Of a stretch of 64,000 bases of DNA, positions 1 through 64,000 are shown in pieces (position 1 is the stretch's first letter; the number at the start of each line of letters is the position of its first letter). A program made the position numbers and the translations under genes. The notes below the pieces were generated by a model. The model saw only the letters and a program-made list of their open reading frames with translations. It did not search any database and was not told the origin of the DNA. Source of the stretch: Alphaproteobacteria bacterium (GTDB lineage Bacteria; Pseudomonadota; Alphaproteobacteria; Rs-D84); contig SUUN01000002.1 of assembly GCA_015062495.1 (NCBI GenBank), forward strand, positions 285,210-349,209, given 5' to 3'.

Positions 1-2
1 TC

Positions 3-392
3 AAGATGTGCCGTGCGGCAATTATGCCAATGATGAAGAACCGCTTTGGTCGTATCATCAACATGGCGTCAATCATCGGCACAATCGGTGGCCCGGGCCA
101 GGCAAACTATGCGGCATCCAAGGGTGGTATGATTGCCATGACAAAATCCATCGCTGCCGAGGTTGCGTCCCGTGGAATCACCGCCAACGCGATTGCACCG
201 GGCTTTATCAAAACCCCAATGACGGATGTTCTGCCCGACGAACTGAAAAAAACATATCTGGCGCAAATTCCGGCGGGTCGTTTTGGCGAACCAGACGATA
301 TTGCGAACGCGTGTGTGTTCTTGGCATCCGACGAAGCGTCATACATCAACGGCCAAACATTACACGTAAATGGTGGAATGGGACGATTCTAA
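3..392 (+). CDS. fabG: 3-oxoacyl-ACP reductase FabG, C-terminal part (cut by window start)
   Basis: This is the C-terminal part of a short-chain dehydrogenase that fits FabG, the NADPH-dependent reductase of the fatty-acid elongation cycle. The upstream part lies outside the window. The catalytic Ser (codon at 69-71) sits in NMASIIG, and the Tyr/Lys pair in NYAASKGG (Tyr codon 108-110, Lys 120-122). The sequence then follows the family pattern: [14 protein letters not shown], the [16 protein letters not shown] stretch and the [10 protein letters not shown] ending. The SDR family is certain. FabG rather than another SDR is inferred from these family-typical stretches. The stop codon abuts the first copy of an intergenic repeat. 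Confidence 0.9.
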
Positions 393-417
393 AACGCAAC
401 GCGTTTTAGAATCAAAA
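391..417 (+). repeat. 27-bp intergenic repeat, copy 1
   Basis: The 27 bp at 391-417 recur exactly at 546-572. The first 17 bp form a small inverted repeat (aaaacgc, 3-nt centre, gcgtttt). The fabG stop codon overlaps the left edge. Confidence 0.85.
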
Positions 418-582
418 TTGCCCTGGCAATTTTAAAGCCACGGATGAGCGGAACGCGAACGCAGTGGCGTGTCATTCCGACGCAGGTCGGAATCCAGGTA
501 AATAGGTTGCGACGCAGTCGCCCAAAATGATATGTACCATAAGATAAAACGCAACGCGTTTTAGAATCAAAACGAATAAAAA
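393..582. other. Repeat- and hairpin-rich spacer between fabG and mnmG
   Basis: No gene is seen in this spacer. It holds, in order, most of repeat copy 1, an inverted repeat at 414-433 (aaaattgcc/ggcaatttt around a 2-nt centre), a hairpin at 474-493 (attccgac, loop gcag, gtcggaat), a smaller hairpin at 509-521 (gcgac/gtcgc) and repeat copy 2 at 546-572. The 474-493 hairpin resembles short palindromic intergenic repeats common in alphaproteobacteria. The 414-433 structure could serve as a fabG terminator but has only a short T run. Confidence 0.6.
546..572 (+). repeat. 27-bp intergenic repeat, copy 2
   Basis: This is an exact second copy of 391-417. It ends 10 nt before the mnmG start codon, so it lies in the mRNA leader where a ribosome binding site would be expected. 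No clear Shine-Dalgarno sequence is seen there. Confidence 0.85.
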
Positions 583-2226
583 ATGCAAGACTATGATGTA
601 ATCATTATCGGTGGTGGACATGCGGGCACGGAATCGGCCGCCGCGGCCGCCCGTCGTGGTGCGAAAACATTGTTGTTAACCATGGCACAATCTGACCTGG
701 GGGCGTTGTCGTGTAACCCCAGTATTGGTGGCCCCGGCAAATCCCAGATGGTGGCGGAAATGGATGCGTTTGGTGGTGTTATGCCACGTGCCGCCGACCG
801 CGCGGGGATTCATTGGCGCACATTGAACGCAACCCATGGCGCGGCGACGCGTGCCTTGCGTGCGCAAATCGACCGTGATTTATATCATAATGCGATTGTT
901 GATATTTTGTCGGAATATAAAAATCTGGATGTTGTATTTGAACCGGTTGAATCTGTGGATTTAGAAAACGCAATCGTTAACAACAAATATCATGCGCGCG
1001 CAGTTGTTCTGACAACGGGAACATTTTTAAATGGCACGGTTACCCGTGGTGCGGAAAAAATTCCATCGGGCCGATTGATGGACGACGGCACATACCAAGA
1101 CGCCGACAAAAGCATATCAAATATTTTACAGAACGCGGGCTTTCATATGTTGCGCCTGAAAACGGGCACACCCGCGCGCATAAAACGCGATTCGATTGAT
1201 TTTTCCGTCTGTGAAATTCAACCCGGCGACACGCCCCACGATTGGTTTTCCGACGGCGACGAAAACAATAATTATGATGCGGTCTGCTATATCACACACA
1301 CGACCCAGGCCACGCACCAGATTATTCGTGACAACATCAAAAACGCGCCAATGTACAACGGCGACATTCGTGGCACTGGCCCGCGCTATTGCCCGAGTTT
1401 AGAAGACAAGGTTATGCGTTTCCCCGAACACACATCCCACCATGTGTTCCTTGAACCCGAAGGGTACAACAGCGACCTTATCTATCCCAATGGCATTTCC
1501 ACCAGTTTTGGCGCCGACATCCAGGACATCTGGATTCGTTCAATTCCGGGTCTGGAAAACTGCGAAATTGCGCGCTATGGCTATGCGATTGAATACGATG
1601 CGATTGACGCGCGCGCCCTGAATGATAAATTGCAGTCCAAAGATCACCCACACCTGTTTTTTGCGGGGCAAATCAACGGCACATCCGGATACGAAGAAGC
1701 GGCGGCCCAGGGCCTGGTCGCGGGGGCAAATGCTGCGGCGTTTGCGCTGAACCTGGCGTACCTGGAAATTGACCGCACAAATTCAATGATTGGGGTACTG
1801 ATTGACGACATAACAACATTGGGGGTTGATGAACCATATCGTATGTTCACATCGCGCGCGGAATATCGATTGTCGTTGCGGGCGGACAATGCGATTGCGC
1901 GCCTGGGCAAAATCGGTGTGGATTTGGGGTTAATTGACGCAGCGGCATACGAACGCAAATTGGCAGCGCGCGCCGACCAAATTGCCGAAAACGATAAATT
2001 CTATGCGGGCTATATCGCGCGTAATGAACGCGAAATTGCCGCCTATAAACGCGACGCGGAATTAAAGATTCCGTCTGATTTTGTTTATTCGGGCCTGCCG
2101 GGTCTGACCAATGAATTGGTTGAAAAATTAACGGCAACACGGCCGGAAAACATTGCCGACCTGACGCGCATACCGGGCATGACCCCCGCCGGCATTATGG
2201 TCGTGCTGCGCAAAATCAAGGCATAA
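583..2226 (+). CDS. mnmG: tRNA uridine-5-carboxymethylaminomethyl modification enzyme MnmG (GidA), shortened
   Basis: This is the FAD-dependent MnmG, which works with MnmE to modify U34 of certain tRNAs. The dinucleotide-binding motif IIGGGHAGTE is at the N-terminus. CNPSIGGPGK, RLKTGTPARI, GPRYCPSLEDKVMRF, FFAGQINGTSGYEEAAAQG and PYRMFTSRAEYRL follow as in the family. The protein has 547 residues, against about 620-630 usually. The gap is internal: after LGLID (about residue 450) only some 24 residues precede FYAGYIARNE, where the E. coli protein has about 95. The C-terminal helical end (PGLTNELVEKL...IPGMTPAGI) is kept. No strong ribosome binding site precedes the ATG. Identity is secure; the effect of the deletion on MnmE or tRNA binding is unknown. 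Confidence 0.95.
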   Translation: MQDYDVIIIGGGHAGTESAAAAARRGAKTLLLTMAQSDLGALSCNPSIGGPGKSQMVAEMDAFGGVMPRAADRAGIHWRTLNATHGAATRALRAQIDRDLYHNAIVDILSEYKNLDVVFEPVESVDLENAIVNNKYHARAVVLTTGTFLNGTVTRGAEKIPSGRLMDDGTYQDADKSISNILQNAGFHMLRLKTGTPARIKRDSIDFSVCEIQPGDTPHDWFSDGDENNNYDAVCYITHTTQATHQIIRDNIKNAPMYNGDIRGTGPRYCPSLEDKVMRFPEHTSHHVFLEPEGYNSDLIYPNGISTSFGADIQDIWIRSIPGLENCEIARYGYAIEYDAIDARALNDKLQSKDHPHLFFAGQINGTSGYEEAAAQGLVAGANAAAFALNLAYLEIDRTNSMIGVLIDDITTLGVDEPYRMFTSRAEYRLSLRADNAIARLGKIGVDLGLIDAAAYERKLAARADQIAENDKFYAGYIARNEREIAAYKRDAELKIPSDFVYSGLPGLTNELVEKLTATRPENIADLTRIPGMTPAGIMVVLRKIKA

Positions 2227-2343
2227 AAATCACAGCCTCCCGCCTGCGCGGGAAAGATAAAATCCAAAAAAACCAAGAATAACAATTTGTATAAAAAACC
2301 ACTGGAAATTATTCTGGGGATAGATTATAGTCATCTCACCATT

Positions 2344-2419
2344 GCCGGTGTAGCTCAGCTGGTAGAGCATCTCATTCGTAATGAGGGGGTCGTAGGTTCA
2401 AGTCCTATCACCGGCACCA
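2344..2419 (+). tRNA. tRNA-Thr (anticodon CGT)
   Basis: This is a full 76-nt cloverleaf with CCA encoded. The acceptor stem is gccggtg/caccggc, the D stem gctc/gagc, the anticodon stem tctca/tgagg with loop ttcgtaa (anticodon cgt at 2377-2379, reads ACG), and the T loop ttcaagt lies before ccta. It lies alone between mnmG and an unknown gene and is followed by a terminator. Confidence 0.96.
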
Positions 2420-2427
2420 TGATAACA

Positions 2428-2450
2428 ATCCCGCCCGCGCGGGATTTTTT
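2428..2450 (+). terminator. Rho-independent terminator after tRNA-Thr
   Basis: Stem atcccgc/gcgggat with loop ccgc, followed by a T run from 2445. Confidence 0.85.
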
Positions 2451-2509
2451 AATAAAAAATATCCCTGATTTATGATATAATTACCCAAAAAGACAGAGGG
2501 AATATCATC

Positions 2510-3847
2510 ATGATTCAATATAAATTCGGTAAAAGTTATTATATCCAAAGCGCTGGCAAAGAATACAAAGAACGCGAACTGATAACTGTTCATGCGGACT
2601 CAACCCGTGGCCGCTATGCATACAGTTATGACCAGTCACGCGGCACACCCCGTGATTATCAAAACAGGGCCAATGAATTGGCCCAGGCCGAAGAATATAT
2701 TGCGGAACGCGTTGCGCGTGTTTCGTTCCGTCCAGATGAAAGTATTGCATCCGCACGTGAAAAAATAAGCAAATTTATTGATCCTAAAAATCAATATTTG
2801 GCGTTTGATGCGACAATCGCCAATGATATCAACGCGCGCGAAGAATATCACCAGCAACTGGTTAACGCCGAATATTACAAGCGTGCACTGATGGCCCTGT
2901 CCAGATTTGAACCCGCAGGTGTCCAGGCCATATTAACAGGTACAAAATATCCATTTTCTGCATCAATGCATGATTTTGCATCCGGCATTTCACACAAACA
3001 GATTAAACAGGATATTGCAAAATTACCCGCCCCGGTGGTAAAGCGTTTGCGTGAATTTGCATCCCAACGCAATTATATCCTGTCTTTTGACGCCTGTAAT
3101 ACCGAGGCCCACGATTACATCGATTCCGTGGCGCGCAATTACCCAAAGATTGATCATTCGCCCAAACGTGTTGATTTAATCATCGCCCGCGCGGTTGATG
3201 ATTTATTGCGTGATGCACTGGAATATAAATATTATCTGCGTACCGGCAATATGGGGATATTTGTTGGTGCCGGCGGGCAAAAGATTGTAGATGCCCTGTC
3301 TGACAAGGGGTTATTAGAAGCAGTCGGTTGGAACGCAATGCAAAATTATGGCAGTGCCCTGCAAGTTGCGCGTCGTATGAAACAGATCATAGCCGCCGAA
3401 CGCGACATCACCCCATTTGTGACAGAACTGAACAAAGTGCTGGGCGATGGCTATGTAAACCAGGATATTATTCGCATAATGTTCGATACATTGTCGCCAC
3501 ACTATAACAAATTCAAGCATAATAAAAAGGTCACAGAATTCATCGGTCGCTTGCATTTTTATGCCAAGGATGCCCGCCTGGCCACACATATGGCGGAAAC
3601 GTTTGGCCTGAAAGATGCACCAAAACCGAACAAAGACAAAGCGCGCGCAAAATTAACCGACGCCGCCAAACGTATTGCGGCCGGTGACAATATATCCGGG
3701 GTTGTTGTCATTGATCGTGAACAACAATTGGTGCGTGATTTTGCGGTTGAACCAACGTCTGAAACATATGGCCGTATTAAAAAATCAATCAAACCGACCG
3801 CGGTCCAGACGGAAATTTTGAAAAAATATGGCGCAAACCAAAAATAA
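2510..3847 (+). CDS. Protein of unknown function, 445 aa
   Basis: I do not recognise this protein. It has 445 residues, no signal peptide, no membrane segment and no Cys cluster, so it is probably cytoplasmic. It is rich in Lys, Arg, Ala and Asp and looks mostly helical. The middle has regular helical stretches (about residues 120-330) including the glycine-bearing GIFVGAGGQK, which does not fit a P-loop. The C-terminus is very basic (KPNKDKARAKLTDAAKRIAAG). Codon use matches its neighbours. A ribosome binding site (gaggga, about 2495-2500) precedes the ATG and a strong terminator follows, so it is probably a single-gene unit. A candidate -10 (tataat) lies near 2475. It could be lineage-specific. 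Confidence 0.85.
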   Translation: MIQYKFGKSYYIQSAGKEYKERELITVHADSTRGRYAYSYDQSRGTPRDYQNRANELAQAEEYIAERVARVSFRPDESIASAREKISKFIDPKNQYLAFDATIANDINAREEYHQQLVNAEYYKRALMALSRFEPAGVQAILTGTKYPFSASMHDFASGISHKQIKQDIAKLPAPVVKRLREFASQRNYILSFDACNTEAHDYIDSVARNYPKIDHSPKRVDLIIARAVDDLLRDALEYKYYLRTGNMGIFVGAGGQKIVDALSDKGLLEAVGWNAMQNYGSALQVARRMKQIIAAERDITPFVTELNKVLGDGYVNQDIIRIMFDTLSPHYNKFKHNKKVTEFIGRLHFYAKDARLATHMAETFGLKDAPKPNKDKARAKLTDAAKRIAAGDNISGVVVIDREQQLVRDFAVEPTSETYGRIKKSIKPTAVQTEILKKYGANQK

Positions 3848-3873
3848 AAAATCCCCCGTTCGGGGGGATTTTT
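3846..3873 (+). terminator. Rho-independent terminator
   Basis: Stem atcccccg/cggggggat around a tt centre at 3851-3869, with an A run before and a T run after. Almost the same hairpin follows the gene ending at 29427. Confidence 0.9.
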
Positions 3874-3951
3874 ATTACCAGACAACTTTCTGTTTTACTT
3901 TCAAATAATTGTTGTTATTATACACGTATAACAAAATCAAAGGATGGAAAA

Positions 3952-4617
3952 ATGGTCAAGAAAACATCAGAAAATCAATCTGTAAAAAACTATAAAAAAA
4001 CAGGCATTATTGCGGCAATTGTGATTGCTGTGGCGGTTTTGGGCGTTTGGGCGGTGTCGGCGCTGAATTCTAATTCGGGCGCATCTGTATCTGACGCGGT
4101 CGCAGTTGTCAGCGAAGATGCCGCAAACGGTGCAAATCTGCGCATTGCGGTTGTTCGCATGGATGCAATCCAGACAGATGCCACCGCACTAAAAGACCTG
4201 CGCACGCAAAAGGAAAAATATGAAAATGAATTGCGCGATGAATTGACCCGTGATCAAAAGGCATTAGAAAAAGAAAAGGCCGAAATTGAAAAGTCCCAGG
4301 ATGTTTTATCCCGCGAAGCATTACAGCGCCGCGTTGTTGACTATCAAAACAAGGTTACCAAACTGCAACGTGATTTGACGGAACGTGCCCAGTCAATTGA
4401 AATGTCGTATCAAAAGGCCTTGAATGAATTGCAGTCCAAGCACCTAGACCCGGTTATCGAAGGTATTATTGCCAAAAAGAATTTGTCCCTGGTAATTGAT
4501 GGCCGTATGGCACGCACAGGTGCAGATGTCGCGAATCTGGACATCACAGACGAAGTGATTAAGGCATTGGATAAAAAAGTATCCAAGGTCAAGATGGAAA
4601 CACCAAAAGGTTTCTAA
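3952..4617 (+). CDS. skp: Skp/OmpH-family periplasmic chaperone
   Basis: This is a 221-residue Skp/OmpH-like protein that would hold outer-membrane proteins in the periplasm. A basic N-terminus precedes a hydrophobic segment (about residues 18-38, GIIAAIVIAVAVLGVWAV). This could be an uncleaved anchor, or a signal peptide cut after AVSA. RIAVVRMDAI at about residues 64-73 is the usual start of the Skp domain. A long charged coiled coil (about 85-150) follows, then DPVIEGIIAKKNLSLVIDGR, typical of the family's second strand. It has its own terminator. It is not next to bamA or lpxD as in E. coli; lpxD and fabZ lie about 5 kb away on the other strand. Confidence 0.85.
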   Translation: MVKKTSENQSVKNYKKTGIIAAIVIAVAVLGVWAVSALNSNSGASVSDAVAVVSEDAANGANLRIAVVRMDAIQTDATALKDLRTQKEKYENELRDELTRDQKALEKEKAEIEKSQDVLSREALQRRVVDYQNKVTKLQRDLTERAQSIEMSYQKALNELQSKHLDPVIEGIIAKKNLSLVIDGRMARTGADVANLDITDEVIKALDKKVSKVKMETPKGF

Positions 4618-4641
4618 AAAAATCCCCGTCTGGGGATTTTT
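4618..4641 (+). terminator. Terminator of the skp-like gene
   Basis: Stem atcccc/ggggat with a short loop and a T run, directly after the stop codon. Confidence 0.88.
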
Positions 4642-4652
4642 ATTATATAAAC

Positions 4653-4681
4653 TTGCATTTTGTATAAATCCATTGTAATCT
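4653..4681 (+). promoter_or_regulatory. Candidate promoter of the ileS leader
   Basis: A -35-like ttgcat (4653-4658) and a -10-like taatct (4676-4681) are separated by 17 bp. Transcription would start near 4688, just before the leader peptide ATG. Confidence 0.55.
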
Positions 4682-4689
4682 GTATTGCG

Positions 4690-4722
4690 ATGAAACAAAC
4701 AACAATAATTATTATTAAATAA
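4690..4722 (+). CDS. ileS leader peptide MKQTTIIIIK
   Basis: This ten-codon ORF encodes MKQTTIIIIK. Four consecutive isoleucine codons (ATA ATT ATT ATT, 4705-4716) are followed by Lys and a TAA stop. It starts 107 nt upstream of ileS, behind a plausible promoter and ahead of mutually exclusive hairpins and a terminator. A run of the regulating amino acid in such a peptide is the hallmark of ribosome-mediated attenuation in Proteobacteria, as for pheST, thr, ilv and his leaders. The inferred role is to stall ribosomes when Ile-tRNA is scarce. No good Shine-Dalgarno sequence is seen. Confidence 0.8.
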   Translation: MKQTTIIIIK

Positions 4723-4728
4723 ACGGCA

Positions 4729-4771
4729 ACTGCGCTTCTGCGGTGGCTGGGGCGCATGTGCGCCCTTTTTT
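4729..4771 (+). promoter_or_regulatory. Attenuator of ileS: pause hairpin, antiterminator, terminator
   Basis: Three pairings can be drawn. Hairpin A joins 4729-4734 and 4739-4744 (loop cttc). The antiterminator joins 4731-4738 and 4749-4756 (8 bp including two G-U). The terminator joins gggcgc 4750-4755 and gcgccc 4760-4765 (loop atgt), followed by tttttt. Hairpin A and the terminator can coexist; each excludes the antiterminator. A ribosome stalled on the Ile codons would cover the start of hairpin A and favour the antiterminator. The pairings are visible in the sequence; the mechanism is inferred. Confidence 0.75.
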
Positions 4772-4796
4772 AATATAAAAAACAGGACTAAAAAAC

Positions 4797-7700
4797 ATGG
4801 CATACACAAAAACAGACCCACGTCCAGATTTTACAGCGGTCGAAAAACAAATGCTGTCCAAATGGGCATCTGAAAACACATTTCATAAATCACTGGATAA
4901 AACCAAGTCTGGTCGTCCATTTTCATTTTATGATGGGCCACCGTTTGCAAATGGCATGCCACACTGGGGGCATTTGGGCGTATCGGTTGTCAAAGACATG
5001 GTTGCGCGTTTCCAGACAATGTCTGGCCGTTATGTGTCGCGCGAATTGGGGTGGGATTGTCATGGTCTGCCGGCGGAAAATTCTGTTGAAAAAAAGCAAA
5101 ATCGCGCCGCCAAAGATATCGTTGCCACCGACGGCATCACGGCATTTTGTGATATGTGTCGCACCGACGTTATGACATATACAAATGAATGGAATCACTT
5201 TATCACCCGCATGGGTCGCTGGGTTGATATTGGTGATGGCTATGGTTATAAAACCATGGATAAAAACTATATGGAATCCATGCTGTGGACATTAAAAGAA
5301 TTATATAACCGCGGCCTGTTATACAAAGATTACAGTGTTAATCCATATGACTGGGTCAACGGTACGGTTGTATCAAATTCCGAAGCGTCCCAGGACTATC
5401 GTGAAATTGTTGATGATGCGGTGACGGTTTGGTTCGAACTGGAAAATGGCGACCGTGCGATTGCATGGACAACAACGCCATGGACACTGCCGGCAAACAG
5501 TGCGCTGGCTGTAAATCCAAACATGACATACCTGCGCATGCGTGACGCCGATGGTGCGGTTTATGTTATTGCAGAAAGTCGCCTGCGCGCATATGAAAAA
5601 CAGTTCGCTAACGCAACTGAAATTGGTCGCGTGACGGGGGCAGAACTGGCGGGCATGCATTACACGCCACTGTTTCCATACTATGCAGGGACATCTGATT
5701 TGCTGTATCAAATCATCCCGGCGGACTATGTGTCTGACGGCGACGGCACAGGCATTGTTCATATTGCGCCGGCATATGGGGCTGACGACTTTTGGGCGGC
5801 AAAAAATATCGACCCAAAATTCCCAGTTTTGTTAAATGTTGACGCATACGGTAATTTTGATGAAACGGTTGTTGATTTTGCCGGAAAAAACATCTTTGCG
5901 GCAACACCTGCGATAATGGATTGGCTGAAAAACAATGGTCGCTTGGTTAAGAAAGAACAATATAAACATTCGTACCCATTTGGCGATCGCTGCAAAGAAA
6001 AGTTAATCTATCGCGCAACTGATTCTTGGTATATCGACGTACCAAAAATCAAAGACAAATTATTGGCAAATAATGCACGTGTTAACTGGACATCGGCCGG
6101 CGAACGTTTCCGTTCATGGATTGAAAATGCGCGTCCATGGTCAATATCGCGCAATCGTTTCTGGGGTATGCCATTGCCAATTTGGGAACGCGACGGCGAA
6201 TATATGGTATTTGGTTCAATCGCAGAATTGGAAGAATTCTTTGGCGTTGAAATCAACGACCTGCACCGTCCAACATTGGATAAATTGACCAAAGACGGTT
6301 GGACACGCATACCAGATGTTTTGGATTGCTGGGTTGAATCTGGTTCTATGCCGTGGGCGTCCCTGCATTATCCGTTTGAAAACGTGGATAAATTCAATGC
6401 GACATTCCCCGCCGACTATATTATCGAAGGCCAAGATCAAACCCGTGGTTGGTTCTATGCGTTGATGGTGTTGGCGACGGCGTTATTTGATAAACCTGCG
6501 TTCATGGCGGTATCGGCCAACGGTATGGTGGTGGATGAAAATAAAAAGAAATTCTCGAAATCACTGCGCAACTTTGTGAACCCAGAACAACAGATTGAAC
6601 AGTATGGTGCGGACGCAGTACGTCTGTTTATCTTGGGCTCTAATTTTATGAAGGCTGAACCTGTTCCCGTGGATAAAGAAGGCAAGGTCTTTGTTGAATC
6701 AACCAAGACAATCCAAACGCCACTGTGGAACGCATATCATTTCTTTACATTGTACGCGAACGCCGGCAATATCACCGCGCATGAAATGACGAATCCGACA
6801 AATCCGTTGGATAAATATATCCTGGCAGAATTGAATATTCTGACCGATATTGTGCGCGATGCATTGAACGAATATAAACCAGACGTTGCCGTCAAAGAAT
6901 TTGTTCGATTCTTGGATATCTTGAACAATTGGTATATCCGTCGTGGTCGCGCGCGTTTCTGGGACGAAGAACAGGCGGCATTTGACACGCTGTACACAGT
7001 GCTGACACGTTTCTGTCGTGTTTTGGCATCGTTCGCGCCATTTGTATCTGAATATATCTATACGAATCTGACGGGCGACGAATCTGTGCATTTGACGTCG
7101 TTCCCTGAATCTGAATCTGTTGACAGTGCGATTGTAAATGACATGCGCCGTGTACAAATGATTGTGTCAACCGGCAAACAACTGCGCGAAGCGTACAAGT
7201 TGCGCAACCGCCTGCCGTTAAATTCACTGACGGTTGCGGGTGCGAATATGCCCGAATACGCTGATATTATCCAGGACGAACTGAACGTAAAATCGGTTGT
7301 GTTCCGTGAAACATTTGACGATGTCGCAGATTCGTTTGTGTATCTGATTACACCAAAAATCGGCGCGCGCCTGGGTGGTGCGTTAAAGGAAATTATTCCA
7401 GCGGTAAAACGTGGTGAATACGAATTGTCGGGTGACAAATTGATTGCCGCAGGACACGAATTGAACGCGGACGAATTTGAAATGCGCCTGAATATGCGTG
7501 ATGGTGTGACGGGCGCCGCATTGCCGGATAATACGGCCGTTGTTGTCCTGGACACAGATGTTAATTCTGAACTGGTCGCCGAAGGGTTGGCGAACGATGC
7601 CCTGCGCTTTATCCAAGACACGCGCAAGGCCGCCGGTCTGGACGTATCTGACCGTATCGTTTTGACATATTCGGCGGACCCGGCCCTGGCAAACGCGTTG

Positions 7701-7820
7701 GAAAACCATAAAAAGCGCATCATGCACGAAGCCCTGATTGTTGAAATGGTTGCGGGCGACGGTGAATACGAAACCGAAATCGAAGGCTACAACCTGAATA
7801 TTTCCGTAAAGAAAGCATAA
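4797..7820 (+). CDS. ileS: Isoleucyl-tRNA synthetase, long eukaryote-like type
   Basis: This class I synthetase charges tRNA-Ile. The HIGH motif is HWGH at residues 56-59 and the KMSKS motif is KFSKS at 585-589. The opening SFYDGPPFANGMPHWGHLG and the ELGWDCHGLPAE stretch are typical of the long eukaryote-like (type 2) IleRS rather than the E. coli type. Length is 1007 residues against 938 in E. coli. A full editing (CP1) domain follows (AWTTTPWTLPAN, GTGIVHIAPAYGADD). The C-terminal part matches the anticodon-binding domain and extended tail of type 2 enzymes. It overlaps no gene and is followed 2 nt later by nth, so the two are co-transcribed. Type 2 enzymes are often less sensitive to mupirocin (family knowledge; not tested here). 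Confidence 0.97.
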   Translation: MAYTKTDPRPDFTAVEKQMLSKWASENTFHKSLDKTKSGRPFSFYDGPPFANGMPHWGHLGVSVVKDMVARFQTMSGRYVSRELGWDCHGLPAENSVEKKQNRAAKDIVATDGITAFCDMCRTDVMTYTNEWNHFITRMGRWVDIGDGYGYKTMDKNYMESMLWTLKELYNRGLLYKDYSVNPYDWVNGTVVSNSEASQDYREIVDDAVTVWFELENGDRAIAWTTTPWTLPANSALAVNPNMTYLRMRDADGAVYVIAESRLRAYEKQFANATEIGRVTGAELAGMHYTPLFPYYAGTSDLLYQIIPADYVSDGDGTGIVHIAPAYGADDFWAAKNIDPKFPVLLNVDAYGNFDETVVDFAGKNIFAATPAIMDWLKNNGRLVKKEQYKHSYPFGDRCKEKLIYRATDSWYIDVPKIKDKLLANNARVNWTSAGERFRSWIENARPWSISRNRFWGMPLPIWERDGEYMVFGSIAELEEFFGVEINDLHRPTLDKLTKDGWTRIPDVLDCWVESGSMPWASLHYPFENVDKFNATFPADYIIEGQDQTRGWFYALMVLATALFDKPAFMAVSANGMVVDENKKKFSKSLRNFVNPEQQIEQYGADAVRLFILGSNFMKAEPVPVDKEGKVFVESTKTIQTPLWNAYHFFTLYANAGNITAHEMTNPTNPLDKYILAELNILTDIVRDALNEYKPDVAVKEFVRFLDILNNWYIRRGRARFWDEEQAAFDTLYTVLTRFCRVLASFAPFVSEYIYTNLTGDESVHLTSFPESESVDSAIVNDMRRVQMIVSTGKQLREAYKLRNRLPLNSLTVAGANMPEYADIIQDELNVKSVVFRETFDDVADSFVYLITPKIGARLGGALKEIIPAVKRGEYELSGDKLIAAGHELNADEFEMRLNMRDGVTGAALPDNTAVVVLDTDVNSELVAEGLANDALRFIQDTRKAAGLDVSDRIVLTYSADPALANALENHKKRIMHEALIVEMVAGDGEYETEIEGYNLNISVKKA

Positions 7821-7822
7821 AA

Positions 7823-8467
7823 ATGAAACTGACCCCGCAAAGATATTTTGAATTAGTACCCCCGACCGTTGATATGACAATACGGTCGGAACTGTACCAT
7901 ACAAATGAATTTAACTTTGCGGTGGCGGTTATTTTATCGGCCCAGGCAACGGATAAAAAGGTGAACGAGGTTACGCCCGAATTATTTCGCGTTGCACCAA
8001 CACCACAAAAAATGTTGGCATTGGGTATTGATGGGTTAAAAGAACATATCCGCGTTATTTCTTTCTTTAATAACAAGGCGAAAAACATAATCGCGCTGGC
8101 GGAACGTCTGGTCGCCGAAAATATGACCGACACATTTCCGGATAAATATCACAACCGCGATGAATTGATGAAATTACCCGGCATTGGCCAGAAAACTGCA
8201 AATGTCGTCTGTAATGTTCTGTGGGGGGCGCCAAACATTGGTGTTGATACACATGTGTTTCGAAACGCACACCGATATGGCTGGGTCGATGACGCGGACA
8301 ACACGCCCGAAAAAGTCGAGTCAAAATTATTAAAAATAATTCCGCGCAAATATCACCCAATTGTAAACCATGTGATGGTTCTGCACGGTCGATACGTGTG
8401 CAAGGCATTGCGCCCCGCGTGTGAAACATGCCCCGTCGCCAAATGGTGTCCAGTGGCAAAAAAATAA
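7823..8467 (+). CDS. nth: Endonuclease III
   Basis: This 214-residue DNA glycosylase/AP lyase removes oxidised pyrimidines. The helix-hairpin-helix LPGIGQKTANVV carries the catalytic Lys (about residue 124), and VDTHVFR carries the catalytic Asp (about 142). The C-terminal 4Fe-4S cluster has the expected spacing C-x6-C-x2-C-x5-C (CKALRPACETCPVAKWC). It starts 2 nt after ileS stops, so it probably shares the ileS transcript and its attenuator. Confidence 0.96.
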   Translation: MKLTPQRYFELVPPTVDMTIRSELYHTNEFNFAVAVILSAQATDKKVNEVTPELFRVAPTPQKMLALGIDGLKEHIRVISFFNNKAKNIIALAERLVAENMTDTFPDKYHNRDELMKLPGIGQKTANVVCNVLWGAPNIGVDTHVFRNAHRYGWVDDADNTPEKVESKLLKIIPRKYHPIVNHVMVLHGRYVCKALRPACETCPVAKWCPVAKK

Positions 8468-8492
8468 AACCGCCGTTTGGCGGTTCTTTTTT
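8468..8492 (+). terminator. Terminator between nth and fabZ (convergent)
   Basis: Stem aaccgcc/ggcggtt, loop gttt, with T-rich flanks on both sides. It can serve nth (plus) and fabZ (minus). Confidence 0.88.
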
Positions 8493-8937
8493 ATTGTTCT
8501 TCTTTTACCTTTTGCAGGACGGCGGTAAATGTCGATTCTGCGACCTTTTTCCCACCAACCAACGCGATACCGTGGAATTTATACAAACTCATCTTGCTCA
8601 GCAACAATTCCACATGTAATTCCAGTTTATCGCCTGGACGCACCATATGCGAAAACTTAATCTTTTCCATTGTGGTAAAGTACCCCAACATATTTTCACG
8701 TTCCGCGTCTGATAATCTGCTGAACGCAACAAAGCATGCGGTTTGGGCCAACGCTTCAACCTGTAACACACCGGGCATAATCGGATTGCCTGGGAAATGC
8801 CCATCACACCAGAACTCATCATCGCGCACATATTTCACACCAACCGCACTGGTATCGCTGTATTCACGAATTTCATCAACCAATCGCATGTTTCCACGAT
8901 GTGGAATTATTGTTTCAATCTGTTTTGCGTCAATCAT
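8491..8937 (-). CDS. fabZ: 3-hydroxyacyl-ACP dehydratase FabZ
   Basis: This is a 148-residue hot-dog fold dehydratase of fatty-acid synthesis. The catalytic His lies in GHFPGNPIMPGV (H47) and the catalytic Glu in LQVEALAQTA (E61). IPHRGNMRLVDEI at the N-terminus is family-typical, and KIKFSHMVRPGDKL forms the central strand. It starts 19 nt after lpxD stops, with a good ribosome binding site (aggggg) in the gap. The lpxD-fabZ order is the usual one, but lpxA does not follow. Confidence 0.96.
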   Translation of the reverse strand: MIDAKQIETIIPHRGNMRLVDEIREYSDTSAVGVKYVRDDEFWCDGHFPGNPIMPGVLQVEALAQTACFVAFSRLSDAERENMLGYFTTMEKIKFSHMVRPGDKLELHVELLLSKMSLYKFHGIALVGGKKVAESTFTAVLQKVKEEQ

Positions 8938-8956
8938 TTTTATATTCCCCCTGCGC

Positions 8957-10000
8957 TTAATTTTTCATCTGTTTCCTTAGCCATGCATAATGACGCATAA
9001 ATTCAGTCCCCGGTCCCGCTGGATATCCCATATACGATTCCCCATCTGGAATATTGCGGAAAACACCACTGTTTGCGCCAACGGATGCATCGTTTCCGAT
9101 TTTGACACCGTTTGCCACGCCCACATGTCCCCCCAGTAATACGCGATCACCCACAACCACGCCACCGGCAATTCCAACCCCACTGGCCAAGAAACATTCG
9201 CATCCCACAACAACCCCGTGCGCAATCTGGCACAGGTTGTCGATTTTTGTGCCATCCCCGACACGCGTATCTGTCATTGCGCCCCGGTCAATGCAAGTAT
9301 TTGCCCCAACGGAAACGCGTTCGCCAATCACCACGCGTCCCACGTGTGGAATAAATATATTTTTACCGTTTTGACGTGTGTAACCAAAACCGTCTTTGCC
9401 GATAACGGCGTTTGCGTTAATCACGCAATCTGCGCCAATTGTTGCGTTTTCAATATGCGCCCCACTGTGCACAATCGTCCCACGCCCCAGTACAACCCCG
9501 CGCCCAATATACGCACCTGGATAAATTTTGACGCCCGGTTCAATTACCGCGCCCCGTTCAATGGTTGCAAATTGCCCGACATAGGTTGTTCTTTTTTTAC
9601 GAAAGAATACCCCACGTTCGATGAATGCATGTTTGCTGACGCCAAATCGTGGCTTTTCGCGATAAATTTCCCCCAGGATTTTTACAATATTTCCGCGTGG
9701 ACTGTCTGTAATCAACAGTGTTGCCCCATCTGGTGCATGTTTTGCCATTTCAGGCTGAACCAGAATAACGGTCGCACGCGTGTTTTCCAACACACTGATT
9801 GGCAGTATTTTAAACGCATTACTGTTTTGTTCAGTTGAATAGAACGCCAACTGTCCCGCGCGCGCATCTGCGATTGGTGCGACCCCCCGCACCAGTGCAT
9901 TCGCGTCCCCGCGCAATTCCAGACCAAATTTGGCCGCCAACGCGCCGGCTGTTGTTTTATTTGCCGCCGGCATAAACAAAGATTTTATTGCTTTCATCAT
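8957..10000 (-). CDS. lpxD: UDP-3-O-(3-hydroxyacyl)glucosamine N-acyltransferase LpxD
   Basis: LpxD adds the N-linked acyl chain in lipid A synthesis. The protein has 347 residues from the chosen ATG at 9998-10000. A longer frame upstream runs through AT-rich sequence with no family similarity. The N-terminal uridine-binding domain (about residues 10-105) is followed by many left-handed beta-helix hexapeptides. The catalytic His lies in CQIAHGVVVG. The end (NIPDGESYMGYPAGPG...RHYAWLRKQMK) is typical. It is the first gene of lpxD-fabZ. Its promoter must lie in the 10001-10184 region shared with divergent nusA. Presence of LpxD implies lipid A is made. Confidence 0.96.
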   Translation of the reverse strand: MMKAIKSLFMPAANKTTAGALAAKFGLELRGDANALVRGVAPIADARAGQLAFYSTEQNSNAFKILPISVLENTRATVILVQPEMAKHAPDGATLLITDSPRGNIVKILGEIYREKPRFGVSKHAFIERGVFFRKKRTTYVGQFATIERGAVIEPGVKIYPGAYIGRGVVLGRGTIVHSGAHIENATIGADCVINANAVIGKDGFGYTRQNGKNIFIPHVGRVVIGERVSVGANTCIDRGAMTDTRVGDGTKIDNLCQIAHGVVVGCECFLASGVGIAGGVVVGDRVLLGGHVGVANGVKIGNDASVGANSGVFRNIPDGESYMGYPAGPGTEFMRHYAWLRKQMKN

Positions 10001-10065
10001 AGTGAACCGATTATAGATAAAAAAAATCTCACATTCCACATTTTTATAAAAGATTATATTTTTAC

Positions 10066-10093
10066 TTGCGTTTTCAGATTTCGCCTTTATAAT
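10066..10093 (+). promoter_or_regulatory. Candidate nusA promoter
   Basis: A -35-like ttgcgt (10066-10071) and a perfect -10 tataat (10088-10093) are separated by 16 bp, upstream of the nusA leader hairpin. Confidence 0.65.
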
Positions 10094-10118
10094 AACCAGT
10101 GTTCTTAAATAATAATTT

Positions 10119-10147
10119 AAGGGCGGGGTCAAGAAAACCCCGCCCTT
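10119..10147 (+). promoter_or_regulatory. Strong GC hairpin in the nusA leader
   Basis: There is a perfect 11-bp stem (10119-10129 with 10137-10147; core gggcgggg/ccccgccc) and a 7-nt loop. It is followed by only ttt, so it is a weak terminator or an RNA-stability or pausing element. It lies between the nusA promoter and the start codon and could serve feedback by NusA on its own leader (inference). Confidence 0.6.
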
Positions 10148-10184
10148 TCACTAAGACATGTTATAACGCAAAGGAGTGTACCAA

Positions 10185-11723
10185 ATGTCTTTTGTATCGA
10201 TGCCCCGTCAGGATTTATTGTTGGCAATTGAATCTTTGGCCCAGGAAAAGCAAATTGACCGTGAAATTGTTTTTGAATCACTGGAAATTGCCGTTGCCAA
10301 GATTGCAAAGCACAAATATGGCGAAGAATTTAATATTGTTGCCGATATTGATCGCAAGAACGGTGCGATACATGTAAAACGTTTGTTCAATGTTATTGAA
10401 TCACCGGAATCTGCGGGCGAAGAATATGATCCAAACACCATGCTGACGGTATCCCAGGCAAAAAAGTATGCCAAGAACCCTGTTGTTGGTGACGTGGTCG
10501 AAGACGCGCTGCCTGAACCTGAATTTGGCCGTATGGCATTCCAGACTGCGAAACAGATTATGACAACCCGCGTCCGCGACGCAGAAAAGGGCCGCCAGTT
10601 CGAAGAATTCAAAGACAACATCGGCGACATCGTCAGTGGTATTGTTAAACGTATTGAATTTGGCAGTGTATATGTTGATATTAATGGCAAGGCCGAAGGT
10701 TATATCAAAGGCACAGAATTAATCCCAGGCGAACGCCTGAACGTTGGCGACCGTGTTCGTGCATTGATTATGGACGTTGCGCGTTCAAATACCGGTCCCC
10801 AGATTTTCTTGACACGTACACATCCAATGTTTATGGAAAAACTGTTTGTCCAAGAAGTGCCCGAAATCTACGAAGGTATTATTAAAATCAAATCTGTTGC
10901 GCGTGCACCGGGGTCACATGCGAAAATCGCGGTTGAAACGGCTGATCCATCAATTGACGCGGTTGGTATGACGGTTGGAATTAAGGGTACACGTATCCAG
11001 CCTGTTATCAACGAATGTCATGGCGAAAAGATTGATGTTATTCTGTATTCCGAAGACCCTGCTGTATTCATTGTTAACGCAATGCAACCCGCCAAAGTTG
11101 CAAAAATCATCGTCGACGAAGATACACGCAGCGCAGCCGTTGTTGTAAACGAAGACCAACAATCATTGGCAATTGGTCGTCGCGGCCAGAATGTTCGCCT
11201 GGCGTCCCAGTTGACCGGCTGGAACATTGACGTTATGAACGAAGCCGAAGAACAAGAACGCCGTGCCAAGGAATTCAAAGAAAAGACAGAATTGTTTATC
11301 GGTGGCTTGGACGTTGATGAAATGATTGCACAACTGCTGATTACCGAAGGGTTCCGCACAATCGAAGAAATTGCATTCGTTGACGCATCCGAACTGGAAA
11401 GCATCGAAGGCTTTAACCAAGAATTGGCGGCTGAATTACAGAAACGTGCCAAAGATTACCTGGCAAAAATCGAAAATGATTACATGGATGCAGGCCATAA
11501 ATTAGGCATGTCCGATGACCTGTTGACATTTGACTTTATCAAACGTCCAACAATCATGAAATTGGGCGAATCTGGCATTAAATCATTGGATGATTTGGCG
11601 GATTTGGCGACCGATGAATTGGTTGAAATCCTGGGCGAAGATACAATGTCGTCCCGTTTGGCGGGTCGCGTGATTATGAAGGCACGTGAACTGGCATACG
11701 GCATAACAAAAGATAACGAATAA
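10185..11723 (+). CDS. nusA: Transcription termination/antitermination factor NusA
   Basis: NusA binds RNA polymerase and nascent RNA in pausing, termination and antitermination. The ATG at 10185 is chosen because aaggag lies 8 nt upstream; a GTG at 10176 overlaps that site. The N-terminal polymerase-binding domain covers about residues 1-130. The S1 domain (GDIVSGIVKRIEFGSVYVDI) is near 140-205. Two KH domains follow (VGMTVGIKGTRIQPVINE; QSLAIGRRGQNVRLASQL). Two acidic C-terminal repeats are present, as in many Proteobacteria. Length is 512. infB follows after 23 nt, the usual pairing, but rimP, normally upstream of nusA, is absent. Confidence 0.97.
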   Translation: MSFVSMPRQDLLLAIESLAQEKQIDREIVFESLEIAVAKIAKHKYGEEFNIVADIDRKNGAIHVKRLFNVIESPESAGEEYDPNTMLTVSQAKKYAKNPVVGDVVEDALPEPEFGRMAFQTAKQIMTTRVRDAEKGRQFEEFKDNIGDIVSGIVKRIEFGSVYVDINGKAEGYIKGTELIPGERLNVGDRVRALIMDVARSNTGPQIFLTRTHPMFMEKLFVQEVPEIYEGIIKIKSVARAPGSHAKIAVETADPSIDAVGMTVGIKGTRIQPVINECHGEKIDVILYSEDPAVFIVNAMQPAKVAKIIVDEDTRSAAVVVNEDQQSLAIGRRGQNVRLASQLTGWNIDVMNEAEEQERRAKEFKEKTELFIGGLDVDEMIAQLLITEGFRTIEEIAFVDASELESIEGFNQELAAELQKRAKDYLAKIENDYMDAGHKLGMSDDLLTFDFIKRPTIMKLGESGIKSLDDLADLATDELVEILGEDTMSSRLAGRVIMKARELAYGITKDNE

Positions 11724-11746
11724 AAAACAGACGGAGTTGTTAAAAC

Positions 11747-14164
11747 ATGGCAACATTGACACTTGGAAAATCTGTAACAACTGATGCAGTGCGCAGCAAA
11801 AAGGGTGACGCAGTTTTTGTCGAACGACGTCGTCGCGTTGTTGCCCCCGGCAGCAAGGAATTGCGTGACGAACCCGTCGCGCCCGTTGCATCAAAAAATG
11901 CGGCCGATGAAAAATTGCGTGCCGTCCTGGCTGCGGCCAAGGCACGCGAAGAAGAACGCAAACAACGTGCCGCCGAAGAGGCCGCAGCCCGCGCCGCCCG
12001 TGATGCGGAAATAGAACGCGAAAATCGCGAATACGAACAGGTTCGCGAACAGTTGGCCGCCCGTGAAAATGCAAATGTTGCGGATACATCTGATGTTGCC
12101 GAAGATGCGCCCGCCGCGCCACGTGCAAAATCCGCCCCCACGACGCCCAAGGTGTTCACAAACAACGCCACCGCCGGCGCGTCGCGTCGTGGCCGTAATG
12201 CGGACGACGAAGACACGCGTCCGGGCAAATTTAACAACTCTAAAAAAGATTTCAAAAAAACAGGCAAGATTCACCTGAATGATATCGTTATGGGTGGTGG
12301 CGATGATGACGACGATGAAATTGGAATCCGTGGTGCAAACCGCCGCCGTTCCGAAGCGTCCCTGAAACGTTTCCGTGAAAAGGCGCGCGCCGTATTTGCC
12401 GCCCCACAAAAGGTTGAACATGTTGTTAACCTGGGCGACACCATCACGGTCAAAGACCTGGCGGCGGCCATGGCAGAAAAGGCCGGCAATGTTATCAAAA
12501 AACTGATGGAAATGGGCATGATGGTTTCTGTGAATCAGTCTATTGATGCCGACACTGCTGAATTGATTGCGTCTGAATTTGGTGCGACCGTTAAACGCGT
12601 TGTTGTCAAACCATACGCGGAAATCCTGGAACGCGAACCAAACCCAGAACGCATGACGCCACGCGCGCCGGTTGTGACGGTTGTGGGTCACGTTGACCAT
12701 GGTAAAACATCCCTGTTGGATGCGTTCCGTAATGCGAACGTTGCCGCCGGCGAAGCGGGCGGTATTACCCAGCACGTGTCATCCTATGAAGTTAAAACAA
12801 AATCAGGCCAGATGATTACATTCCTGGATACACCAGGACACGAAACATTTACCGCTATGCGTGCGCGTGGTGCTCAAATGGCGGATATTGTTGTATTGGT
12901 TGTTGCGGCAAACGATTCTATTATGCCACAGACAATCGAAGCCATTAATCACATCCGTGCCGCGAACGTACCATTTATTGTTGCGATTAATAAAATTGAC
13001 CTGCCTGAGGCAAACGCCATGCGCGTCAAAACCGACCTGTTGCAACAGGAAGTCCAGGTCGAAGAAATGGGTGGCGATGTCCAATGTGTGGAAATTTCCG
13101 CAACCAAGAAAATCGGCCTTGATAAATTAGAAGAAGCGATTTTATTACAGGCCGAAATGATGGAACTGACGGCGGATGCCGATATGTCTGCGGTCGCATA
13201 TGTTGTCGAAGCAAAAATGGAAAAAGGTCTGGGCGCGGTCGCGACAATTTTGATGCGCCAAGGAACATTAAAAATTGGCGATGTGTTCGTCGTTGGCGAA
13301 ACATTTGGCCGCGTACGTGGTCTGATTAATTCGGCCGGCGAACGTGTAAAATCGGTTAAGCCGGGCCAGCCTGCGGTTGTTTTAGGATTAAATTCTGTCC
13401 CAGGTGCTGGTGATGAACTGCGCGTTATGGAAAACGAATCCCAAACCCGCGAAGTTGCCGCATATCGCACGCAACAGGCCAAGGACAAAGCAAACGCAGT
13501 CAAACGTTCATCCCTAGAAGAATTGTTTGCCAAACGTGATGAGTCTAAGAAGTTAATCCTGCCCATTATCCTGCGTGCGGACGTTCAGGGTTCTGTCGAA
13601 GCGATTTCGGACATGGTCAAAGAAATCACCACAGACAAGGTTGGTGTTGAAATCTTGTCGTCTGGCGTTGGCCAGATTACCGAAGGTGACATCCGCCTGG
13701 CAACGGCATCGGGCGCAGTAATTATTGCGTTTAATGTCCGTGCAGATTCTGCGGTTCGTGATATGGCGCGCAACAACGGTGTTGATATTCGCTATCACAG
13801 TGTTGTATACCGCATCACAGACGAAATCAAAGAAATCCTGTCGGGTAAATTAGCACCTGAAAAACACGAAACATTTATCGGCTATGCAGATGTTATCGCC
13901 CTGTTCACCGTGGGCAAGGGCATCCGCGTTGCAGGCTGTCGCATGACCGAAGGTACGATTAAAAAAGACGCGTTCGTACGTCTGTTGCGCAACAATGTCG
14001 TTATTTATGACGGCAAAATTGGACAACTGCGTCGTGAAAAGAACGAAGTCAAAGAAGTATCTGGTGGCGTTGAATTCGGTATGTCTTTTGACAAGTACAA
14101 TGACCTGAAAGAAGGCGACCGCGTCGAATGCTACGAAGTCGAAGAAGTTCGCGCACAGTTATAA
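11747..14164 (+). CDS. infB: Translation initiation factor IF-2
   Basis: IF-2 is the GTPase that brings initiator tRNA to the 30S subunit. The N-terminal third is a low-complexity Ala/Arg/Glu-rich linker (about residues 50-210) with a short poly-Asp run. The IF2 N-terminal fold ([24 protein letters not shown]) precedes the GTPase. G1 is GHVDHGKT at 314-321, followed by GGITQH, DTPGHE and NKID. Domains II-IV follow, ending [18 protein letters not shown]. Length is 805 residues. It is co-transcribed with nusA. A terminator follows, and rbfA/truB are not downstream. Confidence 0.97.
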
Positions 14165-14166
14165 GA

Positions 14167-14193
14167 AATCCCCGCCACATGGCGGGATTTTTA
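14167..14193 (+). terminator. Terminator after infB
   Basis: GC hairpin (cccgcc/ggcggg, loop acat, one bulged C) followed by a T run. Confidence 0.85.
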
Positions 14194-14221
14194 ATAATTG
14201 TCTAATATCTTGAAATTTGAA

Positions 14222-14254
14222 TTTAATCTGGTACGATTTGAACCAGATTATTTT
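14222..14254 (+). promoter_or_regulatory. Terminator-like hairpin in the valS leader
   Basis: Stem aatctggt/accagatt is followed by attttttat about 20 nt before the valS ATG. No upstream leader peptide rich in Val can be seen. It is either a second terminator behind infB or a leader structure for valS. Confidence 0.55.
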
Positions 14255-14275
14255 TTATAACTCAGGACGATAAAA

Positions 14276-16675
14276 ATGAACATAGAATTGGGCAAAAATA
14301 TAAATCCACGTGAAATCGAAACCAAAATCCAAGAATTTTGGGACAATAACACATTTTGGAACAACGATGTTACATCCAACAAACCATCATTTTGTATTAT
14401 GATGCCGCCACCAAACGTGACGGGTAATCTGCATATGGGGCATGCGTTGGATAACGTTCTGACGGACATTGTTTGCCGTTACAAACGTATGTGTGGTTTT
14501 GATGTTTTGTGGCAACCTGGGACTGACCACGCGTCAATCGCAACCCAGTTATTGGTTGAACGCGATTTGTCCAAGCGTGGCATTAATCCACACGCATTAT
14601 CACTGGATGAAAAATTAAACGCCGCCTGGACCTGGAAGGCTGACAAAGGCGGCCAGATTATGAACCAGTTGCACGTCCTGGGTGTTACACCCGCCTGGTC
14701 GCGTGAACGCTTTACCATGGACGAAGGTTTGTCGAACGCGGTCACAAAACTGTTCGTTAAAATGTATAACGAAGGCTTAATCTATCGTGAAAAGCGCCTG
14801 GTTAACTGGTGTCCGAAACAGCAAACATCCGTTTCGGATTTAGAGGTTGAAACCCGTGACGAGCATGGCAAATTCTATTACTTTAATTATCCATTGGTCG
14901 GCGGCGGTGTAATTGAAATTGCGACAACGCGCCCTGAAACATTATTCGGCGACCAGGCAATTGCCGTCCACCCCGAAAATGAAAAGTTAAAACACTTGAT
15001 TGGGGCACGTGCGATTATTCCATTAACGGATATTGAAATTCCAATTATAGGGGACGAACATGCCGACCCAGACAAGGGGACCGGCGCGGTAAAGATTACC
15101 CCGGCCCATGACTTTGACGACTGGGAAGTTGGCGTCCGTCATAACTTGACACCGGTGTGTATTTTAACACCTGATGCGAAATTGAACGACAATCCGGTTG
15201 TACCGGAAAAATATCGTGGCATGGACAGATACGCGGCCCGTGCCGCCGTTGTCGAAGATATTCAGGCGGCGGGTCTGTTGGTAAAAATCGAAGACAAGAT
15301 TATCCCAACGCCATATTCCGAACGCGGCGGTGTGCCGGTTGAACCATACCTGACGGACCAGTGGTTTGTTGACGCCGAAAAATTGGCAATCCCTGCGATT
15401 GATGCCGTCGAAAGCGGCCGGATTAAATTCCTGCCGGAACATCGTTATAACCTGTTTATGTCATGGATGCGTGGTATTCGCCCATGGACAATTTCACGTC
15501 AACTGTGGTGGGGGCATCATATCCCGGCCTGGTACGACGAAGCGGGTAACGTCTATGTCGCCGAAACCGAGGCAGACGCCATCGCGCAATCTGGCGGCAA
15601 AACATTAACCCGTGACCCAGACGTTCTGGACACATGGTTTTCATCTGGTCTGTGGCCATTTTCAACATTAGGCTGGCCCGATGACACATTGGAATTGAAA
15701 AAATATTATCCAACCGACCTGTTATACACCGGCGCAGACATTATCTTTTTCTGGGTTGCGCGTATGATTATGATGGGCATGTACGTTATGGGCGATGTAC
15801 CATTCCGGACTGTGAATTTCCATGGCCTGGTTCGCGATTCCAAGGGGCAAAAAATGTCCAAGACCAAGGGCAACGGCACCGACCCATTAACTGCGGTTGA
15901 TAAATTTGGTGTGGATGCATTACGCTATTGGATTTCGACCGCCCCAATTGGTACAGACATCCGCTATTCCGATGACGAGGTTAAGCGTGGTTCAAAACTT
16001 CTGACCAAATTATGGAACGCGTCAAAATACGTTTTGATGAACCTGTCTGATTTTGAACCGGCAACTGCGCCACAGATTCCTGTGTCTGACCGCTTTATCG
16101 AAGATCGTTGGGTATTATCTGAATTGAACCGGGCGATTGCAGAAACCCGCAAACACCTGGATAAATATGATAATTATAATTCGCGTGCAGCGATTGATAC
16201 GTTTTTCTGGGACATCTTCTGTGACCAGTATTTGGAATTCATCAAGGACCGCTTCTGGACACCGGAAAAATACAGTGCCGAATCCAAACTGTCGGCCCAG
16301 TGGACATTGTACACTGTCCTGCGTGCGATAATTGGCCTGTATGCGCCATTTATCCCATTCCTGACCGAAGAGTTGTGGCAGAAAATCTATCAACCAACCG
16401 AAGGTGGCAAAACACTGCACCTGACGTCATATCCTGATGTTACGGCTGAATATGACACCGATGTGTCAACCATGGACATTGCGCTGGAACTGTTGAAAAA
16501 TATTCGTGGCCTGCGCAGTGAACGTAAAATCGGCAACGGTGCGAAACTGGAAATGTTAACAATTCCATCCAACACACCGGATGTATTACACGGTCTGATA
16601 AAATCTGCGGCGCGCGCGAATGATATTCAAACGGGCGACGCGTTGGACTTTGTTGTGGCCGAACAGAAACAGTAA
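14276..16675 (+). CDS. valS: Valyl-tRNA synthetase, short type without C-terminal coiled coil
   Basis: This class I synthetase charges tRNA-Val. The HIGH motif is HMGH at residues 53-56 and the KMSKS motif is KMSKT at 526-530. The opening PPPNVTGNLHMGHALDN and EDKIIPTPYSERGGVPVEP in the editing region are clear. Length is 799 residues, against about 950 in E. coli. The protein ends soon after the anticodon-binding domain and lacks the C-terminal coiled-coil arm. Short ValRS of this build is known from Rickettsia and archaea (family knowledge; no alignment was run). A thioesterase gene follows 18 nt after the stop, suggesting co-transcription. Confidence 0.96.
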   Translation: MNIELGKNINPREIETKIQEFWDNNTFWNNDVTSNKPSFCIMMPPPNVTGNLHMGHALDNVLTDIVCRYKRMCGFDVLWQPGTDHASIATQLLVERDLSKRGINPHALSLDEKLNAAWTWKADKGGQIMNQLHVLGVTPAWSRERFTMDEGLSNAVTKLFVKMYNEGLIYREKRLVNWCPKQQTSVSDLEVETRDEHGKFYYFNYPLVGGGVIEIATTRPETLFGDQAIAVHPENEKLKHLIGARAIIPLTDIEIPIIGDEHADPDKGTGAVKITPAHDFDDWEVGVRHNLTPVCILTPDAKLNDNPVVPEKYRGMDRYAARAAVVEDIQAAGLLVKIEDKIIPTPYSERGGVPVEPYLTDQWFVDAEKLAIPAIDAVESGRIKFLPEHRYNLFMSWMRGIRPWTISRQLWWGHHIPAWYDEAGNVYVAETEADAIAQSGGKTLTRDPDVLDTWFSSGLWPFSTLGWPDDTLELKKYYPTDLLYTGADIIFFWVARMIMMGMYVMGDVPFRTVNFHGLVRDSKGQKMSKTKGNGTDPLTAVDKFGVDALRYWISTAPIGTDIRYSDDEVKRGSKLLTKLWNASKYVLMNLSDFEPATAPQIPVSDRFIEDRWVLSELNRAIAETRKHLDKYDNYNSRAAIDTFFWDIFCDQYLEFIKDRFWTPEKYSAESKLSAQWTLYTVLRAIIGLYAPFIPFLTEELWQKIYQPTEGGKTLHLTSYPDVTAEYDTDVSTMDIALELLKNIRGLRSERKIGNGAKLEMLTIPSNTPDVLHGLIKSAARANDIQTGDALDFVVAEQKQ

Positions 16676-16693
16676 AATCATTGGGGGGATTTT

Positions 16694-17422
16694 ATGTCTG
16701 AAAAATTGATTGAAAAACGCACATTGCAGGCATATCAGTGTGATCGTTTTAGTAACGTTCGTCCATTAATTTTGATGAACGAATTACAATCAATTGCCGA
16801 CCGTCACGCCGAAGTTTTGGGGTGCGGTCGCACATATTGCCTGGAAAACAATGTTGGTTGGGTTGTGATGTACTATCTGGTTGATATCATCGAATTACCA
16901 ACCGAAGGCGAAGAATTGACCTTTTCCACATGGCCATCATGCCAAGACGCCCTGCGTGCCACGCGTGATTTTGAAATCCACGGCGCAGACGGTCGTCTGA
17001 TGGTGCGTGCAACATCCCAGTGGATTTTGATTGATATGGCAACGCGTCGTCCGTTGCCGTTGGCAAATCACCTGTCGCCGGATGTGGTTGTGCCACATCG
17101 TGCATACGGATGTGCATTTGAAAAATTCCCAGATTTTGACACAAACAAAACGCACGTTATGAAATGTCGCTTTGATGACATTGACGTGAACCAGCATATT
17201 AACAACGCGGTCTATGCAGTATGGGCAACCGAAAGTGTTGGTTATCAATATCGCACGCAACACAAACTGCGCAAAATCGATATTAATTTTAAAAAGGAAA
17301 TCAGTCCCGACACACCCGAAATTCGTGTTGATGTCGCGATTGATGGCCTGACCACGCGTCATAAAATTTGCGTTGGTGATACCGTTCATGCGGCGGTTAT
17401 TTGCCAGTGGGATAAAATCTAA
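16694..17422 (+). CDS. Acyl-ACP thioesterase (FatA/FatB-like)
   Basis: This 242-residue protein with two hot-dog domains resembles bacterial acyl-ACP thioesterases, which release free fatty acids from ACP. The first domain opens with YQCDRFSNVRPLILMNELQ and contains WVVMYYLVDI. The second carries the catalytic pattern DDIDVNQHINNAVY, with Asn and His as in the plant FatA family. There is no signal peptide, so it is cytoplasmic. A ggggg ribosome binding site precedes the ATG. It lies 18 nt after valS with a terminator behind it. The family is clear; chain-length preference cannot be told. Confidence 0.85.
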   Translation: MSEKLIEKRTLQAYQCDRFSNVRPLILMNELQSIADRHAEVLGCGRTYCLENNVGWVVMYYLVDIIELPTEGEELTFSTWPSCQDALRATRDFEIHGADGRLMVRATSQWILIDMATRRPLPLANHLSPDVVVPHRAYGCAFEKFPDFDTNKTHVMKCRFDDIDVNQHINNAVYAVWATESVGYQYRTQHKLRKIDINFKKEISPDTPEIRVDVAIDGLTTRHKICVGDTVHAAVICQWDKI

Positions 17423-17432
17423 AAAAAAACAG

Positions 17433-17455
17433 AACCGCCATACGGCGGTTTTTTT
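17433..17455 (+). terminator. Terminator between thioesterase and rlmN (convergent)
   Basis: Stem aaccgcc/ggcggtt, loop atac, T run after and A run before, so it can work in both directions. Confidence 0.88.
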
Positions 17456-17462
17456 GTTGTAC

Positions 17463-18563
17463 TTAACGCTTGGCATTATTTAATCGCAACTGCCCGCACG
17501 CCGAACCAATATCTGTTCCACGTTCACGTCTGATGCGCGTGTGAATACCGTTTTTTATCAGTATATCTTGGAAACGATGTACCGCATTACCCGATGGCGA
17601 CGCAAAGTCGCGTTCATCAACCGCATTCCATGGGATTAAATTCACCATACAGTTTTTGCCCTTTAATAATTCAGACAATTTTTCCGCGTATTCAGGTGTC
17701 GCGTTGTATAAAACCGTTTCACCATTTTCATCGCGCCGCCCCAACAGGATATATTCAATCATCAACTGACGATTATGATTGTCGGTAAATCGCCATGCCG
17801 CATCCAGAACCTCGCTTAATTTATATCGATTATTAATCGGCATAATCTGTGACCGCAATTCATCCGTCGGTGCGTGTAAAGAAATCGCCAGGTTAATCGG
17901 TCGCCCCCATTCAATCAAGCGGTCAATTCCCGGCACAATTCCACATGTTGAAACCGTAATACGTCGCCACCCAATCCCCATATCGCGATTTGCACGTTCG
18001 ATAAAATCGATAACGTTTTCTGTGTTTTGTAATGGTTCACCTGTTCCCATAATAACGATGTGCGACACATCGCCATTGTTTGCATCACCATTTGGCCGAA
18101 TTGGTTTGTCGGCGAATTTATCCGCGCGCAGTTCCCATTGCGCAACCAAAATCTGGGCAAATATTTCATTTGCGGTTAAATTACGTTTTAACCCCAACAG
18201 TGTACTGGCACAGAACTTGCATCCCATTGCGCATCCGGCCTGGGAACTGACACATACACTGTTGCCATATGTTGTACGCATCAATACGCACTCAATTTGT
18301 TCGCCGTCGTTTAGTTCCAACAAAAACTTAGTCGTTTCACCATCGGCTGATTCTAACTTAGTCACAATTTTAACCGGCAATGTCTGCGCCACCGCATCCA
18401 GTTCCCGCCGCAAATTTTCCGGTATGTTTTTCATAGACATAAAATCTGGCGCACCACGATTCAGCCATTCACGAATTTGCTTTGCACGAAAACGCGGTTG
18501 CCCCATATCGACTATAAATTTTTCCAGTTCCCCATCCGTCAGGTTAAAAAGGATTTTTTTCAT
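17463..18563 (-). CDS. rlmN: 23S rRNA/tRNA adenine-C2 methyltransferase RlmN
   Basis: This radical-SAM enzyme methylates A2503 of 23S rRNA and A37 of some tRNAs. The cluster ligands are C111, C115 and C118 in CAMGCKFCAS. MGTGEPLQN, SLHAPTDELR and EYILLGRRDE are family-typical. The C-terminal Cys in GSACGQL is the methyl-carrying residue. Length is 366. Its ATG overlaps the stop of the SurA-like gene by 4 nt (ATGA), so it is the last gene of the minus-strand envelope operon. Confidence 0.97.
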   Translation of the reverse strand: MKKILFNLTDGELEKFIVDMGQPRFRAKQIREWLNRGAPDFMSMKNIPENLRRELDAVAQTLPVKIVTKLESADGETTKFLLELNDGEQIECVLMRTTYGNSVCVSSQAGCAMGCKFCASTLLGLKRNLTANEIFAQILVAQWELRADKFADKPIRPNGDANNGDVSHIVIMGTGEPLQNTENVIDFIERANRDMGIGWRRITVSTCGIVPGIDRLIEWGRPINLAISLHAPTDELRSQIMPINNRYKLSEVLDAAWRFTDNHNRQLMIEYILLGRRDENGETVLYNATPEYAEKLSELLKGKNCMVNLIPWNAVDERDFASPSGNAVHRFQDILIKNGIHTRIRRERGTDIGSACGQLRLNNAKR

Positions 18564-19393
18564 AACTTATACCGTTCATCGTTGATAACTACGACCGCTT
18601 TGCGACGCAGTTGTTTTAACTGTTGATCTGCCATAAACATTGCCTGTTTATACAAAGTATTCTGTTTAATAACATCGTCCAGGTTTTTATATTCATCTGT
18701 TTTTTTTGTTGCGCATACCAACAAAACCGTTCCATCATCTGCGCGCGTGGACCATGTCATATTGGGTAAATTTGCAACCCGTTCACGCAATTCCGGGGCC
18801 AGTTCATATTGCAGTGCAGTAAATTTCTGTGGCGCGCCACCAAATGATTCGGCCATTTTAACCGCTGCGTCACATGATTTTGGTTTTGTTAATTTTTGTG
18901 CAATATCCGCTGGAATATCAGTCAGACGCACAATCGTCATTTCAATTGGCAATCCATGTTCCCGTGCCAGGTTTGCCCGTTCATTTGCAATATCTTCGGC
19001 TGATACGTCAATTGTTGGCATAACGGTCCGTGCGACGATAATCTGCCATGCGATTTCCGACCGCAATGCATTACGTGCCATTTCACGTTCTGTTGCGCTT
19101 AAATCATCACCCAGATTCATTTTTTTCAGTTCTGCATCCACTGTTTTATCATCTGGCACTGCATTAAAGTTTTGCGCATATGCTAATTTGACACTGTCAT
19201 CAATAATACTTTGCAGCGCGACGCGACGATTATCGGTTGATGTCTGACCCTGGCGCGCCATTAATTTAGTACGTGCAGTTATATCCGTATCCGTGATTGG
19301 CGTGCCATTAACAGACGCCACAACCGTTGCCCCAAATGCCGGCATTATAAAAAACACAGACAATAACGCACCAAAACATTTTGCTAAATTCAT
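18560..19393 (-). CDS. SurA-like periplasmic chaperone with a degenerate PPIase region
   Basis: This 277-residue protein has an N-terminal signal peptide (cleavage probably after AFGA, about residue 22). It then has a SurA N-terminal domain: VVASVNGTPITDTDI, LQSIIDDSVKLAYA and RNALRSEIAWQIIV. The following region (about 150-235) is where a parvulin PPIase domain should be, but I do not see its usual motifs. It therefore may act only as a chaperone for outer-membrane proteins. It lies directly after lptD, the usual place of surA in Proteobacteria, and its stop overlaps rlmN. Confidence 0.85.
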   Translation of the reverse strand: MNLAKCFGALLSVFFIMPAFGATVVASVNGTPITDTDITARTKLMARQGQTSTDNRRVALQSIIDDSVKLAYAQNFNAVPDDKTVDAELKKMNLGDDLSATEREMARNALRSEIAWQIIVARTVMPTIDVSAEDIANERANLAREHGLPIEMTIVRLTDIPADIAQKLTKPKSCDAAVKMAESFGGAPQKFTALQYELAPELRERVANLPNMTWSTRADDGTVLLVCATKKTDEYKNLDDVIKQNTLYKQAMFMADQQLKQLRRKAVVVINDERYKL

Positions 19394-19408
19394 TATGATT
19401 TCCTTTCC

Positions 19409-21424
19409 TTAATATTGCTGACCATTAATTGCCATACCGAATCTGAACTGGAACGTTGTCGTTCCGACATAGTCTTCTTTAATCGCGTTATCGCGACGAT
19501 ATTCCACCGACAGATAATAACACGGATGGTTATAGAAAAATCCACCTGTATGGCGTTGGAACTGTTCCATTTCGATATTATAAATTGCATTCCACCGCAT
19601 TGACCATCTGTTTGTCAATTGAATGCCTGCGCCAATAATAGCCTCGTTAATATCGACATTTTCACCCAGTTCTGTATTTAAATGTTGCGACCAAATATGT
19701 CCAACGTTTAAAAAGTTGCGTGCTGTCCCAATATTTGCCGATGTTTCAACATGTCGCAGTGCCAATGTATCCTGGTTCAGTCTGAAACGCGACGCCAGGT
19801 TCAGCCACTTCATATTATTATAACTGACACGCCCAACATAGTCTGACAACCCTTTGCGAAAACCTGTATCTAAATCTGTATCAGGACGTTTTGTAAAATC
19901 ATATGATTGCCCCAGGAAAATTTCAACATTGTGTCCGTCATCGTTAAATGCCGCCCACCGCACGCCATAGTCTGCGTATGTTCCATTTTCCCACAAATCT
20001 AATCCTGCGAATCGATTGTCTGAAAACAGTGTTGAATCCGTCAAAATCGTCCCCGCCGAATCGTTGTTTAATGCAAATGTTTCCGCATCCATATCACGCA
20101 TCACAGTTATACGCGCGCGTGGTTCGATTATCTGTGTCCAATTATTTGTTGGCTTAAACAGTGGCAATCCCCATTCCAGATACCCACTGGGTAAAAATCT
20201 GTTTTTAAATCCTGAATAAATATCCCCGCCAATCATTTCAGTATTATTGAAATGATAAACATCATATCGTGCAGATACACTGGCGGTTAATCGGTTGCCA
20301 CCCCACAGTGTCCACGGTGTTGTCAAACGTGCGTCCCCAATCATACGTTGTGCCGATGTTCCATCCCCAGATATCCCCAGAATATCTGCCCCAAACGTTG
20401 CGTATGTTTCACCGAACAGTGGTGCGGTCTGATGAACTGCGCGAATATTTGGCAAAATATTTCCATCGGGTGCAGACCAACGACCGGTACTATCACGCAG
20501 TTCCTGGAATATATGCGCGTCAGCAACGACATAACTGCTTTGCCCAAACAGTTCAATTTTTGCCCCTGAATCCAAATACGGTTGATCTTCATAGAATCCA
20601 TATTTCTGCAAATATGTTTTATCAGATGCGCGTTCCAAAAATATTGTTGCCCGCGCATACTCGCCCAGTTCAATTACATCGTCGTTGAATATATGCCAAC
20701 GACTTTCGCCATCACGGTTGTGTGTAAATGACCCCCTGGTGCGATATTCAGAATGGTCTGCATTTAATCTGTGTTCAATCTGAAACAGCGGGTTTTCCTG
20801 GGTCAGGTATGAAAATGTTACCGTCATATCATGTGTGTCAGACAACGATATGTACAGTGGCACATTAATCTGCGTCCCCATTTTGTTTGTGGATTCAAAA
20901 TCAGGCATTAAAAATCCTGTTTTATACTTCACGCCTGGATCGGGCATTTCAAAGTACGGCCACCATAACACCGGAATATCATATGTGCGCAACACAGGAC
21001 TGTAAAATTTCAGCATGCGCGATTCCATGTCGTGAATGATTTTATATGTTGAAATTTCCCACGCATCCCCATACGCATCACAATCATCACATGCCGTAAA
21101 TGTGGCACGACGTGCAATTGTTAAATCCCCCCGCCGTGTTATATTATCAGATTCTACATATACATGATTCCCCAGCCACAGTTTTATATTATCGCCTGAT
21201 AATTCACCCCCCTGTTGTGTTATATACGAATCCATCAGGGTCATACGTTGTCCCGACTGGTTAACAATTTCAGTATTGCCAACCGTCTTGATTGTATCAG
21301 ATTTTACATCATATTCGATTTTATCGGCGACAATGGTGCGTGGTTCGTCCATATTAACCGACATCGCGTCGGCCACGGTCGACATAAACATAAATGCAAA
21401 ACAAGAATAAATCCATTTCTTCAT
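19409..21424 (-). CDS. lptD: LPS-assembly outer-membrane protein LptD
   Basis: LptD forms the outer-membrane beta-barrel that inserts LPS into the outer leaflet. It has 671 residues, short for the family. The signal peptide ends near ADA (about residue 20). An OstA/LptA-like jelly-roll domain follows (RTIVADKIEYDVKSDTIKTVGN). A Cys pair occurs in TACDDCDAYG. PVLWWPYFEMPD and YKTGFLMP are typical family stretches. The rest is a beta-barrel with alternating strands ending in Phe-rich segments. It starts 4 nt from the lptF stop (overlapping) and precedes surA-like, the classic lpt order. Confidence 0.93.
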   Translation of the reverse strand: MKKWIYSCFAFMFMSTVADAMSVNMDEPRTIVADKIEYDVKSDTIKTVGNTEIVNQSGQRMTLMDSYITQQGGELSGDNIKLWLGNHVYVESDNITRRGDLTIARRATFTACDDCDAYGDAWEISTYKIIHDMESRMLKFYSPVLRTYDIPVLWWPYFEMPDPGVKYKTGFLMPDFESTNKMGTQINVPLYISLSDTHDMTVTFSYLTQENPLFQIEHRLNADHSEYRTRGSFTHNRDGESRWHIFNDDVIELGEYARATIFLERASDKTYLQKYGFYEDQPYLDSGAKIELFGQSSYVVADAHIFQELRDSTGRWSAPDGNILPNIRAVHQTAPLFGETYATFGADILGISGDGTSAQRMIGDARLTTPWTLWGGNRLTASVSARYDVYHFNNTEMIGGDIYSGFKNRFLPSGYLEWGLPLFKPTNNWTQIIEPRARITVMRDMDAETFALNNDSAGTILTDSTLFSDNRFAGLDLWENGTYADYGVRWAAFNDDGHNVEIFLGQSYDFTKRPDTDLDTGFRKGLSDYVGRVSYNNMKWLNLASRFRLNQDTLALRHVETSANIGTARNFLNVGHIWSQHLNTELGENVDINEAIIGAGIQLTNRWSMRWNAIYNIEMEQFQRHTGGFFYNHPCYYLSVEYRRDNAIKEDYVGTTTFQFRFGMAINGQQY

Positions 21425-22479
21425 TTTTTTGCCAATATCGCCAAAATTACACCCAAAAATATTACCAGACCGATTGTCAATATCCCAAACCCGGTCAAAC
21501 TGGCCACCATATTAGACAGCGACATATACAACGCCATCGTCCCTGCCATTGCCCCAACTGCAACCATGGGGGCAAAACTGGCACGGCGTCGCAGTAACGA
21601 AGAACGCAACAATATCACCGCACACAGTGCCGCCAGTACTAAATTCATCAGCGGGCTTAAAAAACGGTTGCACATTTCCGTCAGAATGGTTTTGTGTTGT
21701 TTTTCTGTTTCTGCATCAAATACAATTTTTATCAAATCGCGGGTTGGGATTCTGCGTACGCGGAACGTGTTGTTTCCACCCCTGTCGTCCAGGTTTAAAT
21801 CCATATCAAATGTTTCAAATGTTCCTGTTACCATGGTTTCGCCAGATGCCTGTAATGAACCATTTGTCATCACCAATGATAATCCACGCACAGTTGATAC
21901 CAGTTTTCCTTTTTCTGCAAAAATCATAGACGGCGCATCTGCATCCCGCATATCTGACAGCATAACCTGGGCCAAATCGTGCCCATTAACACGGTCGACA
22001 TAAACAACCAAACCATCTGAAATTTCTGTAAACGCGCTTTCCTGTAATTTCATATGCGCCATACCGTATTTCAGATTCCATTGCATGTCATAAAACATTG
22101 CCTGGGTTCGTGGCACGACCCATACATTCAGCATCAGGTTCAACAGCATCAGCACCATTCCCAACACCAATGCCGGTCGTGCAATTTGTTTTGGTGACAT
22201 ACCGGTTGCCGCCATAACGGTAACTTCGTTATCTGCAATCATTTTGTTGTACACAAATATAACCGCGATAAAGCAAACAAACGGCACAATAATCGATGCG
22301 ATAAATGGTATCATCAACGCCGTCAGGCCTAAAAAACTGCCCACATCAATACCGTATTTCAGCAAGAATTTCATCATGGACATAATCTGCATCATCCATG
22401 CCAATCCTGTTAAAATCAGCAACAGCATAATGAAAATTGCAATCAGTTGTCGCAAAAAATACCGGTTTAAAATCTTCAT
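21421..22479 (-). CDS. lptF: LPS export permease of the LptF/LptG family, LptF-like
   Basis: This 352-residue inner-membrane protein belongs to the YjgP/YjgQ family, which with LptB extracts LPS from the inner membrane. Three hydrophobic N-terminal segments (about residues 10-35, 48-75, 100-125) precede a periplasmic jelly roll (about 140-255). Three more segments close the protein. NEVTVMAATGMSPKQIARPAL matches the coupling helix region of LptF, and GLVVYVDRVNGHDL the periplasmic domain. The stop overlaps the lptD start. Only one Lpt permease gene is present here; the usual partner lptG is missing from this locus and must be elsewhere if it exists. Confidence 0.88.
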   Translation of the reverse strand: MKILNRYFLRQLIAIFIMLLLILTGLAWMMQIMSMMKFLLKYGIDVGSFLGLTALMIPFIASIIVPFVCFIAVIFVYNKMIADNEVTVMAATGMSPKQIARPALVLGMVLMLLNLMLNVWVVPRTQAMFYDMQWNLKYGMAHMKLQESAFTEISDGLVVYVDRVNGHDLAQVMLSDMRDADAPSMIFAEKGKLVSTVRGLSLVMTNGSLQASGETMVTGTFETFDMDLNLDDRGGNNTFRVRRIPTRDLIKIVFDAETEKQHKTILTEMCNRFLSPLMNLVLAALCAVILLRSSLLRRRASFAPMVAVGAMAGTMALYMSLSNMVASLTGFGILTIGLVIFLGVILAILAKK

Positions 22480-22532
22480 GATTGTCAGTATAAATCATAA
22501 ATTCCCAGTTTTCAAGGCATAGATACGTTGCT

Positions 22533-23750
22533 TTACTCGTATCGTAAACTGTCAATTGGGTTTAATTTTGCGGCCTTCATTGCGGGCATAACACCCGACG
22601 ACAATCCGACAATAACTGCGACCGACACAGATAATACAACCGGCCAAATACTGAATGGCACATTATACCCCAGTATAAAACGTCCGACCCCCTGGCTTAA
22701 TCCCACACCGATAACCAAACCAATCATAGAACCAATAAACGAAATCAGAACAGATTCAGATAAAAACTGAATGATAATCATACGTTCGCGCGCGCCGATT
22801 GCCTTGCGAATGCCGATTTCACGTGTGCGTTCTGCAACCGATACCAACATCATATTCATAATACCAATTGCCCCAACCAACAGTGACACCGCCGCAATCG
22901 CAATCAGCAACAATTTCATATAGCCTGTAACGGTTGTCATTGTTTCCATAATCTGTTTCATATCCATGATTTGAAAGTCATCAACCACATCGTCTTTCAA
23001 TCTGTGTCTTTGTCGCAACAGGGCGGTCATCTGTTCAATTGCCATATTATTGTCAGAATCCGCAAACAATTTCAGTGCAATCATATTAACCGAATTTGGG
23101 AATCTTGAACCCTGGACACGTTTTTTCAGTGTGGTGATTGGTACGATAATCATATCGTCCTGGCTGCCCATCGCAGAATCACCTTTGGCGCGTGTGACGC
23201 CAATAACAACGAACGGTGTATTTTGAACACGAATAACTTCGCCAACAGGGTTTTCTGGCAATCCTAATTCTTCGGCGGTTTCTGGCCCAATAACGGCATA
23301 CGTTGATGCATTACGAACGGCCGACATGTCAAAGAATGTTCCATGTTCCATTTCTATGTTTTGAACGATTGTATAGTCCGGGTACACCCCCATCATAGAT
23401 GTGCCCCAGTTTTTGTTTCCATAAATAACCTGGGCCGAACCTGGCTGTACCGGTGATATTGCCATAACATCTGGCAATTTTGCGATAAATTCTGCGTCTT
23501 GGATGGTCAGCGTCTGCCGGTTTCCAGTTCGTACACCTGCGCTTTGTGCCGCGCCTGCACGAATCATAATTGTATTTGTCCCCAGCGATGAAAACTGGTC
23601 TGTAATTTCCTTTTGCACTGTTTCGCCGACTGCCACCATAATTACCACCGCCATAACACCGATGATAATCCCCAACACCGTCAGAAACGACCGAATTTTA
23701 TTTCCACTGATGGACAGCCACGATTCTTTTAAAATATCATTAATGGTCAT
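22533..23750 (-). CDS. MacB-like ABC transporter permease
   Basis: This 405-residue membrane protein has the MacB/FtsX layout. An N-terminal helix (FLTVLGIIIGVMAVVIMVAVG) is followed by a large periplasmic domain (about residues 60-270) and three C-terminal helices. These include AAVSLLVGAIGIMNMMLVSVAERTREIGIRKAIGA, which is strongly conserved in this family (seen here at about 285-325). It ends in AAKLNPIDSLRYE. The ATP-binding subunit is a separate gene just upstream. The pair would export a substrate, such as a macrolide-like compound, peptide or lipoprotein. MacB normally is a fusion working with MacA and TolC; both types of partner occur at 55.8-58.4 kb. Confidence 0.9.
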   Translation of the reverse strand: MTINDILKESWLSISGNKIRSFLTVLGIIIGVMAVVIMVAVGETVQKEITDQFSSLGTNTIMIRAGAAQSAGVRTGNRQTLTIQDAEFIAKLPDVMAISPVQPGSAQVIYGNKNWGTSMMGVYPDYTIVQNIEMEHGTFFDMSAVRNASTYAVIGPETAEELGLPENPVGEVIRVQNTPFVVIGVTRAKGDSAMGSQDDMIIVPITTLKKRVQGSRFPNSVNMIALKLFADSDNNMAIEQMTALLRQRHRLKDDVVDDFQIMDMKQIMETMTTVTGYMKLLLIAIAAVSLLVGAIGIMNMMLVSVAERTREIGIRKAIGARERMIIIQFLSESVLISFIGSMIGLVIGVGLSQGVGRFILGYNVPFSIWPVVLSVSVAVIVGLSSGVMPAMKAAKLNPIDSLRYE

Positions 23751-23767
23751 AATTGTGCCCCATATAT

Positions 23768-24496
23768 TTATAAATTATTATCATTTTTCGGGACTGGCCC
23801 GTCATAGTTTATTTTTCCATCACGAATATGAATCAGCCGGTCGGCATATTTTGCAATATCAAATTCATGCGTAATCATTACAATTGTGATACCTAAATCT
23901 TTGTTCAGTTCTTTAAAGAATTGCAAGATTTCATTTCCCATTTTACTGTCCAACGCCCCTGTCGGTTCGTCCGCCAGAATTAACTTTGGTTCGCCTGCCA
24001 ACGCACGTGCAATTGCGACCCTTTGCTTCATTCCGCCTGATAATTGCGTTGGCAGATAAGATTCAAAATTTTCTAATCCCACGCGTCTCAGCATTTCGCG
24101 CGCCCGACGCACGCGTTCGTCCATTGGCAATCCGCGGTACATCAGTGGCAACATCACATTGTCCAGCACACTGCGTTTTGGCAACAAATTAAACTGTTGA
24201 AATACAAACCCGATATGTTCGTTTCGCACGGTCGCCAATTCGTCCGGTGTTAATCCTGTCACATCGCGCCCATATAATTCATAGACCCCCGATGACGGTG
24301 TGTCCAACGCGCCAATTATGTTCATGCATGTTGATTTGCCCGACCCCGACGGTCCCATAATTGCGACAAATTCACCACTTTTAACCGTAAAGTTTATATC
24401 GAACAAAACCTGTTGTTCGCCCCCCAGTTCCAGTGGGAAACTTTTATTAATATTTTTCAGCGAAATAATCGCATCTTGTGCGGATTTTTTTCTCAT
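23768..24496 (-). CDS. ABC transporter ATP-binding protein (MacB/LolD type)
   Basis: This is a 242-residue ATPase. Walker A is GPSGSGKST, the signature LSGGMKQRVAIARAL, Walker B LILADEPTGALD, and the H-loop is MITHE. FVFQQFNLLP (Q-loop) fits the MacB/LolD group. The ATG at 24494-24496 is chosen because the family similarity starts there. A longer frame reaches into the end of the upstream Yip1-like gene. The permease follows after 17 nt, so the two form one transporter. Confidence 0.93.
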   Translation of the reverse strand: MRKKSAQDAIISLKNINKSFPLELGGEQQVLFDINFTVKSGEFVAIMGPSGSGKSTCMNIIGALDTPSSGVYELYGRDVTGLTPDELATVRNEHIGFVFQQFNLLPKRSVLDNVMLPLMYRGLPMDERVRRAREMLRRVGLENFESYLPTQLSGGMKQRVAIARALAGEPKLILADEPTGALDSKMGNEILQFFKELNKDLGITIVMITHEFDIAKYADRLIHIRDGKINYDGPVPKNDNNL

Positions 24497-24527
24497 ATTC
24501 TCTCTCGCTTGCGGTTCTATATGTGTG

Positions 24528-25124
24528 TTATAACAAACATGCCAGTGTTGCACTGGTGTTTTTCAGCATAAACCACCCAATACGATAATCGGTCGCATAC
24601 ACTGTTAACATAAACAAAGCCAGCACCCCAATAACCAACAAAACATTACCGCGTTTTCCGCGCATACAGTACAACGATATATTGTAAAACAAGAACAACA
24701 CATAAATATCGACCAACATACTAATAACCCAAATTGATGTGCAATTAAACGCCATTGCATTCAATACCAATATCACAGGGTAAATAAAGAATACCGACGC
24801 CAGGCCCTTAATCGCAATTTCCCAGTCGCGTTCACCGCCTGTGATTTCTGACACCAGCATCATCAGCCCCCCCATCACAAACAGCAATGCCACCGCCAAT
24901 ACTGGCACGATAATAATCGCCGTAAATATTGCACCAATTGTAATTGTTGCGCCCCCCAACAGACGGATTAACAAAACCAAACATCCACCCAACAGCCCAT
25001 ACAGAAACGCTTTTAGCATCGCTTCTTCCATATTACCGTCGGCGACAATTTTCGTGAAATAGCGTTTTGGATTAACAATTAAATTACGAATACGTTTAAA
25101 CGCGTTTTTAAATTTCTTTTTCAT
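24528..25124 (-). CDS. Yip1-like inner-membrane protein
   Basis: This 198-residue integral membrane protein has a basic N-terminus (MKKKFKNAFKRI) and NPKRYFTKI, reminiscent of the start of Yip1-domain proteins. About five hydrophobic segments follow (near residues 38-60, 62-90, 105-125, 130-150, 158-180). No catalytic motif is seen. It is the first gene of the minus operon that continues into the ABC transporter and lpt genes. A link to export or lipid handling is inferred only from that position. Confidence 0.75.
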   Translation of the reverse strand: MKKKFKNAFKRIRNLIVNPKRYFTKIVADGNMEEAMLKAFLYGLLGGCLVLLIRLLGGATITIGAIFTAIIIVPVLAVALLFVMGGLMMLVSEITGGERDWEIAIKGLASVFFIYPVILVLNAMAFNCTSIWVISMLVDIYVLFLFYNISLYCMRGKRGNVLLVIGVLALFMLTVYATDYRIGWFMLKNTSATLACLL

Positions 25125-25138
25125 ATTTACGCCCCCAT

Positions 25139-25166
25139 TTGATTATTTATATTTTTGCTTTATAAT
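25139..25166 (+). promoter_or_regulatory. Candidate der promoter
   Basis: ttgatt (25139-25144), a 16-bp spacer and a perfect tataat (25161-25166), about 26 bp before the der ATG. Confidence 0.65.
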
Positions 25167-25191
25167 TACAAAAAATCAACGGAAAAAAACA

Positions 25192-26526
25192 ATGTTAAAG
25201 ATAACCATAGCGGGCCGCCCAAACACGGGCAAATCGACACTTTTTAATGCACTGACTGGAACGCGTGATGCGCTGGTACACGACCGTCCGGGTGTTACGC
25301 GTGACACAATTTCGGGCGTTTTTCGCGACCGTCCATACACGCTGTATGACACGGCGGGCCTGGAACGCGCGAATTCTGGTATTGCGCTGGATTCGACCAA
25401 CATGGCAATTGATGCGGTGGCAACATCAGACGCGGTTTTGTTTGTAGTTGATGGTCGCGTGGGGCTGACTAACGAAGACTTGGATTGGGCCAAACTGGTG
25501 CGTCGCAAAACACGTGCGCCGGTACTGTTGCTTGTGAACAAAAGCGAATCGGAAAAGCGTCTGAACAATATCCACGATTTCTATAAACTGGGGTTTGGTG
25601 AACCTGTTTTGGTGTCGGCCGAACATAAACGCGGGTTCGAAGATATTTATGCATTCTTGGATAAAATTGCGGGTTCTGCGGCGGACGCCCCTGTGCCTGA
25701 AAAACAATCTGATAACCGCATTAAAATTGCTATTCTGGGGCAACCCAATGTTGGTAAATCGACTTTTGTAAATCGTGTACTGGGGGAACGGCGACAAATC
25801 GTAATGGATGCACCCGGAATTACACGCGATACAGTAAAAATCCCAACAAAATTCTATGGTCGTGATATTGTGTTAATGGATACTGCCGGCCTACGTCGCA
25901 AGGCGGGCGTCACCGACGATGTCGAAACGCTGTCTGCGTTAAAATCCCTGGATGCGATTGACAAAGCAGACGTTGTAATCCTGATGGTTGACGCCACGCG
26001 CAATATTGAAAACCAGGCCCTGGGGATTGCGGCGCGTGTTTATAATGCGGGTAAAATTTTATGTGTTGCCCTGAACAAATGGGATTTGGTTGAACCTGAA
26101 ATCCGTGATGAAAAATTGCTGAAATTAAAGCATCAGTTTTCAAATTCATTTCACCAGATTATCAAGCCCATGATTCTGGCGGTGTCGGCTGAAACTGGCA
26201 CGGGGGTCCAGAATATGTTCCGCCGTATTTATGAACAGTGGGATATTTCATCGGCCCAGGCCCCAACCAGCCTGGTAAACCGCATCGTTGAAAAACTGGT
26301 CGCCGACCGCCAGCCACCCTTGTCGCGCCTGAAACGTCCGATGAAAATCAAATTTGCCCGTCAAACCGGTCGTCATCCAATGCGTATTACAATCAATGTT
26401 GGTGGTGCGTCGGATATCCCCGAATCCTATACGCGGTATTTGCGCCGTGGCATTGCAACCGCGTTGCATTGGGAACATCTGCCAATTGTGATTGAATACG
26501 AAAAATCCGACAATCCATACGATTAA
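25192..26526 (+). CDS. der: Ribosome-assembly GTPase Der (EngA)
   Basis: Der is the tandem GTPase needed for 50S subunit maturation. Two G domains are present, with P-loops GRPNTGKST (from residue 8) and GQPNVGKST (from about 183). Both DTAG switches (DTAGLERA; DTAGLRRKAG) and the NKxD motifs (VNKSES, degenerate in the first domain; LNKWD in the second) can be read. The C-terminal KH-like domain ends in LPIVIEYEKSDNPYD. Length is 444. In the first domain the G4 motif reads NKSE instead of NKAD/NKID, a minor oddity. It is transcribed alone, with its own promoter and terminator. Confidence 0.97.
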   Translation: MLKITIAGRPNTGKSTLFNALTGTRDALVHDRPGVTRDTISGVFRDRPYTLYDTAGLERANSGIALDSTNMAIDAVATSDAVLFVVDGRVGLTNEDLDWAKLVRRKTRAPVLLLVNKSESEKRLNNIHDFYKLGFGEPVLVSAEHKRGFEDIYAFLDKIAGSAADAPVPEKQSDNRIKIAILGQPNVGKSTFVNRVLGERRQIVMDAPGITRDTVKIPTKFYGRDIVLMDTAGLRRKAGVTDDVETLSALKSLDAIDKADVVILMVDATRNIENQALGIAARVYNAGKILCVALNKWDLVEPEIRDEKLLKLKHQFSNSFHQIIKPMILAVSAETGTGVQNMFRRIYEQWDISSAQAPTSLVNRIVEKLVADRQPPLSRLKRPMKIKFARQTGRHPMRITINVGGASDIPESYTRYLRRGIATALHWEHLPIVIEYEKSDNPYD

Positions 26527-26528
26527 GC

Positions 26529-26552
26529 AAACCGCCACGTGGCGGTTTTTTT
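26529..26552 (+). terminator. Terminator between der and the PagL-like gene
   Basis: Stem aaccgcc/ggcggtt, loop acgt, then a T run. It lies between convergent genes. Confidence 0.88.
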
Positions 26553-26557
26553 GTATG

Positions 26558-27106
26558 TTAAAAACTGTAATTTATACCCAGCCCCAGAAAATTAAATCCG
26601 CGGTTCAGGTTAGTAAAATCGCCGTTTGAAAAGTGTTGGGTAAAAAACTCGGCACGAATACGTTCGCCAATGTTTTTGCCGATGAACACGCGTTCCCCGA
26701 ATACCAGTCTGCTTTCCACGTATTTATCGCCACTGTCGCGCATGTATGGGCCAATTCCCACACCAAAATACCACCCGCAAATTGATGCCAGTGCTAAATC
26801 CCACGATATTCCAATTGCGCCAAACGATGCGCCGTCATTGTGCCTGTATGCAAAATTTTGCAGCAGGTGAACATTTATTCGTCCCGGCAAACGCAGGAAA
26901 TTAATCGGCTGGCTGTATTGAACCATTGCAATTGTCATAGGATTAAATTCCCAATCCCATGGCCACACCAAATGCCCTAAATCGCCGTGTCCTGTGCTTT
27001 GGCCTATGTAAACGCCTATGCTGTTGCGTGTGCCGTTTTCAAACATAGGGTTTGCAATTGTCGCACATGGAATCAAAATTAAGCCAAGAATCAGTACAGA
27101 TTTCAT
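26558..27106 (-). CDS. PagL-like lipid A deacylase (outer membrane)
   Basis: This 182-residue protein has a signal peptide (MKSVLILGLILIPCATIANP) and then amphipathic beta-strands, suggesting a small outer-membrane barrel. The C-terminal part EFFTQHFSNGDFTNLNRGFN followed by FLGLGINYSF matches the PagL family pattern, in which the His-Ser pair of QHxSN is catalytic. PagL removes the 3-O acyl chain of lipid A, lowering recognition by the host. The start at 27104-27106 is chosen because a longer frame upstream has no signal peptide and crosses the divergent promoter region. Family assignment rests on the C-terminal motif. Confidence 0.75.
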   Translation of the reverse strand: MKSVLILGLILIPCATIANPMFENGTRNSIGVYIGQSTGHGDLGHLVWPWDWEFNPMTIAMVQYSQPINFLRLPGRINVHLLQNFAYRHNDGASFGAIGISWDLALASICGWYFGVGIGPYMRDSGDKYVESRLVFGERVFIGKNIGERIRAEFFTQHFSNGDFTNLNRGFNFLGLGINYSF

Positions 27107-27188
27107 ACAAAAAATTATGCCACACGTCGGCCATAATATCCATTTGATAAAAATCTTAAAATATGGCGTGAAATGCGCGACTAAACTA

Positions 27189-27217
27189 TTTACAGACCCA
27201 AAAAAAATTGTTATAAT
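27189..27217 (+). promoter_or_regulatory. Promoter of the secreted Arg/Thr-rich protein gene
   Basis: tttaca (27189-27194), exactly 17 bp, tataat (27212-27217). The leader of about 80 nt has a small hairpin (ttctgg/ccagaa, 27271-27287) just before the ribosome binding site aaggag (27291-27296). Confidence 0.75.
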
Positions 27218-27303
27218 CGAAATAAACATACATGCATTATGCGTGGTGTTTATGTACAGAAAGGTTGGGTTTCTGGGACATCCAGAACACAAGGAGAGTT
27301 TTT

Positions 27304-29427
27304 ATGAAAAGTCAAACAGTTGCAAATTCCGTCAAGAATGCGGTCAGTACGGTCTTTTTATTGGCCGGTGCATTTTTTGTATGTTCTACGATGTTGTCAA
27401 TTCGTTCGGTTTTTGCAGATCCAATTGCGCCAATGGATACGGTATATTCTGGTCAATCTGGACGTGCGACCAACGCGCGTTCGGGGCGTGCCAGTCCACG
27501 TGGCAATGCAACCGCGTCACGTACAACGGTTGCGCGCACTGCAAATCCGCGCAGTACGGTGCAATCCCGTGCGGTCGCATCACGCACAACTGCAAATCGC
27601 GCAAATGGGGTTGCGTCACGCAATGTTGTGTCACGTCAAACGGCGGCGACAACCCGTGCAAATGCCCGTAATACCCGTACGGTTCGTGCGCGTACCGCGA
27701 CAACAGATGCTGTAAATAATTCACGCGTATCATTACAGGGCAGTGCAATCCGCGGTTCAAAAACAACCACATCAACCGCATATTCATATTTGAACAGCAA
27801 ACTGTACACGGGTAACTATTCGAATATTATCGATTCAACGACTGGTTTGATTTCATCGGACGCATTTAACAATTGTATGGAATCATACTATACCTGTATG
27901 GATGAAATTTGTACGGCGCGTAATGCGGCCCAACGTCGCTGTGCCTGCGCTGGCCGTGTCAAAGCATTTGCCGAAGCGGAAACCGCCCTGGAAACCGCGA
28001 ACGAAGAATTGATTAAGGTTTCGGGTGAATTGGCACTGTTAATCGCGAACAAGGGCAAAGATGTATCCGAAGCGTTTCAGTTAACCGACGCCGAAAAGGT
28101 TATGAATTGTGTTTCATGGCGCGATGCCAGCAAGTATGGCACCGCCACCGATACAGAATTTGGTGACTGGTGTGCAAAACATGGTATTTACGACGGAAAA
28201 TGTGGTCCAAAGACAGCCCCAAGTTATTGCACGCCCGGTGGCGAAGGTAATACATTTGGTTTTGATATACAAAATCTGGATGGCACTGGTTCTGACATCC
28301 TGGCATCCCTGCAGGCATGGGCCGATGCCAAGGAACAGACCATAACAATCCTTGACGACGACGAAGATGGTCTGTTGGGTGCGTTTAACAATCTGTCATC
28401 TGTGGTCAGTGGTCTGGGTGGCTTTGGTGGCGCATTGGATTCCGCCGAAACGCAAAAGGGCAGCCTGGCTGAAACATGGGGTTATGAATTGTTTGAATAT
28501 GCACACAATAATGTTTGTGCGCGTGTTCTGGATTCGTGCTTTAACGGCATTTACGAGGCGTGCGGCACCCCACCATCTGGCACAAAATGTTCCAACGGCG
28601 CGGGCCAATGTCCATATAATTACAACAGTGTTATTTCTGTAAACAATTCTGGCACATACGAATTGAATTTTGTCAAGGCCAACAGCGGATATTCCGCATC
28701 AAATTCTGCGACATGCTTTGGCTATACCTCTACATCTGGTGATCCGTATTCAAATCTGCGTGGTCCGGTTGCGGATGCGCGTCGCAGTATTATGCAGAAA
28801 TACGCCCTGGATGCGAACGCAGACTGTGACGCCTATGGTGAACAGTTGCGCACCACGGCCCAAAACATTGGCTATCAAAAGGTTGCCGCCCAACAGGCCC
28901 TGCAACAAAAACGTCTGGAATTTGCGAACGAAGAACGCGAAACCATCTTGGCGAATGCAATCCAGGCCAGCACAAACTTTGACGCGTGTATCAGCGAACT
29001 GTACGAATGTTATGATGCGCAATTGAATACACATGGCCCTGGCAAGAATTCTGTATGGACGGCATCGCGTATCCGCACATATTGTTCCCAGGTTGCCAAC
29101 GTACCATCGTGCTACGAAGAAATGGTATGTAATCCATCTACATCCCAGTTCAAGGCGGTTATCGACAAAGCGGACAGCACAGAATGTGTCAATACCCAGG
29201 ATTACACCACAAACACATGTCGCAACATTGTGACATTGAACGAAATCCTGAATGGTACGGGTGCAACTGTGGAAGCGAACTTTGATGCACGTACCAGCAC
29301 CAATTCCGCGGCCATCCGTGAACAATGCTTGCAAGAAGCGATTGGTACAGACGATTCTGGCAATGTTGCAATCCGCACCTGGCTGGAAACCGAGTGGAAG
29401 AGTATGCAATCATCTGCAAACGAATAA
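27304..29427 (+). CDS. Large secreted protein with Arg/Thr/Ala-rich N-terminal region, unknown function
   Basis: I do not recognise this 707-residue protein. The ATG at 27304 follows aaggag by 7 nt. A hydrophobic signal segment (about residues 13-38, ending SVFADP) points to export. Residues about 45-150 are low-complexity and very basic, built from Arg, Thr, Ala, Ser and Asn (units such as ASRTT, ARTAN, VASRN). This should be a flexible, positively charged stretch. The rest holds many paired cysteines (NCMESYYTCMDEICTARNAA, RRCACAG, NACDAY-type pairs), implying disulfides in the periplasm or outside. Near residues 510-590 is a helical, Gln/Ala-rich stretch. Strong promoter, good ribosome binding site and own terminator suggest abundant expression. 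It may bind negatively charged surfaces or peptidoglycan (inference). Confidence 0.88.
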   Translation: MKSQTVANSVKNAVSTVFLLAGAFFVCSTMLSIRSVFADPIAPMDTVYSGQSGRATNARSGRASPRGNATASRTTVARTANPRSTVQSRAVASRTTANRANGVASRNVVSRQTAATTRANARNTRTVRARTATTDAVNNSRVSLQGSAIRGSKTTTSTAYSYLNSKLYTGNYSNIIDSTTGLISSDAFNNCMESYYTCMDEICTARNAAQRRCACAGRVKAFAEAETALETANEELIKVSGELALLIANKGKDVSEAFQLTDAEKVMNCVSWRDASKYGTATDTEFGDWCAKHGIYDGKCGPKTAPSYCTPGGEGNTFGFDIQNLDGTGSDILASLQAWADAKEQTITILDDDEDGLLGAFNNLSSVVSGLGGFGGALDSAETQKGSLAETWGYELFEYAHNNVCARVLDSCFNGIYEACGTPPSGTKCSNGAGQCPYNYNSVISVNNSGTYELNFVKANSGYSASNSATCFGYTSTSGDPYSNLRGPVADARRSIMQKYALDANADCDAYGEQLRTTAQNIGYQKVAAQQALQQKRLEFANEERETILANAIQASTNFDACISELYECYDAQLNTHGPGKNSVWTASRIRTYCSQVANVPSCYEEMVCNPSTSQFKAVIDKADSTECVNTQDYTTNTCRNIVTLNEILNGTGATVEANFDARTSTNSAAIREQCLQEAIGTDDSGNVAIRTWLETEWKSMQSSANE

Positions 29428-29453
29428 AAAATCCCCCGTTCGGGGGATTTTTT
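29425..29453 (+). terminator. Terminator after the Arg/Thr-rich protein gene
   Basis: Stem atcccccg/cgggggat around tt at 29431-29448, then a T run. Nearly the same as the hairpin at 3846-3873. Confidence 0.9.
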
Positions 29454-29577
29454 ACTTATGCACAACCGGTATCCACGAACCTGTGTCCAGGTTTTGTAAT
29501 TCCGCCGGTAAATCGGCAACATTGTTGCCATCATTGTGAATAAAATTTTCATATTCATATCTATAATCTCCGTACAG
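29452..29577 (-). pseudogene. Possible remnant of a small coding region
   Basis: On the minus strand a 41-codon frame without a start codon (stop at 29452-29454) reads like real protein, ending LQNLDTGSWIPVVHK with local-style codons. An ATG with a GGAG site at 29556-29558 opens the other frame (MNMKILFTMMATML, signal-peptide-like). A single -1 shift would join the two. It may be a frameshifted or decayed small secreted protein, or chance. Confidence 0.25.
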
Positions 29578-29587
29578 TTATACATAT

Positions 29588-30058
29588 ATGGACATCGGCA
29601 ATTTAATCAAAAAATACATAAAAATCAATTCGTCTCAATGCAGTGTTGACAAATGGCATGTTTGTGATAATGTGTTGTACAAGGTACATACAATGAAAAC
29701 AAATGCATATATTTCGCCAAATCTGTTGCAGCGTATTCGCAATGCCATCAGCAACAACTGGGTATCGTCTTATATTGACCCGACGGGCCAGATGCGCGAA
29801 TACAGTGTTGCTATGCCAGATGGGCGCTATTTAACCCTGACATCTGATGTAATAGATAATGAATATGAGTATGTGATAAGCATCGACGAAGAAGAAATAT
29901 GTTATTTTACAATTTCTGTGGCGAATAAAGTTTTGTCGCCACATACGGAACAGGTTTTAAATTTGTTCAATCAATGTTCTGCCAAGGTAATATGGCAGGA
30001 AATAAACCGTGCTTTAAAATTACCCGCCTTGGGTCAGAAATATAAGTCTTATTCCTAA
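29588..30058 (+). CDS. Protein of unknown function, 156 aa
   Basis: I do not recognise this 156-residue protein. No signal peptide or membrane segment is visible. The middle (YSVAMPDGRYLTLTSDVIDN, then EYEYVISIDEEEICYFTISV) looks like alternating beta-strands; the C-terminus looks helical. No clear ribosome binding site precedes the ATG, and the codon use is slightly more AT-rich than in neighbours. The stop overlaps the end of convergent comF by 4 nt. Its length without interruption supports it being real, but the start is uncertain. Confidence 0.6.
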   Translation: MDIGNLIKKYIKINSSQCSVDKWHVCDNVLYKVHTMKTNAYISPNLLQRIRNAISNNWVSSYIDPTGQMREYSVAMPDGRYLTLTSDVIDNEYEYVISIDEEEICYFTISVANKVLSPHTEQVLNLFNQCSAKVIWQEINRALKLPALGQKYKSYS

Positions 30059-30777
30059 ATCGCGCGCACAACGCGACAAAATGTAACACCATAAACGGCC
30101 GTCGCGCCCGCGCGGATTAACACGCGACGCATTTCTGAAAATGTTGCGCCACTGGTCATAACGTCATCAACCAATAAAATCTTTTTGCCACGGATTTTGT
30201 CTGGTTGCACCACAGAAAACACACCACGAATATTTTCTGCACGTTCGCGTGCATTCTTGTGTCCCATGTCGTCGCGATATTTGCGTCGTACTGAATCCAA
30301 ATCCATCTTTAACCCATATGCATGTGCGATTGGCCGTGCCAGTAATGTCGCCTGGTTATACCCACGCTTGAACAGACGGCGACGCGCCAGTGGCACAGGC
30401 ATAATTATATCTGCGTCCATATCAATATCGCGCAATGCCCAAATCATGGCGCGTGACATAAATCGCGCATATTGTATTTTGCCTGCATGTTTGAATGGCA
30501 GCATTGCCACCTTGGATGCGTTATCATATACACATGCCGAACGTATCCAATCCAGTTCAGATTTTCCCGCTGCGCATACCGGGCACAGTGGCATGCCGCC
30601 CAGATCTAAATCGGCCGGAAACGGATATCCGCATCGTGCGCATTTTGGATTGTCAATCCAGTTTATTGACGTCCAACATGTCGCACACAGTTCGCCATGT
30701 GTTGATACCGGCGTATCACATAATGGACACGCCGGCGGAAACAGAAACTCTAATATTTTATTGATAATTTTTACCAC
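30055..30777 (-). CDS. comF: ComF-family phosphoribosyltransferase-like protein
   Basis: This 240-residue protein has an N-terminal zinc finger (CPLCDTP...CATCW, CARCGYPF, CPVC) and a C-terminal PRTase-like domain with ILLVDDVMTSGAT (the PRPP-binding loop) and RGYNQATLLARPIA. ComF proteins take part in DNA uptake in competent bacteria; in many non-competent species the role is unclear. It starts at a GTG lying inside the end of the upstream OmpA-like gene (7-nt overlap), so translation is probably coupled. Confidence 0.9.
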   Translation of the reverse strand: MVKIINKILEFLFPPACPLCDTPVSTHGELCATCWTSINWIDNPKCARCGYPFPADLDLGGMPLCPVCAAGKSELDWIRSACVYDNASKVAMLPFKHAGKIQYARFMSRAMIWALRDIDMDADIIMPVPLARRRLFKRGYNQATLLARPIAHAYGLKMDLDSVRRKYRDDMGHKNARERAENIRGVFSVVQPDKIRGKKILLVDDVMTSGATFSEMRRVLIRAGATAVYGVTFCRVVRAI

Positions 30778-32030
30778 GACATACTTTTATATGTTTTGCT
30801 GCCAACTGTGTCGCCAAATATATCGCGCTTTTGCTGGGTCAGCGTTTCATATTGATCGCTGGAAATAATACGCAGAACAAATCCAGACTCATCGCGATTT
30901 GATAAAACTGGAACGATTCTTTGCTGTGACACACCATTATCTGTCAAAACCTGTTCGACAATTGCCAATCTGCGTGCCGCCAGTTTACGTCCATCCTTGG
31001 TCTTGGTCATGTGTTCTGGAATCGCCAATTGAATTGCACGTGTTGGCTTGCTGACAACAATGCCGGCGTATTCGGTCAACAGATTATAGTTTTCACGTGA
31101 CAATGCCGAATCTTCGTTACGGAATTTGATTTTGATTTCCAGTGGGCGAATGCCACCACCTTCGGAAATGTCGCGCTGGGCGGTGAATCCTTCGATGGAC
31201 GACGACATATCGCTGGCCACGTCAAAACGGTCATCGACTGCGTATGTCGACAAATGTTTGTTTTCCGACAGGAATGTTTTCCTGAACGCCTGGCGCAGTT
31301 GCGCGGGGGTCATTTTTGTCATATCATCGCGCACCGCAACGATTCGTGGCGAAGTATTCTTTTCCACACTACGTACAACCACGTCATCAGTCATCGGAAC
31401 AACCATACGGCGCAGTGATACATTTTCGGGTTTGATTGATGGCTCTGCCTTTGCGATTTGTACCGGTTGGGTTGTTTTTGTTTCTGCAATCGGTGCGGCA
31501 ATAACACGGTTTGACACATTGCGTACACTGTCATCGGCGCGTTTTTGTAATTCGTTCAGCCTTGCAATCTGGTTGTCAATTTGTGCCATCGGTTCGGCGA
31601 CGGGTTTGAATTCTGTTTTTGTTTCCGCCACCGCAATTTTTTTATCAATGCTTTCTTCGGGTAATAAACTGTCGGAACGGATTACAGAAAATTCACTTGC
31701 CATTGGCATACGCAACGCAAATTCATTTGATGTTACGCCATCGCTTTTTGCCCACAGGTCATTGCTGGGCCGCCGTGGCATCAGTACATCATTTGCAGCG
31801 ACCAATTGTTCGCCCATATCAACCGACGTTTGTTTTTTCGCAGTACGTGCAACAACGGTTTTTTTGCGTGTTGATGCAGCCTGTTTTTTTGTTGGTTTTG
31901 CAACGTCTTCGCCAAACGCATCCCGCGCAGAAACCGCACCCGACGCGATGTTCACAACCGGTAACCGCGCAGACGCCACAGCGGGCAATATAACAAACAT
32001 TGACAATACACTGATTGTAAAATGACGCAT
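30771..32030 (-). CDS. Secreted protein with an OmpA-like C-terminal domain
   Basis: This 419-residue protein starts at an ATG (32028-32030) preceded by ggaagg. A signal peptide (FTISVLSMFVILPAVASA) is clear. The middle (about residues 20-290) is low in hydrophobic residues, charged and probably disordered. The C-terminal 120 residues (EIKIKFRNEDSALSRENYNL, KDGRKLAARRLAIVEQVLTD) follow the OmpA-like fold order, in which the domain binds peptidoglycan. The usual central Asp/Arg motif is degenerate. It overlaps comF by 7 nt. It may be a peptidoglycan-tethered periplasmic protein; confidence in the domain is moderate. Confidence 0.7.
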   Translation of the reverse strand: MRHFTISVLSMFVILPAVASARLPVVNIASGAVSARDAFGEDVAKPTKKQAASTRKKTVVARTAKKQTSVDMGEQLVAANDVLMPRRPSNDLWAKSDGVTSNEFALRMPMASEFSVIRSDSLLPEESIDKKIAVAETKTEFKPVAEPMAQIDNQIARLNELQKRADDSVRNVSNRVIAAPIAETKTTQPVQIAKAEPSIKPENVSLRRMVVPMTDDVVVRSVEKNTSPRIVAVRDDMTKMTPAQLRQAFRKTFLSENKHLSTYAVDDRFDVASDMSSSIEGFTAQRDISEGGGIRPLEIKIKFRNEDSALSRENYNLLTEYAGIVVSKPTRAIQLAIPEHMTKTKDGRKLAARRLAIVEQVLTDNGVSQQRIVPVLSNRDESGFVLRIISSDQYETLTQQKRDIFGDTVGSKTYKSMSW

Positions 32031-32111
32031 GATTTCCTTTCCTTCCGTTTCAATCATAGAACAAATGCCGAATCGCACGCAAGTGGAAAATATTGTTTTA
32101 ACGACAATACC

Positions 32112-32140
32112 TTGCATAAAAACAAATGATTGTTTATAAT
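32112..32140 (+). promoter_or_regulatory. Promoter of the HAD phosphatase gene
   Basis: ttgcat (32112-32117), 17 bp, tataat (32135-32140), 35 bp before the ATG. Confidence 0.65.
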
Positions 32141-32174
32141 CGACGACGAATAACAAAATAAAGGGTAAATTTAT

Positions 32175-32771
32175 ATGCTGAAAAAAACAGAAGTTGTTTT
32201 ATTTGATTTTGATGGAACTTTATCTGGTCTGGATTCCAACGTTGCTTTTGCGCGCTATTGTTTTCGTCGCAGTATTCGTCCATGGTTATTTTTGCCATTG
32301 ATGGGGATTTGTGGGATTGCGCGTTGGGTACGCCCAGACGGTGTTTGGTGGCGTGAAAACATCCGCCGTTTTATGACGCCACAAATGGTGAAAAAATTTG
32401 CCCCCGGATTTATTAAACAGCATAAACGTGAACGCTTTGGTTGGGCCAAGGAACGCGTCCAGGCCGAACGTGATGCCGGCCGCAAAGTATTAATGATTTC
32501 GGCCAGTCCTGATTACCTGTTGCCACCACTGGTGCGCGATATGAAATTTGACGCGGTATTTTGTTCCAAGATGGATAAAAAGAAACCATGGAAATATGAT
32601 TTTTTGTGCTGGGGTAAAAACAAGGTTTTGGCCATGGATGAATGGGCGCGTGAAAACAAAATTATTCCGCATGTTGTTCGTGCATATTCAGACAGCAAAT
32701 CCGACATGCCGATGATGGAAATCGCAGACGAGCAGGTTTGGATTGATAAAAAAACAGGCATGCGAAAATAA
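32175..32771 (+). CDS. HAD-superfamily phosphatase (IB type)
   Basis: This 198-residue HAD hydrolase has motif I LFDFDGTLS (the nucleophile Asp near residue 11), motif II MISASPDYLL, motif III at KKKPWK and motif IV AYSDSKSDMPMM. A hydrophobic stretch (SIRPWLFLPLMGICGIARWV, about 34-53) follows the first motif. This is typical of the IB subgroup that includes SerB and phosphatidylglycerophosphatase C-like enzymes; a lipid phosphate substrate is possible but not shown. Start preceded by aaaggg. Confidence 0.85.
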   Translation: MLKKTEVVLFDFDGTLSGLDSNVAFARYCFRRSIRPWLFLPLMGICGIARWVRPDGVWWRENIRRFMTPQMVKKFAPGFIKQHKRERFGWAKERVQAERDAGRKVLMISASPDYLLPPLVRDMKFDAVFCSKMDKKKPWKYDFLCWGKNKVLAMDEWARENKIIPHVVRAYSDSKSDMPMMEIADEQVWIDKKTGMRK

Positions 32772-32811
32772 ACCCAATGAATTTTTTATACACCAGTGTT
32801 AAGGTGTTTCC

Positions 32812-33087
32812 ATGATGATAATGGAAACACTTTTTGATTTAATCAGTGCATCTGCCGGCGCGATATGTGGTGCGGTATTTGCGTTTTTTCTAAATCGCAA
32901 ACGCAACCAGAAAATGGCAACCCAACTGGTCGTCAGTCGTCAATCATTGGATAAAATAAAATTGGAAAACCAACAACTGTTGCAACGTATCCAGGACAAA
33001 GAAAATTTAATTTTGCAAATGCAAATGGAAATTCTGGGGAAAAAAGATAGCCCAAAACGCAAATCAAAAACATCCAAAACTAAATAA
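32812..33087 (+). CDS. Small membrane-anchored coiled-coil protein
   Basis: This 91-residue protein has one N-terminal membrane segment (about residues 7-27, LISASAGAICGAVFAFFLNR). A coiled coil follows (about 45-75, LDKIKLENQQLLQRIQDKEN), then a very basic tail (KKDSPKRKSKTSKTK). Two neighbouring ATGs (32812, 32815) and another at 32821 are possible starts. It has no known family that I recognise. It sits just before the PBP1A gene, and a role in envelope or cell-wall organisation is only a guess. Confidence 0.7.
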   Translation: MMIMETLFDLISASAGAICGAVFAFFLNRKRNQKMATQLVVSRQSLDKIKLENQQLLQRIQDKENLILQMQMEILGKKDSPKRKSKTSKTK

Positions 33088-33125
33088 TTGCAAAGCGTGT
33101 CATTTTATCTTAGAATTTACCTGTT

Positions 33126-35165
33126 ATGAAATTCAAGAAATTTTTGCGTATATTATTAAACATTTTCTTTTGGGCATTTGTCGCGGGTATCGCGTCATTG
33201 GCCGTGCTGATACTAATATACGGCAATGATTTACCTGATTATAAAAAACTGGCAACGTATGCCCCACCGGTTGCAACACGCCTGTATGCGTCTGATGGTT
33301 CGCTGTTACAGGAATACGCCGAAGAACGTCGCGTATTCATTGATTATGCAGATATGCCACCAATGCTGGTCAATGCCTTTATCGCTGCCGAAGATCAAAA
33401 TTTCTGGACGCACCCCGGTATTGATGTCCAGGGTATCGTCCGTGCATTGGCAAACAATGCATTGCGTGCGATGGGGCGTGACACAACATTGTCTGGTGCG
33501 TCAACAATTACACAACAGGTTGCCAAGAATTTCTTTCTTACATCCGAACGCACCATATCGCGTAAAATCAAAGAGGCTATACTTGCCCTGCGCCTGGAAC
33601 GCAGTTTTTCCAAACAGCATATCTTAACGCTTTACATGAACCAGATATTCTTGGGCGCACGCGCATACGGTGTTGGTTCGGCGGCATTGATGTATTTTAA
33701 TAAACCTGTATCTGAATTAACATTGGCGGAATGTGCGTTTTTGGCATCCCTGCCCAAGGCACCAAATAATCGCACCCGTGCGGTTGAACGTCGCAATTAT
33801 GTTCTGCGTCGCATGGTCGAAGAAGGATTTGTTTCCCAATCCGAAGCGGCCGCCGCCGCTGCCGAAGAATTAAATATCAACAGTGGATTTACCGCCCAGA
33901 TGGAAGCGGACTTTCAGTACTTTGCCGAAGATGTCCGCCGTCAATTGCTGGGCACGTTGGGGCGTGAAACGTTGTATAACCAGGGTTTATATATAAAAAC
34001 AACAATTGTGCCCGAATTGCAACGCGCCGCCGCCGCCGCATTGAACAAAGAACTTGATGCGTATAACACAGGTCGTGACGAAAAATTACAGGGTGCAATA
34101 ATTGCAATGAATCCGCACACGGGGCGCATTGTTGCAATGACGGGCGGGCGTTCATTTAGCGAAAGTTCATTCAACCGTGCAACCCAGGCATATCGTCAAA
34201 TTGGTTCGACTATAAAACCATTTGTGTATTTGGCGGCATTGGAACGTGGTTACACCCCCCAGACAATGATACTGGATGCGCCGATTGTTGGCTGGCGCGA
34301 AGACGACACGTTGTGGAAACCTGAAAATTACGATAAGAAATTCCTGGGCGATGTGCCGCTGCGCCTGTCGTTGGAAACGTCACGCAATGTTCCAACCGTG
34401 CGATTGGTTGAACAAATTGGCACAAAAAATGCGATTGAGGCTGCACAACGTTTTGGTGTCTATCCACCTGATATGAAAAATATAAACCTGTCCATGGCAT
34501 TGGGGTCGGGTGAAACGACATTGGAAAAATTGGTGCTGGGGTATTCTGCATTTATCAACGGTGGCCGTGTAATAAAGCCCAAACTGGTGGATTATATCGA
34601 AGACAGATATGGTCGTCTGATTGATGGTACGCCAACCGAAATTGTTGAATGGTCGTCTGAGTTATTGCCACCAACGGTTGTGTCTGACACAGAACCATTG
34701 TCTGACCCACAAAGTCTGTATCAAATGGTATCCATACTGCAAGGTGCGGTTGAACGCGGCACAGGTAAACAGGCACGCGTACCCGGTCACACAATCGCGG
34801 GCAAAACTGGCACATCCAACGATGTCAAAGATGTGTGGTTTATTGGTTTTTCAAAAAATTTAATTGCGGGTGTGTACTTGGGATTTGATACGCCACGGCC
34901 ATTGGGGCGCGGTGCAGGTTCACACATGGCGGCGCGTGTTTTTGCGGACTTTATGCGTGTTGCCTTGGCCAATGAAAAGAACCAGCCTTTTCCCGTCCCT
35001 GACGGCATGACGTTTATGCGCGTAAATCGTCGCAGTGGCGCGGCCGCCACCGCCGACCCCGACGGCATGATTATTCAAGAAGTGTTCAAACCCGGTCAAT
35101 CGCCAAACCCCGCGCCACGCAAAACATCGGCAAAATCCAACGCGGTTGTTGGTGGCGTTTTCTAA
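33126..35165 (+). CDS. Class A penicillin-binding protein (PBP1A-like)
   Basis: This bifunctional transglycosylase/transpeptidase builds peptidoglycan. The membrane anchor is at about residues 8-35. The GT51 domain holds the catalytic Glu in AAEDQNFWTHPG (E89) plus STITQQVAKNFFLT and KIKEAILALRLER. The transpeptidase has the active-site STIK (361-364), SRN in LETSRNVPTV, and KTGT (560-563). The 679 residues are short for PBP1A; the two domains follow closely with no room for the OB insert seen in the E. coli protein. The C-terminal tail is Pro/Ala-rich. Lipoprotein, mraY, ftsW and murG genes follow on the same strand. Confidence 0.93.
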   Translation: MKFKKFLRILLNIFFWAFVAGIASLAVLILIYGNDLPDYKKLATYAPPVATRLYASDGSLLQEYAEERRVFIDYADMPPMLVNAFIAAEDQNFWTHPGIDVQGIVRALANNALRAMGRDTTLSGASTITQQVAKNFFLTSERTISRKIKEAILALRLERSFSKQHILTLYMNQIFLGARAYGVGSAALMYFNKPVSELTLAECAFLASLPKAPNNRTRAVERRNYVLRRMVEEGFVSQSEAAAAAAEELNINSGFTAQMEADFQYFAEDVRRQLLGTLGRETLYNQGLYIKTTIVPELQRAAAAALNKELDAYNTGRDEKLQGAIIAMNPHTGRIVAMTGGRSFSESSFNRATQAYRQIGSTIKPFVYLAALERGYTPQTMILDAPIVGWREDDTLWKPENYDKKFLGDVPLRLSLETSRNVPTVRLVEQIGTKNAIEAAQRFGVYPPDMKNINLSMALGSGETTLEKLVLGYSAFINGGRVIKPKLVDYIEDRYGRLIDGTPTEIVEWSSELLPPTVVSDTEPLSDPQSLYQMVSILQGAVERGTGKQARVPGHTIAGKTGTSNDVKDVWFIGFSKNLIAGVYLGFDTPRPLGRGAGSHMAARVFADFMRVALANEKNQPFPVPDGMTFMRVNRRSGAAATADPDGMIIQEVFKPGQSPNPAPRKTSAKSNAVVGGVF

Positions 35166-35190
35166 GACAAAGTAAAAAAAAGAGGAAGGT

Positions 35191-35481
35191 ATGAAGAAAA
35201 TAATCTTGTCAATTATATTAGCGGTATCTCTGTGTGCGTGTGGTGATAAAAATTCCGATATTCGCTGTGGCGATTATAGTATTTCTAGTATGGTATTTGA
35301 TGCAGATGGTGCGGTATTGCGTGCGGTTGTGAATGATGTGCCGGTTGATTTGAATCTGGTGGTGTCGGCATCCGGTGCGAAATACGATGGTGTCTTGGGT
35401 TCGCATAATATTGTTTTGTGGCATCACAGCAACACTTGGACAATGTTTGTTGACGATGGCGTTGGCATAGAATGTAAGTAA
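35191..35481 (+). CDS. MliC-like lipoprotein (lysozyme inhibitor)
   Basis: This 96-residue lipoprotein has the lipobox SLCAC (lipidated Cys about residue 18) after a short signal peptide. The mature part, with VSASGAKYDGV, VLWHHSNTWTMF and a final Cys near IEC, follows the MliC/PliC pattern (SGARY, then a W-containing strand). Proteins of this group inhibit c-type lysozyme. It has a good ribosome binding site (gaggaagg). If correct, it protects the cell wall against host lysozyme. The match is to a short motif, so confidence is moderate. Confidence 0.6.
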   Translation: MKKIILSIILAVSLCACGDKNSDIRCGDYSISSMVFDADGAVLRAVVNDVPVDLNLVVSASGAKYDGVLGSHNIVLWHHSNTWTMFVDDGVGIECK

Positions 35482-35548
35482 TTCCTACAATAACATTTGT
35501 TTATCCAATCTTTTGTGATAGAATATTGGCATAAGGAAAGGATTTTTT

Positions 35549-36637
35549 ATGCTGACAGACTATTTTTTGAATCATGGATTTTCATTTTTTGCCAGTGGCT
35601 GGACACAATTTGCAGGCGGATTTTTTATATCGTTTATGATAATACTGTTGTTTGGGCGTGGCTTTATTCGTGCCATGCGCGCCGCCCAGAAAAAGGGTCA
35701 ACCAATCAGTGAAAATGTCCCCGAAACCCACCGGCAAAAGGCTGGCACACCAACAATGGGCGGAATCTTGGTTGTTGTTGCTATATTGGTTGCGTCCTTG
35801 ATGTTTATGCCACTGTCGAATCCAACAGGTTGGATTGCGTTGTCTGCATTGGTAATGTTTGGTGCGTTGGGCTTTGTTGATGATTATAAAAAGGTTACAT
35901 CCCAATCGCGCAAGGCTTCAAACGGTCTGTCGCCGTTGACGCGCCTGCTGGTCGAAGGTGTGTTTGTCGTAATCCTGGCATATTTAATCAATAAAACAAT
36001 GCCACCATATATCCCAGAATATTCATTGGCGATTGGCGCGGGTATAATTTTGCCAATAGGGTTGTTGTATTATGTGTTTGCGTATTTTGTGATTTGTGGT
36101 GGTGCAAACGCGACAAATATCACAGACGGCCTGGATGGTATGTTGGCAAAATTGTACATACCGGTTCTGGTTGTGTTGGTTGTTGCACTGTACGGTGCGA
36201 CCCGTATTGGATTTATGGATACAGTTATGTTTTTACCAATGGCCAGTGGCCTGTACGCAGTACTGGGGGCGGCATTTGGTGCGATTTTGGGATTTTTATG
36301 GTATAATTCAAAACCGGCGTCAATATTTATGGGCGATGTTGGATCGTTGGCACTGGGTGGTTTTATGGGTACGGTTGCGATGCTGTTAAAGTCTGAAATT
36401 ATCATGGGCATTGCGGCGGGTATGATGGTGTTAATACTGTTGTCGTCATTTATCCAGACTATGTATTTTAAAACAACACGCAAAATAACCGGTACGGGTC
36501 GTCGTGTGTTTTTGCGCGCCCCCCTGCATCATCATTTCGAAGAACTGGGCTGGCCAGAAACCAAGATAGTTGAACGATTTTTCATTATATCGATATTGTT
36601 TTCAGGACTTGCGTTGGTTTTGTTGAAATTCGCATAA
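35549..36637 (+). CDS. mraY: Phospho-N-acetylmuramoyl-pentapeptide transferase MraY
   Basis: MraY makes lipid I by moving phospho-MurNAc-pentapeptide onto undecaprenyl phosphate. The 362-residue protein has about ten membrane segments. The conserved catalytic stretches are present: HRQKAGTPTMGGI, GFVDDYKKV (Asp pair), NATNITDGLDGMLA and FMGDVGSLALGG, then RAPLHHHFEELGW near the C-terminus. ftsW starts only about 20 nt downstream, and murD, normally between them, is missing. Confidence 0.97.
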   Translation: MLTDYFLNHGFSFFASGWTQFAGGFFISFMIILLFGRGFIRAMRAAQKKGQPISENVPETHRQKAGTPTMGGILVVVAILVASLMFMPLSNPTGWIALSALVMFGALGFVDDYKKVTSQSRKASNGLSPLTRLLVEGVFVVILAYLINKTMPPYIPEYSLAIGAGIILPIGLLYYVFAYFVICGGANATNITDGLDGMLAKLYIPVLVVLVVALYGATRIGFMDTVMFLPMASGLYAVLGAAFGAILGFLWYNSKPASIFMGDVGSLALGGFMGTVAMLLKSEIIMGIAAGMMVLILLSSFIQTMYFKTTRKITGTGRRVFLRAPLHHHFEELGWPETKIVERFFIISILFSGLALVLLKFA

Positions 36638-36656
36638 AATATGTGATGGGGTGGTG

Positions 36657-37808
36657 ATGTTCAAACTGACGCGAAACGATGACAGTAAATTAACCAGTTG
36701 GTACTTTGAAATAGACAGACGCCTGCTGGGGTGTGTTTTATTACTGATTGCGCTGTCTGCGATATTTGTTGTGTCGGCTGGGTCGGTTGCGGCCGAACGC
36801 ATCGGCATGCCGTGGTACTTTTATTTGGTCAAGGCAATCCCATTTTATTGCGTCGGCTTGGTATTCTTATTTTCATCCAGTTTTTTAAGTACAAAATGGG
36901 TACTGCGCGTATCTGCGGCAAATTTACTGTTTGGTTTGGCGTTGTTGCCATTAACGGTTGTTGCGCCACATATCATTAACAATTCCGCACGTTTTGTATC
37001 GTTTGGATTTTTTAATATCATGCCGGCAGATATTATGAAACCCGGCTTTATCATAATGACGGCGTATTTTCTATCACGTATGAAGGAACGCTATGGCGCA
37101 AACATATTTTTTAATCGCGACGCATGGCGGTTTGATACCTGGCTCAGTTGGGTATATTACTTGGCGTTGTTTGGATTGACTGTTTTAATTGTATTTAATC
37201 ATCCTGACTTTGGTACGGCGGTTTTGTATTTGTTGGTTTTTTGCGCAATGGTGTTTATTGCGGGCCTGCCACTGGTATTAATTCCTGTGTTTGCGTGTAT
37301 TGGTGCGTTGATGTTAACAGTTGCCTTTTTTACCCTGGGGCACGTGCATCGTCGTATAATTGCGTTCTTTACCGGCACCGGCGACACGTACCAGGTTGAT
37401 AATTCCGTTGATTCTATTCGCCATGGTGGGCTGCTTGGGTCGGGTGATGACGCATTTGTTAAACAGTATTTGCCCGACGTACACACGGACTTTATCTTTG
37501 CCGCCATTGCCGAAGATCTTGGGGCAATCATGGCATGTGGATTGTTGTTGCTGTTATTCTTTGTTTTTCGCCGTTTAATAACCAATGCGACCAATGCGCG
37601 TGATTTGTTTGTATTATACGCGACAGGCGGTACAGCGGCGCTGTTTGGAACACAAATCTGTTTTAATATGTTAACAACATTAAATCTGTTCGCGCCCAAG
37701 GGTATGACATTACCATTCATATCATATGGGGGCAGTTCGCTGTTGGCCTATTGCCTGTTGTTTGGTATGATTTTGGCAATTGTCCGCGAAGATAAATGGA
37801 AACAGTAA
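36657..37808 (+). CDS. ftsW: Lipid II polymerase/divisome protein FtsW
   Basis: This 383-residue SEDS-family protein has ten membrane segments. It sits between mraY and murG, the dcw position of FtsW rather than RodA. HPDFGTAVLYLL, NSARFVSFGFFNIMPADIMKP and the closing PFISYGGSSLLAYCLLFGM are SEDS hallmarks. The ATG at 36657 is preferred over two in-frame GTGs upstream (36651, 36654) because gatgggg then lies at normal distance. The murG start codon follows 15 nt after the stop. Confidence 0.93.
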   Translation: MFKLTRNDDSKLTSWYFEIDRRLLGCVLLLIALSAIFVVSAGSVAAERIGMPWYFYLVKAIPFYCVGLVFLFSSSFLSTKWVLRVSAANLLFGLALLPLTVVAPHIINNSARFVSFGFFNIMPADIMKPGFIIMTAYFLSRMKERYGANIFFNRDAWRFDTWLSWVYYLALFGLTVLIVFNHPDFGTAVLYLLVFCAMVFIAGLPLVLIPVFACIGALMLTVAFFTLGHVHRRIIAFFTGTGDTYQVDNSVDSIRHGGLLGSGDDAFVKQYLPDVHTDFIFAAIAEDLGAIMACGLLLLLFFVFRRLITNATNARDLFVLYATGGTAALFGTQICFNMLTTLNLFAPKGMTLPFISYGGSSLLAYCLLFGMILAIVREDKWKQ

Positions 37809-37822
37809 TACGGGGGTATATT

Positions 37823-38866
37823 ATGAAAGTATGGATTGCAACGGGCGGTACGGGCGGACATGTGTATCCGGCACTAAGCGTTGCCGAATGTTTGTCTGCG
37901 CGTGGTCATAGGATAACAATTTCATGTGATGGTCGTGTGCGTGATATGGTGCGTCGTGGTGCGCCGTCTGGCGCGCGCTTTGCGCATGTTTGGGCGTCTG
38001 GCGTTGGCGCAAAAAGTCGCCTGAAACAAATCTGGGCATTGTCCAAGATTGCTGTGTCTGCGTTTGCGTTGACCATGCGTTTTATGATTTTTCGTCCTGA
38101 TCGTGTTGTGGCGTTCGGTGGTTATGCGTCTGTGCCGGCGGTCTTTGCAGCGCACGTATGGCGTGTTCCAACATTTTTGCATGAACAAAATGCAGCAATC
38201 GGGCGCGCAAATAAATTTGCGATGCGCTGGGTCAAAACATTGATGACCAGTTTTCCAACCGTATCCGGTATTCCAAATTCCACAACGCGTGTTGTGTATA
38301 CGGGGCTGCCCGTTCGTCGTGATTTTATAAATTTGGCGGGTGCACCATTAACGCATGACGGAAAATTATTGGTGACGGGTGGTTCACTGGGGGCGCAGAT
38401 TTTAGACGAAGTTGTACCTGCGGCCATGGCATCAATGAAAAATAAAAAGATTTTTATCACGCATCAAACGCGTCCTGAAAACGTTGAAAAATTACAGCGT
38501 TTTTACGCAGAAAATAAAATTCGCGCAAATGTACTGTCGTTTATTCATGATATGTCATCTGCGATTGCGGGTGCTGATTTGATAATCGGTCGCAGCGGGG
38601 CCAGCACTGTTGTTGAAATTCAGACAATTGGTCGTCCCGCGATATTTGTGCCATTAAATATTAACCCAGACCAGGCCGCCAACGCCGCATCCTTTGCCAA
38701 GACCGGTGGTGGCTTTGCCGTTGAGCAATCTAAATTCACCCCCCGTTGGTTGGCGTCCACATTATCAGAATTATTTGATAACCCATCGCGTTTGGACAAA
38801 ATGGCGGCAAAATCACGGGTTGAAAATAATGCGGTAAATTTAATCTGCGATGAAATAACAAAATAA
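37823..38866 (+). CDS. murG: UDP-GlcNAc:lipid I transferase MurG
   Basis: This 347-residue glycosyltransferase makes lipid II. ATGGTGGHVYPAL at the N-terminus is the conserved nucleotide/lipid I motif. FGGYASVPAV, LHEQNAAIGRANK, VTGGSLGAQILDE and LIIGRSGASTVVE are typical. The ATG at 37823, with ggggg upstream, is chosen over a frame that starts inside ftsW. murC/murB do not follow; a terminator does, so the dcw cluster is broken up. Confidence 0.97.
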   Translation: MKVWIATGGTGGHVYPALSVAECLSARGHRITISCDGRVRDMVRRGAPSGARFAHVWASGVGAKSRLKQIWALSKIAVSAFALTMRFMIFRPDRVVAFGGYASVPAVFAAHVWRVPTFLHEQNAAIGRANKFAMRWVKTLMTSFPTVSGIPNSTTRVVYTGLPVRRDFINLAGAPLTHDGKLLVTGGSLGAQILDEVVPAAMASMKNKKIFITHQTRPENVEKLQRFYAENKIRANVLSFIHDMSSAIAGADLIIGRSGASTVVEIQTIGRPAIFVPLNINPDQAANAASFAKTGGGFAVEQSKFTPRWLASTLSELFDNPSRLDKMAAKSRVENNAVNLICDEITK

Positions 38867-38868
38867 AA

Positions 38869-38893
38869 GAACCGCCACTTGGCGGTTTTTTAT
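38869..38893 (+). terminator. Terminator after murG
   Basis: Stem aaccgcc/ggcggtt, loop actt, T run. It separates murG from the convergent HD-domain gene. Confidence 0.88.
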
Positions 38894-39507
38894 TATTGTC
38901 TGCACGAAAACACAGTACCCATTGTGTTTTGGATTTTATCCTGTTCGCGTTCAAATTGAATTTGTTCGTACGATTTGATTCGATTTTTGATTAAAAATGC
39001 ATCCTGTTCTTCGATATATTTGCGTTGTCCATCAATGCCCAGTCCTGCTATGTCATGGCCCCGCGTGGTATTAAAGAATTCTGGTCTGAATCCATATTCC
39101 CACGACAGGCGTATTCTGTCCGCGTCCCATAAACACGCAGACACCCCATCGGGTGCGACGCGTCCAATTGTATGATTTCCAACCGCATATAAAATTTGTC
39201 GAATTGTTGATTCCGATAAATTTTTATAGTTTTTTGATAAAAAATCCCGCCCCACCAGGACCGCCCGCGGCCCATGTTCTGTGCACCATTCGTCATTGGT
39301 GCGCGCACAGTCGTGCAACCCCGCCGCCAGAATTACTGGCAAAACATCCTGGTTAATACTGTATGCCAAATCAATACCAAACAGTGCGACTTGATTTGTG
39401 TGGCTCAGTCCATGATATCCATATTTTGATTGTGTTGTGATTTCTGTGATTTGCGGCAAAATTTGATTAAAATACAGTTTGTAATAATATGCTTTGTCTT
39501 GCTTCAT
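38893..39507 (-). CDS. HD-domain phosphohydrolase-like protein
   Basis: This 204-residue protein has the HD metal-binding arrangement. YHGLSHTNQV supplies the first His, LAAGLHDCART the His-Asp pair, and LWDADRIRLSW the last Asp. HD enzymes hydrolyse nucleotides, cyclic dinucleotides or other phosphate esters; the substrate cannot be told. The ATG at 39505-39507 follows ggaaggg. It is divergent from the marR gene, sharing the intergenic region. Confidence 0.8.
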   Translation of the reverse strand: MKQDKAYYYKLYFNQILPQITEITTQSKYGYHGLSHTNQVALFGIDLAYSINQDVLPVILAAGLHDCARTNDEWCTEHGPRAVLVGRDFLSKNYKNLSESTIRQILYAVGNHTIGRVAPDGVSACLWDADRIRLSWEYGFRPEFFNTTRGHDIAGLGIDGQRKYIEEQDAFLIKNRIKSYEQIQFEREQDKIQNTMGTVFSCRQ

Positions 39508-39600
39508 GATACCCTTCCATAAATCTCGGCCGAACAAATGTTGCACATAATTAAAATTATATCAAATGAAAATATTTTTTAGATTTTTTTCACAAAACAC

Positions 39601-39628
39601 TTGCAATTTAATCATTAAAACATATAAT
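39601..39628 (+). promoter_or_regulatory. Promoter of marR-efflux operon with palindrome in the spacer
   Basis: ttgcaa (39601-39606), a 16-bp spacer and tataat (39623-39628). The spacer contains a perfect 6+1+6 palindrome, tttaat-c-attaaa (39607-39619), well placed for binding of the MarR-type repressor encoded directly downstream and autoregulation. A second ttgcaaat occurs at 39649-39656. Confidence 0.6.
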
Positions 39629-39681
39629 AATTAAGATTTTTAACAAAATTGCAAATCAAACCTATTATACAGGGGATAAAA

Positions 39682-40131
39682 ATGGCGCGCAAGGAATTTG
39701 TTCGTTTAATGGAAGAAAATATTTGGACGTTGGATAAAATCGCAGACAAACTGCGTCTTGATCGTGTTGATACAACCGGCTATCCGCGTCAGTTGATGTC
39801 AATTTTGGTGCGTTTGCACAATGGTGGGCGTGCAAAATTAAAAGACATCGCCCGCCGCGAACATGTGTCCGCGCCAAATTTATGTGCCGCATTCAGACGC
39901 TTAGAGGCTGATGGCCTGGTCATTCGTACGATTGATGACGCCGACCGTCGTAACACATGGTATTGTGTGTCTGAACGTGGTGCAGAATTGGCGGTTGTTG
40001 CGATGAATTTGTTTCGTGCGGGTGTTGAACGTGTTTTTGCGAATATTTCACGCGATGATGAGGCACGTCTGACCGATGCGCTGCGTACAATGCACGATAT
40101 TATCAAAAAGGTGGAGTTAGATAATGAATAA
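39682..40131 (+). CDS. MarR-family transcriptional regulator
   Basis: This 149-residue winged-helix regulator starts at ATG 39682 after an aggggat site; a longer TTG frame is less likely. The core LKDIARREHVSAPNLCAAFRRLEADG (about residues 52-77) is the helix-turn-helix, followed by the wing LVIRTIDDADRRNTWYCVSE. The stop overlaps the start of the TolC-like gene by 8 nt. It therefore probably represses the efflux operon it heads and responds to a ligand carried by the pump. Confidence 0.9.
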   Translation: MARKEFVRLMEENIWTLDKIADKLRLDRVDTTGYPRQLMSILVRLHNGGRAKLKDIARREHVSAPNLCAAFRRLEADGLVIRTIDDADRRNTWYCVSERGAELAVVAMNLFRAGVERVFANISRDDEARLTDALRTMHDIIKKVELDNE

Positions 40132-41455
40132 ATGTAAAACCATATCGATGGTCGCATGTTTATGCGCCGGCATTTGTGTTTCGCCGGCGTATTCTTTGGA
40201 CTTGTCCTTGAATGATGCGATTGCGAAAATCGAACATGAATCACACGATTTGAAAAAAGCCCAGGCCAATGTATCCAAGGCCGAAGCATCCCTGGATGCA
40301 GCCAATGCATCACGTTGGTTTTCAATTGATGGAACGGCGTCATATATGAACATGGTGAATATTGAAAATCCATCAGAATCCATGGGGATTGAATTACCAC
40401 CTGAAATGGGGGGCTTAATTTCCGAATCCCTGGAAAACCAGTCTGTATTTATCGAAATTCCTGATAATATTTTCCAGGCGGGCCTGACATTTACCCAGCC
40501 TATTTATACATTTGGCAAAATCGGCAATGCGGTAAAGTCTGTTAAGTCTGCGATTAAAATGGCTGAATCTTCGCGGGAATTAACCCGTCGTTCGGTTCGC
40601 TATGCTGCGACTGACCTGTATTGGACGGCGAAAATGACCGACGAAATGGTGCGCTTGTCTGAAACGGATTTGAAAAACGCGCGCACCGCGAAAAGCAAAT
40701 TGACATCCGCTGGTCGTGCCAACCGCAGCAATCTATTAAAAATTGAATCAGATATTATTTCCAAGGAAGTAAACCTGGCGCAGACAAAATTCAATCGTGA
40801 TACTGCCCACCGTATGTTAAAAATTATGGCGGGAATTGATGTGAACGAAGAATTAGTTTTGACAGACAATTTCCCGAATGAATTTTCGGCACTGGACGCC
40901 GGCGAATTGACGTCAACGCCCCAGTGGGAAATTTTGGACGAACAGGTAAACATGTACGAACGCGCGGCGCGTTCCAAACGTGCAAACAATTATCCGACAT
41001 TGGCGGCAACGGCGTCTTATACATATTCTTCAATGGCAGGCGATATCGGTCATCTGTTCGATAAACGGGGTGGGCAGTCTGCGTATTGGGGATTGGCCTT
41101 GCAAATGCCGATTTTCAATGGTGGTTTAAATCGTGCCAACGCAACAGTCGAAGCGATGAATGCCGCCGCGGCGCGCGAAGACCTGGCCCAGGCCAAAAAA
41201 GTCACAACCGAAGAATACAACAACGCGATAAATCGTTATGATATGTTGCGCGATAATCTGGCGTCCCTGGAAAAAGCACGCGACCTGGCGGCAAAGACAT
41301 ATGAATTGTCCCAGAATCGCTTTGCGGCCGGTCAAACATCTGCGGTTGAATTGGCGGATGTGTCGGCGGGTTTATATCAACTGGACGCATCTGTATTGCA
41401 AATGAAGTACAATATTTTAATGTCTGCGGAAACGGTGAAAAAGTTAGGTGAATAA
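40124..41455 (+). CDS. TolC-family outer-membrane efflux protein
   Basis: This 443-residue outer-membrane factor has a signal peptide (VACLCAGICVSPAYS) and two repeated halves of long helices with beta-strand segments. AAxxxLxxA-type heptads occur (SKAEASLDAANAS; AKSKLTSAGRAN), and the end AAGQTSAVELADVSAGLYQL is typical. It would form the channel part of the tripartite pump encoded by the following genes. It starts within the last codons of marR and its stop is next to the adaptor start. Confidence 0.93.
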   Translation: MNKCKTISMVACLCAGICVSPAYSLDLSLNDAIAKIEHESHDLKKAQANVSKAEASLDAANASRWFSIDGTASYMNMVNIENPSESMGIELPPEMGGLISESLENQSVFIEIPDNIFQAGLTFTQPIYTFGKIGNAVKSVKSAIKMAESSRELTRRSVRYAATDLYWTAKMTDEMVRLSETDLKNARTAKSKLTSAGRANRSNLLKIESDIISKEVNLAQTKFNRDTAHRMLKIMAGIDVNEELVLTDNFPNEFSALDAGELTSTPQWEILDEQVNMYERAARSKRANNYPTLAATASYTYSSMAGDIGHLFDKRGGQSAYWGLALQMPIFNGGLNRANATVEAMNAAAAREDLAQAKKVTTEEYNNAINRYDMLRDNLASLEKARDLAAKTYELSQNRFAAGQTSAVELADVSAGLYQLDASVLQMKYNILMSAETVKKLGE

Positions 41456-41456
41456 A

Positions 41457-42056
41457 ATGGAAAAAATACAAAGAACAATGGCAACAAAAAAATTCAAAAA
41501 AATCGCATACATTTCATTGGTTGCGATATTGGCGGGTTGGGTTATATTCCGCTTTGCGGCGGTTGCGTCTGAAAATGCGCGTTTTGTATTTAATGCATCG
41601 CGTGTTGCTGCGGACAAGGGCGCACCTGTTTTGGCAATTGAAATGTCAAGCGTACCTGGCACATTATATGAACCGTTGGCGGTCAAAAACAACCGTGCAT
41701 ACGTGTCGGCCGCCCGCGCCCAGAAACTGCGTGCCGGTCAAAAAATTGGGGCTGGTAAAATTACATCTGTGTCGTCCAGTATTGACTATGACACGGGTAT
41801 GTATATTGTTCGCACAACGGGTGTATCTGATGGATTACAAATGGCGGAATTTACGACAACGGGGCACTTTGTTCCATTATATGCTATTACCGATGGTTCT
41901 GTTTTTGTAATTGAAAATGGTGTGGCGACGGCGCGCAATGTAAACGTTGCCCGTCAGGATTCTGAAAACGCATATATTGCATCGGGCCTGCGTGACGGTG
42001 ACATTGTTATTTTGTCATCTGTTCGTGCCGGCGATAAAGTTCAAATGAAAAATTAG
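41457..42056 (+). CDS. Minimal periplasmic adaptor (membrane fusion protein) lacking the lipoyl and hairpin domains
   Basis: This short protein (199 residues) lies where an RND adaptor normally sits. An N-terminal membrane segment (ISLVAILAGWVIFRFAAV) anchors it. The rest matches only the end of a HlyD/AcrA-type adaptor. It has a beta-barrel part (ITSVSSSIDYDTGMYIVRTT, the D..TG..VR pattern) and the membrane-proximal part (VPLYAITDGSVFVIENGVAT, GLRDGDIVILSS, then DKV). The lipoyl and alpha-hairpin halves, which contact TolC, are absent; usual length is about 370-400. ATG 41457 is chosen since aggtg lies upstream; a GTG at 41448 overlaps the tolC end. It could be truncated by deletion or a genuine mini-adaptor. 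Confidence 0.8.
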   Translation: MEKIQRTMATKKFKKIAYISLVAILAGWVIFRFAAVASENARFVFNASRVAADKGAPVLAIEMSSVPGTLYEPLAVKNNRAYVSAARAQKLRAGQKIGAGKITSVSSSIDYDTGMYIVRTTGVSDGLQMAEFTTTGHFVPLYAITDGSVFVIENGVATARNVNVARQDSENAYIASGLRDGDIVILSSVRAGDKVQMKN

Positions 42057-42074
42057 GGCAGGGGGGTATAAGAT

Positions 42075-45000
42075 ATGTTAAAGTTTTTTGTTCGCAGACC
42101 AATTACCACATTAATGTTTGTCTTAGTATGGGTTGTATTGGGACTGGTATCATTTCCAAATATGAATATTGAACGCACACCTGCGTTGGATTTTCCATTG
42201 GTGACATCGACATTTATTTATCCAGGGGCATCACCCGCCGAACTGGAATCCCAGGTTGTCAAACGTGCCGAAGATGCCATCAGTGAAGTTTCCGAATTGA
42301 AAAAGGTGTCTTCATACATTTATGAAAACAGTGCCATGGTAATGGCAGAATTTAATCTGGGTGTAAACGTTAACGACAAATCATCTGAAATCAAAAATAA
42401 ATTAGATTCTTTGATAACAGAATTCCCAGATGACATGGAACAACCAATGGTGGAAAAATTAAATCCACTGCAAGAATCCGTGGTTGATATTGTAATCCGT
42501 GGTGCGGATGCCCGCGATGTCGAAGAATATGTTGACGATGTTCTGTCCACAAAAATTACAGGGATTAAAGGCGTTGCCAGTGTTTCTGTGTTTGGTGGTC
42601 GCGAACGCGCAATTCGCATTGCGATGAATCCTGATTCAATGGCGGCGCACGGTGTTACGGTGATGGATATCGTATCTGCACTGGGGGCGCATAATCTGAA
42701 TGTCCCAGGCGGTAAAATTGAAACGTCGTCAAATTCATCAAACGTGCGTTTTATTGGCGAATTTGCATCTGTTGATGAAATTGCTAATTTGCGTTTGACC
42801 ACGGTCGAAGGCGACAACTTCAAATTATCTGACGTTGCCCAGATTACAGATGCCGCCCGCGACATTGAAAATGGCGCGCGCTATAACGGTGAATCCGTTG
42901 TGATTGCGTCGGTGGTCAAGGCATCTGACGGTAACGCCATTAATATTTCAAATGCACTGCGTGAACGCATGCCTGAATTCCAGGCGGATATGTCTGCGCG
43001 TTTTCCAAATGCTGAAATGTTGATTGCGGCGGATTCGTCTATCGCGGTATCTGATGAAACAGACAGCACCATCAACGGTATTATCCTGGGGGTTCTGTTA
43101 ACTGTATTGGTATTGTTGGCATTTACGCGCAACTGGCGTTCCACAGTTATCGCAGGCGTCGTTATTCCAGCGTCATTGGTTGCGGGCTTCTTCTTTATGG
43201 ATAACAGTAATTTTACCATTAACGCATTGACGTTGTTGGCATATTCGTCTGCACTGGGGACATTGGTGTCGAACGCAATTATTTTGATTGAATCTGCCCT
43301 GCAAGAATTACGTGCTGGCAAAAATCCCGAAGACGCCGCAATTGACGGAACCAAGAAAGTTGCCGTATCTGTTTTGGCGGGTGTTGGCACAAACGTTGTG
43401 GTGTTCTTGCCACTGGCATTTATGGGTGGAATCGTTGGACAATTCATGGTGCAATTTGGTATGACAGTTGTGTATCTGACGGTATTGTCGTTGATGTTCT
43501 CGTTCACATTGACGCCAATGATGATTGCAAAATTCTTGCGCCTGACGGATAAAAACAATAAATCAGCCAAGAAAAAACAGACCGAATATCCAAAACCAAC
43601 CAGCACCGGTTGGATGCGTCGTTGGTTTGAATTTCAGGGACGTCACCCATGGCGCGTTATTGGTATGGCGGTTGTGATATTTATTGCATCGACAATGCTG
43701 ATGAAATTTGTTGGTAATGAATTCTCGCCATCGACGGACGCGAATGAAATTACAATCACAGCGCGCGCCCCAATGGGTTCAACGTTTGAAAAATCTGAAT
43801 CGATTGCAATGCAAATTGAACAGCGTCTGACCGAATTTCCCGAAGTTGCCGCTACAACCGTAAAAATCGGCGACCAGGGCTTACAAAACATCGATATTAT
43901 CGTTGAATTGGTCGATGTATCCGATCGCGATATATCGGACAAAATGTTGGCCCAAAAAATATTGCCTGCAATCGCAGATGTCGCAGATGCTGAAATTCAG
44001 ATTCGTGCCGGCGAAGCGTCATCGGCCGGTGTGTCATCTGACCTGGTGTTAAACGTATTTGGACCGGACGATGCCAAACGCGAAGCATACGCCGCCCAAA
44101 TTATTGACACAATCAACCAGATACCCGAGGTTCAATCCGCCGTCCGCGCACAACAGTTGCCGGCCATGGAAACCCAGTTCATCCCAGACCAAGAAAAAAT
44201 GAATTTCTGGGGTGTGCAAAATGCATACGCGGGCACAACATTGCGTACCGCGCTGTACGGGAACGATGATTATAAATACAAAGAAAATGGCGAAGAATAT
44301 CCAATCATCCTGGAATTTGCCCGCCCGTTCAAGAACGCATCTTTGTTTGATAACGTCTATGTAAATTCGCAAAAGGGCATGGTTGCATTATCCGACCTGG
44401 GTGATGTAAAAATGGCGCGTGCGACACCTGACATTCGTCGTCTGGATAAAAACCGCCTGACCGAAATTGACATCAATATCGGTAAATCAACCATGGGCCC
44501 AGTCCAGGCCAAGATTCAATCTGAATTAAACAAGATTGATTGGGAATACGGATATTTTGCCGAATTTGGTGGCATGTCTGAAATCCAGGGCGAAACCACC
44601 GGTGAAATCGGCCAGGCTTTCTTGTTGGCAACGATTCTGACATTTATGTTGTTGGCGGCAATTTTGAATTCGCTTGCGCATCCGCTGACGATTGCAACAT
44701 CAATCTTGACCAGTTTTACAGGCGTATTTATCTTGATGTTCTTGTCTGGTGCGACAATGAACGTTGGTGCGATGTTGGCGTTTGTTATGTTGGTGGGCTT
44801 GGTGGTTAACAATAACATTTTGGTATTAGAACCCACAATCAATCGTGTGGCTGCGGGTGAAGATATGCACGCCGCCCTGTGGACTGAATTGATGGATAAA
44901 AAGAACATGGTTTTGATGACATCAATCGCAGTTATCGCCGGTATGGTTCCCCAGTTATGGTCAATCGACGGTATGAAGGTCGCAATGGGTGCGGTTATGA

Positions 45001-45104
45001 TTGGTGGTATGTTTGCAAGTCTTGTATTTACATTCACCCTGACGCCGGCGATATTCTTTGTAATGGAACGTGCGCGTCGTTGGAAACCAAAATGGCGCAA
45101 ATAA
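42075..45104 (+). CDS. RND-family efflux transporter without canonical proton-relay residues
   Basis: This 1009-residue inner-membrane protein has the RND layout: two halves, each with one membrane helix, a large periplasmic porter domain and five helices. FFVRRPITTLMFVLVWVVLG opens it, and GGRERAIRIAMNPDSMAAHG is the porter. In transmembrane helix 4, where AcrB has Asp407-Asp408 (VDDAI), the sequence is LVSNAIILIE (S399, N400). In helix 10, where AcrB has Lys940, it is LVVNNNILVLE (N912). The key residues of proton coupling are therefore missing. It follows the mini-adaptor with a good ribosome binding site. The overall family is secure; the energy source is uncertain. Confidence 0.95.
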   Translation: MLKFFVRRPITTLMFVLVWVVLGLVSFPNMNIERTPALDFPLVTSTFIYPGASPAELESQVVKRAEDAISEVSELKKVSSYIYENSAMVMAEFNLGVNVNDKSSEIKNKLDSLITEFPDDMEQPMVEKLNPLQESVVDIVIRGADARDVEEYVDDVLSTKITGIKGVASVSVFGGRERAIRIAMNPDSMAAHGVTVMDIVSALGAHNLNVPGGKIETSSNSSNVRFIGEFASVDEIANLRLTTVEGDNFKLSDVAQITDAARDIENGARYNGESVVIASVVKASDGNAINISNALRERMPEFQADMSARFPNAEMLIAADSSIAVSDETDSTINGIILGVLLTVLVLLAFTRNWRSTVIAGVVIPASLVAGFFFMDNSNFTINALTLLAYSSALGTLVSNAIILIESALQELRAGKNPEDAAIDGTKKVAVSVLAGVGTNVVVFLPLAFMGGIVGQFMVQFGMTVVYLTVLSLMFSFTLTPMMIAKFLRLTDKNNKSAKKKQTEYPKPTSTGWMRRWFEFQGRHPWRVIGMAVVIFIASTMLMKFVGNEFSPSTDANEITITARAPMGSTFEKSESIAMQIEQRLTEFPEVAATTVKIGDQGLQNIDIIVELVDVSDRDISDKMLAQKILPAIADVADAEIQIRAGEASSAGVSSDLVLNVFGPDDAKREAYAAQIIDTINQIPEVQSAVRAQQLPAMETQFIPDQEKMNFWGVQNAYAGTTLRTALYGNDDYKYKENGEEYPIILEFARPFKNASLFDNVYVNSQKGMVALSDLGDVKMARATPDIRRLDKNRLTEIDINIGKSTMGPVQAKIQSELNKIDWEYGYFAEFGGMSEIQGETTGEIGQAFLLATILTFMLLAAILNSLAHPLTIATSILTSFTGVFILMFLSGATMNVGAMLAFVMLVGLVVNNNILVLEPTINRVAAGEDMHAALWTELMDKKNMVLMTSIAVIAGMVPQLWSIDGMKVAMGAVMIGGMFASLVFTFTLTPAIFFVMERARRWKPKWRK

Positions 45105-45107
45105 AAG

Positions 45108-45133
45108 ATCCCGCCGAATGGCGGGATTTTTTA
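45108..45133 (+). terminator. Terminator after the RND gene
   Basis: Stem atcccgcc/ggcgggat, loop gaat, then a T run. Confidence 0.88.
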
Positions 45134-45445
45134 TTTCCCAAAAATAAACGAATTATTTTTTGATATTTCGATAATTGCGTCCATGTTGTCATCGTCGGAT
45201 GTTCGTTGACGTTTGACTTTGCCGCAAATTTCGCATTTATGTGTAATGATAAATTTATCCCCGTCGGATTCGACGGCGATTGGCGTCATCATACCGCCAC
45301 ATGTCGCGGCGCGGTCGCCCGGATTATTATCCACATGACGCGACCACAGACACTTTGGGCAATGGTTTGTATATCCATTACCATGTACAACTGCGCCACA
45401 ATGGGCGCAGTTAAAATCTTCGACTGTTTTTGTAAAGCCTTTCAT
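45131..45445 (-). CDS. RNHCP-domain zinc-ribbon protein
   Basis: This 104-residue protein has two CxxC pairs (CAHCGA, CPKCLWS) and a second ribbon (CGG, CEICGKVKRQR). The motif NHCPKCLWSRHVDNNPGDRA matches the RNHCP family, a small zinc-binding group whose function is unknown. It overlaps the end of the GapR-type gene by 1 nt (TAATG), so it is translated from the same mRNA. Confidence 0.8.
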   Translation of the reverse strand: MKGFTKTVEDFNCAHCGAVVHGNGYTNHCPKCLWSRHVDNNPGDRAATCGGMMTPIAVESDGDKFIITHKCEICGKVKRQRTSDDDNMDAIIEISKNNSFIFGK

Positions 45446-45693
45446 TATATACCCAGTGCGTTGCGGTACATCTGTGTTAATTCGTCCGCTTCATCCAGTT
45501 CATCTGGGTCCAACTTGCGCAGGCGTATCATCTGGCGAATGTATTTTGGGTCGAACCCGGCGGATTTAGCCTCGGAATAAATTTCTTTGATATCTGCTGC
45601 GATTGCGGCGGTATCTTCATTTAATTTTTCGATACGTTCGATAATGCTTAACAATTGTTGGTTATCAATTGCGCCATGATTTGCCTGTTTCAT
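45445..45693 (-). CDS. GapR-type (DUF2312) DNA-binding protein
   Basis: This 82-residue protein is characteristic of Alphaproteobacteria. GFDPKYIRQMIRLRKLDPDE and ELTQMYRNALGI match the DUF2312/GapR ending. GapR in Caulobacter binds overtwisted, AT-rich DNA and aids topoisomerases ahead of replication and transcription. The N-terminal part (LLSIIERIEKLNEDTAAIAA) is a helix of the kind that dimerises. A good ribosome binding site (agggg) precedes the ATG. The RNHCP gene follows with overlap. Confidence 0.9.
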   Translation of the reverse strand: MKQANHGAIDNQQLLSIIERIEKLNEDTAAIAADIKEIYSEAKSAGFDPKYIRQMIRLRKLDPDELDEADELTQMYRNALGI

Positions 45694-45787
45694 TTCTGTT
45701 TTCCCCTTGTTTATTTATGGCAATTATGATATATCATAAATCGTAAAAATCAAGAAAACAAATTTAAGATATATCTAAGGAAACATA

Positions 45788-47158
45788 ATGAATAAATATA
45801 CAAAAATCACTGCATCGATTGGCCCAAAGTGCGAAGACAAAGAAACCCTGACGCGTATGATTTCGGCGGGTGTTAACATGTGCCGCCTGAATTTTAGTCA
45901 TGATACCGGCGACGTCCAGGGGCATAAAATCGATATGATACGTGAAATTTCAAATGAATTAAATACACCTGTTGCGATTATGATTGATTTACAGGGGCCA
46001 AAACACCGCATTGGTAACTTTGAAACCGAAGATAAATATCCACTAACCATCGGCCAGAAATTCACATTTGACACCGACCCAACCCCGGGTAATGCAACGC
46101 GTGTCCAGTTGCCCGATGCCGATGTTTTGGGGTCGTTAAACGTTGGTGACAGAATTTTGTTAAACGATGGTAAAATTGAAATGCGTGTTGATTTTGCGTC
46201 ACCTGAACGCGTTGATGCAACGGTTATTCGCGGTACTGAAATTTGGTCGCGTCGCGGCTTTAATTTGCCCGATACCGAAGTCAACACATCTGTCCTGACG
46301 GCCAAGGATCGCGCAGACCTGGAATACGCAATCACCAAGAATCCAGACTATGTTGCGATTTCATTCGTGCAAAAGCCCGAAGACGTTGCCGAAGTTCGTG
46401 ATTTCATCACCGCGCGCAGCGCACACCCAATTAAAATCATCGCGAAAATCGAACGTCCAAACGCGGTTGAACGCATCACAGATATCGCCGCCGCCGCCGA
46501 TGGCATTATGATTGCGCGTGGCGACCTGGCGGTCGAAGTGCCATATGCCGAAGTTCCCGCAATTTCCCGTCATATCATCCGCGAATGTCGCAAAATGAAC
46601 AAACCTGTGATTGTTGCAACCCAGATGTTGGGTTCTATGGTAAACAGTGAATTTCCAACCCGTGCCGAAATCACAGACGTCGCGAACACTGCATACCTGC
46701 GCGCAGATTCAACCATGACATCCGAAGAAACAACCATTGGAATTAATCCGGTGAACGTAATTGAAACGATGTACAATATTCTGGCGCACGCAGACGCAGA
46801 CGCGATTGCCAATCCTTATGATTGGTCGCGTGTTGAAAATATTCCTGAAAACGATTGGTCACGTTCGGTTGCGTCCATGGCGTATTTGAACCGTGCGTCT
46901 GCAATTGTTGTGTTCGCGCGTGACACCATTGCCACAACCCAGATTTCGTGCCGCAAACCCGACATCCCGGTTATTGCGGTATGTAATGAATCTGTTGTTG
47001 CGAACCAGTTGTGCCTGGCGCGTGGTGTGTTCCCAATTTATTGCCCAGAATTATTCGGTATGCGTGATGCGTTTAATTCCGCACGCCGGTTTAATATCAA
47101 TATAGGTAAATTGGTTATCGTGGACGAAGATAAAATCAGCCTGCGTACATTGGATTAA
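45788..47158 (+). CDS. pyk: Pyruvate kinase
   Basis: Pyruvate kinase makes ATP and pyruvate from PEP and ADP. ITASIGPKCEDKETL, VNMCRLNFSHD, IDLQGPKHRIGNF and FVQKPEDVAEVRDF are family motifs. MIARGDLAVEVP carries metal/substrate-binding residues, and KPVIVATQMLGSM with PTRAEITDVAN follows. The usual SGET segment reads SEETTIG, a slight divergence. Length is 456. ppdK (12 kb downstream) catalyses a reverse-capable PEP/pyruvate step, so two enzymes of this node coexist. It has its own terminator. Confidence 0.93.
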   Translation: MNKYTKITASIGPKCEDKETLTRMISAGVNMCRLNFSHDTGDVQGHKIDMIREISNELNTPVAIMIDLQGPKHRIGNFETEDKYPLTIGQKFTFDTDPTPGNATRVQLPDADVLGSLNVGDRILLNDGKIEMRVDFASPERVDATVIRGTEIWSRRGFNLPDTEVNTSVLTAKDRADLEYAITKNPDYVAISFVQKPEDVAEVRDFITARSAHPIKIIAKIERPNAVERITDIAAAADGIMIARGDLAVEVPYAEVPAISRHIIRECRKMNKPVIVATQMLGSMVNSEFPTRAEITDVANTAYLRADSTMTSEETTIGINPVNVIETMYNILAHADADAIANPYDWSRVENIPENDWSRSVASMAYLNRASAIVVFARDTIATTQISCRKPDIPVIAVCNESVVANQLCLARGVFPIYCPELFGMRDAFNSARRFNINIGKLVIVDEDKISLRTLD

Positions 47159-47186
47159 AAAAATCCCCCGCCCGGGGGATTTTTAT
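47158..47186 (+). terminator. Terminator after pyk
   Basis: Stem atccccc/gggggat, loop gccc, T run. Confidence 0.88.
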
Positions 47187-47204
47187 TAGTGTGGCACAAA
47201 GCAT

Positions 47205-47233
47205 TTGTGTTTTTATTTTTATCGATATATAAT
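47205..47233 (+). promoter_or_regulatory. Promoter of the putative RNA switch
   Basis: ttgtgt (47205-47210), 17 bp beginning tttt, tataat (47228-47233). The -35 and its following T run are the same as at 51587. Confidence 0.75.
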
Positions 47234-47239
47234 TACCGT

Positions 47240-47413
47240 GCGCTGGGGAATTTCCAGTGTGGGGTATAAAGACCTCTCCAAGATGTCAGAGATGACAATA
47301 ACCATCTCCAACCTAAGTGGTTGGAGGGTTGTGATATACATAAATAAGCAACACTATTCTTGGATAGTCTTTAACCTCCAACCGCTTTTGATTATCAATT
47401 GCGGTTCTTTTTT
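47240..47413 (+). ncRNA. Structured leader or small RNA with switchable hairpins and terminator
   Basis: A first hairpin (ctgg/ccag within 47241-47259) is followed by three competing pairings. P1 joins 47306-47313 and 47319-47326 (8 bp, 5-nt loop). The long-range helix joins 47315-47330 and 47373-47387 (about 15 bp, one bulged G and a G-U). The terminator joins 47380-47385 and 47401-47406, then a run of T to 47413. P1 and the long helix share 47315-47326, and the long helix and the terminator share 47380-47387. P1 formed would free the terminator; the long helix would block it. It lies 24 nt before a 79-aa gene. I do not recognise a known riboswitch class. Confidence 0.6.
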
Positions 47414-47436
47414 AACCTTTTTATTTATGGGGCGCA

Positions 47437-47676
47437 ATGATGCACGTTGAATACAACCAAGAACAGATTGAACAAGACCCAGGAATGTTATCCTATTACA
47501 CTGGGCAAAAGATAGAACGAATCAGACAAGAGTTAGGAATCCCGTCCTATCATATGTGTGATATTTTGGCGATTTGTACTGCGTCGGAATACTATCTTGT
47601 AAAACTGGGCGCTATTGATTTGGATGTGTATCAGAAGATAATGTTTGTTGCGATTACACGCCGTCCGTTGGAATAA
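47437..47676 (+). CDS. Small protein of unknown function, 79 aa (possible DNA-binding)
   Basis: This 79-residue protein follows the switch-like RNA. It looks mostly helical; the stretch RIRQELGIPSYHMCDILAI followed by TASEYYLVKLG resembles the spacing of a helix-turn-helix, but I cannot assign a family. The start could be either of two ATGs (47437, 47440). It is followed by a terminator shared with convergent rpmH. Its expression would be controlled by the RNA at 47240-47413 if that acts in cis. Confidence 0.65.
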   Translation: MMHVEYNQEQIEQDPGMLSYYTGQKIERIRQELGIPSYHMCDILAICTASEYYLVKLGAIDLDVYQKIMFVAITRRPLE

Positions 47677-47679
47677 AAA

Positions 47680-47703
47680 AACCGCCAATCGGCGGTTTTT
47701 TTA
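47680..47703 (+). terminator. Bidirectional terminator between 79-aa gene and rpmH
   Basis: Stem aaccgcc/ggcggtt, loop aatc, T run after and A run before. Confidence 0.85.
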
Positions 47704-47853
47704 ATTTGCCGCTGTGGCGGCCAATCTTTTACGGCCCGCTGCGCGACGACGATTCAGAACATCGCGACCACCGGCGGTTGCCATACGTGCACGAAATCCG
47801 TGTGTGCGAACACGGCGTGTTTTCGATGGTTGATATGTACGTTTTGTTGCCAT
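47701..47853 (-). CDS. rpmH: 50S ribosomal protein L34
   Basis: This 50-residue protein reads [20 protein letters not shown], then [20 protein letters not shown] and RKRLAA, a full L34 with its basic core. Usual bacterial L34 has 44-50 residues. rnpA and the dnaA region, the usual neighbours, are absent, so the gene has been moved away from the replication-origin cluster. Two small ORFs lie upstream on the same strand. Confidence 0.97.
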
Positions 47854-47982
47854 GACTTCAAACCCTTGGTTTATTTCTTTTACTTTTATGCTTCAAGTGT
47901 ACCCGAGCAGCATCATCCGTACACCCGAAAAAATCCGTTTGTGCCCCTATTTAATCACACGTTTTATAAAAACGCAACCTTT

Positions 47983-48090
47983 TTATTTAGATTTTATTAA
48001 ACCGAACTTTGCCAACGCTTCCATTGTTAAATAATATATAAACAACGCTACAAACAGTTTATAAAACGGCAAAAACATATTATCCATCAT
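47983..48090 (-). CDS. Small membrane protein, 35 aa
   Basis: This 35-codon ORF encodes MMDNMFLPFYKLFVALFIYY, then LTMEALAKFGLIKSK: one hydrophobic helix (about residues 6-24) and a short basic tail. aggat lies a few nt before the ATG, and the upstream ORF stops 9 nt earlier. Codon use fits the genome. No family is recognised. The region 47854-47982 between it and rpmH holds no other ORF. Confidence 0.45.
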   Translation of the reverse strand: MMDNMFLPFYKLFVALFIYYLTMEALAKFGLIKSK

Positions 48091-48099
48091 AAATCCTGT

Positions 48100-48285
48100 T
48101 TATCTTTGTTTGTTGTGTACGTTATGACACATGCGTTCAATACCATTGATTAATTTAATCATCTGGTTCAGATTCCATATTTGGCACGTAAATTGTGCGC
48201 GTGCAATGCAATCGTGGCCGGATGTGTCACGCATTTCCTGTGCCCAATTGCGCGTTTCAGTTAAAATATCTTTGATTTGTCCCAT
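48100..48285 (-). CDS. Small protein of unknown function, 61 aa
   Basis: This 61-residue ORF looks genuine by codon use (GAA, CGC, CGT, CTG preferred). It is helical, with Trp, Met and three Cys (HDCIARAQFTCQIW, ERMCHNV). No family is recognised. A consensus-like TTGACA promoter lies just upstream, divergent from gyrA. It heads a short unit with the 35-aa ORF and perhaps rpmH. Confidence 0.6.
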   Translation of the reverse strand: MGQIKDILTETRNWAQEMRDTSGHDCIARAQFTCQIWNLNQMIKLINGIERMCHNVHNKQR

Positions 48286-48298
48286 GTAATTTATGCTA

Positions 48299-48320
48299 TC
48301 ACGAATACTGGTTTTGTCAA
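48299..48320 (-). promoter_or_regulatory. Minus-strand promoter for the small ORFs/rpmH
   Basis: On the minus strand TTGACA (48315-48320) is followed by a 16-17-bp spacer and tagcat, with the 61-aa ORF starting just downstream. The -35 is perfect, the -10 weak. Confidence 0.55.
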
Positions 48321-48325
48321 TTGAA

Positions 48326-48361
48326 TTTTTGGGCTTTATTTCTTGACCAAAAGCCCAAAAA
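48326..48361. promoter_or_regulatory. 12-bp inverted repeat around the gyrA -35 region
   Basis: Perfect arms tttttgggcttt (48326-48337) and aaagcccaaaaa (48350-48361) enclose 12 bp that contain the gyrA -35 ttgacc (48343-48348). The position suits an operator or a supercoiling-sensitive cruciform; it could also serve as a terminator-like structure. Confidence 0.6.
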
Positions 48362-48372
48362 TCTGCTATGTT
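48343..48372 (+). promoter_or_regulatory. Candidate gyrA promoter
   Basis: ttgacc (48343-48348) and tatgtt (48367-48372), spacing 18 bp (or ctatgt with 17). Confidence 0.6.
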
Positions 48373-48402
48373 TTGTGTGTTATAAACATAGGAAAGGTAA
48401 GT

Positions 48403-51135
48403 ATGTCAGAAAACATTAACGAAGTAATTGAAACGCGTGTTCCCCAGTCGTCTTTGGAACACGAAATGCGGACCAGTTTTTTGGACTATGCGATGTCGGT
48501 TATCGTTGATCGTGCATTGCCGGACGTTCGCGACGGGTGCAAGCCTGTACACCGCCGAATACTGTACGTTATGAACGATGTTGCGCCGGCGACGAAGCCA
48601 ACGGTTAAATCTGCGCGTATTGTCGGTGATGTTATGGGTAAATATCACCCACACGGTGACAGTTCTATTTACGAAGCCATGGTTCGCATGGGTCAGGATT
48701 TTTCCATGGGCGAAATGCTGGTCCAGGGCCAGGGTAACTTTGGTTCGCGCGACGGGGACAAGGCGGCTGCCATGCGTTATACCGAAGCGCGCCTGTCAAA
48801 ACTGGGTGCGTCGTTAATGGATGACATGGACAAAGATACTGTTGACTGGCAGCCGAACTTTGATGGCAGTTTGCAAGAACCGGTTGTCTTGCCGACCAAG
48901 TTTCCAAATTTCCTGGTAAACGGTGGTTCGGGTATTGCGGTTGGTATGGCGACAAATGTGCCGACATACAACCTGGGTGAAATTTGTAATGGTATTTTGG
49001 CGATATTGGATAATCGCGATTTGTCCGATGATGAATTGTTTACGATTATCCCCGGGCCTGACTTTCCAACGGGTGCGATGATTATGGGGCGTGCCGGCGC
49101 GTACAAGGCGCACACAACCGGCCGCGGTTCAATTATCATCCGTTCAAAAACACACATCGAAGATTTCCGCGATCACCAGGCGATTATTGTGGATGAAATC
49201 CCGTACCAGGTCAACAAGGCGCAAATGATTATCAAAATCGCCGAATTGATTAAGGATAAACGTATCGAAGGAATCTCGGAAATTCGCGACGAATCATCCA
49301 AAGAAGGTCTGCGTATCGTTATTGAATTAAAGCGCGACGCAATTGCAGATGTGGTCTTGAATCATCTGTTCCAGTACACAGAAATGCAGACCAGTTTCCC
49401 CGTTAACATGATGGCGTTGAACCGTGGTCGTCCAATGTTGTTCAATGTTCGTGGTGTTCTGGATGCCTTTATTGAATTCCGGGCCGAGGTTATCCGCCGT
49501 CGCACAATCTTTGATTTGAACAAGGCGCGCAATCGTGCCCACACATTACTGGGGCTGTCTGTTGCGGTTGGCAATCTGGACGAAGTTATCGAATTGATTA
49601 AATCCAGTCCAAACCCCGACGTCGCCCGCGAAGCATTGATTTCCCGTGGTTGGCGTGCGTCGGACATTGAATCATATATTCAATTGATTGACGACCCGAA
49701 TACAGAATACAAAGACGGCATGTTCTATATGTCCGAAGACCAGGCCCGTGCAATCTTGGAATTGCAACTGCATCGTTTGACCGGATTGGAACGCGACAAA
49801 ATCCATAATGATTTGACGACATTGGGTGCGACAATTCGCGACCTGTTGGAAATTTTAGGCAGTCACGAACGCATCATCCAAATCATTCGCGATGAAACCA
49901 CATCTGTGCGCGATAATTGGGCGTCCCCACGTCGTACAGAAATTTCTGACGCAGAAATCGACATTGATATCGAAGATTTAATTGCGCGTGAAGATATGGT
50001 TATTACTGTTTCGAATACTGGCTACATCAAACGCGTTGCGCTGGATACATACCGCGCCCAAAAACGCGGGGGCAAGGGTCGCAATGCCATGGCCACCAAA
50101 GACGACGACTATGTGGTCCAGGTGTTCGTTGCAAACACCCACACACCATTGTTGTTCTTTAGTTCGCGTGGTATGTGCTATAAATTAAAAACCTATAAAT
50201 TACCCGAAGCGGCCGCCGCCGCCAAGGGACGTCCACTGGTCAACCTGTTGCCACTGGAAAATGGCGAAACGATTACCGCGATTTTGCCCGTCCCCGAAGA
50301 AGATGTTGCCCGCGTCGCTGAATCTGGGGTTGAACATTACCTGATGTTTGCAACCGCGTCTGGTACAGTGCGTCGCAATCGCATGTCTGATTTTGATTCA
50401 ATCCGCGCGAATGGTAAAATTGCGATGAAACTGGACGAAGGTGACAGTCTGATTTCCGTGCTGCCATGTAATGATGCCCAGGATGTATTCTTGGCAACAT
50501 ATCGTGGCCGTGCGATTCGATTCCCTGTGCCTGAAATCCGTGTGTTCGCCGGCCGTAATTCAACCGGTGTTCGCGGTATCACATTGGGCGCAGACGACCG
50601 TATTATCGGCATGGCGATGTTGAATCGTGGCGAATCTGATTCGGCCGTTCGCGCAGCGTATATTAAGCAGTCGCGCGCCGCCCGTCGCGCCGCCACCGGC
50701 ATCGAAGAAGAAGCGTCCACCGACGAAGAAGAAACAACAATCGTTCTGGACGATGCGAAAATGGCCGAAATGGCATCCCGCGAAGAATTTATTTTAACAA
50801 TTTCTGAAAACGGATTCGGCAAACGCACCAGTTCATATGAATATCGTCTGACACATCGTGGTGGTGGCGGATTTACAAACATCAAACTGGGGGGCAAGAA
50901 TACCGCCGTTGCAGGTTCGTTCCCGGTCATTGATGACCAAGATATTATCATGGTAACCGACGGTGGAAAAATCATCCGTACACCGGTGTCTGATGTTCGC
51001 ATTGCAGGTCGCTCAACCGCGGGTGTAACCTTGTTCCGCACCGCCGATAATGAAAAGGTTGTATCGGCCATTTCAATTGAACGTGCATCCGACGAAGAAT
51101 CTGCGGAAACGGATGAAGCGGTTGTATCTGAATAA
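48403..51135 (+). CDS. gyrA: DNA gyrase subunit A
   Basis: GyrA cuts and rejoins DNA while gyrase introduces negative supercoils. The 910 residues run from ATG 48403, preceded by aggaaagg; a longer frame upstream crosses the promoter. The catalytic Tyr is Y126 in [32 protein letters not shown] is the quinolone-pocket helix with Ser in the usual position and Glu at the second site. The GyrA box, which distinguishes gyrase from topoisomerase IV, is QKRGGKG at about 553-559. The C-terminal beta-pinwheel has an acidic insertion ([11 protein letters not shown]). A MerR-type gene follows 14 nt later. Confidence 0.96.
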
Positions 51136-51149
51136 TTGGGGGTGTCGGC

Positions 51150-51536
51150 ATGGAAAATACAAATGAATACTTTTCATCGATAAATGAAGTGTCCAAACGT
51201 TTAAACGTGCCGGCGCACACCCTGCGCTATTGGGAAAAGCAATTTCCCGTCGCCATTCGCCCAACAACGGGGGCGGGCGGTCGTCGGTATTATCGTGCCG
51301 AAACGGTTGAAAAATTAATTGTCATCCGCGACCTGTTGCATAAACACGGATTAACAATCGCGGGGGTAAAAAAATTGATGCGTGACGGGAATCTGCCGAC
51401 ATGTGCGGACGAATTACTGGCTGGTGCATCGGCCGTTACCTCCAATGTGGTTGTCGCGCCCGCGCCAACAGACGGCAATAATGATCTGGATTTAGCAATC
51501 GGATTACTAGAATCCGCAAAGCAAATTTTGCAATAA
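51150..51536 (+). CDS. MerR-family transcriptional regulator
   Basis: This 128-residue protein has an N-terminal MerR helix-turn-helix: SSINEVSKRLNVPAHTLRYW, then EKQFPV, GGRRYYRAETVEKL and IAGVKKLMRDG. The C-terminal half is short and Ala/Val-rich, without the Cys cluster of metal-sensing members. This group (HTH_MerR with short tail) often sits next to ihfA or gyrase-linked genes in alphaproteobacteria. It is co-transcribed with gyrA. Its target is unknown. Confidence 0.88.
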   Translation: MENTNEYFSSINEVSKRLNVPAHTLRYWEKQFPVAIRPTTGAGGRRYYRAETVEKLIVIRDLLHKHGLTIAGVKKLMRDGNLPTCADELLAGASAVTSNVVVAPAPTDGNNDLDLAIGLLESAKQILQ

Positions 51537-51586
51537 CCCACCCATACGACCAGTTTTGTTAGATAAACTTTTATTTATCAAAGCAA

Positions 51587-51615
51587 TTGTGTTTTTGTTT
51601 TTTATATTCCATAAT
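51587..51615 (+). promoter_or_regulatory. Promoter of the structured RNA
   Basis: ttgtgt (51587-51592), 17 bp beginning tttt, cataat (51610-51615). The -35 region is the same as at 47205. Confidence 0.7.
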
Positions 51616-51621
51616 AACATC

Positions 51622-51815
51622 GAACTTTATGGATGTAAGGTTCGGGGTTTTCAAGACCCGTAAAGCAATGCGTACAAATGTTGTGCGTAAAAATCATCAC
51701 CTGACCCCTGGGTCGGGTATCTGTGGTTATACAACAGGGCGCGTCCCAAAACCCACAGAGTCATTTTGCTTTATGACCTTGAAAATGCCCGACCGTCTTT
51801 TATAGACGGTTTTTT
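51622..51815 (+). ncRNA. Putative structured non-coding RNA, about 190 nt
   Basis: The region between merR and the glycosyltransferase has no convincing ORF. It has a promoter, strong long-range pairing and a terminator. The segment 51639-51652 can pair with 51781-51794 (12 of 14 positions). The same 3' segment (51785-51794) can instead pair with 51711-51720 (10 bp with one G-U), stacking on ctgtgg/ccacag (51721-51726/51753-51758). A terminator (accgtc/gacggt, 51792-51810) and T run end it. Size and fold recall 6S-like RNAs, but conserved 6S or SRP motifs were not recognised. It could also be a 5' leader of the glycosyltransferase gene. Confidence 0.6.
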
Positions 51816-51816
51816 G
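51792..51816 (+). terminator. Terminator of the structured RNA
   Basis: Stem accgtc/gacggt, 7-nt loop, then tttttt. The 5' arm overlaps the 3' arm of the longer helix. Confidence 0.82.
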
Positions 51817-51842
51817 TTGGCATTAATCAAAGGGGATAAAAC

Positions 51843-52709
51843 ATGGATAAAATTTCGGTAATCGTACCGGTGTATAACGTAGAAAAATTTCTGTCACAAT
51901 GTCTGGGCAGTTTGACCAGCCAAACATATCGCAATCTTGAAATTCTGATTGTTGATGATGGCTGCACCGACAGGTCCAGTGCAATTTATCAAAAATATGC
52001 ATCCGCGGATAACCGCATAAAAATTATTAAGCAGGATAATTCTGGTGTTTCTGTCGCACGGAATACTGGGTTAAAATTTGCGACGGGTGATTGGGTGCAC
52101 TTTGTTGATTCAGATGATTATTTGGACATTGATTTTTATGAAAAAATGATGTCTGCGTGCGGTGACTGTATGCCTGATATTCTGGCGTGTGATGTTATTT
52201 CACAGAATTCAAACCTGTATAGCATCAGGTATAAAACCCGTGTTGCGCTGTATTCGCCAACCGAAAAGTTCTTGCAAACAAATGCGCTAAGGAATTGTGT
52301 CGTCTGGCGTTATCTTTTTCGCCGTGATTTTTTGAAAAAACATAAATTAAAATTTACAGTTGGGCGTATCTTTGAAGATATGTTGTTTACCCCAAATGCA
52401 ATAATGTTGTCGAATTATGTGATAACAGTCCCAGGGGCAAATTATCATTATGTGTTTAATGAAAATTCATTGTTGAACAGACCAGAAACGCCTTTGCGAA
52501 AAATGCAATATGATTATGCCCAGGAATACCTGAACCAGTTTATTGCGCAATATAATTTGCAACATGTTATTGCGCGCAGCCAAAACATAGAAACAACAAC
52601 ATATAAATTTTTATTGTTTAAATGCTTCAAGCGGATTTTTTTCAAGGATTGCAATGAAACAAAATATTATCTGTTTGGTGTTCGATTCTTAAAGACGTAT
52701 AAAAAATAA
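51843..52709 (+). CDS. Family 2 glycosyltransferase
   Basis: This 288-residue GT-A enzyme transfers a sugar from a nucleotide donor. SVIVPVYNVEKFLSQCLGSL opens it. LEILIVDDGCTDRS (residues 33-45) and the metal-binding DSDDYLD (from D89) are clear. The C-terminal part is more AT-rich and lacks a membrane anchor. Enzymes like this usually add sugars to LPS or capsule. It stands alone behind the structured RNA; no other glycan genes are adjacent. The acceptor is unknown. Confidence 0.9.
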   Translation: MDKISVIVPVYNVEKFLSQCLGSLTSQTYRNLEILIVDDGCTDRSSAIYQKYASADNRIKIIKQDNSGVSVARNTGLKFATGDWVHFVDSDDYLDIDFYEKMMSACGDCMPDILACDVISQNSNLYSIRYKTRVALYSPTEKFLQTNALRNCVVWRYLFRRDFLKKHKLKFTVGRIFEDMLFTPNAIMLSNYVITVPGANYHYVFNENSLLNRPETPLRKMQYDYAQEYLNQFIAQYNLQHVIARSQNIETTTYKFLLFKCFKRIFFKDCNETKYYLFGVRFLKTYKK

Positions 52710-52737
52710 AATCCCGCCGATTGGCGGGGATTTTTTA
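52709..52737 (+). terminator. Terminator after the glycosyltransferase
   Basis: Stem atcccgcc/ggcggggat (one bulged G), loop gatt, then a T run. Confidence 0.85.
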
Positions 52738-53076
52738 TTTTACAAAAACATATTTTTTCTTGCCGCATTTCTTTGGGCAACCGCATGTTGTTGGTTTATT
52801 TGCGGCCGGTGCTATTACCTGGCGTTCTGTGCGCTGTGCGGCGCCAAAATTATCACGCAGGTATAAATCGCGACATTTTGTATTGCGATAAACAATCTTT
52901 TTATCTAAATCCAGTGAACGAATATCTTCGGAATAGCGACGACCACGTTCCGCGGCATAGAACACACAATCGTCCCCATCCTGGGTATAGCGTACGCCAC
53001 CCTTGTAATAATCATAATACGACGAACAGCCTGCCAACACCAGCAACCCGAACAATGCAAACAAAGTCTTTTTCAT
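52735..53076 (-). CDS. Small Cys-rich lipoprotein, unknown function
   Basis: This 113-residue lipoprotein has the lipobox LAGC (Cys about residue 17). Near the N-terminus is a Tyr-rich stretch (SYYDYYKGGVRYTQDGDDC), then charged sequence. The C-terminus has CGCPKKCGKKK, which could bind metal or form disulfides. A good ribosome binding site (aagga) precedes it. No family is recognised. Confidence 0.75.
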   Translation of the reverse strand: MKKTLFALFGLLVLAGCSSYYDYYKGGVRYTQDGDDCVFYAAERGRRYSEDIRSLDLDKKIVYRNTKCRDLYLRDNFGAAQRTERQVIAPAANKPTTCGCPKKCGKKKYVFVK

Positions 53077-53230
53077 TTTATTTTCCTTGTCTATAAAACG
53101 GTTATCTCTGTCCGTCCCCCGATTCGTAGTAATTTTGGCACAAATGCCCCCGTTGTCAATTAAAACCCATTAAAAAAAATCAACCGCGGGCGCATAAATG
53201 TGCTATAATCCATATCAAAGGGATAAAAAT

Positions 53231-54178
53231 ATGAAGTATACTGAACTTGGCTTGGTGAATACCCATGAAATGTTTGCAGACGCGATTGCGCGCAAATATG
53301 CTGTGCCTGCGTTTAATTTTTACAATATGGAAACATTGATGGCGATTTTAAAGGCGTCGCGCATGATGCGCAGTCCGGTTATCCTGGCGGTATCTGAATC
53401 CGCATTAAAGTATATGGGCCCAGATATGTTAACCGGCATGATTATGGGTGCAAATTTGTCGCCTGATGACGGTGTTGCATTACACCTGGATCATGGTTCT
53501 TCTGTGGAATCGTGCGTGCGCGCGATTAAATTGGGTTTTTCATCTGTCATGATTGATGCCAGTAAATTACCATTTGACCAAAACGTTGAAATAACCAAGC
53601 GTGTCGTAGAAATTGCACACAAACACGACGTTACAGTCGAAGCGGAACTGGGCGTCCTGGCTGGAATCGAAGACGAAAATACATTCTCTGAAAATTCCAG
53701 TTATACAAACCCGTCGGATGTTGAACGTTTTGTCCGTGCCACGTCCATTGATTCCCTGGCAATCGCGATTGGAACCAGTCACGGCGCGTACAAGCGTCGT
53801 CGCGATGACGAAGAATTACGATTTGATATTTTGGCAGATGTGGCAACGCGCCTGCCGGGATTTCCATTGGTGTTACATGGTGCGTCAAACATCCCGCAAA
53901 ATTTGGTGATGCAAATCAACGAATTTGGTGGTAAATTATCTGGCGCGCGTGGCATTGATGTTGCGCAACTGCGTCGTGCGACACAAATGAACATCTGTAA
54001 AATTAACGTAGACAGTGATTTGCGCCTGGGCTTTGTTGCGGCGACGCGTCGCGCATTGGCGACGCATCCCCAAAACTTTAATCCGCGTGAATTTTTATCA
54101 TCTGCGATAACGACAATGACCCAGATATGTACCGATGAAATTCGCGACATTATGGGTTCAGATAATAAACTGGGGTAA
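53231..54178 (+). CDS. fba: Class II fructose-bisphosphate aldolase
   Basis: This zinc-dependent aldolase cleaves or forms fructose-1,6-bisphosphate. The Asp87-His88 pair lies in ALHLDHGSS. EAELGVLAGIED, IGTSHGAYK and LHGASNIP supply further zinc and phosphate-binding residues. Length is 315 from ATG 53231 (aaaggg upstream); a longer upstream frame carries no similarity. FbaA-like and tagatose-bisphosphate aldolases share these motifs, so substrate is inferred from the presence of glycolysis genes (pyk, ppdK) in the window. Confidence 0.92.
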   Translation: MKYTELGLVNTHEMFADAIARKYAVPAFNFYNMETLMAILKASRMMRSPVILAVSESALKYMGPDMLTGMIMGANLSPDDGVALHLDHGSSVESCVRAIKLGFSSVMIDASKLPFDQNVEITKRVVEIAHKHDVTVEAELGVLAGIEDENTFSENSSYTNPSDVERFVRATSIDSLAIAIGTSHGAYKRRRDDEELRFDILADVATRLPGFPLVLHGASNIPQNLVMQINEFGGKLSGARGIDVAQLRRATQMNICKINVDSDLRLGFVAATRRALATHPQNFNPREFLSSAITTMTQICTDEIRDIMGSDNKLG

Positions 54179-54185
54179 AAACATA

Positions 54186-54214
54186 TTGCCAAAAAACGCG
54201 CAATGCGGTATAAT
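54186..54214 (+). promoter_or_regulatory. Promoter before the Cys-rich protein gene
   Basis: ttgcca (54186-54191), 17 bp, perfect tataat (54209-54214). Confidence 0.7.
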
Positions 54215-54240
54215 ACATGGCGTAGAGCAAGAAAAACAAT

Positions 54241-54338
54241 GCCGAATCCAAAGGGACGATTGCTTTCGGCATTAATCCCCAAAATTTATTCCCAGAATTC
54301 CGCATAATTTATCCCCCATTTTATTGCCGAATCTAAAC
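54241..54338 (+). repeat. 98-bp element, copy A (upstream of Cys-rich secreted gene)
   Basis: The element starts with gccgaatccaaa (54241-54252) and ends with gccgaatctaaac (54326-54338). A related copy occurs at 62194-62291 with the same 85-bp spacing and similar sequence between. In copy A the second repeat encodes the PNLN of the protein's possible N-terminus. Confidence 0.7.
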
Positions 54339-55595
54339 GTCGGTTTGGTTATGGCAATGATGTGCTGTGTGGGTGATGTGATGGCGGCAACTGGTGCTGT
54401 TGTTAATTCGACATACATCAGTCATTCCACCATCACATGTGGTACGGCTTATAATACCGAATTGGCCAAAACAAATGTCAGCAGCGCGTATGGTGGCGCA
54501 AGTTACGCTGACGATTTAGCGTATTTTGCCAATATGTATTGTGGTGGCAGCTCAAACCTATCGGGCAGTCCTGTATGTTACAAGGTCTTTCACAAGTCCA
54601 CAGCTGTGTATAAATTAATTGTTTTTGCCGATTGTGTGAACTCAGAGGGTGCAAAAGAGTACATAGAATTAACAAATTCTGGATTTACAGTCACCCTAGG
54701 GAAAACAAATACACAAAGCACAAGTGGCGTGGGATGGCGCGCAACATTTGGTGCCAAGTGTGGCGTTGTCTCGTGCCCATCGGGAACAAATACCCAATGG
54801 GGTACAGCCAACGGCGTGGGGATTCAAACTGGTACGATATACACAAATACGCGCGACTGTAATTTGTGTCAAAGTAATCATACAGGAACAGATTATCGTT
54901 GTGCGGCGAACTGGTATGGCAGTCCCAGTAATGCCACCAGTGGTTGTACACGATGTGTGGCTGCAAATGCAACCAATATAATCGCAACGTCGCCCGCTGG
55001 CAGTACGACCCAATCAAAATGCACGTATAAATGTGCGGCGGGTTATTATGGTAATGCTACATATATACCCAGCAGTTGTGTGTCTTGTCCAACCGGTTCG
55101 ACCAGTTCGGCGGGTGCAACCGCGGTTAGTTCTTGCCGCTGCAAATCAACATACTATGGCGATGCCAGTGCTGGCAAGGCATGTAAATCATGTCCTCCGT
55201 ATGCTATATGTAATGGCGGAAACGGTTCAACATTTGAGTGTCCCAGTGGTTATTTTGGTAATTGGGATACCAGCAAATCATATGTCGGATGTTTTGCCTG
55301 TCCGCAGTATGCGACGTGTGATTCAGATGGATATACCTGTAACACGGGGTATTATGCCAGTGCCGAACCGGGGACAAGTAACCAATATTCGTGCACGGGT
55401 TGTCCGGGCGAAGTGTTTTATGACCCGTCTACATCGTTGGATATTAACGTGTATCCCGGAATGGATTATGGCCCACTTGCCAAGGCAGTTGCGTATGACA
55501 AAACGGATTGTTATATCCCCGCGAATCATTATTATCCATACAAAGATACTTCGGGTCAATTTCGTTGGGCTTCGGATTGTCATTATTCCGAATAA
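54324..55595 (+). CDS. Secreted Cys-rich protein with ephrin-receptor-like repeats
   Basis: This 423-residue protein starts at a TTG (54324, MPNLNVGLVMAMM) or at ATG 54351. Either gives a signal peptide ending near VMAA. The middle is rich in Gly, Ser, Thr and Tyr. From about residue 170 onward Cys-rich units recur (CVSCPTGSTSSAGA, CKSCPPYAICNGG, CFACPQYATCDSDG, CTGCPGE), in the pattern of ephrin-receptor-like or growth-factor-receptor Cys-rich modules common in eukaryotes. Segments like GYYGNATY and GYFGNWD repeat. It is probably disulfide-bonded and surface-exposed or released. A host or protist interaction role is inferred. Own terminator. Confidence 0.8.
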   Translation: MPNLNVGLVMAMMCCVGDVMAATGAVVNSTYISHSTITCGTAYNTELAKTNVSSAYGGASYADDLAYFANMYCGGSSNLSGSPVCYKVFHKSTAVYKLIVFADCVNSEGAKEYIELTNSGFTVTLGKTNTQSTSGVGWRATFGAKCGVVSCPSGTNTQWGTANGVGIQTGTIYTNTRDCNLCQSNHTGTDYRCAANWYGSPSNATSGCTRCVAANATNIIATSPAGSTTQSKCTYKCAAGYYGNATYIPSSCVSCPTGSTSSAGATAVSSCRCKSTYYGDASAGKACKSCPPYAICNGGNGSTFECPSGYFGNWDTSKSYVGCFACPQYATCDSDGYTCNTGYYASAEPGTSNQYSCTGCPGEVFYDPSTSLDINVYPGMDYGPLAKAVAYDKTDCYIPANHYYPYKDTSGQFRWASDCHYSE

Positions 55596-55617
55596 AATCA
55601 ACGGACATGCCATAAAA

Positions 55618-55644
55618 AACACCCCAAAAGGGGTGCTTTTTTTT
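55618..55644 (+). terminator. Terminator of the Cys-rich gene
   Basis: Stem cacccc/ggggtg, loop aaaa (55620-55635), then a run of T. Confidence 0.88.
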
Positions 55645-55647
55645 CAG

Positions 55648-55721
55648 TGGAGGCCTGGGTCGGAATCGAACCGGCATCCAAGGATTTGCAGTCCTCTGCA
55701 TAACCACTCTGCCACCAGGCC
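55648..55721 (-). tRNA. tRNA-Cys (anticodon GCA)
   Basis: On the minus strand there is a 74-nt cloverleaf with CCA encoded. The acceptor stem is ggcctgg/ccaggcc with U at the discriminator position, as expected for tRNA-Cys, and the anticodon loop ctgcaaa contains GCA. It is convergent with the Cys-rich gene, whose terminator lies between. Confidence 0.95.
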
Positions 55722-55755
55722 TGAACTTTGTGTGCCCATCTTACGCAAAAAAAAA

Positions 55756-55783
55756 TTGTAATTCAACAGAAAAATTGTATAAT
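55756..55783 (+). promoter_or_regulatory. Promoter of tolC-macA
   Basis: ttgtaa (55756-55761), 16 bp, tataat (55778-55783), about 33 bp before the ATG. Confidence 0.65.
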
Positions 55784-55815
55784 CTGAAATATTATCGGAC
55801 CGAGAGAGAATTTTT

Positions 55816-57153
55816 ATGAGAAAACTGTCATTTTTTACATTATTTATGATGCCTTTTTGTGCGTTTGCCACCACGGACGATTGCATGACGCGCATGGATG
55901 TTCCGGCCGGGAAATTAAACCTGCCCCAGGTGATTGAATTGGGCCTGTGTCGCAATCCCCAGACGGCCGCCGCATATTTAGCATACGAATCAGCACGTTT
56001 TTCTAAAAATGCGGGATATGCCGATTATTTGCCGTCTGTGAATTTATCGGGCAATGCGTCACTGCCATATCGTAATGAACAGTGGGGCGATTGGTCGTAT
56101 GGTGCATCCGTTTCTGCGTCTTATTTACTGTTTGATTTTGGTAAACGTTTTTCAGATGTTAAACAGTCTATCTATGCATGGCGCGCGGCGGGATTTGATT
56201 ATGATGAAAGCGTACAAAACTATGTATATGGCATAATTGGTTCGTACTATGCATTACTGAACGCAAATGCGGACGTTAAATCGGCCGAAATGTTGCGTAC
56301 TGTTGCCCAGACCGCACGTGATACCGCAAATAAAAAATTTCGGGCCGGCTCGGTCGCCAAGGCCGACGTGTTAAAGGCTGATACCACATTGGCCAGTCGT
56401 GACCTAGACCTGGAACGCGCAAAAAATAATCGCGAAATTGCCAAGGGGACATTACTGGCCAAACTGTCATTCCCCGCCGACCAGGATATTGAAATTGCGG
56501 ACCTGCCGTCGACAATTGGCACGCCCCAGGAAACAAAATCATTGGATGAATTATTTGCCCAGGCGCAAAAAACGCGCCCTGATTTATTGCGCGCAACCGC
56601 GAACAAAGATGCCGCATGGCATCGCCGCAACAGTGTATTTCTTAGCAATCTGCCGTCAATATCTGCATCGGGTTCATTGTCATGGAACGATACACCATCC
56701 GAAGCGTTCAACGCCGGCAACGATAAAATCAGTGGCAGTATTGGCGTCCGTGCATCAATGCCATTGTTCGCAGGTTTTGCCAATCTGTATAACGCGCGTG
56801 CCGCATCTGCAAACTATGACCGTGCGGTTGAAATCGAACGCCAGACGAACGATAATGCCACGTTGGATATATTCACGGCGTATCAAAATTACAAAACGGC
56901 CCAGACCGTGTTAAAACAGACCGAAACATTACTAAAATCTGCAACCGAATCAGAACGCGTCACCGCCGGCATGTACAAGGTTGGACGTGCCACAATGCTG
57001 GATTGGCAAACGGCGCAATCTGAATTGGTCAGTGCTGAAAAACAAAACAACGCCGCCAAATATGATTTGTTTACCAAGCGTGCCGCGGTGGCATTGGCGG
57101 TTGGCGAAATCAAAACGGAATTAGACAAGGATGTTGAAAATGAAGAAAACTAA
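55816..57153 (+). CDS. TolC-family outer-membrane protein
   Basis: This 445-residue outer-membrane channel has a signal peptide (LFMMPFCAFA). LNLPQVIELGLCRNPQTAAA and YLPSVNLSGNASLPYRNEQW start the first repeat. The second repeat contains KTRPDLLRATANKDAAWHRR and ASMPLFAGFANLYNARAASA. FRAGSVAKADVLKADTTLAS is typical of TolC helices. It pairs with the MacA-like adaptor whose start overlaps its last codons, so they form an export unit. A second, distinct TolC-like protein lies at 40.1 kb. Confidence 0.93.
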   Translation: MRKLSFFTLFMMPFCAFATTDDCMTRMDVPAGKLNLPQVIELGLCRNPQTAAAYLAYESARFSKNAGYADYLPSVNLSGNASLPYRNEQWGDWSYGASVSASYLLFDFGKRFSDVKQSIYAWRAAGFDYDESVQNYVYGIIGSYYALLNANADVKSAEMLRTVAQTARDTANKKFRAGSVAKADVLKADTTLASRDLDLERAKNNREIAKGTLLAKLSFPADQDIEIADLPSTIGTPQETKSLDELFAQAQKTRPDLLRATANKDAAWHRRNSVFLSNLPSISASGSLSWNDTPSEAFNAGNDKISGSIGVRASMPLFAGFANLYNARAASANYDRAVEIERQTNDNATLDIFTAYQNYKTAQTVLKQTETLLKSATESERVTAGMYKVGRATMLDWQTAQSELVSAEKQNNAAKYDLFTKRAAVALAVGEIKTELDKDVENEEN

Positions 57154-58351
57154 GACACCCACAGTGGCGCAACCAAAAAAATCATTTACCCGTCGCGTGT
57201 TTGGATGGTTGTGGCGTAAAAAGTGGTGGATTTTATTGCTGGCGGCCATTGCAATTGGCGCATGGTTGATATTTGGCGGCACGTCTAAGAAACCTGGTGA
57301 ATTTATCACATTAAATATCACGCGTGGCGACCTGCGCCAGGTGGTGACTGCGACCGGTGAAATTCAACCTGTAAACACCGTCAACGTCGGGTCCCAGGTG
57401 TCGGGTACAATTGACAATCTGTATGTCGATTTTAATACCAAGGTTAAAAAAGGCGACATTTTGCTGACCATTGAACCGTCTGTTTTACAGGCGTCCGTCG
57501 ATGAATCGCGCGCATCTTTGGACAGTGCTATTTCCCAACGCAATTTCGCAAAAAGTGAATACGAACGCAACAAAACCCTGTATGACGAAGGTTTCATCGC
57601 GCGCGCCGAAATGGAACAGTCCCAAACCCAATACGAACAGGCCGAACAGTCCGTTAAACGTGCCCAATCCACATACGATCGCGCCGTAACAAATCTTGGA
57701 TATGCGACCATTGTATCGCCGGTTGATGGCACTGTCATCTCGCGCAAGGTTGACGTTGGCCAAACCGTTGCTGCATCATTCCAGACGCCTGATTTATTTG
57801 AAATCGCCGAAGATTTAACCAAGATGCAAATTGAAACCGCCGTATCCGAAGCGGACATTGGTGTCATCCAAGAAGGTCAACCCGTCACCTTTACCGTTGA
57901 TGCATATCCAACCGAAACATTCGATGGCGTGGTGCGTCAAATCCGCCTGTCGCCAACGACAACATCAAATGTTGTTGTTTATACGGTTGTGATTGATGTC
58001 GATAATTCTGACCTGCGTCTGATGCCAGGTATGACCGCATTTGTGACAATCATTATTTCAGAAAAAGAAAACGTATGGCGTGCGGCAAATTCCGCATTCT
58101 TGGTTCGCAGTTTTGCAAACTTTCTGGACGCAGAAACAATCAATGGTGCAACGCCTGTGTCGCACCTGGCCGTATTGCGTGATGGTAACGTTATTATGAT
58201 TCCTTTTTCCAAGGGGTTAAGTACCGCAACCGAAACAGAAATAATATCTGATGAAATCCAAATGGGGGACAAAGTTATTGTTGGCCGCATGGGTATGGCC
58301 TCATCAAACACGAAACAAAAAATGAACCCCATGCGTGGCCCACGAATGTAA
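57140..58351 (+). CDS. macA: MacA-type periplasmic adaptor (HlyD family)
   Basis: This 403-residue adaptor has an N-terminal membrane helix (WWILLLAAIAIGAWLIF). A lipoyl half-domain follows (TATGEIQPVNTVNVGSQVSG), then a long coiled-coil hairpin (about 100-190, SRASLDSAISQRNFAKSEYE). Beta-barrel and membrane-proximal parts complete it. GTIDNLYVDFNTKVKKGDIL is MacA-like. The ATG at 57140 is preferred over 57131 because agg then sits at proper distance. It overlaps tolC. The ABC pair at 22.5-24.5 kb would be the missing MacB partner; co-function is inferred. Confidence 0.9.
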   Translation: MKKTKTPTVAQPKKSFTRRVFGWLWRKKWWILLLAAIAIGAWLIFGGTSKKPGEFITLNITRGDLRQVVTATGEIQPVNTVNVGSQVSGTIDNLYVDFNTKVKKGDILLTIEPSVLQASVDESRASLDSAISQRNFAKSEYERNKTLYDEGFIARAEMEQSQTQYEQAEQSVKRAQSTYDRAVTNLGYATIVSPVDGTVISRKVDVGQTVAASFQTPDLFEIAEDLTKMQIETAVSEADIGVIQEGQPVTFTVDAYPTETFDGVVRQIRLSPTTTSNVVVYTVVIDVDNSDLRLMPGMTAFVTIIISEKENVWRAANSAFLVRSFANFLDAETINGATPVSHLAVLRDGNVIMIPFSKGLSTATETEIISDEIQMGDKVIVGRMGMASSNTKQKMNPMRGPRM

Positions 58352-58363
58352 ATAAATTAATAG

Positions 58364-58398
58364 TGGTGTAATATCCCCCACGCGGGGATTTTTACACC
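58364..58398 (+). terminator. Terminator after macA
   Basis: An inner stem atcccc/ggggat (loop cacgc) is extended by ggtgtaa/ttacacc-type outer pairing. Confidence 0.75.
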
Positions 58399-58422
58399 CG
58401 CCCCAGCCCCAGGAATATATTC

Positions 58423-59316
58423 ATGACACCCGAATTTAAAACATTGTTGGAATCTATGCGCCCCGCGTCACCGCGCAGGGTTGCATTGGCGTACGCCACC
58501 GACCCAAACGCGTTGTCGTCTGTGTGCGTTGCGCATAAAATGGGATTTGTAGATGCCGTTTTATGCGGCGATGAAACTGAAATAAAAAATATCGCATCCA
58601 AACACAATCTGGATATATCTGATTTTGAAATTGTGCATTGCAATGATGAATTGTCGGCGGCAAATGCTGCGGTTAAATTGGTTCGTGATGGTCGCGCCGA
58701 TATTTTGATGAAGGGCCTAATCCACACCGCCGATATTTTGCGTTCGGTACTTAACCGCGAAACGGGTATTCGTGGTGACGGAATTTTGTCGCATGTATCG
58801 GTCTTGTATTCTCCGTCACGCAATCGCAGACTGTTCTTAACCGACATTGCAATGGTTATGTATCCAGACCTGGCGAAAAAGACAGAATTGATAAATAACG
58901 CGGTGTCCTTTGCGCGCCATATGGGGGTGGATACGCCACGTGTTGCACCACTGTGTGCGGTTGAAACATTAAATCCCAAAATGCCGGCAACCGTTGATGC
59001 AGACGCCTTGCGTCAAATGAACGAGCGTGGTGAAATCGCCAATTGCATTATATCGGGTCCGATATCATTTGATATTGCGGTGTCTAAATCCGCCGCCGCG
59101 GCCAAGGGCTATACCGGTTCAATTCATGGCGATGCCGATATATTATTATTTGATAATATCGAAGCGGGCAATAATACGATTAAGGCGATGGTACAATTTG
59201 GTGATTGGATATTTGGTGGTGTGATTGTTGGTGCGCGCACACCGATAATTATAAATTCACGTTCTGATTCAGACACATCGAAACTGTTTTCGATTGCGTG
59301 TGCATGCACAATGTAA
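58423..59316 (+). CDS. Phosphotransacylase (phosphate butyryl/acetyltransferase type)
   Basis: This 297-residue enzyme exchanges an acyl group between CoA and phosphate. DGRADILMKGLIHTADILRS, LTDIAMVMYPDL and the closing FGDWIFGGVIVGARTPIIIN are family stretches. ISGPISFDIAVSKSAAAAKG resembles the phosphate-acyl binding region of Ptb. The length (about 300) fits Ptb better than the longer Pta. It would link acyl-CoA to an acyl phosphate and ATP; no kinase (buk/ackA) is adjacent. A ribosome binding site (aggaa) precedes the ATG. Confidence 0.85.
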   Translation: MTPEFKTLLESMRPASPRRVALAYATDPNALSSVCVAHKMGFVDAVLCGDETEIKNIASKHNLDISDFEIVHCNDELSAANAAVKLVRDGRADILMKGLIHTADILRSVLNRETGIRGDGILSHVSVLYSPSRNRRLFLTDIAMVMYPDLAKKTELINNAVSFARHMGVDTPRVAPLCAVETLNPKMPATVDADALRQMNERGEIANCIISGPISFDIAVSKSAAAAKGYTGSIHGDADILLFDNIEAGNNTIKAMVQFGDWIFGGVIVGARTPIIINSRSDSDTSKLFSIACACTM

Positions 59317-59320
59317 AAAA

Positions 59321-59346
59321 AATCGGGAATATACCCGATTTTTTTC
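59321..59346 (+). terminator. Terminator before ppdK
   Basis: Stem aatcggg/cccgatt, loop aatata, then a T run. Confidence 0.85.
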
Positions 59347-59411
59347 TTGCTTTTGTGTGGTTCATGCCCCACAATCCTTTGGCATTTTTTAATTAAACGC
59401 AAGGAGAAACC

Positions 59412-62072
59412 ATGAGTAATAAATGGGTATATACCTTTGGTAATGGCGCCGCCGAAGGTCAGGCAGATATGAAAAATCTGCTGGGTGGCAAGGGTGCAAA
59501 TTTAGCAGAAATGAACTTGGTTGGATTGCCTGTTCCTGCGGGCTTTACGGTGACAACCGATGTTTGTACATATTATTATGCGAACAACCAGACATATCCG
59601 TCTGATTTAATGGACCAGGTGCGCACCGGTATTGCACACGTTGAATCCATTATGGGTAAAAAGTTTGCAGACCTGGAAAATCCATTGTTGGTATCTGTTC
59701 GTTCTGGTGCACGCGTATCTATGCCGGGCATGATGGACACTGTTTTGAATTTGGGGTTGAACGACGAAACGGTAAAAGCATTGGCAAAAATTTCTGGCAA
59801 CGAACGTTTTGCATATGATTCATATCGTCGCTTTATCATGATGTTCAGCGAAGTTGTTATGGGCGCAGACATTGACCTGTTTGAACACACCCTGGAACGC
59901 ATGAAAGAAGACAAGGGTTATAAACAGGACACAGAATTGACGGCCGATGATTTGAAAGACTTGGTTGAAAAGTTCAAAGAAATCGGTGTTAAAATCGGCA
60001 AAGTATTCCCCCAAGATCCATGGAAACAGTTGGAAATGGGTATCGGCGCCGTATTCGGTTCTTGGATGAGCAAAAAGGCCATCACATACCGTAAATTGAA
60101 CAATATCCCAGCCGATTGGGGTACCGCTGTTAATGTCCAGGCGATGGTATTCGGTAATTCTGGCGATGACAGTGCGACCGGCGTATGTTTCAGCCGTGAC
60201 CCAGCAACAGGTGAAAACAAATACTATGGTGAATATCTGATTAACGCCCAGGGCGAAGACGTTGTTGCAGGTATCCGCACCCCACAGCCAATGAGCAAGG
60301 ATGATTCCGGCCGTCTGTCACTGGAAGAAGCGATGCCAGCAGTCTATAAAGAATTGTGTGATGTTCGTGAAAAACTGGAACGTCATTACAAAGATATGCA
60401 GGACATGGAATTCACAATCGAACATGGAAAACTTTGGATGTTACAGTGCCGTAACGGTAAACGTACTGCGGCGGCCGCGGTTCGCATGGCGGTTGAAATG
60501 GTATCCGAAGGCCTGTTGACCAAAGAAGAAGCAATCCTGCGCGTTGGTGCGGACCAGCTTGACCATTTATTACACCCAATGTTAGACCCCAAGGCTGAAA
60601 AGCGTGTTATCGCAACCGGTCTGCCGGCGTCACCTGGTGCGGCGGTGGGTATGGCGGTCTTTAACGCCGAAGATGCCGAAAAATGGGCGGCTGCGGGTAA
60701 ACAGGTTATGTTAATCCGTATTGAAACATCCCCCGAAGATATCGCAGGTATGAACGCGGCCCAGGGTGTTATCACAGCGCGCGGCGGTATGACATCGCAC
60801 GCAGCGGTTGTAGCACGTGGTATGGGAACACCATGCGTATCTGGTTCACCAGACATCAAAATCGACTATGAATCCAAAACCTTGAAGACAACATCTGGTG
60901 TTGTTATCAACGAAGGCGATTGGATTTCAATCGACGGTGCCAAGGGCCAGATTATCGAAGGTAAAATCCCAACCGTATCTGTTGAATTGACGGGTAATTT
61001 CGGCACATTGATGAAATGGGTTGATGAAATCAAAACATTGACGGTCAAGGCCAACGCCGAAACACCAAAAGACGCAAAACAGGCACGCGACTTTGGTGCC
61101 GAAGGTATCGGTTTGGCACGTACAGAACACATGTTCTTTGATCCATCCCGTATCCAGGATATGCGTGAAATGATTCTGGCCGAAGACGAAGCCGGCCGTC
61201 GCGCTGCCTTGGCAAAACTGTTGCCATATCAGCGCGCTGACTTTGTAGAATTGTTCAAAATTATGGACGGTCTGCCGGTTACAATTCGTTTGATTGACCC
61301 ACCGCTACACGAATTCTTGCCACATACCGACGCAGAAATCGAAGAATTGGCGGCGCACATCGGCAAGTCTGTTGAATTTATTAAACAGCGCGCAGAAGCC
61401 TTGCATGAACAGAATCCAATGTTGGGCCATCGTGGTTGCCGCTTGGCGATTACATACCCAGAAATCTGCGAAATGCAGACACGCGCGATTCTGTCCGCGG
61501 CATTGGAAGTTAAAAAGGCTGGTATCCGCGTATTCCCAGAAATCGAAGTTCCATTGGTTGGCTCGAAAAAAGAAGTGGATATCGTCAAAGCGGTTATCGA
61601 TGCAACGGCCCAGTCCTTGTTTGCTGAAACAGGCGAATCTGTTGAATACACAGTTGGTTCTATGATTGAATTGCCACGCGCAGCAGTATTGGCAAATGAA
61701 ATTGCGGAATCTTGTGAATTCTTTGAATTCGGCACAAACGACCTGACCCAGACAACATTGGGTATGTCACGTGACGACACAGCGAAAATCTTGGATGAAT
61801 ATCGTGCCCGTGGCGTATACGTTGCCGACCCATTCGCATCTGTTGACCAGTTGGGTGTTGGCCTGTTGATTAAAGACGCGGTTAAGAAAGCGCGCGCGAC
61901 CCGTGGCGAACACATCCACCTGGGTGTGTGTGGTGAACACGGTGGTGATCCAGAATCCATCATGTTCTTCCACCAGTGCGGATTTAACTCGGTCTCGTGC
62001 AGTCCGTTCCGCGTGCCAATCGCGCGTTTGGCTGCTGCCCAGGCTGCGGTTAAATACCCACGCAAGAACTAA
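59412..62072 (+). CDS. ppdK: Pyruvate phosphate dikinase
   Basis: PPDK interconverts pyruvate, ATP and phosphate with PEP, AMP and pyrophosphate. The nucleotide-binding N-terminus starts LLGGKGANLAEMNLVGLPVP. The phosphorylated His is H463 in GGMTSHAAVVARGMGTPCV. The PEP-binding C-terminal domain includes GLARTEHMFF, and the proton donor Cys is C840 in VCGEHGGDP. Length is 886, normal for the family. A good ribosome binding site (aaggag) precedes the ATG. A second small stem-loop (atgcc/ggcat then tttttt, about 59364-59391) lies in the leader. With pyk also present, the enzyme may favour PEP synthesis or PPi-driven glycolysis. Confidence 0.97.
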   Translation: MSNKWVYTFGNGAAEGQADMKNLLGGKGANLAEMNLVGLPVPAGFTVTTDVCTYYYANNQTYPSDLMDQVRTGIAHVESIMGKKFADLENPLLVSVRSGARVSMPGMMDTVLNLGLNDETVKALAKISGNERFAYDSYRRFIMMFSEVVMGADIDLFEHTLERMKEDKGYKQDTELTADDLKDLVEKFKEIGVKIGKVFPQDPWKQLEMGIGAVFGSWMSKKAITYRKLNNIPADWGTAVNVQAMVFGNSGDDSATGVCFSRDPATGENKYYGEYLINAQGEDVVAGIRTPQPMSKDDSGRLSLEEAMPAVYKELCDVREKLERHYKDMQDMEFTIEHGKLWMLQCRNGKRTAAAAVRMAVEMVSEGLLTKEEAILRVGADQLDHLLHPMLDPKAEKRVIATGLPASPGAAVGMAVFNAEDAEKWAAAGKQVMLIRIETSPEDIAGMNAAQGVITARGGMTSHAAVVARGMGTPCVSGSPDIKIDYESKTLKTTSGVVINEGDWISIDGAKGQIIEGKIPTVSVELTGNFGTLMKWVDEIKTLTVKANAETPKDAKQARDFGAEGIGLARTEHMFFDPSRIQDMREMILAEDEAGRRAALAKLLPYQRADFVELFKIMDGLPVTIRLIDPPLHEFLPHTDAEIEELAAHIGKSVEFIKQRAEALHEQNPMLGHRGCRLAITYPEICEMQTRAILSAALEVKKAGIRVFPEIEVPLVGSKKEVDIVKAVIDATAQSLFAETGESVEYTVGSMIELPRAAVLANEIAESCEFFEFGTNDLTQTTLGMSRDDTAKILDEYRARGVYVADPFASVDQLGVGLLIKDAVKKARATRGEHIHLGVCGEHGGDPESIMFFHQCGFNSVSCSPFRVPIARLAAAQAAVKYPRKN

Positions 62073-62076
62073 AAAA

Positions 62077-62098
62077 ATCCCCCACCCGGGGGATTTTT
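62077..62098 (+). terminator. Terminator after ppdK
   Basis: Stem atccccc/gggggat, loop accc, T run. Confidence 0.88.
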
Positions 62099-62193
62099 AT
62101 TATCACTATTTACCTGTTGAAATATCTATATACAAAAACAATAAAAAACGCGCCAAAGGCGCGGTCTGCGTGGTTTATATCAAAAAAAATACT

Positions 62194-62291
62194 GCCGAAT
62201 CCAAACGGTGGTTTAGATTCAGCACATTTTCTGACCTAATTTTGGCGCAATTTCCCATAAAAGTCAATCCCATTTTATGCCGAATCTAAAC
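62194..62291 (+). repeat. 98-bp element, copy B (upstream of second Cys-rich gene)
   Basis: Copy B of the element at 54241-54338: gccgaatccaaac at 62194-62206 and gccgaatctaaac at 62279-62291, again 85 bp apart. Its ends also form a perfect 22-bp inverted repeat (62199-62220 with 62282-62303) around 61 bp. An ATG at 62277 opens a 12-codon ORF (MPNLNHRLDTTV) whose first codons match the PNLN of copy A. Confidence 0.7.
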
Positions 62292-62339
62292 CACCGTTTG
62301 GATACAACGGTGTAAACAAAAAACAGTGGGGGATGAAAT

Positions 62340-63482
62340 ATGCAGTCTTTATTGAACAATATGTGCTTTTATAACATTTGGCAACGTTCGCGTCGCGTGT
62401 GCTTGCGTGCGATTGGTCTGATTGTTGCATTATTTTCATCCACACACGCCCGTGCATATTTATCGACCGCATGTCCATGGTGTTCGCGGTATTCGAATTC
62501 TATATGTGACATGAGTAGCGCCGAAGGATACAGTGACGGCCGTGTGATTGGCAGTTTTGTCCAGGCGTGCATCCCCGCCGACAACAAAGGGGTAAACTAT
62601 CCACAAATCCAAGATTCAACCTGTGTCAAAAAATTGCAGGCCATCGGCATGTGCGATGGGAACGAAGGTGGTTCTACGGTCTCGTTTTTATATCAGTCTG
62701 GGTTAAATTGCACCAGTGGCGTAACCTCCACACCAGATTATTACACATATTATTGTGGTTATACATATCAAACCACAGAATTAGCATTTAATGTTGTCCA
62801 GATGGCTGCGATTGACAATACGTCATATCCGTACATATGCTGTGATTTAAATTGTGGATACGACGGTTCGTACAATTGTTGTGTATCACAAAGTTCATGC
62901 ATTATGCCAATGGTTTGTGGATATGGCGCATGCCCCAGTGGTTATTACAATTATGTGCAACTGTCCAGTGATTCTGCCACGCCTGACGGTGTAATATCCT
63001 GTACCGCAGAATTCCAGGAATATTTCAGTGCCACTCAAAACTCAACCGGATGGTGCGACCCAACAACCGGCAAAATTTTCGTCGAAGGCACTGGGGCGCT
63101 GTTAATCTCGCATTTCTGTTATGGGACTGATTATATTCCACAGTACGGAAACCTAATTCAGTTTTTTTGTGGTTTGATTATTGAAGGGTGCGAAACTGGA
63201 AATGGCTATTATGTAAACAAGATTCTGCCTGGTGATCCTATGTACTATGGTACATGTGGCTATACCAACAGTGATTATTGTCCCAAGTGCCCAACAGACG
63301 TCAGCGGTTATTCCAGTGACCATAATTTTACAATTACAGCCGATTCTAGTTCACAAGGGATAACGTCTTGTCGGGCAACTGCGGGTAATCCGACGGTGTC
63401 TGACACTGACACAACAGGCAAATTCGATGTTATAATCAGTGGCGCATGTCCATATTTGCATGGCGACGGGGTCGTTGAATAG
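62340..63482 (+). CDS. Second secreted Cys-rich protein, unknown function
   Basis: This 380-residue protein starts at ATG 62340 after a strong ggggga site. A basic N-terminus and hydrophobic segment (AIGLIVALFSSTHARA) form a signal peptide cut before about residue 40. The mature part has over 25 Cys, in pairs or clusters such as CPWCSRY, YICCDLNCGYDG, YNCCVSQSSC and YCPKCPTDVSGY. CGYGACPSGYY resembles the modules of the protein at 54.3 kb. It has no close family known to me. It is likely disulfide-bonded and extracytoplasmic. A glycosyltransferase gene begins 2 nt after its stop, suggesting co-transcription. Confidence 0.8.
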   Translation: MQSLLNNMCFYNIWQRSRRVCLRAIGLIVALFSSTHARAYLSTACPWCSRYSNSICDMSSAEGYSDGRVIGSFVQACIPADNKGVNYPQIQDSTCVKKLQAIGMCDGNEGGSTVSFLYQSGLNCTSGVTSTPDYYTYYCGYTYQTTELAFNVVQMAAIDNTSYPYICCDLNCGYDGSYNCCVSQSSCIMPMVCGYGACPSGYYNYVQLSSDSATPDGVISCTAEFQEYFSATQNSTGWCDPTTGKIFVEGTGALLISHFCYGTDYIPQYGNLIQFFCGLIIEGCETGNGYYVNKILPGDPMYYGTCGYTNSDYCPKCPTDVSGYSSDHNFTITADSSSQGITSCRATAGNPTVSDTDTTGKFDVIISGACPYLHGDGVVE

Positions 63483-63484
63483 AT

Positions 63485-64000
63485 ATGAAAAAACAGCACA
63501 AACAAATTAATGTCATTGAAATTGACATTCGTGACGCCAACTATCAAACCGGGATTGGGCGGTATATTGATATTGTTTCGCGCAATATGCCAAATTATGT
63601 GCATACATATCGCATAATTTTATACCGCACAGATGCGCACGAAGTTCACATCACGCAAACAGATGACGAATTGTCGGTATATATGCCTAAAAACGTTCCA
63701 AATCACACATTGAACAGCGTTATTATTCAAATGTGGGGCGCAAAAATTGCAAAAATGCAAAACCTGATTTTAAAGGTAAACTGTGTTGGAATGGAATCGT
63801 TGGCATATGCAATCCGAACCCAGTTTTACTGTAAAATTATTGGTGTTCTGCATTTTTCACCGCAATGGATTTTGGATGGTAAACCCAATCGCAAACATAA
63901 TCCTTACTTTAATATGGATCATGTAATATCTGTATTTGCGGGCGGTGTTAATTATTTACGTGAAATAAATTGCACACGTCCACATACAGTAATCTTAAAT
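63485..64000 (+). CDS. Glycosyltransferase, N-terminal part (cut by window end)
   Basis: An open frame of 172 codons runs from ATG 63485 to the window end. IEIDIRDANYQTGIGRYIDI near the N-terminus is a typical GT-B start (the G-x-G-R-Y loop), and IGVLHFSPQWI and MDHVISVFAGGVNYL fit the N-terminal Rossmann domain of family 4-like enzymes. The donor-binding domain lies beyond the window. The ATG is 2 nt after the upstream stop. It may modify surface polysaccharide or the Cys-rich protein encoded just before it; both are inference. Confidence 0.75.
   Translation, partial: MKKQHKQINVIEIDIRDANYQTGIGRYIDIVSRNMPNYVHTYRIILYRTDAHEVHITQTDDELSVYMPKNVPNHTLNSVIIQMWGAKIAKMQNLILKVNCVGMESLAYAIRTQFYCKIIGVLHFSPQWILDGKPNRKHNPYFNMDHVISVFAGGVNYLREINCTRPHTVILN

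Follow-up and report, generated by a model that had tools for sequence, protein, structure and literature searches.

The region preceding ileS in an alphaproteobacterium of the order Rs-D84 is, with a probability of roughly 88%, a ribosome-mediated transcription attenuator that senses the charging of Ile-tRNA and controls ileS and probably the adjacent gene nth. Its sequence conservation in relatives strongly suggests that more isoleucyl-tRNA synthetase (IleRS) is made when charged Ile-tRNA is short.

The isoleucine leader and its locus

The leader lies in Alphaproteobacteria bacterium assembly GCA_015062495.1 (contig SUUN01000002.1, positions 285,210 to 349,209 of the forward strand). We refer to this stretch of 64,000 nt as the window and number positions within it. 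The host genome, of ~900 kb (0.9 Mb), is that of an alphaproteobacterium near ‘Ca. Enterousia’, and its nearest named relatives are Alphaproteobacteria assemblies from gut metagenomes, including ‘Candidatus Enterousia onthequi’. Enterousia has been placed in the order Rs-D84, and its genomes are mostly smaller than 1 Mb; the order is reported to be without complete amino acid biosynthesis pathways (PMC12306168). The relevant features are as follows.

4653–4681, + strand: predicted leader promoter, with a −35-like TTGCAT (4653–4658), a 17-nt spacer and a −10-like TAATCT (4676–4681)
4690–4722, + strand: leader ORF, MKQTTIIIIK and stop (ATG AAA CAA ACA ACA ATA ATT ATT ATT AAA TAA)
4705–4716, + strand: putative regulatory Ile codons ATA ATT ATT ATT, a run conserved in relatives
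4724–4749, + strand: hairpin A (anti-antiterminator) of the minimum free energy fold, pairing 4724–4727 with 4746–4749 and 4729–4733 with 4740–4744
4731–4756, + strand: antiterminator, pairing 4731–4738 with 4749–4756
4750–4771, + strand: intrinsic terminator, with stem 4750–4755:4760–4765, loop AUGU and T6 at 4766–4771
4797–7820, + strand: ileS, isoleucyl-tRNA synthetase (TIGR00392; 766 bits, cut-off 621)
7823–8467, + strand: nth, endonuclease III (TIGR01083), starting 2 nt past the ileS stop

The encoded IleRS is closer to the eukaryotic-cytoplasmic or MupA-like type. Its second-best NCBIfam models are MupA (NF000257) and MupB, and the PDB entries that match it best are those of cytoplasmic IleRS and of bacterial IleRS of 1032–1080 amino acids. 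The nth assignment carries a score of 204.9 bits (E of 9e-61), slightly below the curated cut-off of 211.7. The original prediction placed nth under the leader as well, and such co-control is plausible in the window, but the nth motif follows ileS in only 75 of the 104 related loci with enough flank.

The ten-codon ORF with four Ile codons in a row ahead of ileS, on which the original prediction was built, is read directly in the sequence. We collected ileS loci from relatives and aligned 89 leaders, among which the number of consecutive Ile codons is four in 82, five in two and three in five. The run is nearly always followed by a single Lys or Arg codon (sometimes Glu or Gly) and then the stop codon. 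A covariance model (R1) was constructed from the 89 leaders with the antiterminator pairs only; of the 201 genomes of the order scanned with it, 165 contain the leader. Among the genomes listed, matches occur in about 145 of 156 from the genus and in 20 of 27 from the other genera of the family; the 18 listed from other families of the order gave no match. Of the negatives within the genus, at least two (G007 and G032) are also without a full-length IleS match. All but a handful of the ileS loci carry an ORF ending in an Ile run, with the same stems and T-run after it. Leaders from the other genera of the family have diverged, and they retain IIII or III together with the stems. Two loci (L060 and L111) have an ileS gene without such a leader and carry a tRNA gene just upstream instead.

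No terminator-type leader was found before ileS in the other families of the order or in 30 other alphaproteobacteria. A few of these ileS loci have Ile-containing leaders of a different build. Four from other alphaproteobacterial families (L209, L207, L113 and L130) end in ..IIIP* or ..RIP.. and place a CCCC..GGGG hairpin around the stop codon, resembling the thrS and serS leaders described below.

Three mutually exclusive pairings

Hairpin A, the antiterminator and the terminator share bases such that each excludes its neighbor, and they occur in the order originally proposed, ending in a T-run ahead of ileS. The terminator stem comprises 7 base pairs when 4749–4766 is counted. The fold of the leader has a z-score of −2.85, with one of 200 shuffled sequences being as stable; this score, together with the recurrence of the same ORF and hairpins in more than 100 related genomes, indicates a structure beyond chance.

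The antiterminator and terminator are strongly preserved. The central four base pairs of the antiterminator can form in all 89 leaders, and two of these pairs show double changes, while the core pairs of the terminator stem are kept in 88–89 of the 89. The three strands involved read GCGC/GCGC/GCGC in 83 leaders, GCAC/GTGC/GCAC in three and ACGC/GCGT/ACGC in one, with two leaders in intermediate states. Concerted changes in three strands are expected if two exclusive helices share one strand (4749–4756), and this triple compensation thus argues that both helices are preserved. Antiterminator positions are paired in 96.3% of alignment cells, versus 26–62% for controls in which the arms were slid. 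The covariation score was reached by none of 500 shuffles, although kinship among the leaders inflates such shuffle tests, and more weight therefore falls on the triple changes and on the control with slid arms. The covariation as a whole consists of few independent changes, since the sequences of the arms hardly vary.

Hairpin A is variable in both length and sequence, and it is less regular and less conserved than the other two stems. Because indels make pairing at fixed positions a poor measure for this element, we used an alignment-free test in which 5′ parts were swapped between leaders. Native combinations of 5′ and 3′ parts fold to −11.48, versus −10.42 for swapped combinations (standard deviation 0.18), and none of 200 permutations was as low.

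Aligning the ileS leaders of related genomes had been suggested as a check, with relatives lacking both the Ile run and the pairings counting against the attenuator. The opposite was found: both are retained, the pairings compete and compensate, and the codon changes are synonymous for the most part.

A T-box or another known RNA family was also considered for this leader. The T-box model RF00230, which comprises conserved stems and the AGGGTGGNACCGCG motif, gives no gathering-level match in the window and none at E values up to 10 within 4600–4820. Across the known families, the leader has no match at gathering level and only chance-level ones at E values up to 10, and this candidate was rejected.

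Predicted promoter and start of the leader transcript

The predicted promoter is weak by consensus, and a strict sigma-70 scan of this region in the window gives no match. In the 62 related leaders that have no adjacent tRNA gene, the best −10-like hexamer ends 7–8 nt before the leader ATG in 39, and an A is present at −12 in 87%. An SD-like motif occurs in only six of 87 leaders and is absent from the other 81. The −10 spacing and the near-absence of SD-like motifs suggest that the leader ORF is probably leaderless, with its AUG at or beside the 5′ end of the transcript.

In 25 of 87 related loci, a tRNA gene ends no more than 60 nt upstream of the leader, which suggests that the tRNA and the ileS leader are co-transcribed there. 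The 5′ end of the leader may in these cases come from tRNA processing. Examples include L024, L025 and L041, and several of the upstream genes encode tRNA-Thr with anticodon CGT.

Alternative explanations for the conserved elements

The Ile run might be conserved as a DNA or RNA site for a protein rather than as codons. The sequence AATAATTATT is palindromic, and within the genus the run is highly conserved at the nucleotide level, with ATA ATT ATT ATT found unchanged in 51 of 89 leaders. However, a comparison of 108 leaders (432 codons) reveals that differences from this sequence gather at third codon positions (73, versus eight at second and five at first positions), and that 68 of the 73 third-position differences keep Ile; since these leaders are related, the differences are not independent events. 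Moreover, usage of ATC in the run differs between genera, its frequent occurrence outside the genus breaks the palindrome, and the frame from the leader ATG to its stop is kept in relatives. The codon-position pattern rules against a binding site, to which we assign very little probability. It is somewhat less improbable, though still unlikely, that the leader and stems are real and that control is exerted through translation of the leader in general, by initiation or coupling, with the Ile codons being incidental. An AT-rich leader is likely to contain AT-rich codons, and a leaderless start could make the leader sensitive to initiation in general. Against this, three to five Ile codons precede the cognate synthetase gene in more than 100 leaders, which represent at least ten genera, and changes within the run are mostly synonymous. 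In addition, the two strands of the window together hold just two short ORFs with four successive Ile codons, one of which is the ileS leader.

The third alternative is a plain terminator that ends an upstream unit, with ileS transcribed from another promoter. Such a terminator could serve the tRNA gene at the 25 loci noted above. However, the T-run lies 25 nt from the ileS ATG, with no evident space for a promoter in between, and the gene upstream of the leader in the window has a terminator-like hairpin of its own (4621–4642). A plain terminator also has no need for a conserved ORF, an Ile run or a competing antiterminator, and we regard this explanation as very improbable. Attenuation in response to Ile-tRNA charging is the reading that we develop below.

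Ribosome position and a model for attenuation

The distances between the reading frame and the stems are nearly fixed. The antiterminator arm GCGC begins 11–13 nt from the leader stop codon in 88 of 89 leaders and 17–19 nt from the last Ile codon in 87 of 89. Toeprints place the front edge of a ribosome waiting at a stop codon at about +11 to +13 from the stop. A ribosome at the leader stop would therefore just reach the antiterminator arm, and one stalled on the last Ile codon would extend no further than the base of hairpin A. According to the original prediction, a ribosome stalled on the Ile codons would cover the start of hairpin A; this holds for the last one or two of the codons but not for the first two or three, given an edge at about 11 nt beyond the codon. 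The geometry thus points to blocking of the antiterminator arm by a terminating ribosome at least as much as to blocking of hairpin A by a stalled one.

From the ORF, its codons, the pairings, their conservation and this spacing, we infer a start site, translation, stalling and read-through in the following order. Transcription would begin at the leader AUG or slightly upstream of it, and translation of the ORF would start at once. When Ile-tRNA is plentiful, the ribosome would proceed to the stop codon and, with its front edge at about +11 to +13, would cover the 5′ arm of the antiterminator, such that the terminator would fold and the transcript would end before ileS. When charged Ile-tRNA is scarce, the ribosome would stall on the Ile codons, leaving the antiterminator arm free and possibly obstructing the base of hairpin A. 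The antiterminator would then fold ahead of synthesis of the 3′ arm of the terminator, and polymerase would read into ileS. If the leader is not translated, hairpin A would form first, resulting in termination by default. Sensing of charging at the synthetase would be sensible in an order that does not have complete amino acid biosynthesis, and making more synthetase may be one of the few remaining responses of this lineage to isoleucine shortage.

Ensemble calculations clarify which of these steps depend on timing. In the intermediate transcript, before the 3′ arm of the terminator emerges, the antiterminator accounts for 91% of the ensemble, and for 99% with a ribosome on the last Ile codon. 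With a terminating ribosome, the antiterminator fraction is 0.89 for an edge at stop+11, 0.40 at +13 and 0.03 at +15, such that the outcome hinges on 2–4 nt of the assumed footprint. Once the full terminator is present, equilibrium favors it in every ribosome state; with the ribosome on the Ile codons, the terminator fraction in the full transcript is 0.68–0.81 on average and 0.99–1.00 for the leader in the window. Equilibrium folding alone yields no antitermination upon Ile stalling, and we rejected it as a complete account of how the leader switches. The decision to antiterminate must therefore be kinetic and be made during transcription, which is the main gap in the attenuator model. The more than 100 leaders with fixed spacing across the family make the ribosome-position model directly testable.

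Leaders of other aminoacyl-tRNA synthetase genes

Short ORFs with cognate codons also precede other synthetase genes, which were named by Pfam matches and by reading of N-termini. The thrS leader peptide of the host genome, MKMFGLFFTTTTTTPLGV (L137, G000:C2 around 167–169 kb), contains six Thr residues, and the thrS leaders of the host and its relatives (L137 and L147–L176) have up to seven consecutive Thr codons. Their conserved C-terminus, P[LA]GV, is encoded by a CCCC-NNN-GGGG hairpin with no terminator after it. Nearly all relatives within the genus have this leader, and a shorter form occurs in some other families of the order. Between leader and thrS lies a second promoter-like sequence, TTGCG..TATAAT, whose −35 element is overlapped by an inverted repeat. 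A Ser-rich serS leader, MKFSFVFFSSFSSSPLGE, has the same CCCC..GGGG hairpin (L138 and L177–L206) and occurs in part of the genus.

The metG leader of the host genome, MRMQI (L272:845–922), has a variant, MKRMQI, in L265 (G216). It is followed by AACGGG..GACGCC..CCCGTT..GGCGTC and a T-run (T7 in the host). As at ileS, a −10-like element directly precedes the AUG, and this leader is a candidate for a second terminator-type attenuator. Further short ORFs with cognate codons are found before cysS (MTIRFINFYCCR, L273, read from the sequence), hisS (MCNKNVFFVIFHHARAGEY, L141, ending in ..FHHARAGEY), trpS (MMKCLDIFSYVNCWRIAA, L143) and lysS (MKLFIKRLN, L146). The aspS leader (L145:3254–3513, minus strand) matches the T-box model RF00230 over its full length with AGGGUGGCACCGCG intact; the score of 37 bits (E of 7e-7, close to 1e-6) is below the gathering score of 93, and this leader is possibly a T-box in an alphaproteobacterium. 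For tyrS and pheS of the host genome, no cognate leader was found.

Whether the ileS attenuator is part of a network, in which many synthetase genes are controlled by cognate leader peptides, we consider evenly balanced. Such a network would include the terminator type (ileS and metG), the CCCC-GGGG type without a terminator (thrS and serS), cysS, hisS, possibly trpS and lysS, and a possible T-box at aspS. If so, the CCCC-GGGG type would be a second regulatory layout beside the terminator type. Together with the other leaders of the host genome, the ileS leader suggests that these reduced alphaproteobacteria may generally rely on attenuation to control their synthetase genes, much as Firmicutes rely on T-boxes.

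Comparison with known attenuators

The T-box is the usual regulator of ileS in Gram-positive bacteria. In several Actinobacteria, ileS is under a translational T-box; in the same comparative genomics study, the Streptomyces genes trpS and leuS were predicted to have classical attenuators (PMC1262725). The latter would also act on synthetase genes through leader peptides, for other amino acids and in another phylum. Such attenuation is likewise known or predicted for pheST, which the original prediction named together with amino acid biosynthesis operons of Proteobacteria. Leaders of hisS appear in a screen for premature terminators across many bacteria, and ileS is absent from the main text of that work (PMC2965389).

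The literature searched, mostly papers open without subscription, contains no published terminator-type attenuator of ileS. The view that no ileS example had been described needs one qualification, as a translated leader before ileS has been named: ribosome profiling of Caulobacter crescentus lists ileS and trpS leader CDSs, of which the ‘ileS leader CDS (CCNA_03934)’ serves only as a negative control for an assay, with no regulatory role or mechanism described (PMC4117421). The two cases share a small ORF, translated in Caulobacter and predicted here, before ileS in an alphaproteobacterium. A further alphaproteobacterial parallel is trpL-trpE(G) of S. meliloti, where the trpL transcript begins at the AUG of its leader ORF and is leaderless by experiment (PMC7298713). 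That system controls a Trp biosynthesis gene and was shown experimentally, whereas the ileS leader is predicted.

The ileS leader also closely resembles the attenuators of trp, his, ilv and gammaproteobacterial pheST. It shares with them the cognate codons in a short ORF, the competing hairpins 1:2, 2:3 and 3:4, and an intrinsic terminator just before the gene. Unlike them, it would act on ileS in a reduced genome from an order reported to be without complete amino acid biosynthesis, and its ORF is probably leaderless. Furthermore, segment 1 of the ileS leader lies wholly 3′ of the stop codon, and the spacing from stop to antiterminator appears critical. The ileS leader would belong to the known trp/pheST type of attenuation, with a target for which we found no earlier description and an unusual lineage. 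It would add ileS to the genes controlled by leader-peptide attenuation, and would bring this kind of control to a group of bacteria reported to be without complete amino acid biosynthesis.
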